DNA of 46,602 nt from a virus. This document shows positions 1 to 46,602 of the stretch, in pieces (position 1 is the stretch's first letter; each line of letters begins with the position of its first letter). The notes under the pieces were generated by a model. That model was not told where the DNA came from and ran no database searches. It was given only the letters and a program-made list of their open reading frames with translations. The DNA lies in IMG/VR virus record IMGVR_UViG_3300021142_000051, positions 1 to 46,602 of that record; one strand, written 5' to 3'. Position numbers and translations under genes: made by a program.

Positions 1-96
1 CTTGATAAGGCTTGACTTTTTTAATAAAGCGTCTAAAATAGCGTATAATCCTCGTTACAGAGTATTACTTTTGACAATTTATAGAAATCTTATATC

Positions 97-705
97 ATGA
101 ATATTTTTTATCTGTCTGAAAATACAAAAGAATGTGCTAAAATGCACAACGATAAACATTGCATTAAGATGATTTTAGAATATGCTCAACTTCTTTCTAC
201 TGCTCATAGGGTTCTTGATGGCGTTCCTACTGTATCTAGGAGAGAGACAACTGGCAGACAATACACCAGTTATAAACTCTCTGATGATCGTGATGGTGTG
301 CTTTATAGTGCCACTCATATCAATCACCCTTCAGCTATTTGGTGTAGACAATCTATACAAAATTATCAATGGTTATGGAGTCTTCTAGTAGAACTTTGCG
401 CCGAATATACTTACAGATATGGTAAAGTTCATAAATGTGAATCGTCTGGTCTTGTTTTAGAATTGGCAGAATCCCCTAAAAATATTGTTGATGGTCCTTT
501 TACTGAGCCTACTCCAGCTATGCCGGAAGAATATGTCGTTAAAGACAATTCCATAGCCTCTTATAGAAATTATTATCTTGGAGGTAAACAACATTTGGCT
601 AGTTGGAAAGGTAAAGTAAATCCTCGTGATATTCCTAAGTGGTTTTCGCTAGGATGTTTGAATTTGATGGCTGAAGATGCTCAAAATCTGGGTCTTGGTT
701 ATTAA
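97..705 (+). CDS. Conserved T4-like phage protein of unknown function
   Basis: A 202-residue soluble protein. The N-terminus carries a Cys/His/Lys pattern (CAKMHNDKHCIKMILEYAQ, then LLSTAHRVLDG) that I recognise from hypothetical proteins shared by T4-like cyanophages and other marine phages. The conserved His, Asp, Lys and Glu look enzyme-like, but I cannot name a reaction. There is no signal peptide or membrane segment. The start at 97 has no clear Shine-Dalgarno sequence. The next gene follows after 30 bases and has its own late-promoter-like motif. Coding status is secure from length, composition and the recognised N-terminal pattern; the function is unknown. Confidence 0.8.
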   Translation: MNIFYLSENTKECAKMHNDKHCIKMILEYAQLLSTAHRVLDGVPTVSRRETTGRQYTSYKLSDDRDGVLYSATHINHPSAIWCRQSIQNYQWLWSLLVELCAEYTYRYGKVHKCESSGLVLELAESPKNIVDGPFTEPTPAMPEEYVVKDNSIASYRNYYLGGKQHLASWKGKVNPRDIPKWFSLGCLNLMAEDAQNLGLGY

Positions 706-711
706 TAAATA
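704..711 (+). promoter_or_regulatory. Late-promoter-like AATAAATA
   Basis: AATAAATA overlaps the end of the preceding gene and lies 25 bases before the next ATG. It matches the NATAAATA late motif of T4-like phages at all fixed positions. AATAAATA is easily produced by chance in AT-rich DNA around a TAA stop, so support is modest. Confidence 0.4.
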
Positions 712-735
712 ATAGAATTAATTTGAGGATCGTAT

Positions 736-993
736 ATGCCGCTTTATGATATAAAAAATAAGGAAACAGGTGAAATTGAAGAAAAGTTTATGTCAATTTC
801 TGAATATGAGCAATATAAGCAAGATAATCCAGATCATGAACAAGTTTTCAATACGCTGAATTTTCAAGATTCAGTTTCTCTTGGTATAAAGAAACCTCCA
901 GCAGATTTCCAAAAATATGTGATCGAAAAGATCAAAGCAAAAAATCCAGGGCACAACATTAAAAGTAAATGGGACACGCCAAAGGAATTTTAA
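736..993 (+). CDS. Small conserved phage protein (FmdB-like N-terminus, no zinc ligands)
   Basis: An 85-residue protein beginning MPLYDIKNKETGEIEEKFMS, which resembles the small cyanophage proteins sometimes labelled FmdB-like or zinc-ribbon. There is not a single cysteine here, so no zinc ribbon can form and the regulatory label should not be carried over. The C-terminus is basic and Pro-rich (KAKNPGHNIKSKWDTPKEF). An AGGA motif lies upstream of the ATG. It is followed by an intrinsic terminator at 1035-1067, so it is the last gene of its transcription unit. Function unknown. Confidence 0.75.
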   Translation: MPLYDIKNKETGEIEEKFMSISEYEQYKQDNPDHEQVFNTLNFQDSVSLGIKKPPADFQKYVIEKIKAKNPGHNIKSKWDTPKEF

Positions 994-1034
994 TTATGAT
1001 ATTATTTGAAGATTTTCGTTAAACTTCAACCAAC

Positions 1035-1067
1035 GGGGAATGGAAGAAATTCTATTCCCCATTTTTT
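1035..1067 (+). terminator. Intrinsic terminator before phoH
   Basis: GGGGAAT (1035-1041) pairs perfectly with ATTCCCC (1054-1060), and six T residues follow at 1062-1067. It lies between the stop at 993 and the phoH ATG at 1084, so it ends the upstream unit. It also argues that phoH starts at 1084 and not further upstream. Confidence 0.8.
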
Positions 1068-1083
1068 CATTTCAAGGACTAAA

Positions 1084-1848
1084 ATGGCAAAAACTAAAAA
1101 AATAGGATCTAAATTTCTAAAGAGCCAAGAAATTGACAACATGGATAATGTCTCATATTTAAAAAAGCAAAAAAGAAAACCGCAAAATACATTAGGCGAG
1201 ATACACATAAAAGAAATCAAGCCTTTGACAGATAATCAAAAAAGAGTATTTGATTCTTATTACAATGATAAGAATATTCTATCAATTGGTAGTGCTGGTA
1301 CTGGTAAATCGTTTTTGTTTTTTTACTTGGCTTTGACTGATTTGCTTTATAGCAACGAATATAATAAGATTGTAATATTCAGATCAGCTGTACCTACTAG
1401 AAATATTGGATTTTTGCCTGGCAACGAAGATGAAAAAATGTCAGCATATTCCATAGCATATAAGGGTATATGTTCAGAACTTATGGAAAGGGGAGATGGA
1501 TTCGAATTATTACGAAAAAAGGATTTAGTAGAATTCCAATCAACAAGTTTTGTAAGAGGTACTACTTTTGATAATTGCTTAATAATTGTTGAAGAAATTC
1601 AAGATATGAATCTTCACGAAATATCAACGATAATTACTAGATGTGGTAAAAACACAAGAATATTCCTTTGTGGAGATATCAAACAAACTGATCTTGATCC
1701 AAGAAGAGAAATTAGTGGGATCCAAGATTTTATAAAAATCGCTTCCAATATGGAATCGTTTGATATAGTAGAATTTGGATTAGATGATATTGTCCGTAGC
1801 GGATTAGTTAAAGAATTTTTAATAGCAAAAGAAAATATAGGTTTATAA
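1084..1848 (+). CDS. phoH: PhoH-like P-loop ATPase
   Basis: A 254-residue protein of the PhoH family, which is very common in marine T4-like phages. The Walker A motif GSAGTGKS is at residues 69-76. A Walker B-like strand (CLIIVEEIQD) is at about 165-174, followed by the TRCGKNTRIFLCGDIKQTD segment typical of PhoH/superfamily-1 helicase cores. The N-terminal 50 residues are lysine-rich. I start it at 1084 because an AAGGA sits about 5 bases upstream and because the open frame upstream to 1006 runs through an intrinsic terminator. The next gene starts directly after the stop. The cellular role of phage PhoH is not established; a nuclease/helicase role in RNA metabolism has been proposed for relatives. 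Confidence 0.93.
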   Translation: MAKTKKIGSKFLKSQEIDNMDNVSYLKKQKRKPQNTLGEIHIKEIKPLTDNQKRVFDSYYNDKNILSIGSAGTGKSFLFFYLALTDLLYSNEYNKIVIFRSAVPTRNIGFLPGNEDEKMSAYSIAYKGICSELMERGDGFELLRKKDLVEFQSTSFVRGTTFDNCLIIVEEIQDMNLHEISTIITRCGKNTRIFLCGDIKQTDLDPRREISGIQDFIKIASNMESFDIVEFGLDDIVRSGLVKEFLIAKENIGL

Positions 1849-2502
1849 ATGCCAAAAGAAATTGAAGAATTTACATACTTTCCGACTCGGATATACAAAA
1901 CAAGTGCTCCAGAGTATTTGGAATCTGTTAAATTAGTCTCTGAAGAATATGTAAATAAAATTAAAGAAGATACAGAAATACATGAATTGTATCCTGCATA
2001 CATGTCACCTTCTTTTCAAGACGATGAACGAGTGAATGATTTCGCTACATTCGTGATTCAATGTGCTTGGGATATTTTAGATTCGCAAGGATATGACATC
2101 ATGAATATGCAAACATTGTTTGATTCTATGTGGATGCAAGAACATTATAAACATTCTCTAATGGAACAACACGTTCATGGAAATGGTATCCAATTGGTAG
2201 GATTTTACTTCTTAGAGACGCCAGAAGATTCTTCTAGGATAATTTTTCACGATCCAAGGCCAGCAAAAGTTCAGATAAATCTTCCAGAAAAAACTTATGA
2301 TGATGTATCAACAGCTAGTCAAATGATTAATTTTAAACCAAATCCTGGTGATTTGTTTTTTACCAATGCTTGGTTGAATCATTCATTCGGTAGACATGGA
2401 TCTGATGAACCTTTGAAGTTTGTCCATTTTAACATATATGTTGCTCCTTTACCAGAACCTCAACAAGAACCAAGAAGACATTGCGGTATCGAAGTGATAT
2501 GA
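1849..2502 (+). CDS. 2OG-Fe(II) oxygenase superfamily protein
   Basis: A 217-residue protein of the phage 2-oxoglutarate/iron oxygenase group with an HxH-N pattern. The iron-binding region is HVHGNG (residues 108-113), followed by the core strands GFYFLETPEDSSRIIFHDPRP. The distal histidine is in TNAWLNHSF (H178), with the final strand FVHFNIYV. It starts at the base after the phoH stop and overlaps the next gene by four bases (ATGA), so it is translationally coupled. Such oxygenases are frequent in T4-like marine phages and their substrates are unknown. The fold assignment is fairly secure; the hydroxylation target is not. Confidence 0.8.
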   Translation: MPKEIEEFTYFPTRIYKTSAPEYLESVKLVSEEYVNKIKEDTEIHELYPAYMSPSFQDDERVNDFATFVIQCAWDILDSQGYDIMNMQTLFDSMWMQEHYKHSLMEQHVHGNGIQLVGFYFLETPEDSSRIIFHDPRPAKVQINLPEKTYDDVSTASQMINFKPNPGDLFFTNAWLNHSFGRHGSDEPLKFVHFNIYVAPLPEPQQEPRRHCGIEVI

Positions 2503-2735
2503 AAAAGTATAGGATTAGATTCAATAAAACCAGAGGAACGCCAGGAAGAGGTTCCGTAGACCATGTCTGGAGGGTTTTTGAAGATTCTAAAGAATATTTG
2601 GTGAAAAACGTAACAATCAATGTCCCTTCTTTTGGAGAAAGAGAAGGGGATGATTGGAATATTGTTTGTTATGGTATATTAGATATAGACAGAGTAAATT
2701 CTGTTGCTATTATTAACAAAGAAGATGATGTTTAA
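2499..2735 (+). CDS. Small conserved phage protein, unknown function
   Basis: A 78-residue basic protein (MKKYRIRFNKTRGTPGRGSV, then DHVWRVFEDSKEYLVKNV). I recognise the RGTPGRGSVDHVWRVFE pattern as a conserved small ORF beside the exonuclease gene in T4-like cyanophages. An in-frame upstream start exists at 2481, but the ATGA overlap with the oxygenase stop at 2499-2502 and the family N-terminus favour 2499. Its stop overlaps the start of the exonuclease. Function unknown; the basic N-terminus would suit nucleic-acid binding. Confidence 0.75.
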   Translation: MKKYRIRFNKTRGTPGRGSVDHVWRVFEDSKEYLVKNVTINVPSFGEREGDDWNIVCYGILDIDRVNSVAIINKEDDV

Positions 2736-3384
2736 TTTTTGTCCACCAGTAACATTAAAAGAACTAACTACAGAAAATATAAATGGAAAGCGACATTATA
2801 TTACTGAAAAAGGTAAATATGTCTCCATAACTGCATTACTTGGTTCTTTTGATAAAAAATCAATATGGGAATGGCGCCAAAGAGTTGGAGAAGATGAGGC
2901 TAATAGGATATCTTCAAAAGCAGCATCAAGAGGAACAAGAGTACATACTCTTTGTGAATTGTATTTAAAGAATAAAACGATTGATACTAAATCGTTTATG
3001 CCTGATGCTCTTGCGAGTTTTTATTCAATAAAACCTTTACTGAATAATATAAATAACATACATTTTCTTGAGTGTCCATTATATTCAGATATATTAATGG
3101 TTGGCGGAAGGTGTGATTGCATTGGAGAATATGATGGAAAGTTATCTATCATAGACTTTAAAACGTCTCTTCGGGAAAAAGATGAAGATTGGATTGAGAA
3201 TTATTTCTTACAAGCATCTTTTTATGCAATGGCGTATTATGAATTAACTGGAATACGAATACCAAACATTGTTATTATTATTGCTGTGGATGATGGAAAT
3301 CCTCAAATATTCATTAGACCAATAAAAAACTATATTAAACCTTTGATTAACAAGATAAATCTTTATAGGAAAAATTATGCTTAA
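2728..3384 (+). CDS. PD-(D/E)XK exonuclease, RecB/Cas4-like
   Basis: A 218-residue nuclease of the cyanophage exonuclease family (N-terminus MFNFCPP). The motif series of RecB/Cas4 nucleases is visible: H73 in RGTRVHTLCELYL, E115 in FLECPL, D130 in GGRCDCIGEYDG, the D143-F-K145 core of IIDFKTS, and the QASFYAMAY helix (Q162, Y166). Earlier in-frame starts (2704, 2725) exist inside the preceding gene; 2728 matches the usual family start. The last 8 bases overlap the secreted HNH gene. Probable role: processing host or phage DNA ends during replication and recombination. Confidence 0.85.
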   Translation: MFNFCPPVTLKELTTENINGKRHYITEKGKYVSITALLGSFDKKSIWEWRQRVGEDEANRISSKAASRGTRVHTLCELYLKNKTIDTKSFMPDALASFYSIKPLLNNINNIHFLECPLYSDILMVGGRCDCIGEYDGKLSIIDFKTSLREKDEDWIENYFLQASFYAMAYYELTGIRIPNIVIIIAVDDGNPQIFIRPIKNYIKPLINKINLYRKNYA

Positions 3385-3823
3385 ATTATTATTACTATTA
3401 TTTTCAATTAATACGTATGCCTTTGAATTACCAAATAAGGACGTTACTCCTGGTGAAATTGATAGAGGAAGGACAAAAAAGGTTCTCTGTGTACCAAATT
3501 ATACAACAGGTAAAGATGATGATGGGAGAAACGTTAGACACGTGACCCAAAAAGATAAAAATACAGTATTTGAAGAATACAATATATCGGAAGATCAAAA
3601 ATCTAATTATGTAATTGACCATTTAGTCAGTTTATCTAATGGTGGATTGAACACTTTGAAAAATCTTTGGCCTCAACCAAAAGAACAAGGTAAAATAAAG
3701 GATGTTTTAGAAAATAAATTGCATAAAATGGTTTGTAAAGGACAAATTTCGTTGAAAACAGCTCAAGATGCGTTGCGTAACGATTGGGGAACTTCATATA
3801 CGAAATACGTTGAACCAAAATAA
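3377..3823 (+). CDS. Secreted HNH-nuclease-like protein
   Basis: A 148-residue protein with a short Leu-rich signal peptide (MLKLLLLLFSINTYA, likely cleavage after residue 15), then an HNH-type signature: DHLVSLSNGGLNTLKNLWPQ, with D81-H82 and the Asn residues at 92 and 96. This DH-L-x-NGG-N-NLWPQ arrangement is typical of small exported bacterial HNH proteins. Two cysteines (C38, C120) could form a disulphide in the periplasm. It overlaps the exonuclease by 8 bases, which suggests coupled translation. A periplasmic nuclease could degrade incoming competing DNA or scavenge nucleotides; this is inference. No HNH homing-endonuclease features such as an adjacent intron are seen. Confidence 0.75.
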   Translation: MLKLLLLLFSINTYAFELPNKDVTPGEIDRGRTKKVLCVPNYTTGKDDDGRNVRHVTQKDKNTVFEEYNISEDQKSNYVIDHLVSLSNGGLNTLKNLWPQPKEQGKIKDVLENKLHKMVCKGQISLKTAQDALRNDWGTSYTKYVEPK

Positions 3824-3857
3824 TGCTTTACTTTACCAATAAATGGATTTAATATTA

Positions 3858-3865
3858 TATAAATA
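3858..3865 (+). promoter_or_regulatory. T4-type late promoter TATAAATA
   Basis: A perfect match to the T4 late promoter -10 element TATAAATA, in the longest intergenic space of the window. Transcription would begin close to 3871, at the base of the hairpin at 3869-3892, giving a leader of about 100 bases before the RlpA-like gene, gp33 and gp59. Confidence 0.65.
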
Positions 3866-3868
3866 GAA

Positions 3869-3892
3869 AACCGGCTTGTGAAAAAGTCGGTT
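3869..3892 (+). other. Stem-loop in the 5' leader (or weak terminator)
   Basis: AACCGGCTT (3869-3877) pairs with AAGTCGGTT (3884-3892) through nine pairs, one of them G-U, around a six-base loop. Only three T residues end the 3' side, so it is a poor intrinsic terminator. Because it sits at the expected late transcription start, it more likely forms a 5'-terminal hairpin that stabilises the message. The alternative is the terminator of the HNH gene. Confidence 0.5.
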
Positions 3893-3974
3893 TCAGACTA
3901 CTTTTAAAATTAAAGTAATCTCTTTCATCAAATAGTAAAGCAACAATAGTGTTGCTCCAATAGGAGAAAAGAAG

Positions 3975-4316
3975 ATGATGAAATTATTATCAATAATTAT
4001 TATGTCTTTGGTGATCAGTTTTTCTGCTAATGCGGATCAAGTTGGAACTGCTTCGTGGTATGGTGGAAAATTCCACGGTAAGAAGACTGCATCAGGACAA
4101 ATCTTTAATACTCATAAATTAACTGCTGCGCATAAAACTATTAAACTAGGTTCTAAAGTTAAAGTTACTAATCTTCATAATCATAAATCTGTGATTGTTT
4201 TGATAAACGATAGAGGTCCATTCTCTAGAGGTAGAGTAATTGATCTTTCTTATGCAGCCAAGACCATATTGGATATGGGTGGTACAGCAAAAGTTTCAAT
4301 AAAGGTGTTACATTAA
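3975..4316 (+). CDS. RlpA-like double-psi beta-barrel protein, exported
   Basis: A 113-residue protein with an N-terminal signal peptide (hydrophobic core, ...SFSANA|D, cleavage near residue 20), then one RlpA-like double-psi beta-barrel domain: GTASWYGGKFHGKKTASG, LTAAHKTIKLGSKVKVTN, INDRGPFSRGRVIDLS. RlpA proteins are septal lytic transglycosylases that cut stem-peptide-free glycan. The two catalytic-region aspartates (D79, D90) are present, but the Glu that normally follows TASG is Gln here (Q42). There is no lipobox cysteine and no SPOR domain. AGGAG lies 8 bases upstream of the ATG at 3975. Possible roles are cell-wall remodelling in lysis or superinfection, or non-catalytic glycan binding. 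Confidence 0.85.
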   Translation: MMKLLSIIIMSLVISFSANADQVGTASWYGGKFHGKKTASGQIFNTHKLTAAHKTIKLGSKVKVTNLHNHKSVIVLINDRGPFSRGRVIDLSYAAKTILDMGGTAKVSIKVLH

Positions 4317-4318
4317 AT

Positions 4319-4558
4319 ATGAAGAAAAAACTAACTAAACCTAAATTGGAAGAAATGGAAAAATTCTCCAATAATATATTACAAATAGTTGATCTTGATA
4401 AATTAGATTATATCGAAGCAATCACTGAATATGCAGAATCAATAGGATTAGAAATAGACGTTGCAGCAACGCTAATAACTCCATTCTTGAAGGATAAAAT
4501 TTCCGAAGAAGCAAGAAAAAATAATCTAATTGAAAAAATTCCTGTAATATCTTTCTAA
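4319..4558 (+). CDS. 33: gp33-like late-transcription coactivator
   Basis: A 79-residue protein with an acidic/helical core (LDYIEAITEYAESIGLEIDV, then ITPFLKDKISEEA) matching cyanophage proteins annotated gp33. In T4, gp33 links RNA polymerase to the sliding clamp gp45 and activates late promoters together with gp55. The hydrophobic C-terminal end (PVISF) is where a clamp-binding motif would be expected. It is shorter than T4 gp33 (112 residues). Its place directly upstream of a gp59 homologue and gp32 reproduces the T4 order 33-59-32, which strengthens the call. Confidence 0.75.
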   Translation: MKKKLTKPKLEEMEKFSNNILQIVDLDKLDYIEAITEYAESIGLEIDVAATLITPFLKDKISEEARKNNLIEKIPVISF

Positions 4559-4560
4559 AA

Positions 4561-5145
4561 GTGTCCGCATTAAATTCCGCTAATTTATATAATGCATTGA
4601 AATTACATTTCAATGATGACAAATACGATTTTTTCAAATACAAAGGAAAAACGAGAATTAGACAAATACCAAATCATCATTTAGAAATGTTTGGAATATT
4701 AAATAACCGCTATGGGGAAAAATTGCAAGATTTTTATATAGCAAATTTTCTTATTGACTCCAAAGTTTGGATAGGAGATTTGTTGTCTAATGAATGTGAT
4801 TCAAATTATAAAGAATGGAATAAAAAAATTAATAATTTGACTTATATCTATAAGAATAATATTATTGAATTAATGGATGAAGTAACAGATCTTAATGAAT
4901 TGTTATATGTTAATGATGATTATCCTTTATTATTAAAAAGGGTTCTCCAAGAGAAAGTTTCTTTGGAATCATTATTAATTACAAATTCCATATTGAAATT
5001 TTTTCCTATGTGGAATAAAAATATCAAGGATGATATCATATGGCCTCACTTTAGGAAAAAATGTGTTAAGTATTTTCCATTTTTATCTTTTGATAAGGAT
5101 AAGATGACAGAGATACTTAAAATTGAGGCTAAAAAGCACGTATAA
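4561..5145 (+). CDS. 59: gp59-like loader of the replicative helicase
   Basis: A 194-residue protein, slightly shorter than T4 gp59 (217). Segments align by eye with T4 gp59: LYNALKLHFNDDKYDFFKYKG near the start, YGEKLQDFYIANFL, and the hallmark WIGDL around residues 71-75, followed by an all-helical C-terminal half. gp59 binds fork DNA and gp32 and loads the gp41 helicase. It uses a GTG start two bases after the gp33 stop. gp32 follows, so loader and ssDNA-binding protein are neighbours as in T4. Confidence 0.85.
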   Translation: MSALNSANLYNALKLHFNDDKYDFFKYKGKTRIRQIPNHHLEMFGILNNRYGEKLQDFYIANFLIDSKVWIGDLLSNECDSNYKEWNKKINNLTYIYKNNIIELMDEVTDLNELLYVNDDYPLLLKRVLQEKVSLESLLITNSILKFFPMWNKNIKDDIIWPHFRKKCVKYFPFLSFDKDKMTEILKIEAKKHV

Positions 5146-5148
5146 ATA
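5141..5148 (+). promoter_or_regulatory. T4-type late promoter TATAAATA before gene 32
   Basis: A perfect TATAAATA overlapping the gp59 stop codon, 71 bases before the gp32 ATG. T4 gene 32 is transcribed from early, middle and late promoters, so a late promoter here is reasonable. Confidence 0.55.
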
Positions 5149-5219
5149 CTGCTGTATATTATGTGTTTTTGGATAAGTTGTTATATATTTAATACGAATG
5201 TTAATAAGAGGTAATACGT

Positions 5220-6110
5220 ATGTCATTTGCTAATTTAAAAAGAAATTCAAGTAATAGTTTAGAAAAACTTGCTAAGGCAGCTGAATCTATGAATTCAGGT
5301 GGACAAAATCCAGATGCTGACAAGTATTGGAAATGCCAAGTTGATAAGGCAGGAAACGGTTACGCCATCATTAGATTCCTACCTGCACCCCCAAAGGACG
5401 GTGAAGAAGGTCTTCCATGGGTTAAGTATTTTGACCATGGTTTCCAAGGACCAGGCGGTTGGTACATCGAAAAGTCATTAACTTCTCTTGGAAAGGAAGA
5501 TCCAGTTTCTAAATATAATTCTGATCTTTGGAATTCTGGTATTGATTCCAATAAAGAAATTGCGCGTAAGCAAAAGCGCAGAATGCATTATGTTTCTAAC
5601 ATTTATGTAGTTAAGGATTCTTCTAACCCAGAAAACGAAGGAAAGATTTTCCTTTTTGAGTTCGGTAAGAAAATCTTTGAAAAGTTGACACAAGCTATGA
5701 ATCCTCAATTCGAAGATGATCAAAAGATTGATCCTTTTAATCTTTGGACTGGCGCAAATTTCAAACTGAAGATTCGTAAGGTTGATGGATATCAAAACTA
5801 TGATCTATCAGAATTTGATCGCTCAGCGCCTCTAGCAGATAATGATGATGAGTTGGAAGTAATTTGGAATTCAGAATATTCTCTGAAGGAACTTGTTGAT
5901 GAAAAGAATTTTAAATCTTATGAAGATCTTGAAAAGAGACTTAATAAGGTTCTTGGATTGAATGCAGTTTCTCCTAAACCTTCTACAATCGAAAACGTAA
6001 AGCAAAATAATATTGCTACGAAGGAAAAAGAGATTGAAGAATCTTTTGTTGATACTTTAGAAGATGATGAAAATTTGGATTTCTTCGCTGAATTGTTAGG
6101 CGATGATTAA
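5220..6110 (+). CDS. 32: gp32 single-stranded DNA-binding protein
   Basis: A 296-residue protein (T4 gp32 is 301). The basic N-terminus MSFANLKRNSSNSLEKL corresponds to the LAST cooperativity motif. The OB-fold core contains YWKCQVDKAGNGYAIIRFLP, LPWVKYFDHGF, NLWTGANFKLKIRKVDGYQNYD and SEYSLKELVDE, typical of the family. The C-terminus is strongly acidic (DTLEDDENLDFFAELLGDD), the region that in T4 contacts gp59, gp43 and Dda. The zinc-binding His/Cys set of T4 is absent; the only cysteine is C39. AGAGG lies 9 bases upstream of the ATG. A strong terminator follows directly. Confidence 0.96.
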   Translation: MSFANLKRNSSNSLEKLAKAAESMNSGGQNPDADKYWKCQVDKAGNGYAIIRFLPAPPKDGEEGLPWVKYFDHGFQGPGGWYIEKSLTSLGKEDPVSKYNSDLWNSGIDSNKEIARKQKRRMHYVSNIYVVKDSSNPENEGKIFLFEFGKKIFEKLTQAMNPQFEDDQKIDPFNLWTGANFKLKIRKVDGYQNYDLSEFDRSAPLADNDDELEVIWNSEYSLKELVDEKNFKSYEDLEKRLNKVLGLNAVSPKPSTIENVKQNNIATKEKEIEESFVDTLEDDENLDFFAELLGDD

Positions 6111-6118
6111 TCTGTGTT

Positions 6119-6143
6119 AAGGGGGCTTCGGCCCCCTTTTTTT
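6119..6143 (+). terminator. Strong intrinsic terminator of gene 32
   Basis: AAGGGGGC and GCCCCCTT form an eight-pair stem closed by the very stable TTCG tetraloop (6127-6130), followed by a run of seven T residues (6137-6143). It separates gene 32 from the convergent minus-strand block, whose last stop codon overlaps the T run. On the minus strand the hairpin lacks a downstream T run, so it is mainly directional for +. Confidence 0.92.
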
Positions 6144-8055
6144 ACAACGGTCTTACAGCGTTATATTGGGCTTTTAACAACGTAGGTTCATTAGATCTTG
6201 CACCAATTTCTATTCCCATTGGAGATTGATTTGATGGCGTTCTTTGTGTACTTGCTCTGTTTTGCCCGCCTCCAGTTCCTTGATTTATAACTATTGGTTG
6301 CTGCGGTTGCATATTTGCCTGTTGTGTAGCTTCCGTTATATTTCTAGAACCAGAATCAATAATTTGTCCTTGGGTAATTGTATTTTCAGCTGCAGAAATT
6401 AATTCTGCTTTCTGGCTAATTATATTAGGGTTAGTATCTCTAATTACTGGTACAGGAAAAGATTCAATAGGTTTTAATTTTTGACCATCAGTAGTTTCTG
6501 TTGGTTGTGTGGTAATCTCTCTGTTATTAGGTTGCTCAGCTGTTGTTTGAACATTGGCTGGTTTATCGGTCGGTTGTTCAGCTGTTGCTACTTGCGTTGC
6601 TGTAGAATCTTGTGTTGCTCTTTCTGTAGCACCTTCGGTTTTCTTATTTGTTAATTCCTTTTCTATTTCTGGCGCCAAAACAGTTATAGATGCTCTTCCT
6701 TGCCTTGCATAGTCAGCTGCACTAGTGTTATTTGCGTCATGACTATCAATACCATTTAAAAATAAATTTGTTGCAGCTTTTGACCCTTTTAAGTGTGCAG
6801 CCTTTGCAAAAGCTGCAATATCACCAGGATCGCTATCTTCAGAAATAGCTCCTGATTTTATGCCCTGTTCTATATTTTTTTGCGTATATGATACGAATGC
6901 TTTATCTTGTAATTCTTTATTAGATAAGAAGTTAGATAAACCACCATCAATAGTCCAATTAGACGGATCGTGCAGGAATTGTTTTTGGCCTCCTTTGTAC
7001 CAATCACCTCCTGAATCTTTTTTAGCTTGCTTTAATTTGCCGCTATCTACTAATCCTTGGTCAGCTAATGCTTCTGCTCCGAATTGGTATTGTCCAACGT
7101 ATCCGTAATCATTTTCTACACCAACCCTATATCCGCTTTCAGTTTTTGCAACATTTGCTGCATACGCTTTAGTTTGCGCTTCAGAAAATCCTTTTAATGC
7201 TGGACCTTTAAATTCCAATGCTGCTTGTTTTTCAGATTTAGAAATTGCAGCTTTATCTTGTTGAACGTCCTTCCAAGTTCGTATTCTTTTCCCACCGCCT
7301 AAATCTGTGCCTGTTCTAGATTCAGGTTCTTCACCACCATATAATTGTTTTAATTTAGCAGCTCCCAAAAATAACCCAGCTCCTGCCGCTCCAATACCAC
7401 CTCCTACTGCTAAAGCTCCAAATATAGGACTTGCTGCAAGTCCAGCCAATATTTCTACTAAAGGAGCTAGTGCTTTTTGTAATGCTTGAACTAATTTATT
7501 TAATCCTGAAGATTTTGCTTTTGCGCCTTTTGGTGTATTTGGTTTTTTGGTTTGTGTTCTTCTATTTTGTTTTGGTGTGGGTTTTCTTCTTTTTGACTTT
7601 CTGTCAAACATATCCAAATCAAAATCAAAATCGTCAATTTTTAAGTTGTCTATCCTTACATTTTTTATTTTTAAATCATCTATTTCTAATTCATTAATTT
7701 TCAAATGCTTTATTTCTTTTTCCAAACCATCTTCTTTTAAAGGTTCTGTTTGGAAATCTTGTAATTTAGCGTCAAGAAGGTCTTGTTCTATTGTTTCTCT
7801 TCTAGTTTGTTTGTCAATGAATTTAACCAAAGATTGATTTATGCTATTTAAAATACTTTTTATATCAATAAGAGTTTTTAATATTTTCGTATTCTCTTTT
7901 GCATAAGTACCAGCAAAATTATCCGAAGTTGATTTATTAAACAAATTTGATGCAAATCCCATACTACCAAGAATACGACCTGCTGCCGTTTCTCTAATAT
8001 TGCTTTCATCAATTGCTTGATTTCTTGGATTTGCGTTTTGCGGTAATTTTGCCAT
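6142..8055 (-). CDS. Tape-measure-like virion protein with muralytic (lysozyme/SLT-like) domain
   Basis: A 637-residue protein. From the N-terminus: a helical region to about 100; an unusual stretch of five-residue units at about 118-150 (LKINE LEIDD LKIKN VRIDN LKIDD); a Lys/Arg-rich linker (152-182); a hydrophobic Ala/Gly-rich segment at about 195-235 that could cross a membrane; a transglycosylase-like region at about 285-470 with TESGY (E306 is the candidate catalytic Glu) and DYGYVGQYQFGAEALADQG; and a Thr/Gln-rich tail to 637. Length and hydrophobic segment fit a tail tape measure (T4 gp29 is 590), and the position directly after gp26 and the frameshift ORF mimics lambda G-GT-H. Alternatively it is a hub-associated tail lysozyme. 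An AGGT lies about 10 bases before the start. It is convergent with gene 32. Confidence 0.6.
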   Translation of the reverse strand: MAKLPQNANPRNQAIDESNIRETAAGRILGSMGFASNLFNKSTSDNFAGTYAKENTKILKTLIDIKSILNSINQSLVKFIDKQTRRETIEQDLLDAKLQDFQTEPLKEDGLEKEIKHLKINELEIDDLKIKNVRIDNLKIDDFDFDLDMFDRKSKRRKPTPKQNRRTQTKKPNTPKGAKAKSSGLNKLVQALQKALAPLVEILAGLAASPIFGALAVGGGIGAAGAGLFLGAAKLKQLYGGEEPESRTGTDLGGGKRIRTWKDVQQDKAAISKSEKQAALEFKGPALKGFSEAQTKAYAANVAKTESGYRVGVENDYGYVGQYQFGAEALADQGLVDSGKLKQAKKDSGGDWYKGGQKQFLHDPSNWTIDGGLSNFLSNKELQDKAFVSYTQKNIEQGIKSGAISEDSDPGDIAAFAKAAHLKGSKAATNLFLNGIDSHDANNTSAADYARQGRASITVLAPEIEKELTNKKTEGATERATQDSTATQVATAEQPTDKPANVQTTAEQPNNREITTQPTETTDGQKLKPIESFPVPVIRDTNPNIISQKAELISAAENTITQGQIIDSGSRNITEATQQANMQPQQPIVINQGTGGGQNRASTQRTPSNQSPMGIEIGARSNEPTLLKAQYNAVRPL

Positions 8056-8058
8056 TTG

Positions 8059-8253
8059 TTATGACCTATTTTGTTTTGCTCTTTCTATTTTTTCGTTAGT
8101 TTCTTTTATGTACTGTTCTAATTGTACAATATAAATTTCGCGTTCCCAAGGTATCATTGTTTCCAATTCAGACAAACTATATTTGTGGTGTTGCATTAAA
8201 GCAAAATTAGTTCTGTAATAGTTCGCTAAATTATCATGACAAAAAGTTATGCT
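8059..8253 (-). CDS. Frameshift-encoded C-terminal extension of gp26 (GT-like)
   Basis: An open frame in the -1 phase relative to gp26, running from the slippery site to a TAA at 8059-8061, four bases before the tape-measure-like start. It encodes 64 residues, including NYYRTNFALMQHHKYSLSEL and IPWEREIYIVQLEQYIKE, ending in a charged helix. The only ATG in the frame is at 8196 and would give just 45 residues with no evident Shine-Dalgarno sequence. The similar-looking segment NYYRTNFAL lies upstream of that ATG, which favours expression as a fusion of about 302 residues with gp26. A stand-alone 45-residue product (8059-8196) remains possible. Confidence 0.65.
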   Translation of the reverse strand, partial: SITFCHDNLANYYRTNFALMQHHKYSLSELETMIPWEREIYIVQLEQYIKETNEKIERAKQNRS

Positions 8254-8966
8254 AAAAAATTTTCAAGACCCTCCAGAACGATCTTATGTTCATATCCACA
8301 TTTTGTACATACTATATTAAATTCTTTTTTAAGTTTAGGTAAACGAGAGAAATGTTCTTCGATTTTTTTGAATTGCTCGTTATTTAAGTTATCAATCCAT
8401 TCAATTAATTCCTTATATGTAAATTCATCTTTATAATAAATTTTTTCAAAATCGAATACATAATCAACACAATTAGCTATAACTTCAGAAGTAGTATCCA
8501 TAACATCCATATCTTCGCTGAAACTTTTGATGATATCGAAATTAGGATGCTTCATTTTAAGACCTAGAGTCGAATCTAAGTTTATAATATCTGTATATCC
8601 ATTATAGTCAACTTCAACGTCTAAAACGTTTATTGGACATTCCATTTGATTATTACAGCTAATATCATCGACTACGTTTTTACATAGATATCTTGGCGTT
8701 ATTATTTCACCTATAGATCTTGCTCTTAATTGTAAAAAGAAGTATTCGATGTCTGTCATTGACAAAGCATCAACGTCAACTTCGCTTTTGCAACAAAATT
8801 TTATAACTTCTTTTATATTTTCGTTTATAAATGCTGCATCTTCTGATTCTAATGCAATCATAAGGATTTTTTGTTCTTTCACTGTAAATGGTCTGTACTT
8901 CACTTTTTCATTTTTTATAGGTAAAGTCAATTCATATATTGGTGCATTAATTACTGGCAAACTCAT
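8247..8966 (-). CDS. 26: gp26-like baseplate hub assembly protein / tail-assembly chaperone
   Basis: A 239-residue protein of the T4 gp26 (T4_baseplate) type; T4 gp26 is 208. The N-terminus MSLPVINAPIYELTLPIKNEKVKYRPFTVKEQKILMIALE is characteristic. Cysteines at C102-x9-C-x5-C and a C-terminal CTKCGYEH suggest a metal site. The end, LEGLENFLA, coincides with the frameshift signal, so a minority longer product is likely. GGAG lies about 8 bases upstream of the ATG. It stands between the tube-like protein and the tape-measure-like gene, the position of the G/GT chaperones in siphophages and P2-like myophages. Confidence 0.8.
   Translation of the reverse strand: MSLPVINAPIYELTLPIKNEKVKYRPFTVKEQKILMIALESEDAAFINENIKEVIKFCCKSEVDVDALSMTDIEYFFLQLRARSIGEIITPRYLCKNVVDDISCNNQMECPINVLDVEVDYNGYTDIINLDSTLGLKMKHPNFDIIKSFSEDMDVMDTTSEVIANCVDYVFDFEKIYYKDEFTYKELIEWIDNLNNEQFKKIEEHFSRLPKLKKEFNIVCTKCGYEHKIVLEGLENFLA
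8253..8274 (-). promoter_or_regulatory. Programmed -1 frameshift signal in gp26
   Basis: On the minus strand, GGAGGG (8274-8269) is followed after nine bases by T-TTT-TTA (8259-8253), in the correct X-XXY-YYZ phase with gp26 codons AAT TTT TTA GCA TAA. The gp26 stop lies two codons downstream. An SD-like element about 10 bases upstream of a slippery heptamer is the stimulator layout known from E. coli dnaX. I see no convincing downstream stem-loop in this AT-rich stretch. Confidence 0.65.
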
Positions 8967-8978
8967 TCTATTTCTCCA

Positions 8979-9512
8979 TTATTTTGTGGTATATCTATAC
9001 GCAAACGTAACCATCAATTTATGTACTTCATCAGTAGCACCCCAATCTAATTTTAAAGGGTGAACTGATATTGGAAATGCTTCAAACAATTTGGTCTTCA
9101 AACTGACCTTTCCGTTTAAACTATATTGTATGATAGTCACTTGTGTTGAATAATTTGATTTATAATTAAAATCAAATTGTGTTGGCGAAGTTGAACCTGT
9201 ACTGTCGCTGATTTTTTCCATCCAAGTATCAAATAATACTTTCTCTTTCATATCATCAGAACATAAAAATGTTAAGTTGACTTTTTCATAAAAGTTTTGT
9301 ACTGGAAAATATTGAACAGGACCATATGTTTTTTGTTCTACAAGCGAAAATGTCCTGGAAGGTAATTCAGTAGCTTCGCATTTAAAAGATAAATCTCCAA
9401 AATCAGCTCCAGAAATCTGGTTTATTGGTTGTGCTATAATAACTTCGAAGTTACAAGGTCTGGCTACATCTTTGTTAAATTTGCTTATAAATTGTGATAT
9501 GTTTGCGGCCAT
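8979..9512 (-). CDS. Tail-tube-fold protein (gp19 paralogue; possible tube initiator, gp54-like)
   Basis: A 177-residue protein with the T4-like tail-tube pattern: FISKFNKDVARPCNFEVII, then CEATELPSRTF, YGPVQYFPVQNFYEKVNLTFLCSDDM, FDTWMEKI, FNYKSNY, and near the end AFPISVHPLKLDWG with a final HKLMVTFAYRY. T4 gp19 is 163 residues. Its location in the hub block and not beside a sheath gene suggests it is not the main tube but the specialised first tube ring (role of T4 gp54) or another hub ring. GGAAG precedes the start. The next gene, gp26, begins 12 bases downstream. Confidence 0.75.
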   Translation of the reverse strand: MAANISQFISKFNKDVARPCNFEVIIAQPINQISGADFGDLSFKCEATELPSRTFSLVEQKTYGPVQYFPVQNFYEKVNLTFLCSDDMKEKVLFDTWMEKISDSTGSTSPTQFDFNYKSNYSTQVTIIQYSLNGKVSLKTKLFEAFPISVHPLKLDWGATDEVHKLMVTFAYRYTTK

Positions 9513-9513
9513 T

Positions 9514-10305
9514 TTAGCTTCCGTTTATAGTTTTTATAGAATCTCTCCATACTATATTTCTATTTTTCTTCTGGAATTTATCAACTTCTAATCCAGCAGC
9601 AAATAACCATTCGTGAGATTGTATTGGTAATATTTTACTTTTTATTTGCTGATTTAAGTACAACTTAACACAAGGTTTAAATTGTTTCAGACTTACTGTA
9701 TTTTTAAGAAAATTATAAGTCACTTTTAATTTGACCATATCAGTTTGTTTATTATAAATTGATCTTGTTTCTAATAATTTGCTTAAAAATAATAGACGGA
9801 TTTCAGTAGGAAGATAGTGCAGGTTCAAACCTAAAAATCCTGGTCCATTAGCTAATTTCTTTTTTTCTAATAATATCATTAAAGGGAATTTATCCCAATA
9901 AGGTAAATCTTCCTTCCAATACGCATCGTATGTATAAAAATACATACCACCTACAATAAATTGGTTATTGTATTGTGTTGTATACTTTATGTTTTCATTT
10001 TGTACATTTGTTTGCAATGCTTTTATTTTTAATTGCAACCAACTTATTGAAGCATCTTTTAATTTTTCTCTTTCTTCCCTTGAAGCATTTATGAATCTAT
10101 CTAGGATTGGTGGTAAATGGGGAGTTCCAAAAAACTCAGCATTTAATTCTGCTTGTAAACTTTTTTCCGCTATTTTTACAGGTCTATTCTCTGCACTCAT
10201 ATAGTGCCATAAACCAATACCTTGCGCGTATGGATTGAATATAAATTTCTTATCTTTATATTCTGCTACAACCCAATCAGTATATTTTTTAAATTCTTCT
10301 GTCAT
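9514..10305 (-). CDS. Probable DNA end protector gp2-like protein
   Basis: A 263-residue protein with a coiled N-terminal half and a conserved centre: GGMYFYTYDAYWKEDLPYWD, FPLMILLE, then GFLGLNLHYLPTEIR at about residues 156-170. I recognise the PYWDKFPL/FLGLNLHYLP signature from T4-like marine phages, where it has been labelled DNA end protector or left hypothetical. T4 gp2 is 274 residues and is encoded beside gene 4, as here. Its stop is adjacent to the tube-like gene's start (9512), so the two are coupled. The gp2 equation rests on position and length and is moderate. Confidence 0.5.
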   Translation of the reverse strand: MTEEFKKYTDWVVAEYKDKKFIFNPYAQGIGLWHYMSAENRPVKIAEKSLQAELNAEFFGTPHLPPILDRFINASREEREKLKDASISWLQLKIKALQTNVQNENIKYTTQYNNQFIVGGMYFYTYDAYWKEDLPYWDKFPLMILLEKKKLANGPGFLGLNLHYLPTEIRLLFLSKLLETRSIYNKQTDMVKLKVTYNFLKNTVSLKQFKPCVKLYLNQQIKSKILPIQSHEWLFAAGLEVDKFQKKNRNIVWRDSIKTINGS

Positions 10306-10309
10306 AAGG

Positions 10310-10317
10310 TATTTATT
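10310..10317 (-). promoter_or_regulatory. Late-promoter-like AATAAATA (minus strand)
   Basis: AATAAATA on the minus strand lies between the gp4 stop and the gp2-like ATG, only 4 bases before that ATG. A transcript from it would start inside the coding sequence, so it is probably fortuitous or leaderless. Confidence 0.2.
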
Positions 10318-10767
10318 TTAAAACGATACGTCTTTTTCTGTTAATAATTTAAAAACCCAACCTTTGTCTCTACAATATTTTGCTGCTGCTTGCCATTTAG
10401 CTGAATTAATACCCCAAGTATATACTTCATTAATATATCTTTTTGTTACCCTTTTTTTAGGTGTTGGTTCAAGCGTTTGTTCATATGGCTTTATTTCGAT
10501 CATATATGTTACAGTTGATCCATCCGCTTTTCTAAACTTAGCAATAATATCTGGATAATAATTGTGTTTCTTTTTGTCTATTGGTGATATATATGGTACT
10601 TTAATTTCTTCTGAACTATAATTTATAACGCTGGGATTGAGGTCCATCCAATCCAATGCTTTTCTCTCCCAAGAAGATCTGACCCAAATGTTAGATACAT
10701 CGCCAACATATTTCGATGGGTTTCTTGGATACCATCTTTTTGGTTCTGGATATTTTTTAGAAACCAT
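10318..10767 (-). CDS. 4: gp4-like head completion protein (PD-(D/E)XK-type)
   Basis: A 149-residue protein with the T4 gp4 (gp50/65) pattern: NPSKYVGDVSNIWVRSSWER, EEIKVPYISPIDKKKHNYYPD and a following YMIEIKPYEQT. The E...D...E-x-K arrangement (SSWER, YYPD, IEIKP) looks like a nuclease-fold active site. T4 gp4 acts on filled heads before tail joining. The C-terminal segment AAAKYCRDKGWVFKLLTEKD is also family-typical. It is the first gene of the minus block, divergent from the gp48 gene, with 48 bases between them that hold two late-promoter-like motifs. Confidence 0.88.
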   Translation of the reverse strand: MVSKKYPEPKRWYPRNPSKYVGDVSNIWVRSSWERKALDWMDLNPSVINYSSEEIKVPYISPIDKKKHNYYPDIIAKFRKADGSTVTYMIEIKPYEQTLEPTPKKRVTKRYINEVYTWGINSAKWQAAAKYCRDKGWVFKLLTEKDVSF

Positions 10768-10777
10768 AATAAAATTA

Positions 10778-10785
10778 GATAAATA
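10778..10785 (+). promoter_or_regulatory. Late-promoter-like GATAAATA for the baseplate operon
   Basis: GATAAATA lies 31 bases upstream of the gp48 ATG (10816), in the 48-base divergent spacer. It fits NATAAATA and is the only such motif ahead of the long baseplate gene cluster. Confidence 0.5.
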
Positions 10786-10798
10786 GTTGAAATATTAG

Positions 10799-10806
10799 TA
10801 TTTATT
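10799..10806 (-). promoter_or_regulatory. Late-promoter-like AATAAATA for the minus-strand block
   Basis: Minus-strand AATAAATA, 32 bases upstream of the gp4 start at 10767, mirroring the plus-strand motif at 10778-10785. The two point across each other, so their start sites should nearly coincide around 10792. Confidence 0.5.
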
Positions 10807-10815
10807 TTAAATAAA

Positions 10816-11787
10816 ATGGCAAATCAACCAGTAAAAGATTCTCCAACAGATCCATTACAGGCATTAAATTCGTCTGGGTATAATTTTACAGCATTACAAT
10901 ATCCTAGTGATTTACAAGGATCAATTGGACACTATGTGAATTTTTACATTAATGTCAATAAGTATAGTAGCTATTATCAGTCACCATCAACATTTAGTTA
11001 TGGTCAACAAGGCAGTACTCAATATAGCGTTGCTAAAAACGTTACATCAGGTAACGGTGGAAATGTTATATTTGGTAATGGAACCCCCGGTTCTGGTATG
11101 GGTATAGGTTCTACAGTTAACCAAAGAATAACCCAAGCAATTTCATTGTATATTCCTGATTCCATGAGTTATGGGCAAAATATAAAATGGGAAAATGCTT
11201 CTTTATATGAATTGGGTGCTTCTTTATTGGAAGGCGGTGGAGCTATAAAATCAGGTATTGATAAAATAGCTGGAGGATTGAAATTTAATGCTTTAAAATC
11301 TGTTTCTGCTATGATGGATAAGCTTAACGGATTACCTGAAGGAATTGCTACAGCTGGTACTGCGGTAGATAAAATTGCTGGCGCAGTAGGTTGGGCTTTT
11401 AATCCTCAATTATTAGTTCTTTTCAGAGGTATTGATTTTAGGTCATTTCAATACGATTTTTATTTTTCCCCAAGAAATCAAGACGAATCTACTGCGGTCA
11501 AGAACATAATACAGGCATTTAGATTCCATTCACATCCAGAATTGATAAGTGCAGCTGGATTATTTTATGGTGCTCCAGCCACGTTTGATATTCAATTTAT
11601 GCATAATGGTGGAATAAACACAAATATCCAACAAGCAACTACTTGCGTGTTGACTGGATATGATGTTGACTATGCGCCTTATGGTTGGGCTACATATGTT
11701 GATGGTATGCCTATTCAAACAAGATTGTCTTTACGATTCCAAGAAACAGAAATTCTGGATAAAAACAAAATTTTGCAGGGTTACTAA
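10816..11787 (+). CDS. 48: gp48-like baseplate tail-tube cap
   Basis: A 323-residue protein (T4 gp48 is 364). Near the start ALQYPSDLQGSIGHYVNFYI matches the gp48 family opening. The C-terminal third has the tube-like pattern LFRGIDFRSFQYDFYFSPR, the helix AVKNIIQAFRFHSHPE, FDIQFMHNGG, TCVLTGYDVDYAPYG and TRLSLRFQETEIL. The middle is Gly/Ala-rich. gp48 sits on the hub and receives the first tail-tube rings. The ATG of the next gene overlaps its stop. Confidence 0.85.
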   Translation: MANQPVKDSPTDPLQALNSSGYNFTALQYPSDLQGSIGHYVNFYINVNKYSSYYQSPSTFSYGQQGSTQYSVAKNVTSGNGGNVIFGNGTPGSGMGIGSTVNQRITQAISLYIPDSMSYGQNIKWENASLYELGASLLEGGGAIKSGIDKIAGGLKFNALKSVSAMMDKLNGLPEGIATAGTAVDKIAGAVGWAFNPQLLVLFRGIDFRSFQYDFYFSPRNQDESTAVKNIIQAFRFHSHPELISAAGLFYGAPATFDIQFMHNGGINTNIQQATTCVLTGYDVDYAPYGWATYVDGMPIQTRLSLRFQETEILDKNKILQGY

Positions 11788-12446
11788 TGGCTTATTTTTC
11801 TCTCTTTCCTGTTATATTGAATTCTGATGGTAAACTTCTAACAGATATTACTATCAGAACTAAAATAAAAGATACGTGGTTGAATAATGACAGGCTGTAT
11901 TACGCTTACAACTATCAAGATCATGATAGACCCGAAGACATAGCCAATAAATATTATGGCGATCCAGGACTTGGTTGGTTAATAATATATTCAAATAGTA
12001 TACTTAATCCTGATTTTGATTTACCGTTACCTTCTGCTCAATTTGAAGCATATTTAAATGATAAATATTATACAGAAGGGCAAAATTATATAGACCCAAA
12101 TACACAATTACCTGATCCAATCAGTGGAATTGATTATGCGTTACGAACAGTTGATCCTGTTTACGGGTATCAAAAACAAGTAACATATCAATATACAACA
12201 CAAACAATAACAGAATATTTTCCAGTAGACCAGAATACATATAGCCAATTAGTTTCATTCAATGTTACCACACAAGATCCAGTAACTAATGAAACAGTAC
12301 AATATTCATTAATGCCTAGATATCCACAATTAATGATATATGACATTGAATTTCAAAATAACGAAGCAAAAAGAGCTATAAAAATACTGAAAAAAGAATA
12401 TGTAACCCAAGCTAAAACTGAATTAAAATCTTTACTTAATAAATGA
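11787..12446 (+). CDS. 53: gp53-like baseplate wedge protein with LysM-like domain
   Basis: A 219-residue protein (T4 gp53 is 196). Residues about 38-80 (YNYQDHDRPEDIANKYYGDP, GLGWLIIYSN, LNPDFDLPL) are the LysM-like signature of gp53, which joins neighbouring wedges in the T4 baseplate. The C-terminal half has the YPQLMIYDIEFQNNEAKRAI segment ending in a charged helix. The ATG overlaps the gp48 stop, and the hub gene overlaps its own end by four bases, so the three genes are translationally coupled. Confidence 0.88.
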   Translation: MAYFSLFPVILNSDGKLLTDITIRTKIKDTWLNNDRLYYAYNYQDHDRPEDIANKYYGDPGLGWLIIYSNSILNPDFDLPLPSAQFEAYLNDKYYTEGQNYIDPNTQLPDPISGIDYALRTVDPVYGYQKQVTYQYTTQTITEYFPVDQNTYSQLVSFNVTTQDPVTNETVQYSLMPRYPQLMIYDIEFQNNEAKRAIKILKKEYVTQAKTELKSLLNK

Positions 12447-13906
12447 CAATATCTAGCCAAAACGATTACACTTCGCAAACTGTAACTGGATTATCAGTCA
12501 ATAAATGTCTGATAACATCAGCAACAGCTTCGTTGGAATTTAAAAATGCTGTTGTGGAATTTGCTTATTTTGAAGATATTTTCACAAATTGTGTACATGG
12601 ATCATTGTTAATTAGTGATTCATCTGCGTTTCCTAATATATTGTCTTGGTGCGGCGAAGAAAGATTAGATTTGGAAATTAGTAAGCCAGGATTACAAGAT
12701 AATGTATTTTCTGGTACATTCAGAATTTATAATATATCAAAAAGACATTTAACAAATGACAATAATGAAAACTATCTAGTGAATTTTTGTTCTGAAGAAT
12801 TGGCTATATCAGAAAAAACAAGAGTTTGTAAAACATATACAAATATGAAAGTTTCTGATATTGTCAAAGATATAGCGTTCAATTTTTTAAAGATAAGTTC
12901 CTCTGATTTTCCTTCTTCTAATATAGAAGAAACTTTCGGAAATGTTAATATAACAATACCAAACATGAAACCATTGGAAGCAATAAATTGGTTATGCACA
13001 ATGGCAATTGTTGGCGATACTAAATTTGGAAATCATTCAGGACCAGAAGGCGGCGCATCATATTTGTTCTGGAAAAATAAAGACGGATATAATTTTAGAT
13101 CATTACTGTCTATATTTAATACATCCAACATAAACAGTGCATATTCATCAACATATATGCATCCATTAGCGAATAGAAAAAATTTCATAGGTTATTGGTA
13201 TGGTATAAAAAATACAGATACGCCTCCAGGAACGCCATCATTTGATCCGTATTCTCAAATAATCTCATATGAAATTTTGAATAGTTATGATTCATTGGAA
13301 TCACAACAAAGAGGAATGTTTTGTAATAGAACAATATCTCTGGATTATGTTACTAGATTGTACAAAAATAATGATTTTGATTATAACAATTATTTTAATA
13401 ATTTCTTGAAAACCAAGGTAGATTTGTATAAAGATTTGAATACTTTGCCTGTGGTGAGCGATGCTACGGATAGATTCGGAAAAACACCAAATCTATATCC
13501 AGAAGGGACTATAAAAGTTTATCCTTCAACAACTATGCAAGCAAATAATGAGTTTGTAAAAACGAATTTGCCTAATATACAACCAAATTATGTTGAAAAT
13601 ACTGTTCCTTATAGGTTAGCACAATTATCTTTAATAGGTGTGAATAGAATAAAAATGGCTATTCCTGGTGATCCATATATTACTGTTGGTAAACTGGTTG
13701 ATGTGTATATCCCACAAACTACAACAGATGACAATGGAAACAAATACAACGACAGGTTTTTAACAGGAACTTATTTGGTGTCTTGTGTTAGACATGCTCT
13801 GGATCAAGAAAATGAATTTAAAACAGTTCTTGAACTTGTTAAGGATGCATATAAAGAAGGTGATGTTGCTAACGGTTTAACGTCTTTTAATGGTCCACTA
13901 TTGTAA
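12443..13906 (+). CDS. Baseplate hub protein (gp27-like)
   Basis: A 487-residue structural protein (T4 gp27 is 391). The N-terminal part has the hub/late-control-D style pattern: FEDIFTNCVHGSLLISDSS, GEERLDLEIS, FSGTFRIYNIS, YLVNFCSEELAI and a following MKVSDIVKDIAFNFL. The segment LEAINWLCTMAI with YLFWKNKDGYNFRSLLSIF is what phage hub trimers show. It ends PYITVGKLVDVYIP and LTGTYLVSCVRHALDQENEF, the beta-barrel part that binds the cell-puncturing device. Its place between gp53 and gp25, where T4 has gene 5, supports a hub role. No lysozyme or spike part is fused to it. The exact T4 equivalent is inferred. Confidence 0.7.
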   Translation: MTISSQNDYTSQTVTGLSVNKCLITSATASLEFKNAVVEFAYFEDIFTNCVHGSLLISDSSAFPNILSWCGEERLDLEISKPGLQDNVFSGTFRIYNISKRHLTNDNNENYLVNFCSEELAISEKTRVCKTYTNMKVSDIVKDIAFNFLKISSSDFPSSNIEETFGNVNITIPNMKPLEAINWLCTMAIVGDTKFGNHSGPEGGASYLFWKNKDGYNFRSLLSIFNTSNINSAYSSTYMHPLANRKNFIGYWYGIKNTDTPPGTPSFDPYSQIISYEILNSYDSLESQQRGMFCNRTISLDYVTRLYKNNDFDYNNYFNNFLKTKVDLYKDLNTLPVVSDATDRFGKTPNLYPEGTIKVYPSTTMQANNEFVKTNLPNIQPNYVENTVPYRLAQLSLIGVNRIKMAIPGDPYITVGKLVDVYIPQTTTDDNGNKYNDRFLTGTYLVSCVRHALDQENEFKTVLELVKDAYKEGDVANGLTSFNGPLL

Positions 13907-13916
13907 TAAATAATAT

Positions 13917-14303
13917 ATGGCATATAAATATTTTTCAGACTTAGATTTACGTTTTAATATACATCCGGTCACTAAGGATTTGGTATTATCAACAGACGAT
14001 CAGGCCATAAGTAGGTCCATAAGAAATTTAGTATTAACTAATTATTACGAAAGGTTAATGCAGCCCAATGTTGGTTCAAGTATTAATGGTATGTTATTCG
14101 AATTGATGACTCCGTTAACAGCTAACCACGTACAAAAAGAAATATACGATGTTATAACTGCATTTGAACCAAGGGCTATAAACGTAACAGTATCAGTGTC
14201 TGTTATGCAAGAGCAAAACGCATTGATGGCAACAATACAATATTACATAGAAAACACACCGACACCAATTGTCGTAGATGTACTACTAGAAAGGATTAGA
14301 TAA
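13917..14303 (+). CDS. 25: gp25-like baseplate wedge protein
   Basis: A 128-residue protein (T4 gp25 is 132) of the GPW/gp25 family. Diagnostic segments are FSDLDLRFNIHPVTKDLVLS, DDQAISRSIRNLVLTNYYERLMQPNVGSSI and NGMLFELMTP. gp25 attaches the sheath to the baseplate and belongs to the sheath-initiator family found in all contractile injection machines. There is no clear Shine-Dalgarno sequence in the 10-base gap from the hub gene. gp6 follows two bases after its stop. Confidence 0.95.
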   Translation: MAYKYFSDLDLRFNIHPVTKDLVLSTDDQAISRSIRNLVLTNYYERLMQPNVGSSINGMLFELMTPLTANHVQKEIYDVITAFEPRAINVTVSVSVMQEQNALMATIQYYIENTPTPIVVDVLLERIR

Positions 14304-14304
14304 A

Positions 14305-16386
14305 ATGGCTGGATCAAATAGTAATTTCCAATTAGCTGGAACTGATTTTGAACAGATAAAAAGTAATCTTATAACGTTTTTACAAAATCAAAACGTATTA
14401 ACTGATGCGAATTATACTGGTAGTGCATTATCTGTTTTATTAGACATTCTGGCTTATAACACTTATTATAACGCTAATTATTTGAATCTTATTAGTAGTG
14501 AATTGTTTTTAGATACTGCATCAAAACGTAGTGCTGTTATATCAAAAGCAAAAGAAATGGGATATGTCCCAAAATCTTCAACAAGCGCAAAAGCTACAGT
14601 TACTGTTTCTGTCACAGGACTTCAATCAAACTCTTTAAGTATTCCAAAGTATTCAAGATTCATAAGTGGTTTGAATGATTCAAAAACATACACATTTATA
14701 ACCCAACAAGCATATTCTTCTCCTGTTGATATTAATGGAAATGCAACGATAACAGGAATTGATATTTATGAAGGTGAACCTGTAACATACAATTATAATT
14801 ATTCAGTTGTCAATAATCCTAATGCCATATTTAATATTCCTGATACCAATGTAGATACAAATTCTTTAGTTGTGTTTGTACAAGAATCTTCTACATCAAC
14901 AAGTACTGTACTTTATAATAAGGCATCTGATTATATAAGTTTAGACGGAACGAGCCAAGTATATTTTATACAGGAAGCTTCTGATGGTACTTATGATGTC
15001 TACTTTGGTGATGGTGTATTAGGAAGCGCATTAGTTGATGGTAACGTAGTTTCAGTTACATATATTTCAACGTCAGGTTCTATAGCCAATGGCATACAAA
15101 AATTTACTTTGGTAAATGTACCATCAACGAATTATAACTTTTTATCAACAACAGTAACTAATGCTGCTTCAAACGGAAGCGATAAAGAATCTATAGATTC
15201 CATAAAATTTCAGGCGCCAAAGGCATATTCAGCACAAAAAAGGGCTGTCACTAAAGATGATTATATTGCGCTATTGCAACAAAATACGACAGGAATAACT
15301 TTCGACGCTGTAAACGTTTGGGGTGGTGAAGAAAATGTTCCTCCTATTTATGGACAAGTATTCGTTTGCATAAAACCAACAGGGGCTTATACGCTAACAG
15401 ACGTACAAAAACGCCAATTGATTAACGATGTGTTAAATCCAATATCGTTAGTTACTGTCCAACCAACAATTGTTGACCCAGATTATACTTATATTGTTAT
15501 AACAGCTGATGTATTGTTTAACGCAAAACTGACTAACAACACTGTCAGTGATATGAACGTTATTATTGAAAACGCTATAAGAAATTATTCAGCAAATTCA
15601 TTGAATACTTTTAATTCTACATTCTCGGTTACTGACGTTGGGATTCAAGTTAAACAAACAGATCCATCTATAATAACTAGCGAAATTGGAATAACGCTAC
15701 AAAAGAAATTTGCTCCAGACTTAAATAATTCCACGGATTATATTTTACATTACAATACTGAATTACAAAGAGGATTATTCACTAGTGGAATATCTAGTTC
15801 TCCTTCTATGACGTTTGTAGACGCTATTACTGGGCAATCTATACCTAATGTTTATATCGAAGAAGTTCCATCTGCAACAAGCGGTGTACAAAAGATATCA
15901 ATATTAAATCCTGGATATAGCTATGAATATGTTCCTACAATAACTATATCTGGAGATGGTTATGGAGCTACAGCAACTGCAACATTAAATCCAATTACAC
16001 AATCAATTTCGTCTATATCCTTAACAAATTCAGGTAATAATTATTCATATGCGGTAGTTACCATAACGCCATCGGTATATGATACTACAGGTACTGGTGC
16101 TTCTGCGATTGCGGTGTTGACGGGTAGTAATGGTACTTTAAGGAGTTATTATTATAATAACCAAAATAACAAAACAATATTAAATCCAAATGTAGGTACT
16201 GTTGATTATAATAATGGAATTGTTTATTTAACCTCGTTTGGACCTACCCAAATAGATAATCCATTAGGGCAATTGACAATAACTGCAACTCCTAAGTCTA
16301 CAATATTAACGTCTAATTTTAATACTATAATAACTATAGATTCCTATGATCCTAATGCCGTAATAGTCAACTCCAGCAGTAAATAA
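14305..16386 (+). CDS. 6: gp6-like baseplate wedge protein (J family)
   Basis: A 693-residue protein (T4 gp6 is 660). The N-terminus FQLAGTDFEQIKSNLITFLQ, then SALSVLLDILAYNTYYNANYLN and LISSELFLDTASKRSAVISK are hallmarks of gp6, which forms the dimeric iris around the hub. The centre carries DGTYDVYFGDGVLGSALVDG and the gpJ-type KAYSAQKRAVTKDDYIALLQ. Residues about 529-605 are a Gly/Tyr-rich beta module (NPGYSYEYVPTITISGDGYG, then TNSGNNYSYAVVTITPS) that also occurs in three other virion proteins here and that I do not associate with T4 gp6. Confidence 0.94.
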   Translation: MAGSNSNFQLAGTDFEQIKSNLITFLQNQNVLTDANYTGSALSVLLDILAYNTYYNANYLNLISSELFLDTASKRSAVISKAKEMGYVPKSSTSAKATVTVSVTGLQSNSLSIPKYSRFISGLNDSKTYTFITQQAYSSPVDINGNATITGIDIYEGEPVTYNYNYSVVNNPNAIFNIPDTNVDTNSLVVFVQESSTSTSTVLYNKASDYISLDGTSQVYFIQEASDGTYDVYFGDGVLGSALVDGNVVSVTYISTSGSIANGIQKFTLVNVPSTNYNFLSTTVTNAASNGSDKESIDSIKFQAPKAYSAQKRAVTKDDYIALLQQNTTGITFDAVNVWGGEENVPPIYGQVFVCIKPTGAYTLTDVQKRQLINDVLNPISLVTVQPTIVDPDYTYIVITADVLFNAKLTNNTVSDMNVIIENAIRNYSANSLNTFNSTFSVTDVGIQVKQTDPSIITSEIGITLQKKFAPDLNNSTDYILHYNTELQRGLFTSGISSSPSMTFVDAITGQSIPNVYIEEVPSATSGVQKISILNPGYSYEYVPTITISGDGYGATATATLNPITQSISSISLTNSGNNYSYAVVTITPSVYDTTGTGASAIAVLTGSNGTLRSYYYNNQNNKTILNPNVGTVDYNNGIVYLTSFGPTQIDNPLGQLTITATPKSTILTSNFNTIITIDSYDPNAVIVNSSSK

Positions 16387-16391
16387 TTGTG

Positions 16392-19226
16392 ATGGATAAT
16401 ACAATAAAAAAATCATTATTAGTTCCTTATCAACTACCCGCTTTCATCAGGGATAATCCTGATTATGAAACGTTTGTGTCATTCATACAAGCGTATTATC
16501 AATGGATGGAACAGACAGATAACATTTATGATTATGTAGAAAATTTTCCATCATATATTGATATTGATCAAACAACTTCTGAGTTTCTAAATTACTATAC
16601 TAATGAATTTCTTCAATATTTCCCAGAAGACATTTTAATTAGTAAATCTACAGCGATTAAACTAGCTAAAGAAATATACCAATCTAAAGGTACTCCTGCA
16701 TCATATCAATTATTATTCAGAATATTATATAATTCTGATTTTTATGTTGAATATACCAAAGATTATTTGTTAAAGGCATCTGCTGGTAGTTGGTATGTAG
16801 CTAAGAGTCTAAAATTAGATACAACAGATGTAAATTTCTTACAAACAAAAAACTATAGAGTTTTTGGACAAACTTCTAAGTCTATTGCAACTATAGAAAA
16901 TGCAGTACTTGCAGGCAATAAAACAGAAATATTCATTTCAAATATTGAAAGACTATTCCAATCTGGAGAAATTGTAAGTATAGTTGACAATTATAACCAA
17001 CCAGTATTAATTAATGGGGAATATTTAAGTGCTCGTATTGTAGGGCAGATAAGCCAAATTAATATAGATCCAGATAATAGAGGTTTATTGTACCAACCTG
17101 GTGATCCCGTTGTTGTATATGGAGGATTAAATCCAAATATATCGTATCCTGTTGGGGCCACTGCTGTGGTCTCTAATACAACAACAGGTTCAATACAAAA
17201 TATAACAGTAGTCACTGGTGGTTATGGGTATACAAATTTTCCAAATACTATAATAAACATAACAAATGCACCTGGTGCTAATGCAATTGTTGCGTCATTA
17301 AATCCAAATACTAGCGTTATAGCTAATGTTAGTATTCCGCTTGATACCATAGGTATTAAGAAAAGTATAAAAATAGGAAATTCTAATTACGGATTTACTA
17401 ACACAGCAGTATCAAATGCAAACACAACATTAGCAAAAGCATTAACATTTACTAATCTTACAACATATCCAATATCATCAGTACTATTAATTAATGGCGG
17501 AGGAAACATAAGCCAAATTCCTCAAGTTTCTGCGATTAGTGAAGTGCAAAATGATTATCCAGATTCTTCTAATGCTTATACAGATATATCTACATTAGGC
17601 ATATTAGCGCCCATACAAATTGCAAACGGTGGAAGTGGCTATAAAGCTAATGACATTATCAAATTCGTTGGCGGTCCAGGATTCGGTGCAAATGCAATCG
17701 TATCTTCTGTCGATGCCAATGGATCTATTACAGCAGTAAAATATGTAACTTCAAATGGTTGTACTCTTGGTGGATTAGGATATAAACCTACTTTATTACC
17801 TTCATTAGTGGTTAATTCAGCCAATAATTTAGCAGCTAATGCTCAACTTTTTGTTCCTGGTATTATTGGATTAGGTGCAACATTCTCTACAATAGTTAAT
17901 AGAATTGGTTCTGTTAGTACAATACAAATAACAAATTATGGTGAAGATTATGTATCAGCACCATCAATTTCCTTGAAAGTTCAAGATATATTAGTATCTA
18001 ATACTTCCCTTTACAATTTACCACAAAGCGGAGACGTTGTTTATCAAGGACCATCTTCTAATACCGCAACATATACTGCAAACGTATATTCTATAACGAA
18101 ATTAGTTAATGATAATGATCCCACAAAATCATTATATTCTTTGAGGGTATATGATTATAGTTCTCAACCAAATCCGGGTTTGCTTTTAAATATTTCAAAG
18201 AAGAATATTCATTTAAAGTTGAGTAATACTGCATATGCATCTAATACATTTTACCCATACAGTCCAGAATTTAATTCAAATGGCGTAAAAAATTACGGGG
18301 ATGGTAAGGCAAAAGCAAATGCGTCATTCTTGGATGGATTGGTTATCTCACAAGGTCAATATATTGATACATCCAGTCAACCAAGCTCATATAGCGTTCT
18401 GCAAAGCGAAGATTATAATAACTTCACATACAAAATTACTGTACAAAAAGAGATAGCAAAATACAGAGATATTTTATTAAACCTGTTACACCCAACAGGA
18501 ACCAAATTAATTGGTAGATATGCATTAAAGTCCAACAATGCGTTCAATTTGAATATTACAGATGCTTTATATGTAGGTAAAACTTTACAATCGTATACTG
18601 GATTTAATGCATCAGGAGTTACGATGGCTGCAGATTTTAATATAAAATCTAATAACATCGTTTCGTTTAATAATTTGGCTGGTGCAAATCTATCAACTTT
18701 CATATTTGCTGGTGTTACTGGAGTTGTTAACAGTACTATAGAAATTGTTAATCAAAACGGGGCTAATGTTAAAGCTGAAGTTATCGCAGTAGACAACGCT
18801 AACAGTAACATCAAGATAAGTTCTAATGTTTGGTTGACTTTTGCAAACGTTGCTTATGTTTCCGCTAATACTGGAAGTAACGTAATAAATATATTATCAG
18901 TTACTAATTCTTATGATATTGTAAATAATCAGAATTATAGTAATAGTGCGTATCATATGATGGATATTGCACGTTCTGGCGACAACATAAAAATAGGAAA
19001 TTCTGTATACCGCATACAGAATATTGATTATATTAATAATAAAATATACGCTAACACTAACGTGGCGTCAAATACAGCTAATTCATTATTATCTGTAAAT
19101 AAAAATTTAAATAGCCAATATGTTAAAATATTTGGCGCTGTTGGATTAGAATATGTACCGGAATTAACCGCAGAAAGTGGATTATCAATAACAACAGAAG
19201 ATGGCAATACAATAATACTGGAGTAA
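16392..19226 (+). CDS. Baseplate wedge-region structural protein (gp7 position)
   Basis: A protein of about 944 residues. The N-terminal 150 residues (LPAFIRDNPDYETFVSFIQ, YYQWMEQ, FLQYFPEDILISKSTAIKLA, KEIYQSKGTPASYQLLFRIL) match a domain common in structural proteins of T4-like marine phages. The rest is beta-rich, with Gly/Tyr modules at about residues 265-305 and 406-533 (ANGGSGYKANDIIKFVGGPG, TNYGEDYVSAPSISLKV). The segment YRDILLNLLHPTGTKLIGRY at about 695-715 is also family-typical. It lies between gp6 and gp8 where T4 has gp7 (1032 residues), so it is probably the gp7 counterpart; no direct similarity to T4 gp7 is visible. The GTG at 16389 directly before the ATG is an alternative start. 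Confidence 0.7.
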   Translation: MDNTIKKSLLVPYQLPAFIRDNPDYETFVSFIQAYYQWMEQTDNIYDYVENFPSYIDIDQTTSEFLNYYTNEFLQYFPEDILISKSTAIKLAKEIYQSKGTPASYQLLFRILYNSDFYVEYTKDYLLKASAGSWYVAKSLKLDTTDVNFLQTKNYRVFGQTSKSIATIENAVLAGNKTEIFISNIERLFQSGEIVSIVDNYNQPVLINGEYLSARIVGQISQINIDPDNRGLLYQPGDPVVVYGGLNPNISYPVGATAVVSNTTTGSIQNITVVTGGYGYTNFPNTIINITNAPGANAIVASLNPNTSVIANVSIPLDTIGIKKSIKIGNSNYGFTNTAVSNANTTLAKALTFTNLTTYPISSVLLINGGGNISQIPQVSAISEVQNDYPDSSNAYTDISTLGILAPIQIANGGSGYKANDIIKFVGGPGFGANAIVSSVDANGSITAVKYVTSNGCTLGGLGYKPTLLPSLVVNSANNLAANAQLFVPGIIGLGATFSTIVNRIGSVSTIQITNYGEDYVSAPSISLKVQDILVSNTSLYNLPQSGDVVYQGPSSNTATYTANVYSITKLVNDNDPTKSLYSLRVYDYSSQPNPGLLLNISKKNIHLKLSNTAYASNTFYPYSPEFNSNGVKNYGDGKAKANASFLDGLVISQGQYIDTSSQPSSYSVLQSEDYNNFTYKITVQKEIAKYRDILLNLLHPTGTKLIGRYALKSNNAFNLNITDALYVGKTLQSYTGFNASGVTMAADFNIKSNNIVSFNNLAGANLSTFIFAGVTGVVNSTIEIVNQNGANVKAEVIAVDNANSNIKISSNVWLTFANVAYVSANTGSNVINILSVTNSYDIVNNQNYSNSAYHMMDIARSGDNIKIGNSVYRIQNIDYINNKIYANTNVASNTANSLLSVNKNLNSQYVKIFGAVGLEYVPELTAESGLSITTEDGNTIILE

Positions 19227-19229
19227 TTA

Positions 19230-21965
19230 ATGTCAACTATAAAAATTTCTCAATTACCAATACTAACGCAATTAGAGGCAAATACCGCTAATACCGTATT
19301 TGTTGGAGTTGACATTGCGACTCAAACTACTGCTAAATTTACTGCAACTACTTTGGCGCAGGGATTGTATTCAAATAACGATTTAGTTGTTGGACAAAAT
19401 CCATTAGTATTTTCAAATACTGTTGGACAATTTTCAGGATCAGATCCGTTATATACGCAGATTAATCTACAAAACTTCAACTCTAATGGTTCGGCTGATT
19501 TTGTTATTACTGCAGACACAGGAACTAATGCCAATTCTTATATTGATTTAGGAATTAATAATTCAAAATGGAATTCTGCTACTTACGGACAAACAGCAGA
19601 ATATCCTTATGATGGATATTTAATAGTACAAGGACCAGGAACAGTAGGTTCTGGTAATCTTGTTATTGGTACTACTTCAACCAACACTTCATTAGTTATT
19701 GTTGCTGGTGGATTAGCAAATTCTAATGTTATAGCGAGCTTTAATCAAAATTCAGTAATTATAAATGAACCATCAACTATAACTGCTAATAGTTCTTTAC
19801 CAGGATTAGTTATAAATCAATATGGTTCTGGACAAGCTTTAGTAATTAATGATGCTCCAAACGATACAACACCTTTTACAGTTAATTGGGATGGTAATAC
19901 ATCTATAGGATCATTAAGTGCTAATGGATATAAATTATTAGTTGTCGGTAACGTAAACGTAACAGGTAACGTATATACAAATGGTAGTTTCGTATTATCA
20001 GATGGGTCATTAGCTGCTTCGAATAATTATGTAAATGCTAATGACGCTTTTGTATTATCTACCGCAATAGCTTATGCTAATGTCGGATTAAGCATTGCGC
20101 AGTCTGCCTATAATAATTCAAACGCATCATTTAATACTGCTAACGCAGGTTATAACGTTGCAAATTTAGCATTTGTAGTTGCTAATAATGCTTGGAATAC
20201 AGCTAATACCGCTAATACTACTGCAAATATAGCATTAAGTACCGCACAAGCAGCATACAACCAAGCAAATACTTCCAACACATACGTAAAAAATAATTAC
20301 GTTGCAAATACGAGTACCATAACGTTAAATAATTTGGTTGTTGGTGGAAATCTATACGCTAATAATGTAGGAACTTCAGTATCGTTTAATAGCGTAACGT
20401 CAAATAATGCTGTATTTTCTCAAAACATTACTGTTTTAGGTACATTAACTTGTAATACAGCGCAAGGTAATGTTTTCTTCTCTAATATAACAACAATTAG
20501 TTCACAAGCTAACATTATTCAATGGTTAGCACAAACAAATCCTCCAGCTCAAACTCTTGGACAAGTTTGGTTTTCTGCTAATGACGTTTCTTTAGTAGAA
20601 GATACTGACGTTGCTAATGATAGACCATTAGTAGGTAAAGTATTATATGAAAAAGTATATAACGGTTCTGGCGCAACTATTGCAGCAAATTCATGGGTAA
20701 GACTTGCTGGCGCAGTTACCGCAACAGCTATACCATATGTTGTTTTAGCAGATGCAACTAACGCTGCTAATTCCTTTGTTTCTGGATTTATTAAAAATTC
20801 CATTGCAAACGGATCTTATGGTTATGTTTATACGCAAGGTATTGTTAATAACCTAAACGCTTCTACGTATAATAATGGTGATATTTTATTCTTATCAACT
20901 ATTCCAGGAGCAGCACAGAATACTGCGCCAACAGGAGCTAATGTTGTCGTACAATTAGCAAAAGTATTGAGTAATAGCGGAACAGTTGGTAAGTTACAAG
21001 TTAATATTTTACCACAACCAAGTTGGGGTAAAAATAATGGTTCTGTATTGTACGCTTTAAATAATATCGTTGTAGCAAGTAATACTATTAGTATTAACGA
21101 TTCTACCCAATCAGTAACATTAGCAGGAAGTATTGGGTTGAATGGTTCTATTACAATGAACAACACGTCTTTCCTTGCTAATAGTTTTGGTGTTGGTATA
21201 ATTGGTTCAACTAATGGAGCATATCAACCACCTCTTGCTGACGGAACCATGTTGCAAATTACTGGTAAAGACGGAGTAAACTCTAAATTAATCAACGATG
21301 CTGCAGGTAATGGAGTTTATGCTCTTTATAATGGAAGATCCATGCGAGGAACTGCGCAAAGTCCTAGCGCATCCCAAGCAGGAGATATCTTAGTAAGATT
21401 TGGGGGAACTGGTTACGGTAACACTGGGTTTGGTGGCGTTCTTTCTGGTGGAGCTAAGATAGATTATATTGCTCTTGAAAATTATACAGATACGTCAAAG
21501 GGAACACAGATATTATTAGCAACCACTCCAGTTGGTTCTAATTCATTGGTCAACGTTGCAACTTACACCGCTAATTCTGTTAATTATTATCAAAATACCG
21601 CTCTATTTGTTGCTAATACTATTCACTATAATGCAAATTATAATAACGTAACAGTAACGCAATTAGCTAATAAAGCAAATTCTGTCTATGCTAATGGTCG
21701 TACTGGACAGATTACTACTAACGGCGCAAATATAAACAAAGGATCTGTAGTATCTTTTACCGTTTATAATACATACATTACGAGCGCAAAGGATGTTGTA
21801 ATATTGAATGTTGCTAGCGGAGCATCAGTAGGATATGGATTAACAGTTAATAGTGTTACTCCTGGCAGTTTTACTGTATGTGTTAATAACTGTGACGGAA
21901 CTCCATCTGGATCGAATGCTGCAGATACATTAGTTATTAACTTTGCTATCATAAACGTGACCTAA
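19230..21965 (+). CDS. Tail-fibre-like virion protein
   Basis: A 911-residue protein. The N-terminus MSTIKISQLPILTQLEANTA is typical of T4-like cyanophage fibre/virion proteins. Residues about 55-190 form a beta domain (ADFVITADTGTNANSYIDLG, EYPYDGYLIVQG, GSGNLVIGT) whose relatives recur in the two giant fibres downstream. Residues about 277-350 are roughly ten heptads of the x-x-aromatic-N-x-A-N type. Then comes a domain (LGQVWFSANDVSLVEDTDVA, ANSWVRLAGAV, NNGDILFLSTIPG, GKLQVNILPQP) resembling decorating domains of fibres and capsids, followed by a variable C-terminus. It is inserted between the gp7-position gene and gp8, a place with no fibre gene in T4. Confidence 0.75.
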   Translation: MSTIKISQLPILTQLEANTANTVFVGVDIATQTTAKFTATTLAQGLYSNNDLVVGQNPLVFSNTVGQFSGSDPLYTQINLQNFNSNGSADFVITADTGTNANSYIDLGINNSKWNSATYGQTAEYPYDGYLIVQGPGTVGSGNLVIGTTSTNTSLVIVAGGLANSNVIASFNQNSVIINEPSTITANSSLPGLVINQYGSGQALVINDAPNDTTPFTVNWDGNTSIGSLSANGYKLLVVGNVNVTGNVYTNGSFVLSDGSLAASNNYVNANDAFVLSTAIAYANVGLSIAQSAYNNSNASFNTANAGYNVANLAFVVANNAWNTANTANTTANIALSTAQAAYNQANTSNTYVKNNYVANTSTITLNNLVVGGNLYANNVGTSVSFNSVTSNNAVFSQNITVLGTLTCNTAQGNVFFSNITTISSQANIIQWLAQTNPPAQTLGQVWFSANDVSLVEDTDVANDRPLVGKVLYEKVYNGSGATIAANSWVRLAGAVTATAIPYVVLADATNAANSFVSGFIKNSIANGSYGYVYTQGIVNNLNASTYNNGDILFLSTIPGAAQNTAPTGANVVVQLAKVLSNSGTVGKLQVNILPQPSWGKNNGSVLYALNNIVVASNTISINDSTQSVTLAGSIGLNGSITMNNTSFLANSFGVGIIGSTNGAYQPPLADGTMLQITGKDGVNSKLINDAAGNGVYALYNGRSMRGTAQSPSASQAGDILVRFGGTGYGNTGFGGVLSGGAKIDYIALENYTDTSKGTQILLATTPVGSNSLVNVATYTANSVNYYQNTALFVANTIHYNANYNNVTVTQLANKANSVYANGRTGQITTNGANINKGSVVSFTVYNTYITSAKDVVILNVASGASVGYGLTVNSVTPGSFTVCVNNCDGTPSGSNAADTLVINFAIINVT

Positions 21966-21983
21966 TATACATTAAATAAAACT

Positions 21984-23366
21984 ATGGCTAATAAAAATCT
22001 ATTAACAAGTTATGCTAAAGTTATTCAATCAGAATTAACTTATTATTATCCTACATTAACGTATCCGTTAAATCCTGATATTAAATTAGCAACAATATAT
22101 TGTTTTCTTAGTAAAGCTGGTCCTTGGCCTGATGATACTAATCCTCCAATACCAACGCAGGATCAAAGATCAATAAAAAACATGTACAAAAACATGTTTG
22201 TTATGAAACAAATAAATTCAAATAACATAACACCAGTTATACCAAAAGTAAATTGGGCGTCTGGAATAACTTATGATTATTATCGAGATGATATTGATAT
22301 GTTTTCTGTTGATCAGAACAATATTCCAATGTATAATTTTTATGTAATTAACAAATATGACCAAGTTTTTAAATGTTTATGGAACGCTAATGGAAATGCA
22401 TCTACTGTAGAACCATATTTTGAACCTGGTACATATGGTACAAATAACATTTTCCAAGGATCTGATGGATATAAATGGAAATTTATGTTCTCTGTAGATT
22501 TTGGATTAAAATCCACTTTCATGGATAATTCCTGGATTCCTTTACCTGTTGGTGTTTTTGCTATTGGCGCAGAAAATGAATTAGTTAGTTGTGGTGATAT
22601 AGAAGTTATAAATGTAACTAACGGTGGTTCTGGGTATGATCCAGCTAATTCACAAATAACAATATCGATAACAGGTGATGGTACAGGAGCAACTGCTACT
22701 CCTGTGGTGAATACAGCGTCAGGAATTATTACTGATATTGTAGTTACAAATATTGGACAAAACTATACATATGCAAACGTCACAATATCATCTGCAGTTG
22801 GATCTGGTGCAGTAGCAATAGCTCCAGTTTCTCCAATAGGAGGTCACGGTTCAGATCCAACGTCAGAATTAGGCGCGGTTTATGATATGCTTGTTTGCGA
22901 ATTTAATGGAACTGAAAATGGCAATATTCCAGGAAACGTAAATGATAACATTCAATTCCATCAAATAGGATTACTTGTAAATCCTAGTGATGCAACATCA
23001 AATCCAAACCCAGCTTCTGGAGAAATATATCCATTAACTACTGATCTTGTTGTTGCGCCCGGATTTGGATCATATCTTTTCGATGAAATGATTTATCAAG
23101 GGGATGTTAATAATCCAACATTTAGTGCAACTGTTTTGCATTTTGAATATGAAACTAATGTTTTATATCTTATAAATATAAATGGTACGCCTACTATCAA
23201 TGCACCAGTATTCAGTACTGTATCAGGCACTACTAGAACTTTATTGACGTACAGTACGCCAAATGTTATACCGTATTCTGGATATATCTATTATGTGGAA
23301 AATAGAACCGGAGTTCAAAGAAGTGTTGATGGTATTGAACAGTTTAAATTAATTCTATCGTATTAA
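21984..23366 (+). CDS. 8: gp8-like baseplate wedge protein
   Basis: A 460-residue protein (T4 gp8 is 334). Strong gp8 features: the N-terminal FLSKAGPWPDDTNPPIPTQD, VNWASGITYDYYRDD, MYNFYVINKYDQVFKCLWNA, and SDGYKWKFMFSVDFGLKSTF followed by WIPLPVG. The extra length is largely a Gly/Tyr-rich module at residues about 206-282 (NGGSGYDPANSQITISITG, TNIGQNYTYANVTISSA) shared with gp6 and others. The C-terminus has FDEMIYQGDVNNPTFSATVL and ends VDGIEQFKLILSY. gp8 contacts gp7 and gp10 and helps hold the baseplate in its pre-contraction shape. Confidence 0.93.
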   Translation: MANKNLLTSYAKVIQSELTYYYPTLTYPLNPDIKLATIYCFLSKAGPWPDDTNPPIPTQDQRSIKNMYKNMFVMKQINSNNITPVIPKVNWASGITYDYYRDDIDMFSVDQNNIPMYNFYVINKYDQVFKCLWNANGNASTVEPYFEPGTYGTNNIFQGSDGYKWKFMFSVDFGLKSTFMDNSWIPLPVGVFAIGAENELVSCGDIEVINVTNGGSGYDPANSQITISITGDGTGATATPVVNTASGIITDIVVTNIGQNYTYANVTISSAVGSGAVAIAPVSPIGGHGSDPTSELGAVYDMLVCEFNGTENGNIPGNVNDNIQFHQIGLLVNPSDATSNPNPASGEIYPLTTDLVVAPGFGSYLFDEMIYQGDVNNPTFSATVLHFEYETNVLYLININGTPTINAPVFSTVSGTTRTLLTYSTPNVIPYSGYIYYVENRTGVQRSVDGIEQFKLILSY

Positions 23367-23382
23367 AAACAGGAAGATATAA

Positions 23383-26300
23383 ATGGCTCTGAATACAAAT
23401 GTTGCTCCTTATTATGATGATTTTGATTCAACAAAAAATTATCATAGAATACTGTTTAAACCTGGATACGCTGTTCAAGCGAGAGAATTAACACAGTCAC
23501 AAACTATTTTACAAGATCAAATTACAAAACTTGCACAAGGAGTTTATTCTGATGGTTCTGTAGTGACTGGAGGTAATATAACTGTAGATAAAAATATAGT
23601 TACTTGTAAACTTACCCAAGCTTCTAATACTATAATTGATTTGTTAGTAGGTACATTTGCTGTAGGTAGTAATTCTTCGTTTATTGCACAAGTAACTAGC
23701 GTAGATGATGTTAATTATTACATCAATACCAAACCAGTTAATAACATTTTGAAATTCACCTCTGGTGAAAATATTAATTTCTTTGATTCGAAATTAGCAG
23801 CATTATCATTTGTTAATGGCGGATCAGATGTTCCAGCATTTACAACTAATGCATATACAGAATCAACATTTAATAGAATTGCTAGTGGTACATATTTGAG
23901 TAATGCACTTAATATGTCTACTATTAATATGAATGTTGGCGACAACATATCATATACATATTCAAATACAGCATTTTATGCCACCGTAGTCTCTGTGGTC
24001 GATAATCAACATTTGTTAGTTAATCAAGCATTACCGTTTGATTTCAATAGCGTCAGTGTTAGTGTAACATCAGTGGCATCTACACAATCAATGGAAGTAA
24101 ACGTTGATACTGGCGTTTGGTTTACAAACGGACAATTTGTCACATTTACGTTGGGATCGATAATACCACAACCATTATCAATTTATCCTTCTTGTGTGGT
24201 TGGGTTTGAAGTAAATGAAATTATAGTAGATTCATATAGTGATACTACTTTATTAGATCCAGCTATTAGTGCATCTAATTATCAAGCACCAGGGGCAGAT
24301 AGATATAAGATTTATTTTGATTTGGTATCTAAGCCTTATATAAACTCACAGAGTATTGCAAACCTTACTACTAATAAATTTATTGAACTTATTAGAATAG
24401 ATAATGGGGTCATAACAAATATCAGAAACATTCCAAGTTTTTCTTCTATTGGAGATGCAATAGCAAAATCAGTAAAAGATCAATCTGGTGATTTCATTAT
24501 AACTAAGTTTAATCTATCAACTCCTTCGACTGTCATACCTTCATCAGTTAGTGAAGTTAAAACCGAGATTTCTGCAGGAGAAGCGTATATTAATGGTTAT
24601 GATGTGAAAACATTAGCACCAACTCCAATATCATTGTATCCAGCAAGAGACACGGAAAGTCTTACTTACCAAGATATAACTTCATATTATGGTAATTACA
24701 TAAGAGCAAAAAATATAAATGGATCAATACCTAATTTCCAAGCAGAAACTGCAGTTGAAATTCACAACTTGCCTTTTGGGTTAGCTAATACTTCGTCTAA
24801 AATTGGAACAGCTAATATAATTAATTTCTCATATGATTCTAGTTCAAATACAAATACACAGTATAAAGTATTTTTGAGCCAAGTAAAATTACAAAGTAAT
24901 GCTACTCTTAATGTAAGTTCTTTAATTATACCAGGCACATCAAACAATTACAGCGCAGTATCTTTTTCCGCTAATACAGTTGATTCGAAAATTAGTGATT
25001 CGTCATATAATACGTTATTATTCCCATTCCCTCAGAATAACGTGGCCAACGTCACAAACGTAGATTATGTAACAACACGCTATTATTATACTGGCGTATT
25101 CAATAATGGCGCGTACACTATTAATACTAATAATGGTAATGAAACTTTCGTAGGTGCTTCTGGGTCTGGTGGTTTAGTTTCTAATACCCTAGCTCAATTA
25201 AATTACATGTTAGTAACTACTAGTGCAAGCGGTGCATATCCTGCTGGTAAATTTATACCATTAGATGGAACACAGGCTAACGTTAGTATAACAATTAACA
25301 ATTCCAGTACTATACCTCAAGCCACATTTAATATTGGTGGAGGTTTTAATGGAACTGCTACTATTTTAGCAACAATTAGTTCTGTTGCAGATCCTGTGAA
25401 AAATAAAGTATTACATACAAATCAATATGCAGTGGTTTCAGCAAATACTTCAAATACTGCGCTTGATTTAGGATATTCAGACATTTATAATTTTAACGGT
25501 GTTTATGTATTAGGTAATACATATCCATTTATTGGTAGATGGAATAGTTCTACGTCATATTCTGCAAATAATGCAGTTTTATATGACGATGGTAATGCAT
25601 ACATTTCTCTTACAAATCTTAATAGTAATAATACACCAAATACATCTACAAGTAATTGGGTATCTGCATATAATTCTATATCGCAATTTATTTTAGATAA
25701 TGGACAAAGAGATGATAGGTATGATCATGGAACTATAACAAATCCATATGGTTCTTTGGGTAATTTATTAGTTACTTTTGATTATTTCACACATTCAGGT
25801 GGATCTGGATATTTAAGCGTTAATTCTTATCCTGTTGATTATACGAAGATTCCAACCTATACTTCTCCTTCAACAGGAACAACCTATAGATTATCTGATT
25901 CAATTGATTTTAGACCAAGAAGATTAGATGGTGCTAATACCTATGCTACTTTCCAATTACCTGCTCCATTTAATAATTCCTTTATAGATTATAGTTATTA
26001 TCTGAGTAGAGTAGATAAGATTGTATTGTACCCAAATGGACAGTTTAAAACCATTAGAGGAATAAGTTCATACATCAATCCAATTCCTCCAGCCGATGTG
26101 AATAATACGTTAACATTATTCACATTGACATATCCTGCATTTACGTTCAATACCACCGATATATCAATCAATGCTGTTAATTTACGTAGATATACAATGG
26201 CAGATATTGGTTTGTTAGATCAAAGAGTTACTAATTTAGAAAATTACACATCACTTTCTTTACTAGAATCTCAAACCACTAATTTGAATGTGACAGATTC

Positions 26301-27924
26301 AACTGGACAAAATTTATTGTTCACTAATGGATTCCTTGTGGATGGTTTCGCTAGTCCTGATGTTGCTGATACTACTAATCCTGATTATTTGGCTTCTATT
26401 GATCCAATTTCTCAGCTATGCAGACCATATTTTAGTTCTAATACAGTACCATTTACATTGGATTTAACCCAAGGTAATTTCATTAATATACGAAACGGAT
26501 TCATCCCGTCAATAAACACGAATCCATTATTACAATCTAAGCAAAATGGATTATTAACATTAAATAATGGCGTTGTTACGTTCTCTTATGATGAATTCCC
26601 AATGGTTTATCAAAACGTTGCGTCTGAAATTATTAACGTTAATCCGTTTAATGTACTAAATTTCGTTGGTTCTTTAAAAATAAGCCCATCCACTGATGTT
26701 TGGCATAGTTCGCAAACATTACCACAAATTAATATTGTTAATAACGATCAAGCTGCTTGGCTTGCTGCAGTTGCTAATACTGGATTAGGTACTCAGTGGA
26801 ATACTTGGCAATTAAATTGGACAGGTCAACCAACAGATACTATTATAAACGCGACTAATTCTACACAAATTAGCAGAGATACTGCTGCTATCACTTCTGC
26901 ACTACAAGCGCAAGGGTTAAAAACAGCGCTTAATGGTGGATTGATAACAGTAACAAATAATCAAAATATTATTTCAACTTCCGCAATACCTTATTGCAGA
27001 TCAATTCCTATTAATTTCACTGTAACTGGATTGACTCCATATACGCAAGTACGTCCTTATATCAATAACATAGCAGTAGATCAATACGTTAATCCTATAA
27101 CGTTTAATGGCGGAGTATATTATATTGACGTTATTGGTAGTGGTTCTGGATATACTAGTGGTAATAACGTTTCAGTAACAGTTACTGGTAATTGCGCAAC
27201 TCCTGCTATTGTAACTGCAAACGTGGTTAATGGCTCTGTAGCTAATGTGAATATTATTAGTTCTGGATCTGGATATGCATCTCCTCCAATGTTGACCCTT
27301 AACGGGTCTAATACAAGTTCAGCAATATTAGTGGCTAACACTTATGCTGTGTCTGGTGCGCCATTAGTAACTGACGTAAATGGTACTTTACAAGGTATAT
27401 TAATTATGCCTAATGATGCGAATATACAAATTCCTACTGGAACAGTTACTATAACATTAACAGATAATCCTATTAATCCGGTTCTTGCTAAAAGTTATGC
27501 GTCTGCACAATTCTATGCGCAAGGAACTTTGGATAGTGTGCAAACTACAACAGTTTCGGTAAGGCCACCTGAGGCTTCTATAATAGTGCCCCCTCCAGCG
27601 CCTTATATTCCACCATACAATCCTCCAGTTGTACCATATTATCCACAACCAGTTACATGTATTGCTCCTGTGGTTATATCTGTTCCTGGTCCAACACCGC
27701 CACCACCACCACCACAAATTCCTACACCTCCTCCTTTACCAAAGGGGTCAGACGTATTGACAGGAAAAATAAGAGCCGATGGAGCAAATTATTATATCTG
27801 GAAATGTACCAGTTATAGTTATAATCCTGCTGGAGAAGTAGTGCAAACAACAAAGACAGTTGCTGGTACATATGCTAATGGTGGTCATATTACTACTATT
27901 GCCAAATCGACAAAGACACTTTAA
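23383..27924 (+). CDS. DUF4815-type virion protein, N-terminal part
   Basis: A 1513-residue protein. The start (YYDDFDSTKNYHRILFKPGY, AVQARELTQSQTILQDQITK) is the signature of DUF4815, a large structural protein of T4-like marine phages linked to the baseplate periphery. Later landmarks are RDTESLTYQDITSYYGNYIRA, YDHGTITNPYG, SDSIDFRPRRLDGANTY and the conserved helix RYTMADIGLLDQRVTNLENY. Residues about 1245-1321 are two Gly/Tyr modules (GSGSGYTSGNNVSVTVTG, SSGSGYASPPMLTLNGS). A proline-rich linker (about 1396-1454) precedes the end. A domain normally C-terminal in the family (DPLAQNFFVD) is in the next gene. AGGAAG lies 9 bases upstream. Confidence 0.85.
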   Translation: MALNTNVAPYYDDFDSTKNYHRILFKPGYAVQARELTQSQTILQDQITKLAQGVYSDGSVVTGGNITVDKNIVTCKLTQASNTIIDLLVGTFAVGSNSSFIAQVTSVDDVNYYINTKPVNNILKFTSGENINFFDSKLAALSFVNGGSDVPAFTTNAYTESTFNRIASGTYLSNALNMSTINMNVGDNISYTYSNTAFYATVVSVVDNQHLLVNQALPFDFNSVSVSVTSVASTQSMEVNVDTGVWFTNGQFVTFTLGSIIPQPLSIYPSCVVGFEVNEIIVDSYSDTTLLDPAISASNYQAPGADRYKIYFDLVSKPYINSQSIANLTTNKFIELIRIDNGVITNIRNIPSFSSIGDAIAKSVKDQSGDFIITKFNLSTPSTVIPSSVSEVKTEISAGEAYINGYDVKTLAPTPISLYPARDTESLTYQDITSYYGNYIRAKNINGSIPNFQAETAVEIHNLPFGLANTSSKIGTANIINFSYDSSSNTNTQYKVFLSQVKLQSNATLNVSSLIIPGTSNNYSAVSFSANTVDSKISDSSYNTLLFPFPQNNVANVTNVDYVTTRYYYTGVFNNGAYTINTNNGNETFVGASGSGGLVSNTLAQLNYMLVTTSASGAYPAGKFIPLDGTQANVSITINNSSTIPQATFNIGGGFNGTATILATISSVADPVKNKVLHTNQYAVVSANTSNTALDLGYSDIYNFNGVYVLGNTYPFIGRWNSSTSYSANNAVLYDDGNAYISLTNLNSNNTPNTSTSNWVSAYNSISQFILDNGQRDDRYDHGTITNPYGSLGNLLVTFDYFTHSGGSGYLSVNSYPVDYTKIPTYTSPSTGTTYRLSDSIDFRPRRLDGANTYATFQLPAPFNNSFIDYSYYLSRVDKIVLYPNGQFKTIRGISSYINPIPPADVNNTLTLFTLTYPAFTFNTTDISINAVNLRRYTMADIGLLDQRVTNLENYTSLSLLESQTTNLNVTDSTGQNLLFTNGFLVDGFASPDVADTTNPDYLASIDPISQLCRPYFSSNTVPFTLDLTQGNFINIRNGFIPSINTNPLLQSKQNGLLTLNNGVVTFSYDEFPMVYQNVASEIINVNPFNVLNFVGSLKISPSTDVWHSSQTLPQINIVNNDQAAWLAAVANTGLGTQWNTWQLNWTGQPTDTIINATNSTQISRDTAAITSALQAQGLKTALNGGLITVTNNQNIISTSAIPYCRSIPINFTVTGLTPYTQVRPYINNIAVDQYVNPITFNGGVYYIDVIGSGSGYTSGNNVSVTVTGNCATPAIVTANVVNGSVANVNIISSGSGYASPPMLTLNGSNTSSAILVANTYAVSGAPLVTDVNGTLQGILIMPNDANIQIPTGTVTITLTDNPINPVLAKSYASAQFYAQGTLDSVQTTTVSVRPPEASIIVPPPAPYIPPYNPPVVPYYPQPVTCIAPVVISVPGPTPPPPPPQIPTPPPLPKGSDVLTGKIRADGANYYIWKCTSYSYNPAGEVVQTTKTVAGTYANGGHITTIAKSTKTL

Positions 27925-27952
27925 TAAATTACGGAATAATTAGGAAAAAAAT

Positions 27953-29650
27953 ATGAGCGTTTTCGATTACTCAATGGCCAAAGTATTCCATACTTCAGTT
28001 TATTATAACGCTGGCCCTTTGAAATATAATAGTTCTACTGGAAAATGGGGACCATTTGTTGGCGCAGGTCAAAATCTTTCTGTTCCATTGACTAATGCGC
28101 AAGCTGCTATTAATCTTACCCAAACATATACGAATTATTATAATGCAGGAACAATAAGTGCAGAATTAGTATCTTCGGTTGATTCTGCTATTAATGCACA
28201 AATATCAGCATTACCACCGCCAAGTGGAAATTATAATGATTCCACTTGGCAAAATAAAATATTAAAAAATGCGCATGATAATTTAAACGCTTCAGCATCT
28301 TCTTTAAATTATTATGGCAAACCTTCTGGCTTTTCTTCTGGATCTAGTACAACAACATTTGACCCACTAGCTCAAAACTTTTTTGTTGACGACAAAAGAT
28401 ATCCAAATGGAGTATTTTTATCATCTATAGGATTATTTTTTGCTACAAAAGATACCAGCGTTCCTGTATCTATCCAAATTATTGGCGTTACAAATGGATA
28501 TCCTGATAGTAGCAAACCCATAACTGGATCTGTGGTAGTAAAACAACCAAATGACGTTAATATTCCTGATGTTTCTCAACAAACAACATCAATTGGTCCA
28601 CAAACAACTTTTTATTTCGATTATCCTGTATATTTACCTGCTGGACAATATTCGTTTATTGTAGTTAGTAATTCAAGTAATTATACAGTTTATGGTTCAA
28701 GTATGGGTAAAGTACAATACGGTACAACTAATACCGTATCAACTCCATCTTATGCAGGAGTTTTATTTAAATCACAAAATGCTTCTACTTGGGTTCCTGC
28801 TACAGGTACTGGTACGCTATCACAAACAGTTAGTGAATCTTTATGTTTTGCGATGAATATCTGTAATTTTGCTGGAGGATCAGCTAATTTTCAAATGAAT
28901 TCTAATCAGAATCCATATCCAATGAATTATGATTTATTTGAATTGACCTCGCATGATATCACGTTTAATCAACTTGATTCTATAAGTTATTCAACGTCCA
29001 CTACATCAGCATCAACTAGAATAAAATCTGGAATTTATCCTGTATTGATTAATAAAAATACCCAGATGGCAACAAGGCAGATACAACAAAATGCAGGCGA
29101 TATAACGTTGCAATGTTCACTGTCAAATTCAGATACTTTCACGAGTCCTGTTATTGATTTACAAAGAATGAGTAAAATTCTAATCAATAATTGGGTTGGT
29201 GCTTATAATTCAGCTAATACAGTAGCAGAATCATTACCAGGATTGAATAATAACGGCGGTTCTCTTTCTAAATATATAACAAAGAGAGTCACACTATCAA
29301 ACAATTTTAATTCTACTGGTTTAACTGTATACGTTGATGTTAATAGACAGCCAGGAACTTCAATTGAAGTTTATTATAAAGTTATGAATACTAATGATAA
29401 TAATAACTTTGATAATAATCCTTATGTTTTAATGAGTCCAATTTTAACTCCTGGTAGCGGATTAAATAACACTGGACCAAACGATTGGGTCCAAGATACG
29501 TATCAAGCTTTAAATATCACATATAATGACGTTTCTACTGGAATAGAATATAACAACTTTAATAGGTTCGCTATTAAAATATGTTTCTATTCTAGTAATC
29601 CAGCATTAGCACCTCAAATTAAAAACTTTAGAGCAATAGCAACGGCGTAA
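27953..29650 (+). CDS. DUF4815-type virion protein, C-terminal part as a separate gene
   Basis: A 565-residue protein. From about residue 136 it matches the C-terminal part of DUF4815-type proteins: FDPLAQNFFVDDKRYPNGVF, SSIGLFFATKD, TFYFDYPVYLPAGQYSFIVV, then a Ser/Thr-rich lectin-like beta region and SNNFNSTGLTVYVDVNRQPG through FNRFAIKICFYS. The first 135 residues look new, with a fresh start (MSVFDYSMAKVFHTSVYYNA). A stop, a 28-base spacer and a Shine-Dalgarno (AGGA, 8-9 bases before ATG) separate it from the preceding gene. It therefore appears to be a true gene fission, not a sequencing frameshift. Confidence 0.75.
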   Translation: MSVFDYSMAKVFHTSVYYNAGPLKYNSSTGKWGPFVGAGQNLSVPLTNAQAAINLTQTYTNYYNAGTISAELVSSVDSAINAQISALPPPSGNYNDSTWQNKILKNAHDNLNASASSLNYYGKPSGFSSGSSTTTFDPLAQNFFVDDKRYPNGVFLSSIGLFFATKDTSVPVSIQIIGVTNGYPDSSKPITGSVVVKQPNDVNIPDVSQQTTSIGPQTTFYFDYPVYLPAGQYSFIVVSNSSNYTVYGSSMGKVQYGTTNTVSTPSYAGVLFKSQNASTWVPATGTGTLSQTVSESLCFAMNICNFAGGSANFQMNSNQNPYPMNYDLFELTSHDITFNQLDSISYSTSTTSASTRIKSGIYPVLINKNTQMATRQIQQNAGDITLQCSLSNSDTFTSPVIDLQRMSKILINNWVGAYNSANTVAESLPGLNNNGGSLSKYITKRVTLSNNFNSTGLTVYVDVNRQPGTSIEVYYKVMNTNDNNNFDNNPYVLMSPILTPGSGLNNTGPNDWVQDTYQALNITYNDVSTGIEYNNFNRFAIKICFYSSNPALAPQIKNFRAIATA

Positions 29651-29652
29651 AT

Positions 29653-29850
29653 ATGAACCTTTATAGAATAACAGATGAACCTGATTTAGTGAAAGATATG
29701 GATAGTAAAGCTATATTAAATACCAATTATGCTGCATATCTAGAATATATTAATACTAAAAAAATGAATACTGACGTCGAAACACTAAAAGTTGAGATGA
29801 GTGAAATTAAAGATATGTTGTCAAAAATAATATCTGCATTAGATAAATAA
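29653..29850 (+). CDS. Small conserved virion-cluster protein
   Basis: A 65-residue protein, MNLYRITDEPDLVKDMDSKA then ILNTNYAAYLEYINTKKMN, followed by a heptad-like helix (VETLKVEMSEIKDMLSKIIS). I recognise the 'ITxxPDLVKDMxSKAILNxN' opening from short hypothetical proteins that follow large structural genes in T4-like marine phages. It starts two bases after the previous stop. The C-terminal helix could mediate trimerisation or docking. Function unknown. Confidence 0.75.
   Translation: MNLYRITDEPDLVKDMDSKAILNTNYAAYLEYINTKKMNTDVETLKVEMSEIKDMLSKIISALDK
29842..29849 (+). promoter_or_regulatory. Late-promoter-like GATAAATA
   Basis: GATAAATA overlaps the stop of the small protein and lies 31 bases upstream of the fibre ATG at 29880, the same spacing as the motifs at 10778 and 10799. 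It may give a separate late transcript for the fibre region. Confidence 0.45.
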
Positions 29851-29879
29851 TAAAATACGAACACATAGAAGTAATAGAA

Positions 29880-32800
29880 ATGGCAAATACCGTCAACTTA
29901 CTCAGTTATAATAATACCTTTGGCGATGAAATGCTCGCCATCAATGCGCTGATACAAGAAAACAATACTCTTGCTACAAATAACTACACGAAATCTACTG
30001 GAACGTTATTTTTAAATGATCCTACTTTAGGATTACAAATAGCAAATAACTCCATATTTGGTGGGCAGTTACAAGTAGTTGGTATAGGGTCTTCCGCGTA
30101 TATACAGAATAATTTACAAGTTGGCGGACAAATACTGTTTTCCAATCCTACATTAGGCTTGACTAATGCTGGCCAAGCTAATATTGGCGGTATTTTGTAC
30201 CTAAACAGTACTGGGACAGGATTAAGCGTTTCGAATAATTCCATATTTAATGGAAGTATAACAGTAAACGGTATAGGAACTTTTAATAATACAGTCACAA
30301 TTGGTGGTGCAACAAGTATTAATAATAAGTTAACTGTTTCTGGCAATACAAGTATATCAAATACTTTATATGTCACCGGGACAACTAATATATCAAATAC
30401 GTTAAATGTTTTAAACAACTTAAACGTAAGTAACAACATTACTGTTACAAATAATGGCTTGGTAAGTGGAAGTTTTCAAGTAATAAATTTAATAACTTCT
30501 AACCTGCTTCTTACAAATAGCATTACTTCTAATACACTAATTAACGGCAATATAATCACTGCTAATAGCATAGGTGTGGTAGGAACGGTTAACGCCAGTT
30601 CATTATTAACCACTAATACAATATCTAATGTAGTAACTGCTAATAATGTAGGAGTATCAGGATTTGTTAATACAAGCAGCGTATTAGCTAATACGTATTT
30701 CTCTAATGTAACGTCTTCTGTTGTATTGAATTCAACAAATGCTTACGTTAATTTAGTAAATGCAAATACTACCAATTCGTCAATTGTAAACGTTAACAAT
30801 ACAATCAATGTAATTGGTAATTCATACGTTTCTACTATAATTGCAAATACCAAATATGCTAATGTAAGTTCGTCTGTAGTATTAAATGCTACTAATGCTT
30901 ATGTTAACTTGGTAAGCGCAAATACTACCAATTCGTCAATTGTAAACGTTAGCAATACAATCAATGTAATTGGTAATTCATATTTCTCTAATACAATTGC
31001 AAATACTACATATGCTAATGTAACTGTATCAAATATAACGAATTCTAGTAATGCTAATATTAACGTATTAACAGCTAATTCTCATTTTGGTAATACTATT
31101 ACTGTTACCACAACAAATTCAAATAATATCAATGGTATTGTTGCAAACCTCAATGTAATTACAACAAACAGCGTATTTGCAAACACTGCTAATTTAATTT
31201 CTGCTAATATAAGTTCTGCAAATGTAATAACCACATTAAATATAAATGGGGTTACTAATTTTTATGGACAAGCAAATTCAAATACTAATTTTGGAATTGG
31301 CGGAATTTTATACGTTCCTCAAATAAATCTTCCAGCTGGAGGTCAAATACTTGGTGATAGTGGTGCTGGTGGAGCAACTATATATGCAAATTCAGTATCA
31401 GTTGGTACTGGTGGACTTAGTATTAAAGGTAATTTTACTGTACAAGGTTCTACTGTATATAATGTTAATCAGTTCACATTAAGTGCTAATACACCAAACC
31501 CATCTTATGCTTATTTTGGCGTTTATAGAAGCCAAAACGGCACTAGTAATTCTTACATTAGATGGAATGAAGGATCAAGAATATGGGATTTAACTGCTAA
31601 TAGTGCAACTGAACCATATTATAGAATATTAACTGACCAATATATCAATAGCACTGGTACGTTAAATAGCGGTTCAAATATAGCATCTTCTTTGGCTTTA
31701 TCTTCAGCAAATACATTTTTACAAGCCAATGACGCGTTAACATTATCGTCTGCGCAATCGTATACAAATGCTGCCAACAATTGGTTACAAGCAAATGATA
31801 CGCTGACATTAACTTCTGCGCAATCGTATACAAATGCTGCCAACAATTGGTTACAAGCAAATGACACGTTAACATTATCGTCTGCAAAAACTTATACAAA
31901 TGCTGCCAACAATTGGTTACAAGCAAATGACGCGTTAACATTATCTTCTGCTCAATCATATTCAAGTAATGCTACTAATTTAACTACAGGTACTATTAAT
32001 GTAGGCAGATTCCCAAATTCTGGTGTTGCTGCTGGAACATATGGCAATACGACTACTATTCCTACAATAACAGTAGACGCCTATGGTAGAGTGACTGCAG
32101 TATCTAATAACTCCGTATCTACAACGATAAATTTGGCTGGTACTTCTGGTACTGGTTCTGTTTCTGGCGGCGGTACATTAACACTAACATCGTCAAATAC
32201 GGCTATTACAAATGTAAGTTCTTCTGGAACTACGTTAACAATTAACCCACAAGTTTCAGGAGTCTCACCTGGCACATATAGTATTTCTACAATAACAGTA
32301 GACTCTTATGGTAGAATAACCAGTGCGTCTTCGGGTTCTGTTGCTGGGGTCAGTATCACTAACGATACATCTTCTGCTGCAACATATTATCCTTTATTAT
32401 CATTAACAAATTCTGGTAGTTTATCAACTACCAATACGTCCAGTACAAAGTTATCATTTACACCTAGTACAGGAACCTTAACCGCAACAGCTTTCTCTGG
32501 ATCTGGTTCTGGATTAACTGGAACAGCAAATAATTTAACTGCAAATGTGGCAAATTATGCTCCTGCAAGCGGGTTAACTGGAACAGCTTTAGCTACAAAT
32601 GTTGTATCTTCTAATTTAACCTCAATAGGTCCATTAAATTCTTTAGCTGTATCTGGCCAAACTGTTTCGACAAAGGGATATAGAGAAGGTGTTGTAACTA
32701 TTGGAAGCGTATCTGGTACAACTTATCTGGATCTTTCGCAAGGTAATATTTTCACTGTAACTCTTGCTGGAAGTGGAATTACGTTTAATTTTAGTAATCC

Positions 32801-33014
32801 TCCAGCTGCTGGCGTTGCGTGTTACATTACTGTGATTTTGAAACAAGATACTACAGGAGGTAGGACTTATGGAACGTTTACAAATTCTAGATGGACCGAT
32901 GGCGCTACTCCTGTTTTAACAACTAATGCTAATGCTACTGATATTTTATCGTTTTTAACTGTTGACGGTGGGTCGAACTATTATGGTGGCTTTGCTATGG
33001 CTAACACAGCATAA
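29880..33014 (+). CDS. Long tail-fibre protein (cyanophage type)
   Basis: A 1044-residue protein. The N-terminus (MANTVNLLSYNNTFGDEMLA, YTKSTGTLFLNDPTLGLQIA, SIFGGQLQVVGIGSSAYIQN) is the anchoring domain I recognise from fibre-like proteins of T4-like cyanophages. The middle is a long beta-repeat shaft rich in Asn/Thr/Val, including a 52-residue tandem repeat. Residues about 614-700 hold four 22-residue repeats (TNAANNWLQANDTLTLTSAQ). The C-terminal third has the fibre motifs ITVDAYGRVTAV and ITVDSYGRITSA and a final domain (FTVTLAGSGITFNFSNPP, CYITVILKQDTTGG, DGGSNYYGGFAMANTA) probably at the tip. It is part of the host-recognition apparatus. Confidence 0.85.
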   Translation: MANTVNLLSYNNTFGDEMLAINALIQENNTLATNNYTKSTGTLFLNDPTLGLQIANNSIFGGQLQVVGIGSSAYIQNNLQVGGQILFSNPTLGLTNAGQANIGGILYLNSTGTGLSVSNNSIFNGSITVNGIGTFNNTVTIGGATSINNKLTVSGNTSISNTLYVTGTTNISNTLNVLNNLNVSNNITVTNNGLVSGSFQVINLITSNLLLTNSITSNTLINGNIITANSIGVVGTVNASSLLTTNTISNVVTANNVGVSGFVNTSSVLANTYFSNVTSSVVLNSTNAYVNLVNANTTNSSIVNVNNTINVIGNSYVSTIIANTKYANVSSSVVLNATNAYVNLVSANTTNSSIVNVSNTINVIGNSYFSNTIANTTYANVTVSNITNSSNANINVLTANSHFGNTITVTTTNSNNINGIVANLNVITTNSVFANTANLISANISSANVITTLNINGVTNFYGQANSNTNFGIGGILYVPQINLPAGGQILGDSGAGGATIYANSVSVGTGGLSIKGNFTVQGSTVYNVNQFTLSANTPNPSYAYFGVYRSQNGTSNSYIRWNEGSRIWDLTANSATEPYYRILTDQYINSTGTLNSGSNIASSLALSSANTFLQANDALTLSSAQSYTNAANNWLQANDTLTLTSAQSYTNAANNWLQANDTLTLSSAKTYTNAANNWLQANDALTLSSAQSYSSNATNLTTGTINVGRFPNSGVAAGTYGNTTTIPTITVDAYGRVTAVSNNSVSTTINLAGTSGTGSVSGGGTLTLTSSNTAITNVSSSGTTLTINPQVSGVSPGTYSISTITVDSYGRITSASSGSVAGVSITNDTSSAATYYPLLSLTNSGSLSTTNTSSTKLSFTPSTGTLTATAFSGSGSGLTGTANNLTANVANYAPASGLTGTALATNVVSSNLTSIGPLNSLAVSGQTVSTKGYREGVVTIGSVSGTTYLDLSQGNIFTVTLAGSGITFNFSNPPAAGVACYITVILKQDTTGGRTYGTFTNSRWTDGATPVLTTNANATDILSFLTVDGGSNYYGGFAMANTA
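30771..31010 (+). repeat. 156-bp repeats in the fibre shaft
   Basis: The block starting at 30771 recurs at 30927, an interval of 156 bases (52 residues), with near-identical stretches such as the one encoding TTNSSIVNVxNTINVIGNSY. The two copies differ by a few substitutions, consistent with a recent in-frame tandem duplication in the fibre shaft. Confidence 0.8.
31721..31968 (+). repeat. Four 66-bp tandem repeats in the fibre
   Basis: Repeat starts at 31721, 31787, 31853 and 31919 are exactly 66 bases apart (22 residues, LQANDxLTLxSAxxYTNAAN plus NW). Copies 2 and 3 are nearly identical; the last copy diverges at its 3' end. Length change would keep the frame and alter the helical stalk before the C-terminal fibre domain. 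Confidence 0.9.
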
Positions 33015-33017
33015 TTA

Positions 33018-33025
33018 AATAAATA
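33018..33025 (+). promoter_or_regulatory. Late-promoter-like AATAAATA
   Basis: AATAAATA occurs just after the fibre stop, 32 bases before the ATG at 33057, a spacing like that of the other candidate late promoters. It could drive the collagen-like protein and oxygenase cluster. Confidence 0.45.
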
Positions 33026-33056
33026 ATATAAAAATAGTAGAAGGTACTTTAGAACA

Positions 33057-33359
33057 ATGAAAACAGAGATTTACGTATTTTATCAAGATAATTATGATCC
33101 TTTGACCATATTTAATATAAGAAATGTGGATTTAAGAAATCCTCAAAATGTAGTAAATTATAGATGTTACATAACAGAAAATAATTGGGCTAGTTTTGTT
33201 GATGCATTCATTACATCAAATAGCGGTTGTTTGGCTGATAATTCTATCTTTATAGACAGAGATTTCAAAGGATTTATTCTGATGTATTATGATAGTATAA
33301 CAGAAAAACGAGTTATTGTAACAGATCCTAAACTAATCATAGAAGCATTATCACAATAA
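33057..33359 (+). CDS. Hypothetical protein ahead of the collagen-like gene
   Basis: A 100-residue soluble protein (MKTEIYVFYQDNYDPLTIFN...). It is mixed alpha/beta with two cysteines (C50, C66) and no recognisable motif, signal peptide or coil. AGAAGG lies upstream of the ATG. The collagen-like gene starts four bases after its stop, so they are co-translated, and it may serve that protein as a partner or chaperone. I do not recognise the family. Confidence 0.7.
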   Translation: MKTEIYVFYQDNYDPLTIFNIRNVDLRNPQNVVNYRCYITENNWASFVDAFITSNSGCLADNSIFIDRDFKGFILMYYDSITEKRVIVTDPKLIIEALSQ

Positions 33360-33363
33360 AAAT

Positions 33364-34971
33364 ATGCCAGGGTTCATACTTAGGAGATTGACGCCAGCTG
33401 GTTCTATAACGATACCTGCTGGTCAATCCGGAAATTTAACTCTTCCTTTCGGAGTTAGAAAAGTAAATATCAATATGGTTGGATCTCCTGGCAATCCAGG
33501 CAATCCAGGCAACAACGGCATTGCAGGAAACGCAGGTGCTGCTGGAAATGCCGGCAACCCAGGAAATCCGGGTAATAATGGAGCAGCAGGAAGTGCAGGT
33601 GGTGCTGGTAATGCTGGAAATCCAGGTAATTATGGAGGTAATGGTTCTGCTGGTAATGCAGGTGCTGGTAACCCAGGCAATCCATCAGGTGCCGGTGGCG
33701 GCGGTGGCGGCGGTGGCGGCGGTGGCGGTGGAGGTGCCAAAGCAGCAGTAAACGTTTATAATAATAATGGTAACTTAATTACAACTTACTCAAACGCAAC
33801 CCCAGGAGGGGCTGGTGGTAGTGGTTCGCCTGGATCTCCTTCTGGAAATGCTAGCGGAGGATATGGTGGTGCTGGTGGAAATGGCGGTGCTGGAAGTAGT
33901 CACGCAGCAGGTAACTATGGATCAAGAGGCTGTTATGGATCTGGTGGCTCTTTGGGCGGTTGTGGTAATTGGAGTTACGGTGGTCCCGGTACTGCTGGAT
34001 ATAATGGTAATGCGGGTGGTAATGGATATGGAGCAACTTCTGGTGGATCTGGAGGCAACGGCGTTGCAGGAAGTGCAGGTAACGCAGGAACAGGAGCAAC
34101 ACCAGGAAATCCGGGTAATAGTGGCGTAGCAGGAACTGCAGGATCTGCAGGAACATCATCTAATTTCTTTAACTTCATAGCACCTGCTGGTAATGCTGGT
34201 AATGCAGGTGCTGCTGGAAATCCGGGTAATGCTGGAAATCCGGGGAATAATGGAGTAGCAGGAACTGCAGGATCTGCAGGTAATTCAGGTAATGCTGGAA
34301 ATCCGGGGAATAATGGTATTGCTGGTAATGGTGGATATGCTGGAAATCCGGGTACACCAGGAAACCAAGGTTCTGCTGGTACTGGAAATCCTGGAGGATA
34401 TAGTATAGCAGGGTTGGGAGGTATTGGTGGCGGTGGCGCTCTTGCAACGGGAGCTACTAACTATCCTAATTTTACAGTATCATATCCAGCAAACACTTGT
34501 ACTCCTTGCGCCAGCAGTTATTGTACATCAGGTAATAATGGAGGCGGTACTGGAGGATATAGAGGATGTTATGCAAACGCTAGATATTCACTCGGAGCTG
34601 TTGCAAATGCAACAAGCGGAGCAGGTGGTGCTGGTGGAGGAGGAAGCGCAACTTTAGGCAGTCCAGGTAATGCAGGAACTGCTGGAAATCCAGGTTCTTA
34701 TGGATATGGTGCAACAGCAGGAAATCCGGGTAATTCAGGAGCAGCAGGAAGCGCAGGTAACGCAGGAACAGGAGCAACACCAGGAAATCCGGGTAATTCA
34801 GGAGCAGCAGGTTCAGCGGGAAATCCAGGATCAGGAGCTACCTCTGGTGGATCTGGTGGCACAGCACAAACAACTACCTACAATGGACAAATTATACAAG
34901 CTAGAACGCCATATGCATATTCAACCGCACCAACAACAGGTTCAATACAAATTTCTTGGAGTAGACAATAA
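33364..34971 (+). CDS. Collagen-like / glycine-rich adhesin-type virion protein
   Basis: A 535-residue protein. Residues 1-39 form a small beta domain (RLTPAGSITIPAGQSGNLTL). From G40 there are about twenty uninterrupted Gly-X-Y triplets dominated by GNP, GNN, GNA and GAA, then a run of 14 glycines. Further blocks include a second run of about 21 triplets around residues 279-340. I count about 16 Asn-Pro-Gly sites. Cys-containing islands (GCYGSGGSLGGCG; NTCTPCASSYC) and aromatic segments separate the blocks, and a beta C-terminus ends the protein (TTGSIQISWSRQ). It could be a collagen-like trimer or a polyglycine-II tip like the glycine-rich gp38 adhesins of T-even phages. It sits one gene upstream of two 2OG-Fe(II) oxygenases. 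Confidence 0.8.
   Translation: MPGFILRRLTPAGSITIPAGQSGNLTLPFGVRKVNINMVGSPGNPGNPGNNGIAGNAGAAGNAGNPGNPGNNGAAGSAGGAGNAGNPGNYGGNGSAGNAGAGNPGNPSGAGGGGGGGGGGGGGGAKAAVNVYNNNGNLITTYSNATPGGAGGSGSPGSPSGNASGGYGGAGGNGGAGSSHAAGNYGSRGCYGSGGSLGGCGNWSYGGPGTAGYNGNAGGNGYGATSGGSGGNGVAGSAGNAGTGATPGNPGNSGVAGTAGSAGTSSNFFNFIAPAGNAGNAGAAGNPGNAGNPGNNGVAGTAGSAGNSGNAGNPGNNGIAGNGGYAGNPGTPGNQGSAGTGNPGGYSIAGLGGIGGGGALATGATNYPNFTVSYPANTCTPCASSYCTSGNNGGGTGGYRGCYANARYSLGAVANATSGAGGAGGGGSATLGSPGNAGTAGNPGSYGYGATAGNPGNSGAAGSAGNAGTGATPGNPGNSGAAGSAGNPGSGATSGGSGGTAQTTTYNGQIIQARTPYAYSTAPTTGSIQISWSRQ
33694..33735 (+). repeat. GGC/GGT microsatellite encoding polyglycine
   Basis: A near-perfect nine-base repeat of GGTGGCGGC-type units gives 14 consecutive glycine codons. 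It is the most GC-rich stretch of an otherwise AT-rich window. Gain or loss of units changes the polyglycine length in steps of three and keeps the frame. Confidence 0.85.
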
Positions 34972-35355
34972 ATGACAACAGAAAATTATAATTACACAGC
35001 AAAAGTTAGCTCAGTTAATATAGAACAAGGCACAGTAGCGATTTCTTTCATGCCAGAAAACATGAATTTAACACCAGTAACATTAAATACTTATATGTTA
35101 CCATTATCATATTATGATATCAGAGATGCTAATAATTGTTTAATCTATCAAACACAGGACGATGTACCTTTTAGCGTTCATATAGAAAATACTGTTAGAT
35201 GCACAGCTCCATTACAACAATGGAAAAAGCAACACATGTTACAGACTAATATTAATGAATTGGTAGCATATTCAAATACTGTAGTTATTGATGCTAATAC
35301 AGTTTCTATTCCTTCTATGTTACAATTACCGCCAAGCGTACCAAATCCTGAGTAA
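34972..35355 (+). CDS. Hypothetical protein between the collagen-like gene and the oxygenases
   Basis: A 127-residue protein beginning directly after the collagen-like stop. It is beta-rich in the first part (YTAKVSSVNIEQGTVAISFM) with two cysteines (C63, C84), a helical middle (APLQQWKKQHMLQTNINELV) and a Pro-rich end (LPPSVPNPE). No family recognised. Its position suggests a fibre-attachment, chaperone or substrate-presentation role, which is inference. Confidence 0.65.
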   Translation: MTTENYNYTAKVSSVNIEQGTVAISFMPENMNLTPVTLNTYMLPLSYYDIRDANNCLIYQTQDDVPFSVHIENTVRCTAPLQQWKKQHMLQTNINELVAYSNTVVIDANTVSIPSMLQLPPSVPNPE

Positions 35356-35408
35356 TAAAATGTGAATATATAATGTTTTAATTATTTGAAAAAAATGAAG
35401 GTGAAATT

Positions 35409-35999
35409 GTGTTTTTAACCACTGTAAAAATTGAATCGCCAAACTGTTATTGGGAAGACTTATTTACCAAAGAAGAATTAAATACCATCATCAGATATTG
35501 TGATGATTTTTGCCCAGAAGTGGGTTTAGTTGGTGATGGTTATGTTCCAGTAGAAACTTCAAGAAAATCCAAAGTATCTTGGATACGAAGAAATGAAGAA
35601 AATGATTGGATATTTGCTAGAATAGAATTTGCTGTTACAAAAATAAATTCGAAGTTTTTTGGATTTGACATTTACAGATTAACGACATTACAATATACGT
35701 TATATGATGAAGAAGGAAGCCACTTCACTTGGCATTGGGATATATTTTGTTCAAATGATTTGTATAATGGCTATTGTAACGTACAAAGAAAAGTTTCTGC
35801 AGTTTTACAGCTATCCGATCCCGATGAATATGAAGGTGGTAATTTAGAATTATCTCCTGGAGGATCTGAACGAGCTGCACCAAGGAAAAAAGGATATATG
35901 TCTATTTTTCCGTCTTTTGTTATGCATAGAGTAACTCCTGTCACTAAAGGAACTAGAAGAACTTTGGTAGCATGGTTTACTGGTCCAGATTGGAGATGA
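35409..35999 (+). CDS. 2OG-Fe(II) oxygenase, PKHD-type hydroxylase-like
   Basis: A 196-residue protein with a complete iron/2-oxoglutarate site. The proximal motif is H109-W-D111 in GSHFTWHWDIF. The distal motif is H173 in FPSFVMHRVTPVTKGTRRTLVAWFTGP, with R183 expected to bind the co-substrate. VLQLSDPDEYEGGNLELSPG is the core strand-turn of PKHD (PiuC/P4H-like) hydroxylases. It starts with GTG, with a GAAGG/GAAGGTG region about 8 bases upstream. The second oxygenase follows after four bases. Likely activity: hydroxylation of a protein side chain; given the neighbours, the collagen-like protein is the obvious candidate substrate. Confidence 0.87.
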   Translation: MFLTTVKIESPNCYWEDLFTKEELNTIIRYCDDFCPEVGLVGDGYVPVETSRKSKVSWIRRNEENDWIFARIEFAVTKINSKFFGFDIYRLTTLQYTLYDEEGSHFTWHWDIFCSNDLYNGYCNVQRKVSAVLQLSDPDEYEGGNLELSPGGSERAAPRKKGYMSIFPSFVMHRVTPVTKGTRRTLVAWFTGPDWR

Positions 36000-36003
36000 T
36001 ATT

Positions 36004-36600
36004 ATGAATTATGATGCCCCTGAAGATTTCATACGAGTATATGAAAAAGTATTTTCTAGACAATTCTGTAAAGGTGTTATCGACTATTTCGAATGGTGTT
36101 TTGCTAATAATAAAACTTGGAGTAGAACTGAGTCCACTTCTCTTATTAAAAAAGACGAATCTTGCACATTGAATCCTTCCAATTATTGGGATATAAGTTT
36201 TTCTAACGAGCACTTAGGTGGTTACATAGGAGAATTTAATGAGATTTTTTGGGACAATTGTTACTCTAGTTATACAAAAGAATTTGATACGCTAAACCAT
36301 TTTGAAAATCATACAATTTATACATACAAAGTACAAAAAACAGTACCATCGGGTGGATATCATGTTTGGCACTGCGAACATGGTAATGTACAATTCTCAA
36401 GAAGAATTGCTGCTTATATATTATATCTAAATGATATACCAGAAGGTGGAGAAACTGAATTTTTATATCAACGTAAACGCATTTCTCCAACTGAAGGAAC
36501 TTTAGTAATATTTCCATCTGGTTATACGCATACCCATCGAGGAAATCCTCCTTTACGAGGTACAAAATATATTATGACTGGTTGGATAGAATTCAACTAA
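36004..36600 (+). CDS. 2OG-Fe(II) oxygenase, prolyl-4-hydroxylase-like
   Basis: A 198-residue protein of the phage P4H-like group. The proximal region is GGYHVWHCEHG, giving H123-C-E125, so an HxE pair replaces the usual HxD; H120 is also nearby. RRIAAYILYLNDIPEGGETEF is the conserved core, and FPSGYTHTHRGNPP with GTKYIMTGW supplies the distal His (H176 or H178) and a Lys (K188) for 2-oxoglutarate. It differs in sequence from the oxygenase upstream, so the two are probably not a recent duplication and may act on different residues. Co-transcribed with its neighbour. Confidence 0.85.
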   Translation: MNYDAPEDFIRVYEKVFSRQFCKGVIDYFEWCFANNKTWSRTESTSLIKKDESCTLNPSNYWDISFSNEHLGGYIGEFNEIFWDNCYSSYTKEFDTLNHFENHTIYTYKVQKTVPSGGYHVWHCEHGNVQFSRRIAAYILYLNDIPEGGETEFLYQRKRISPTEGTLVIFPSGYTHTHRGNPPLRGTKYIMTGWIEFN

Positions 36601-36620
36601 ATACGTGGCTGTTAAACAGA

Positions 36621-36658
36621 GGTTTTTAATAAATATAAATAATATTATAATAAAAACC
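36621..36658. other. Inverted repeat enclosing a late promoter
   Basis: GGTTTTTA (36621-36628) and TAAAAACC (36651-36658) are perfect inverted repeats around a 22-base AT-only loop that contains TATAAATA. It could be a weak terminator of the oxygenase genes or a structure at the promoter. Confidence 0.45.
36634..36641 (+). promoter_or_regulatory. T4-type late promoter TATAAATA for the fibre cluster
   Basis: A perfect TATAAATA 29 bases before the ATG at 36670, in a 69-base intergenic gap. Spacing and position make it the best candidate promoter for the small adaptor proteins and giant fibres. Confidence 0.65.
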
Positions 36659-36669
36659 AGGATTGTATA

Positions 36670-37008
36670 ATGGCCGCAGGATATTTAGACCTTTTTATAG
36701 ACCAAGGACAAGATTTTTCCGCAACAATAAGTTTGGATAATGTAAACGGTGGAAGTTATAATACAGCAGGATATTTTGCAGAAGGTACATTAAAATCCTC
36801 ATACATTTCAGCTAATGCTGCTGCATATTTTGATACGATCATTGATTTGAACGGTAATCTAACAATCTCCCTTGATTATCTAACAACCCAGAATTTATCT
36901 TATGGAAGATATGTTTATGATGTATTTCTTGTGAATCCAGCAAATACACATTCGAAGGTATTAGAAGGAATTGTATATTTAAATCCCAGCGCAACAACAT
37001 TTACCTAA
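36670..37008 (+). CDS. Conserved fibre-cluster protein (small beta domain)
   Basis: A 112-residue protein, MAAGYLDLFIDQGQDFSATI..., ending GRYVYDVFLVNPANTHSKVL and a following EGIVYLNPSATTF. I recognise this Ig-like small protein from T4-like cyanophages, where it precedes long fibre genes, and related sequences occur widely in phage tail regions. It may be a connector or decorating protein at the fibre base. The function is not established. Confidence 0.75.
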   Translation: MAAGYLDLFIDQGQDFSATISLDNVNGGSYNTAGYFAEGTLKSSYISANAAAYFDTIIDLNGNLTISLDYLTTQNLSYGRYVYDVFLVNPANTHSKVLEGIVYLNPSATTFT

Positions 37009-37020
37009 TAGGATATTTTT

Positions 37021-37224
37021 ATGGGAATAAATAATAGTATCAGTGTTAGAGTCAATGAACAACAAGATTACAAAGTTAAAACTGTAAATCTACAAAGTGC
37101 AAGACTACAAAGTTTAGTAGATGTCTCCTCAAAAAATCCTGTAGACGGAGACACTTTGGTATATAATGCTACAACTCAACTATATGAAGCTAAAAGAATA
37201 AATTTAGACTTCGGGGAATATTAA
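37021..37224 (+). CDS. Small conserved fibre-cluster protein
   Basis: A 67-residue protein (MGINNSISVRVNEQQDYKVK ... LQSLVDVSSKNPVDGDTLVY ... YEAKRINLDFGEY). The 'LxDVxxxNPxDGDTLVYNxxTxxYE' pattern is common in phage fibre and fibre-adaptor proteins. It begins 12 bases after the preceding gene and ends 7 bases before the giant fibre, so it is part of the same unit. Probably a structural accessory of the fibre. Confidence 0.75.
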   Translation: MGINNSISVRVNEQQDYKVKTVNLQSARLQSLVDVSSKNPVDGDTLVYNATTQLYEAKRINLDFGEY

Positions 37225-37231
37225 TATACCA

Positions 37232-40200
37232 ATGGCAAATACAGCTCCAATTCAATTTATAAGATCGTTTACCCCAGGAAAAGTTCCTGATGCAGCAAAT
37301 GTAGCAGTTGGTGGACTAGCAGTAAATCTAGCAGATAGAATAATCTATTCTAAAGATCCGACTGGTAATGTAATATATTTTATTGACCCTGATGTTAATT
37401 CTCTTGCAAATATTGCAAATTCGTTATTATCTGCGGCTAATTCAATTACTCCCGCATATGCGCAAGCGAATTCTGCATACGCGCAAGCTAATGTGGCTTT
37501 ATCAGTAGGGCAACACGCATATAATACAGCTAATTCCATATGGGCTGAAGCTAACAATGCTTATGTCGAAGCAAATAATGCTTACAATTTAGCAAGTTAT
37601 ACATATTCTTTTGCTGCTAATGCTTATATATTTGCATCAAGTATAGCCAATAACGCATATAATACAGCTAATTCCGCTTGGTTTACTGCTAATACAGCTA
37701 ACGCTACCGCTAATTTATCTTTAAATAACATAAAATCTGCTTGGAATACAGCCAATGCAGGTTATAATGTTGCCAACTTAGCATTTGTGGTTTCTAACTC
37801 TGCTTGGAATACTGCTAACGCAGGTTACAACGTAGCCAACCTATCTTTTGTAGTTGCTAACAGCGCTTGGAACACTGCTAATACAGCCAATGGAACTGCT
37901 AACATTGCGCTAAGTACCGCACAAGCAAGTTATAATAACGCTAATATTGCATACAATAGAGCTAATACAGCATATGCCCAAGCAAATAATGCATATACAT
38001 ACGCTTCTAATATAGCTAACAACTCATTTATTTCGGCTAATTCTGCTTGGAATACAGCTAACGCTGCATACAACGTTGCCAACTTATCATTTGTAGTTGC
38101 TAATTCAGCATTTAATACAGCCAACGCTAGTTATAATGTAGCAAATTTATCCTTTGTTGTAGCTAATTCTGCTTGGAACACTGCTAATACTGCTAACGGA
38201 ACCGCTAATATCGCATTAAGCGTTGCTCAGTCTGGATATAATAATTCAAATTCTGCATTTAATACTGCTAATGCTGCGTACAATGTTGCCAACCTATCTT
38301 TTGTAGTTGCCAACAGTGCTTGGAACACCGCTAATACTGCTAACGGAACAGCCAACATTGCGTTAAGCGTTGCTCAGTCTGGATATAATAATTCAAATTC
38401 TGCATTTAATACTGCTAATGCTGCGTACAATGTTGCCAACCTATCTTTCGCAGTTGCTAACTCTGGTTACAATACCGCTAATGCTGGATATAACGTTGCC
38501 AACCTATCTTTCGCAGTTGCTAACTCTGGTTACAATACCGCTAATGCTGGATATAATGTAGCAAATTTATCTTTCAATGTTGCTAATGCGTCATTTAATA
38601 CAGCCAACGCTAGTTATAATGTAGCAAATTTATCCTTTGTTGTAGCTAATTCTGCTTGGAACACTGCTAATACTGCTAACGGAACTGCCAACATTGCGTT
38701 AAGTACTGCGCAAGCAGGTTATAATAATTCCAATGGAGCATTTAATACAGCCAATGCTAGTTATAATGTAGCAAATTTATCTTTCAATGTTGCTAATGCA
38801 GCATTTAATACTGCTAATGCTGGATATAAAGTTGCCAACCTATCTTTCGCAGTTGCCAACTCTGCTTGGAACACAGCGAACGCTTCATACAATACTGCAA
38901 ATTCCTCTTGGAATACAGCTAACGCGTCATATAACGTTGCCAACTTAGCGTTTGCAGTTACTAATTCTGCGTTCAATACCGCTAATGCTGGATACAATGT
39001 AGCAAATCTAGCGTTTGCAGTTGCTAACAGTGCGTGGTTTACTGCGAATACAGCCAACGGAACTGCTAATATCGCGTTAAGCGTTGCACAATCTGGATAT
39101 AATAATTCAAATTCTGCATATGATCAAGCGAATTCTGCATACGCTACTGCTAATGGTAAGTTATCAACGTCTGGTGGTACTATCAATGGTAGTTTACTCA
39201 TCACAAACGACTTAACAGTTAACGGTAACGTTTCTTATGTAGGCAACGTAAATTCGCTAACGATCACTGGTAACACTGGTGAATTCTTTGGTAACACCGG
39301 AACTGGATTTAATGCGTTATATGCTGGCATTCCAGTTGGATTCGTATTCGAACCTCAAACAGTTGTTCAAGTAACTGGAAATTATAATAGCTATTCACAA
39401 GTTAATCATCAGAATATCAATAGCGGGAACAATAGTTCAACTGATGTTATTTGTACTGCAGATAACGGTAATGCAAACGATACGTTCATCGATTTAGGTA
39501 TCAACAGTTCAACATACTATCAAGACGGATTTACTTTAAGTAATCCTAATGATGGTTACTTGTATGTACAAGGTAACACAGCTACAGGAGGCGGCAACTT
39601 AATTGTAGCTACAATGTCTAATAACGACATTATATTCGCCACTGGTGGACAAAACTTAAATAACGAACAAGGTCGTTGGAAGAATAACGTTGGGTTGGTA
39701 ATTAAGAAAACAACACCTTCTATTAACGTAACTTCTGGTGCATTACAAGTTGCTGGTGGTGCTGGTATATCAGGTAACGTTTATGCAGGAGCTGTTTATT
39801 CTGGCGGCACATTAGTTTTAACAGCCGAACCAACAGGTAATGCTGCATATGTTGCCGCAAACAGTGCTTGGAATACGGCCAACACAGCGTATAACGTTGC
39901 CAACCTATCTTTTGCAGTTGCTAACTCTGGATTCAATACCGCTAATGCTGGATACAATGTAGCAAATCTAGCGTTTGCAGTTGCTAATTCTGGATTCAAC
40001 ACTGCCAATGCTGGATATAATGTAGCTAATTTATCTTTTGCAGTCGCTAACTCTGGATTCAATACTGCCAATGCTGGATACAATGTAGCAAATCTAGCGT
40101 TTGCAGTTGCTAACGCATCATTCAACACTGCCAATGCTGGATATAATGTAGCCAACTTAGCGTTTGCAGTTGCTAACTCTGGATTCAATACTGCTAATGC

Positions 40201-43200
40201 TGGATACAACGTTGCCAACCTATCTTTTGCGGTCGCTAACAGTGCTTGGAATACAGCCAATACTGCTAACGGAACTGCTAACATTGCTTTAAGTGTTGCA
40301 CAGTCTAGCTATAATAATTCTAATTCAGCGTTCAACACTGCCAATGCTGGATACAATGTAGCAAATCTAGCGTTTGCAGTTGCTAACGCATCATTCAACA
40401 CTGCCAATGCTGGATATAATGTAGCCAACTTAGCGTTTGCAGTTGCTAACTCTGCTTGGAATACAGCTAATACCGCTAATGCAACTGCTAACATTGCTTT
40501 AAGTGTTGCACAGTCCGGATACAATAATTCAAACGCTGCGTTCAATACTGCTAATGCTAGCTACAATGTAGCCAACCTATCATTTGCTGTTGCTAATTCT
40601 GCTTGGTTCGCGGCTAATACCGCTAATGCAACTGCTAACATTGCATTAAGTATTGCTCAAGCCGGGTATAATAATTCAAACGCTGCGTTTAACACTGCCA
40701 ATGCTGGATATAATGTAGCCAACTTAGCGTTTGTAGTTGCTAATTCTGCTTGGAATACAGCTAATACTGCTAATGCAACTGCTAACATTGCGTTAAGCAT
40801 TGCTCAGTCTGCATACAATAATTCTAATGGAGCGTTTAACACTGCCAATGCTGGATATAATGTTGCAAACATTTCTTTCAACGTTGCTAATTTGTCTTTC
40901 GCAGTTGCTAATGCGGCATTCGACACTGCCAATGCTGGATATAACGTTGCCAATTCCGCTTGGTTCACAGCTAATACTGCTAATGGAACCGCTAACGTTG
41001 CTTTAAGTGTTGCCCAAGCTGCATATAATCAAGCCAATACTGGTGGCGGTAATACCGTTTATGCGGCATATCTAACTGCTAATACTGCTAATGCGACTGC
41101 TAACATTGCTTTAAGTGTTGCCCAAGCTGCATATAATCAAGCCAATACTGGTGGCGGTAATACCGTTTATGCGGCATATAACCAAGCCAATATTGCGTAT
41201 TTAACCGCAAATACGAAAGTTTATAATTTTAGACAGAATACTGCTCCAACTTCTGCAAATACGAGCGATACTTGGACTAATATTGACACTGGTGTAATAT
41301 ACGAAAATTGGGGAAATACATCTAATCCTGTTTGGGCAGAATTCGGTCCAACTGGAGTTATGGCTAATTCTGCTCCTGGGATATTATCAGCTTTAAGTAT
41401 TTCTTCTGGTCCAATTGCAGTAAATGGTAATATATCATCTAATACTTCGTCGATATATTCATCAAACAGCTCTATATTAGTAAGCGCAAACAATAATATA
41501 ACGTCAATATTCCATACAGGAAAAAGATTTTCTGTAAATGCACAAGATACAACAATGGTAGGTATTAGTTTTAGTACTGATGGTACAAAAATGTATCTTT
41601 GTGGATATATTAACGATAAAGTATATCAATACAATTTATCAACGCCTTGGGATATCTCAACATCTAGTTATGTAGCTAATACTTCCATTTCAGCTCAAGT
41701 GACATCACCAGAAGATTTAGATTTTAGTTCTGATGGATCAAATATGTATGTTGTTGGTACATCAGGCAATGGTGTGTCCAGATATACATTATCAACACCT
41801 TGGGATATTACAACAGCTACATATGTAGCCAATACTAATATTTCCATAGGGACAAGTTTGTATGGTTTACATTTTAAACCTGATGGAACTGCGTTTTTCA
41901 CTTGCTCGTTTACGTCAGGCACTGTACAAAAATACAATTTAGGAACTGCATGGGACGTAACCACCGCATCATTTGTTAATGGTCTTTTAATATCGTCGCG
42001 TTCACCATCCCCTTCGTCGTTAACATTTTCTGCTGATGGATTTATAATGTATGTTGTTGATACGACATATGATATTGTCTTGCAATATAATTTAGGAACT
42101 GCATGGGATATAACCACAGCAACATATGTTGGAAAACTGTATATTGGTTTTCAAGACACAACAATGTATGGCATTTATCTCACGCAAAGTCAGAATAAAC
42201 TTTTCCTTAGTGGAATCGATTCTGATACTGTTTGTGAATATGTTTTAAATAACGATAATCTGCAAATATCAACAAATTCTGTTTATATTGCTGCTAGAAC
42301 AACTATCGGTAATGATTTTGTTGTTGCAGGAAACACAAAAATAGATAATAGACTTATAACTGATGGAGCTTTAACTGTTAATGGTCCTGTGAATGTAACA
42401 GGACTTACAGCAATTACAGGACCGACGACAATTACTGGTCAGTTGACTGTAACCGGAGGATGTACTCTTGGTAGCAATGCCGCCTTTAATTTTATAGGCG
42501 CTTCGCAGACCACCGGAACAACCACCATAGGTGGAGGAAACCAAACAGGAACTATAACTATTGGTCCGTCATCGGCAACACAATCTATCAATATTGCTAC
42601 TGGAGCAACCACAACAAGCAATACAAAAACAGTCAATATTGGTACTGGTGGTTCTAGTAATTCTAATACAAATATAACAATAGGTTCTGCGGTATCTGGT
42701 TCTTTAGGAACAACGACAATACAAACTCCAAATGTTATAATAACTTCTGCAAATACTGCGCAGAGTGCTGTATCATTATTAGGAACAATTCCTTCAACAT
42801 CACCTACAACTGGTGCTTTGACTGTTGCGGGTGGTGTTGGTATTTCTGGTAATTTAACTGTTGGTTCAATTATTACTGGAAATTATATACCTTCTACCGC
42901 TGTTGGTGCAGCAATACAACTTACTGCAGCCAATACTAATGGTGGTACAGGTTATGCAGATTTCCTAAAAATCACCAACGTTTCTGGGGGAACCACTAAT
43001 CAGAATAAATGGATTCGTATATCTTCTATTGGTGAATTACAAATCGTTAATAGTGCGTATCAAATTACAGCTTTATCTTTGAGCGATGGCGGTGATTTAA
43101 CTCTTGCTGGTAATACAACAGTTAATGGTATAGCTGCAGGATATGCTCCAAATCGTCCAGCATTTTGTGTCAGAGGAAACGGTGGACAAGTTTCCGCGAC

Positions 43201-43558
43201 AACAACATTGACTAATAGTAATTGGAACATTGAATATAACCAAGGAAATTATTTAAATGGAACTACTGGTATATTTACAGCGCCTGTTGCAGGATTATAT
43301 CAGGTAAATCTAGTTATCAGAACTTCCGTTAATAATTATAATAATATCATACAAGCATTAGTAAGAAAAACTGCAGCTATTGGCGGAGGAACTACGACAC
43401 TAATTATGGTAGAATTTGGAAATAACACTTCAATGAATCATGCTGGCGGAAGTAATATTGTTAAAATGGCAGTGGGTGATACTCTTCAGCTAATAGCGTC
43501 TGCAGGTACAATTAGTTTTGATGGTAATGATAATTGGTCAGTAGCATACATAGGTTAA
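37232..43558 (+). CDS. Giant tail fibre with heptad coiled coils, beta-propeller-like and C1q-like domains
   Basis: A 2108-residue protein. Domain order: N-terminal anchor (1-55, APIQFIRSFTPGKVPDAANV); heptad array 1 (about 73-640, x-x-aromatic-N-x-A-N); beta domain (about 640-865; VIC-TADNG-NDTFIDLGINSS, DGYLYVQG, QGRWKNNVGLVI); heptad array 2 (about 869-1329); a short fibre domain (TWTNIDTGVIYENWG); five propeller-like units (about 1428-1675; DGSNMYVVG, YTLSTPWDITTATY); a beta-rich stem (GPTTITGQLTVTGG); and a C1q/TNF-like tip (about 1970-2108; GIFTAPVAGLYQVNLVI ... GNDNWSVAYIG). It probably forms a trimeric adsorption fibre. The next fibre gene starts four bases after its stop. Confidence 0.85.
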   Translation: MANTAPIQFIRSFTPGKVPDAANVAVGGLAVNLADRIIYSKDPTGNVIYFIDPDVNSLANIANSLLSAANSITPAYAQANSAYAQANVALSVGQHAYNTANSIWAEANNAYVEANNAYNLASYTYSFAANAYIFASSIANNAYNTANSAWFTANTANATANLSLNNIKSAWNTANAGYNVANLAFVVSNSAWNTANAGYNVANLSFVVANSAWNTANTANGTANIALSTAQASYNNANIAYNRANTAYAQANNAYTYASNIANNSFISANSAWNTANAAYNVANLSFVVANSAFNTANASYNVANLSFVVANSAWNTANTANGTANIALSVAQSGYNNSNSAFNTANAAYNVANLSFVVANSAWNTANTANGTANIALSVAQSGYNNSNSAFNTANAAYNVANLSFAVANSGYNTANAGYNVANLSFAVANSGYNTANAGYNVANLSFNVANASFNTANASYNVANLSFVVANSAWNTANTANGTANIALSTAQAGYNNSNGAFNTANASYNVANLSFNVANAAFNTANAGYKVANLSFAVANSAWNTANASYNTANSSWNTANASYNVANLAFAVTNSAFNTANAGYNVANLAFAVANSAWFTANTANGTANIALSVAQSGYNNSNSAYDQANSAYATANGKLSTSGGTINGSLLITNDLTVNGNVSYVGNVNSLTITGNTGEFFGNTGTGFNALYAGIPVGFVFEPQTVVQVTGNYNSYSQVNHQNINSGNNSSTDVICTADNGNANDTFIDLGINSSTYYQDGFTLSNPNDGYLYVQGNTATGGGNLIVATMSNNDIIFATGGQNLNNEQGRWKNNVGLVIKKTTPSINVTSGALQVAGGAGISGNVYAGAVYSGGTLVLTAEPTGNAAYVAANSAWNTANTAYNVANLSFAVANSGFNTANAGYNVANLAFAVANSGFNTANAGYNVANLSFAVANSGFNTANAGYNVANLAFAVANASFNTANAGYNVANLAFAVANSGFNTANAGYNVANLSFAVANSAWNTANTANGTANIALSVAQSSYNNSNSAFNTANAGYNVANLAFAVANASFNTANAGYNVANLAFAVANSAWNTANTANATANIALSVAQSGYNNSNAAFNTANASYNVANLSFAVANSAWFAANTANATANIALSIAQAGYNNSNAAFNTANAGYNVANLAFVVANSAWNTANTANATANIALSIAQSAYNNSNGAFNTANAGYNVANISFNVANLSFAVANAAFDTANAGYNVANSAWFTANTANGTANVALSVAQAAYNQANTGGGNTVYAAYLTANTANATANIALSVAQAAYNQANTGGGNTVYAAYNQANIAYLTANTKVYNFRQNTAPTSANTSDTWTNIDTGVIYENWGNTSNPVWAEFGPTGVMANSAPGILSALSISSGPIAVNGNISSNTSSIYSSNSSILVSANNNITSIFHTGKRFSVNAQDTTMVGISFSTDGTKMYLCGYINDKVYQYNLSTPWDISTSSYVANTSISAQVTSPEDLDFSSDGSNMYVVGTSGNGVSRYTLSTPWDITTATYVANTNISIGTSLYGLHFKPDGTAFFTCSFTSGTVQKYNLGTAWDVTTASFVNGLLISSRSPSPSSLTFSADGFIMYVVDTTYDIVLQYNLGTAWDITTATYVGKLYIGFQDTTMYGIYLTQSQNKLFLSGIDSDTVCEYVLNNDNLQISTNSVYIAARTTIGNDFVVAGNTKIDNRLITDGALTVNGPVNVTGLTAITGPTTITGQLTVTGGCTLGSNAAFNFIGASQTTGTTTIGGGNQTGTITIGPSSATQSINIATGATTTSNTKTVNIGTGGSSNSNTNITIGSAVSGSLGTTTIQTPNVIITSANTAQSAVSLLGTIPSTSPTTGALTVAGGVGISGNLTVGSIITGNYIPSTAVGAAIQLTAANTNGGTGYADFLKITNVSGGTTNQNKWIRISSIGELQIVNSAYQITALSLSDGGDLTLAGNTTVNGIAAGYAPNRPAFCVRGNGGQVSATTTLTNSNWNIEYNQGNYLNGTTGIFTAPVAGLYQVNLVIRTSVNNYNNIIQALVRKTAAIGGGTTTLIMVEFGNNTSMNHAGGSNIVKMAVGDTLQLIASAGTISFDGNDNWSVAYIG
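37447..39140 (+). repeat. Heptad-repeat array 1 of the giant fibre
   Basis: About 1.7 kb (roughly 80 units) encode seven-residue units such as SAWNTAN, AGYNVAN, LSFVVAN, TANGTAN, IALSVAQ and SGYNNSN. Units are often grouped in threes (63 bases). Protein identity is high, while codons vary synonymously between copies. Confidence 0.9.
38432..38557 (+). repeat. 63-bp exact tandem duplication inside array 1
   Basis: The block at 38432-38494 is repeated immediately at 38495-38557, almost without difference until the last codons. It covers three heptads and looks like a recent unit duplication amid otherwise codon-diverged copies. Confidence 0.85.
39836..41220 (+). repeat. Heptad-repeat array 2 of the giant fibre
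   Basis: About 1.4 kb (roughly 65 units) of the same seven-residue pattern, after the beta domain. It includes several copies of a 63-base block with AGYNVAN-LAFAVAN-SGFNTAN, and near its end two copies of a block encoding TANATANIALSVAQAAYNQA and the Gly-Gly break NTGGGNTVYAAY. Confidence 0.9.
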
Positions 43559-43562
43559 AAAA

Positions 43563-46500
43563 ATGTCAATAATTCAATTTCCAAATAATCCAACTTTATA
43601 CCAAACATTCACAGTCGGTAGTAAGACTTGGATATGGAACGGGTATGCGTGGGATTTACAAACCGCTAACACAACTAATTTATCAACTGTAGCGAATAAT
43701 GCATTATTAATTGCTCAAGCAGCATACAATAATTCCAACTCATCATTCAATACGGCCAATTCAGCTTACAACGTAGCTAATCTATCCTTTACGGTTGCTA
43801 ATAGTGCTTGGAATACTGCTAACACAGCTAATACAACCGCTAACATAGCATTAAGCGTTGCTCAATCCGGTTATAACAACGCTAACGCAGCTTTCAATAC
43901 TGCTAACGCAGGTTATAACGTTGCCAATCTTTCTTTTGCTGTTGCTAACAGTGCGTTAAGTACTGCTCAAGCAGCATACAATAATTCCAACTCATCATTT
44001 AATACCGCTAACGCAGGTTATAATGTAGCTAACACCGCTAATGCAACAGCTAACATAGCATTAAGCGTTGCACAATCATCCTATGGACAAGCTAACAGTG
44101 AACCGAAAGGTACTGCAGCTTATAACGTTGCAAACTTATCTTTTAACGTAGCAAACGCTGCGTTTAATACAGCAAACGCTGGATATACTGTTGCCAACCT
44201 ATCATTTGCTGTTGCTAATGCAGCTTTCAATACTGCTAACGCAGGTTATAACGTTGCCAATCTTTCTTTTGTGGTTGCTAATGCAGCTTTCAACACTGCT
44301 AACGCAGGTTATAACGTTGCCAATCTTTCTTTTGTAGTCGCTAATAGTGCTTGGTTTACTGCCAATACAGCTAATGCAACCGCTAACATTGCGTTAAGTA
44401 CTGCGCAAGCAGGTTATAATAATTCCAATGGAGCATTTAATACCGCTAACGCTGGGTATAACGTTGCCAACTTAGCATATTCCGCTGCGAATAGTAAATT
44501 ATCAACGTCTGGCGGTACTATCAATGGAAGTTTAACAATTACCAATAATCTAACAGTTAATGGTAATGTTTCTTACGTAGGTAATGTAAATTCCATATTA
44601 ATTACTGGTAACACTGGTGAATTCTTTGGTAATACAGGAACAGGATTTAATGCACTGTACGCAGGTGTTCCAGTTGGATTCGTATTTGAACCTCAAACAG
44701 TATTGCAGATAACAGGAAATTACAACGGATACTCACAAGCGAATCACCAGAATATTAATAGTGGGAATAATAGTTCAACTGATGTTATTTGTACCGCAGA
44801 CAATGGTAATAATAATGATACGTTCATTGACTTAGGTATCAACAGTTCAACATACATTCAAGCAGGATTCGGATTAACTGTACCAAACGATGGTTACTTG
44901 TACGTACAAGGTAATACAGCTACAGGAGGTGGTAATTTAATCCTTGCTACAATGGCGAATAATGATATCATATTCGCTACTTCTGGTCAGAATGCAAATA
45001 ACGAACAAGGTCGTTGGAAGAATAACGTTGGTTTAGTAATTAAACAGAATACATCTTCTGTTAACGTAACTTCTGGCGCGTTACAAGTTGCTGGCGGTGC
45101 TGGTATATCAGGTAATGTTTACGCAGGAGCTGTTTATTCTGGCGGCACATTAGTTTTAACAGCGGAACCAACAGGTAATGCCGCGTACAATACTGCTAAT
45201 GCTGGATATACTGTTGCCAACCTATCATTTGCTGTTGCTAATGCAGCTTTCAATACTGCTAACGCAGGTTATAACGTTGCTAATTTATCATTTAATGTAG
45301 CCAATGCATCATTTAATACTGCTAATGCTGGATACAATGTAGCAAATCTAGCTTTTGCGGTCGCTAACTCTGGATTCAATACCGCTAACGCAGGTTACAA
45401 TGTTGCCAATCTATCCTTTGTAGTTGCTAACAGTGCTTGGAACACCGCTAATACTGCTAATGGAACTGCTAACATAGCATTAAGCGTTGCACAATCATCC
45501 TATGGACAAGCTAATAGTGAACCGAAAGGTACTGCAGCATACAATGTTGCCAATTTAGCATTTAACGTAGCAAACGCAGCTTTCAATACTGCTAATGCTA
45601 GCTACAATGTAGCGAATCTTTCTTTTGATGTTGCTAATTCCGCTTGGTTTACTGCTAACACCGCTAATGCAACCGCTAATATCGCGTTAAGCGTTGCTCA
45701 ATCTGGATACAATAATTCTAACGGAGCATTTAATACCGCTAACGCTGGTTATAACGTTGCTAATCTTTCTTTTGCTGTTGCTAATTCAGCGTTACCAAAT
45801 ACTGGTAGTATAATAACAGTAAATTCTAGATCAATTTTAGTAGTATCTAATACAACATCGTCTACATCAAATACTACTGGTGCATTAGTTGTTTCTGGAG
45901 GTATTGGTACTTCTGGTAATGTTGTATCTACTCAATCATTTGCTGCACAAGCTGCATCAGGAGCAACAACCCAGGCCACTTTATTATGTGATAATACCGG
46001 ACCAAGAGTTGATTTCGGTACAATTGTTACTACAAATTCTTATATGCGTGTTGGTGCATATAATAATATCAATAATATTGACACTTACACTAGAGATTTC
46101 CGTATTGGATCTACAGCAGTATCAAATATTCTATACGCAAATAACGTAACTGGATCTATTGGCGTTGGTATTTCGCCAATTGCTGGGCAGTCGTTCAATG
46201 TTGCCAAACAGATCACTGGTGGTGTGTATAGCATGGGAGTAAGATCTACTGGTACTATCCAAAGTGACGTAACTACTCAAGCCAGAGGATTTGACAGCGG
46301 TTTAGGAACATCTGCAACGAGTTTCACTCTGGGATCATTAGTTCATTATTATGCATCCCCGGCAGCTTTTGGTTCTGGCTCAACAGTTACTAGCCAAATA
46401 GGGTTTCAAGCTGAATCCAACCTTACTGGCGCAACTAATAACTACGGCTTCTATTCTAATATTCCAACAAACGCTAATACCAGTTACAATTTTTATGCTG

Positions 46501-46602
46501 CTGGAACTGCTCCTAACTATTTCTCAGGTAATACCACTTTTGGAACTAGCGTTACTGCTAATAACGGGATTTATTCAAAGAATAATTTCACAGGAACTTA
46601 TA
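43563..46602 (+). CDS. Second giant tail fibre (3' end outside the window)
   Basis: Open from the ATG at 43563 to the window end (1013 codons without a stop). The N-terminus (MSIIQFPNNPTLYQTFTVGS, KTWIWNGYAWDLQTA) is a short anchor often seen in marine phage fibres. Next come heptad array 1 (43690-44480), a beta domain (44494-45180) very like that at 39142-39840, heptad array 2 (45180-45790), then a beta fibre domain (SNTTGALVVSGGIGTSGNVV, FRIGSTAVSNILYANN, GFQAESNLTGATNNYGFYSN). That last part resembles shafts leading to receptor-binding or chaperone domains, which lie beyond the window. A weak TAGG precedes the start. It is a paralogue of the 2108-residue fibre. Confidence 0.85.
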   Translation, partial: MSIIQFPNNPTLYQTFTVGSKTWIWNGYAWDLQTANTTNLSTVANNALLIAQAAYNNSNSSFNTANSAYNVANLSFTVANSAWNTANTANTTANIALSVAQSGYNNANAAFNTANAGYNVANLSFAVANSALSTAQAAYNNSNSSFNTANAGYNVANTANATANIALSVAQSSYGQANSEPKGTAAYNVANLSFNVANAAFNTANAGYTVANLSFAVANAAFNTANAGYNVANLSFVVANAAFNTANAGYNVANLSFVVANSAWFTANTANATANIALSTAQAGYNNSNGAFNTANAGYNVANLAYSAANSKLSTSGGTINGSLTITNNLTVNGNVSYVGNVNSILITGNTGEFFGNTGTGFNALYAGVPVGFVFEPQTVLQITGNYNGYSQANHQNINSGNNSSTDVICTADNGNNNDTFIDLGINSSTYIQAGFGLTVPNDGYLYVQGNTATGGGNLILATMANNDIIFATSGQNANNEQGRWKNNVGLVIKQNTSSVNVTSGALQVAGGAGISGNVYAGAVYSGGTLVLTAEPTGNAAYNTANAGYTVANLSFAVANAAFNTANAGYNVANLSFNVANASFNTANAGYNVANLAFAVANSGFNTANAGYNVANLSFVVANSAWNTANTANGTANIALSVAQSSYGQANSEPKGTAAYNVANLAFNVANAAFNTANASYNVANLSFDVANSAWFTANTANATANIALSVAQSGYNNSNGAFNTANAGYNVANLSFAVANSALPNTGSIITVNSRSILVVSNTTSSTSNTTGALVVSGGIGTSGNVVSTQSFAAQAASGATTQATLLCDNTGPRVDFGTIVTTNSYMRVGAYNNINNIDTYTRDFRIGSTAVSNILYANNVTGSIGVGISPIAGQSFNVAKQITGGVYSMGVRSTGTIQSDVTTQARGFDSGLGTSATSFTLGSLVHYYASPAAFGSGSTVTSQIGFQAESNLTGATNNYGFYSNIPTNANTSYNFYAAGTAPNYFSGNTTFGTSVTANNGIYSKNNFTGTY
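43690..45790 (+). repeat. Heptad-repeat arrays of the second giant fibre
   Basis: Two arrays (43690-44480, about 37 units; 45180-45790, about 29 units) flank a beta domain. Units match those of the first giant fibre. A GQANSEPKGTAAYNVANL break occurs once in each array (about 44088 and 45502), showing that the arrays share a larger-scale duplication. Confidence 0.88.

Follow-up and report, generated by a model that had tools for sequence, protein, structure and literature searches.

The sequence analyzed (hereafter the window) was the whole 46.6 kb (46,602 nt) of IMG/VR virus record IMGVR_UViG_3300021142_000051, a T4-like marine phage. All features of the locus lie on the minus strand. Gene 26 (8247-8966) encodes a 239-residue protein that matched Pfam PF12322 (E 5.8e-55) and phrog_150 (E 5.6e-58), and these profiles together with the predicted fold point to the short form of a tail assembly chaperone (baseplate hub assembly chaperone). 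A tail tube-type gene lies upstream of it (8979-9512; phrog_45, tail tube, E 1e-34). The last codons of gp26 are AAT TTT TTA GCA TAA, which place the heptamer T TTT TTA (8259-8253) in the exact phase for a -1 shift, and a Shine-Dalgarno-like GGAGGG (8274-8269), a possible frameshift stimulator, stands nine bases 5' of the heptamer; both elements, reported in the initial annotation, were confirmed. The -1 frame contains an ORF of 64 codons plus stop (8253-8059), with the size and position originally given, and the next gene (6142-8055), which starts at 8055, encodes a 637-residue structural protein.

The -1 ORF had been presented without an identification. It matched phrog_634, "baseplate hub assembly catalyst" (gene 51), with an E-value of 9e-26, and also the final C-terminal portion (positions 236-281 of 282) of phrog_150, the gp26 family profile. 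A Pfam match to Stealth_CR2 (E 1.7e-4) fell below the cut-off and was taken as chance. A tblastn search with the -1 ORF found relatives in 569 phage records and, among the matches listed, homology began at codon 2 after the slip. In public records the region is annotated as a separate gene 51 CDS or a hypothetical gene, with various starts, or is omitted. By sequence, the window gp26 and -1 ORF thus belong to the T4 gp26/gp51 family, with the T4_baseplate domain in the short form and the gp51 domain, the C-terminal part of a putative gp26-gp51 protein, in the extension.

In the 13,494 codons of 31 window genes there are 89 in-frame XXXYYYZ heptamers, just three of them TTTTTTN; the site that closes gp26 is the only one followed by a -1 ORF of at least 40 codons. 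The conservation of this site was determined by an IMG/VR search whose patterns were drawn from mid-gp26 and not from the slip site, which gave 80 loci; together with two further IMG/VR relatives (L006 and L007), 14 phage records and the window these made 97 gp26 loci. An in-frame TTTTTTN was present near the gp26 stop in 95 of the 97, including all 82 IMG/VR relatives, and always opened into a gp51-like -1 ORF. The hosts of the phage records are Prochlorococcus, Synechococcus, Pelagibacter, Methylophilales, Sinorhizobium, Rhizobium, Cronobacter, Vibrio, Stenotrophomonas, Xanthomonas and Aeromonas. The proposal that the heptamer and the -1 ORF are kept together across gp26 loci was therefore borne out.

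In the 95 loci the codon ahead of TTTTTTN specifies Ser, Asn, Asp, Gly or Ala, yet its third base is always T. With one locus per 50% cluster, each with its own codon usage, the codon bias at the slip site gave a log10 P of about -8 for NNT and about -10 for TTT, values that are too strong since independence is assumed and the loci are related. Phages of about 50% GC that prefer TTC still use TTT at the slip; gp26 of Rhizobium phage AF3 has 12 TTC and no TTT codons outside the slip, where the codon is TTT. In an alignment of 41 loci the six T of the slip form an invariant, unbroken block, and the most variable codon position is the third of the 0 frame upstream and the third of the -1 frame downstream, so that the wobble, measured as codon-position entropy, moves from the 0 frame into the -1 frame at the slip and ahead of the stop codon of gp26. 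These results indicate that a correctly phased X XXY YYZ heptamer is conserved beyond the protein sequence, and that the -1 frame is under selection from the slip site onward.

T4 and its relatives, in which genes 26 and 51 are separate, differ from this phage, where a single locus carries the slip. T4 gp51 (249 residues) matched PF12322 over residues 1-201 and phrog_150 with an E-value of 2.6e-84 (residues 3-248 onto positions 13-280), whereas T4 gp26 matched phrog_150 only as far as position 235. In hhalign comparisons with T4-type gp51, the window gp26 aligned to residues 8-200 (E 1.5e-8) and the -1 ORF to residues 205-245 (E 7e-7). T4 gp51 is thus composed of a gp26-like domain and a -1-ORF domain, and would therefore correspond to the long form encoded as a gene of its own. 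As judged from these alignments, the short and long forms have the N-terminal domain in common, in a frameshift layout here and as two genes in T4. GLKEFF is the C-terminus of gp26 in T4 and its closest relatives, with the two Phe coded TTC TTT; more distant ones differ in residues, and the heptamer is present in none of them. No gp51-like ORF was found behind T4 gp26. On the sequence comparison, phages with a separate gene 51 have lost the heptamer from the end of gp26, which provides a natural control.

The predicted model of gp26 had a pLDDT of 86.1 and a pTM of 0.79. Its best three PDB matches, over residues 1-94, were 3fgx (Z 8.0; 85 residues aligned, 3.6 A), 2ob9 (Z 7.3) and 3klu (Z 7.0), the next match scoring 4.5. 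All three, including 2ob9 (HK97 gp13) and 3klu (YqbN), are described as tail assembly chaperones (PMC9603447). The initial annotation had suggested a structure prediction of gp26 with its extension; the model of gp26 came out in favor of a chaperone, and solved tail assembly chaperones are the best match for the N-terminal fold of the gp26 model, a Z of this size alone being no proof. In a fold search with a T4-type gp51 model, chaperones were absent from the matches listed, which is not evidence against a chaperone fold, and PDB sequence searches with gp26 and with the extension revealed no credible relatives. The lambda gpG/gpGT, P2, Mu and HK97 counterparts likewise comprise a short and a -1 extended chaperone, and the N-terminal domain of HK97 gp13 is similar in fold to that of gp26; gp26 is the larger protein, having an extra C-terminal half (residues 95-239), and its slip sequence, T TTT TTN, differs from that of lambda.

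A different function for these proteins, as structural parts of the baseplate hub and not as tape-measure chaperones, would leave the frameshift itself untouched. The database names ("baseplate hub") and the older T4 literature, which puts gp26 in the hub, agree with such a role. However, T4 gp51 is required yet absent from the phage particle (PMC3004832), the gp26 N-terminal domain fits solved chaperones, and papers that cite Vladimirov, Gautam & Davidson (2022) report tail assembly chaperones in T4-like phages, as far as those citations convey it. We therefore consider a structural hub role unlikely.

The gene after the -1 ORF had been described as tape-measure-like. It does begin where expected, and its product carries a lysozyme-like domain (phrog_27932, tail lysozyme, E 8e-15); it did not match phrog_1283, the T4 gp29 family, and is a candidate tape measure. 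In the window (6142-8055), L006 (3913-6021) and L007 (3910-5961) the ends of the gene that follows gp51 are conserved, and its middle encodes a different peptidoglycan-hydrolase domain in each, which suggests, from the sequences of these three close relatives, that domain swapping may have occurred in a tail or tape-measure protein.

The start codons available to the -1 ORF bear directly on the alternative of separate translation of gene 51, through termination-reinitiation or from a weak start of its own, with the T run being a mere Phe-Phe codon pair. The initial annotation recognized a single ATG in the window ORF, lying past the segment NYYRTNFAL. There are two, M20 and M33, and the first lies just past that segment, so the start-codon argument stands. 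The upstream open stretch of the window -1 frame contains no ATG, GTG or TTG. The window and 25 other loci (26 of 95) have none of these codons in the -1 frame before the conserved segment HDNLxNYYxTNFAL, and 45 of the 95 have no ATG there. An ATG does occur before codon 14 in the other 50 of the 95 loci, overlapping as TAATG or TGATG in the records of phages K575, BUCT608 and AF3, and public records annotate gene 51 as its own CDS, as separate translation would predict; the start positions, however, are not shared between loci, the heptamer is maintained against codon preference, and T4 gp26 has Phe-Phe without the T run. Separate translation as the general explanation is thus very unlikely, although re-initiation could supplement or replace frameshifting in the roughly half of the relatives with an ATG soon after the site. 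The same fusion protein could also arise by transcriptional slippage on the six-T run, the mRNA gaining or losing one T, and a six- or seven-T run is indeed conserved. Transcriptional slippage usually requires longer runs, whereas most loci here have no more than six T, and both the heptamer phase and the preceding NNT codon fit tandem tRNA slippage, which makes a transcriptional origin highly improbable.

The computed slip site, its conservation, the selection on the -1 frame, the homologies and the fold are best explained by a frameshifted chaperone pair, because the heptamer is conserved, the wobble switches frame at the slip, some loci lack any start codon ahead of the conserved segment, T4 has lost the heptamer and the N-terminal fold best matches that of chaperones. 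From them we infer the slippage, its rate and the chaperone function: a programmed -1 frameshift at the end of gp26 very probably generates a short and a long form. Most ribosomes would terminate at the stop codon of gene 26, producing the 239-residue short chaperone, while a minority would move one base back on T TTT TTA, both tRNAs re-pairing on TTT TTT, bypass the gp26 stop and read through gene 51 to give a 302-residue gp26-gp51 fusion. As with lambda gpG/gpGT, the N-terminal domain of both forms may coat the tape measure or a hub protein, and the rarer C-terminal domain may recruit another tail component. In T4 the same two products would come from gene 26 (short) and gene 51 (long). The original proposal that gp26 is the T4-branch equivalent of the G/GT pair is supported by the heptamer, the -1 frame selection, the start-less relatives, the T4 loss and the fold.

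The contribution of the Shine-Dalgarno-like element is less uniform. Anti-Shine-Dalgarno pairing at the window GGAGGG was stronger than in synonymous recodings (p ~0.01). The upstream GGAGG had been expected to be conserved with the heptamer, and this held in part: GAGG occurs at one fixed position in 49 of 95 loci, the remainder being without it. Compared with synonymous recodings, the pairing had a mean z of -1.1 over all loci and -0.8 over the 50% clusters, nearly half of which showed no excess, and the Glu-Gly encoded at GAGG is a conserved protein motif, complicating its reading as a stimulator. No consensus RNA structure 3' of the slip was found in 41 aligned loci; the single-sequence folding energy downstream of the slip was somewhat below that of the upstream control. 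The site resembles E. coli dnaX in having a Shine-Dalgarno-like element about 10 bases upstream. The dnaX signal combines an A AAA AAG slip with a strong downstream hairpin, in contrast to the T TTT TTA found here, where the 41 aligned loci revealed no conserved hairpin.

Within the T4-like marine group we encountered neither a shared independent start for the small ORF nor loss of the heptamer with the small ORF kept, either of which had been named beforehand as evidence against frameshifting. The small ORF is kept and the heptamer absent in five Ackermannviridae and two Vibrio phages, all of them distant relatives. In the Ackermannviridae (L016, L109, L110, L112 and L113) gp26 ends ATT TTC ATT TAA, and the -1 frame directly behind it encodes the gp51-like domain, in most cases with no ATG to start from. 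In Vibrio phages K364 and D508 the gp51-like domain is also in the -1 frame and there is no XXXYYYZ heptamer. The ends of gp26 in these exceptions thus carry ATT TTC ATT TAA, CTT TTT or CTT TTC in place of the heptamer. Tentatively, and with rather less expectation of being right than wrong, it may be that the Shine-Dalgarno-like element, fixed some 10 bases 5' of T TTT TTN, tunes the slip in the marine T4-like branch, and that in the Ackermannviridae and some Vibrio phages the long form comes from a conserved non-classical site. On that same tentative reading one chaperone family would be expressed in three or more ways (slip, separate genes and an unknown mode).

The initial annotation knew of no description of a frameshift at gp26, a statement that does not hold up. 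Atkins et al. (2016) described the frameshift as conserved in long-tailed phages "except T4". Vladimirov, Gautam & Davidson (2022; Virology 566:9-15) are credited by later papers with identifying T4-like chaperones (PMC10885494, PMC12846349). As cited there, short and long chaperone genes are present in some T4-like phages (PMC10885494) and poly-T slip signals are known in T4-like chaperone genes (PMC12846349). The citing papers do not print gene numbers, and by our reading the proteins concerned are the same as gp26 and gp51. Beyond the papers citing Vladimirov et al., our literature search returned nothing on a gp26/gp51 frameshift. In Vandenendeviridae phage Adele, too, the short chaperone gene ends with a conserved T-rich -1 site (PMC12846349), although this phage belongs to another family and its motif is GTTTTT and not T TTT TTN. 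Going by what the citing papers relate of Vladimirov et al., the frameshift described here is a new and well-supported instance of a kind already published and, the core idea being in print, serves mainly to confirm that idea broadly and to improve annotation. In cyanophage gp51, Sullivan et al. (2010) noted the absence of the first 200 residues and a length about 20% of that in T4 (PMC3037559). This fragment-like appearance would be explained if gene 26 contributes the missing part via frameshifting. In hundreds of phage records the gp26/gp51 annotation should accordingly become one frameshifted gene, and T4-like tails would be tied to the lambda/P2/Mu scheme.

Two other parts of the window encode repetitive proteins. 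The regions 19230-21965 and 37232-43558 contain long proteins with many near-identical repeats of the NTANAxYNVANLxFxVAN type, probably tail fiber or adhesin-like, and a 535-residue glycine-rich, collagen-like protein with GNPG/GNAG repeats is encoded at 33364-34971, in a structural gene region.
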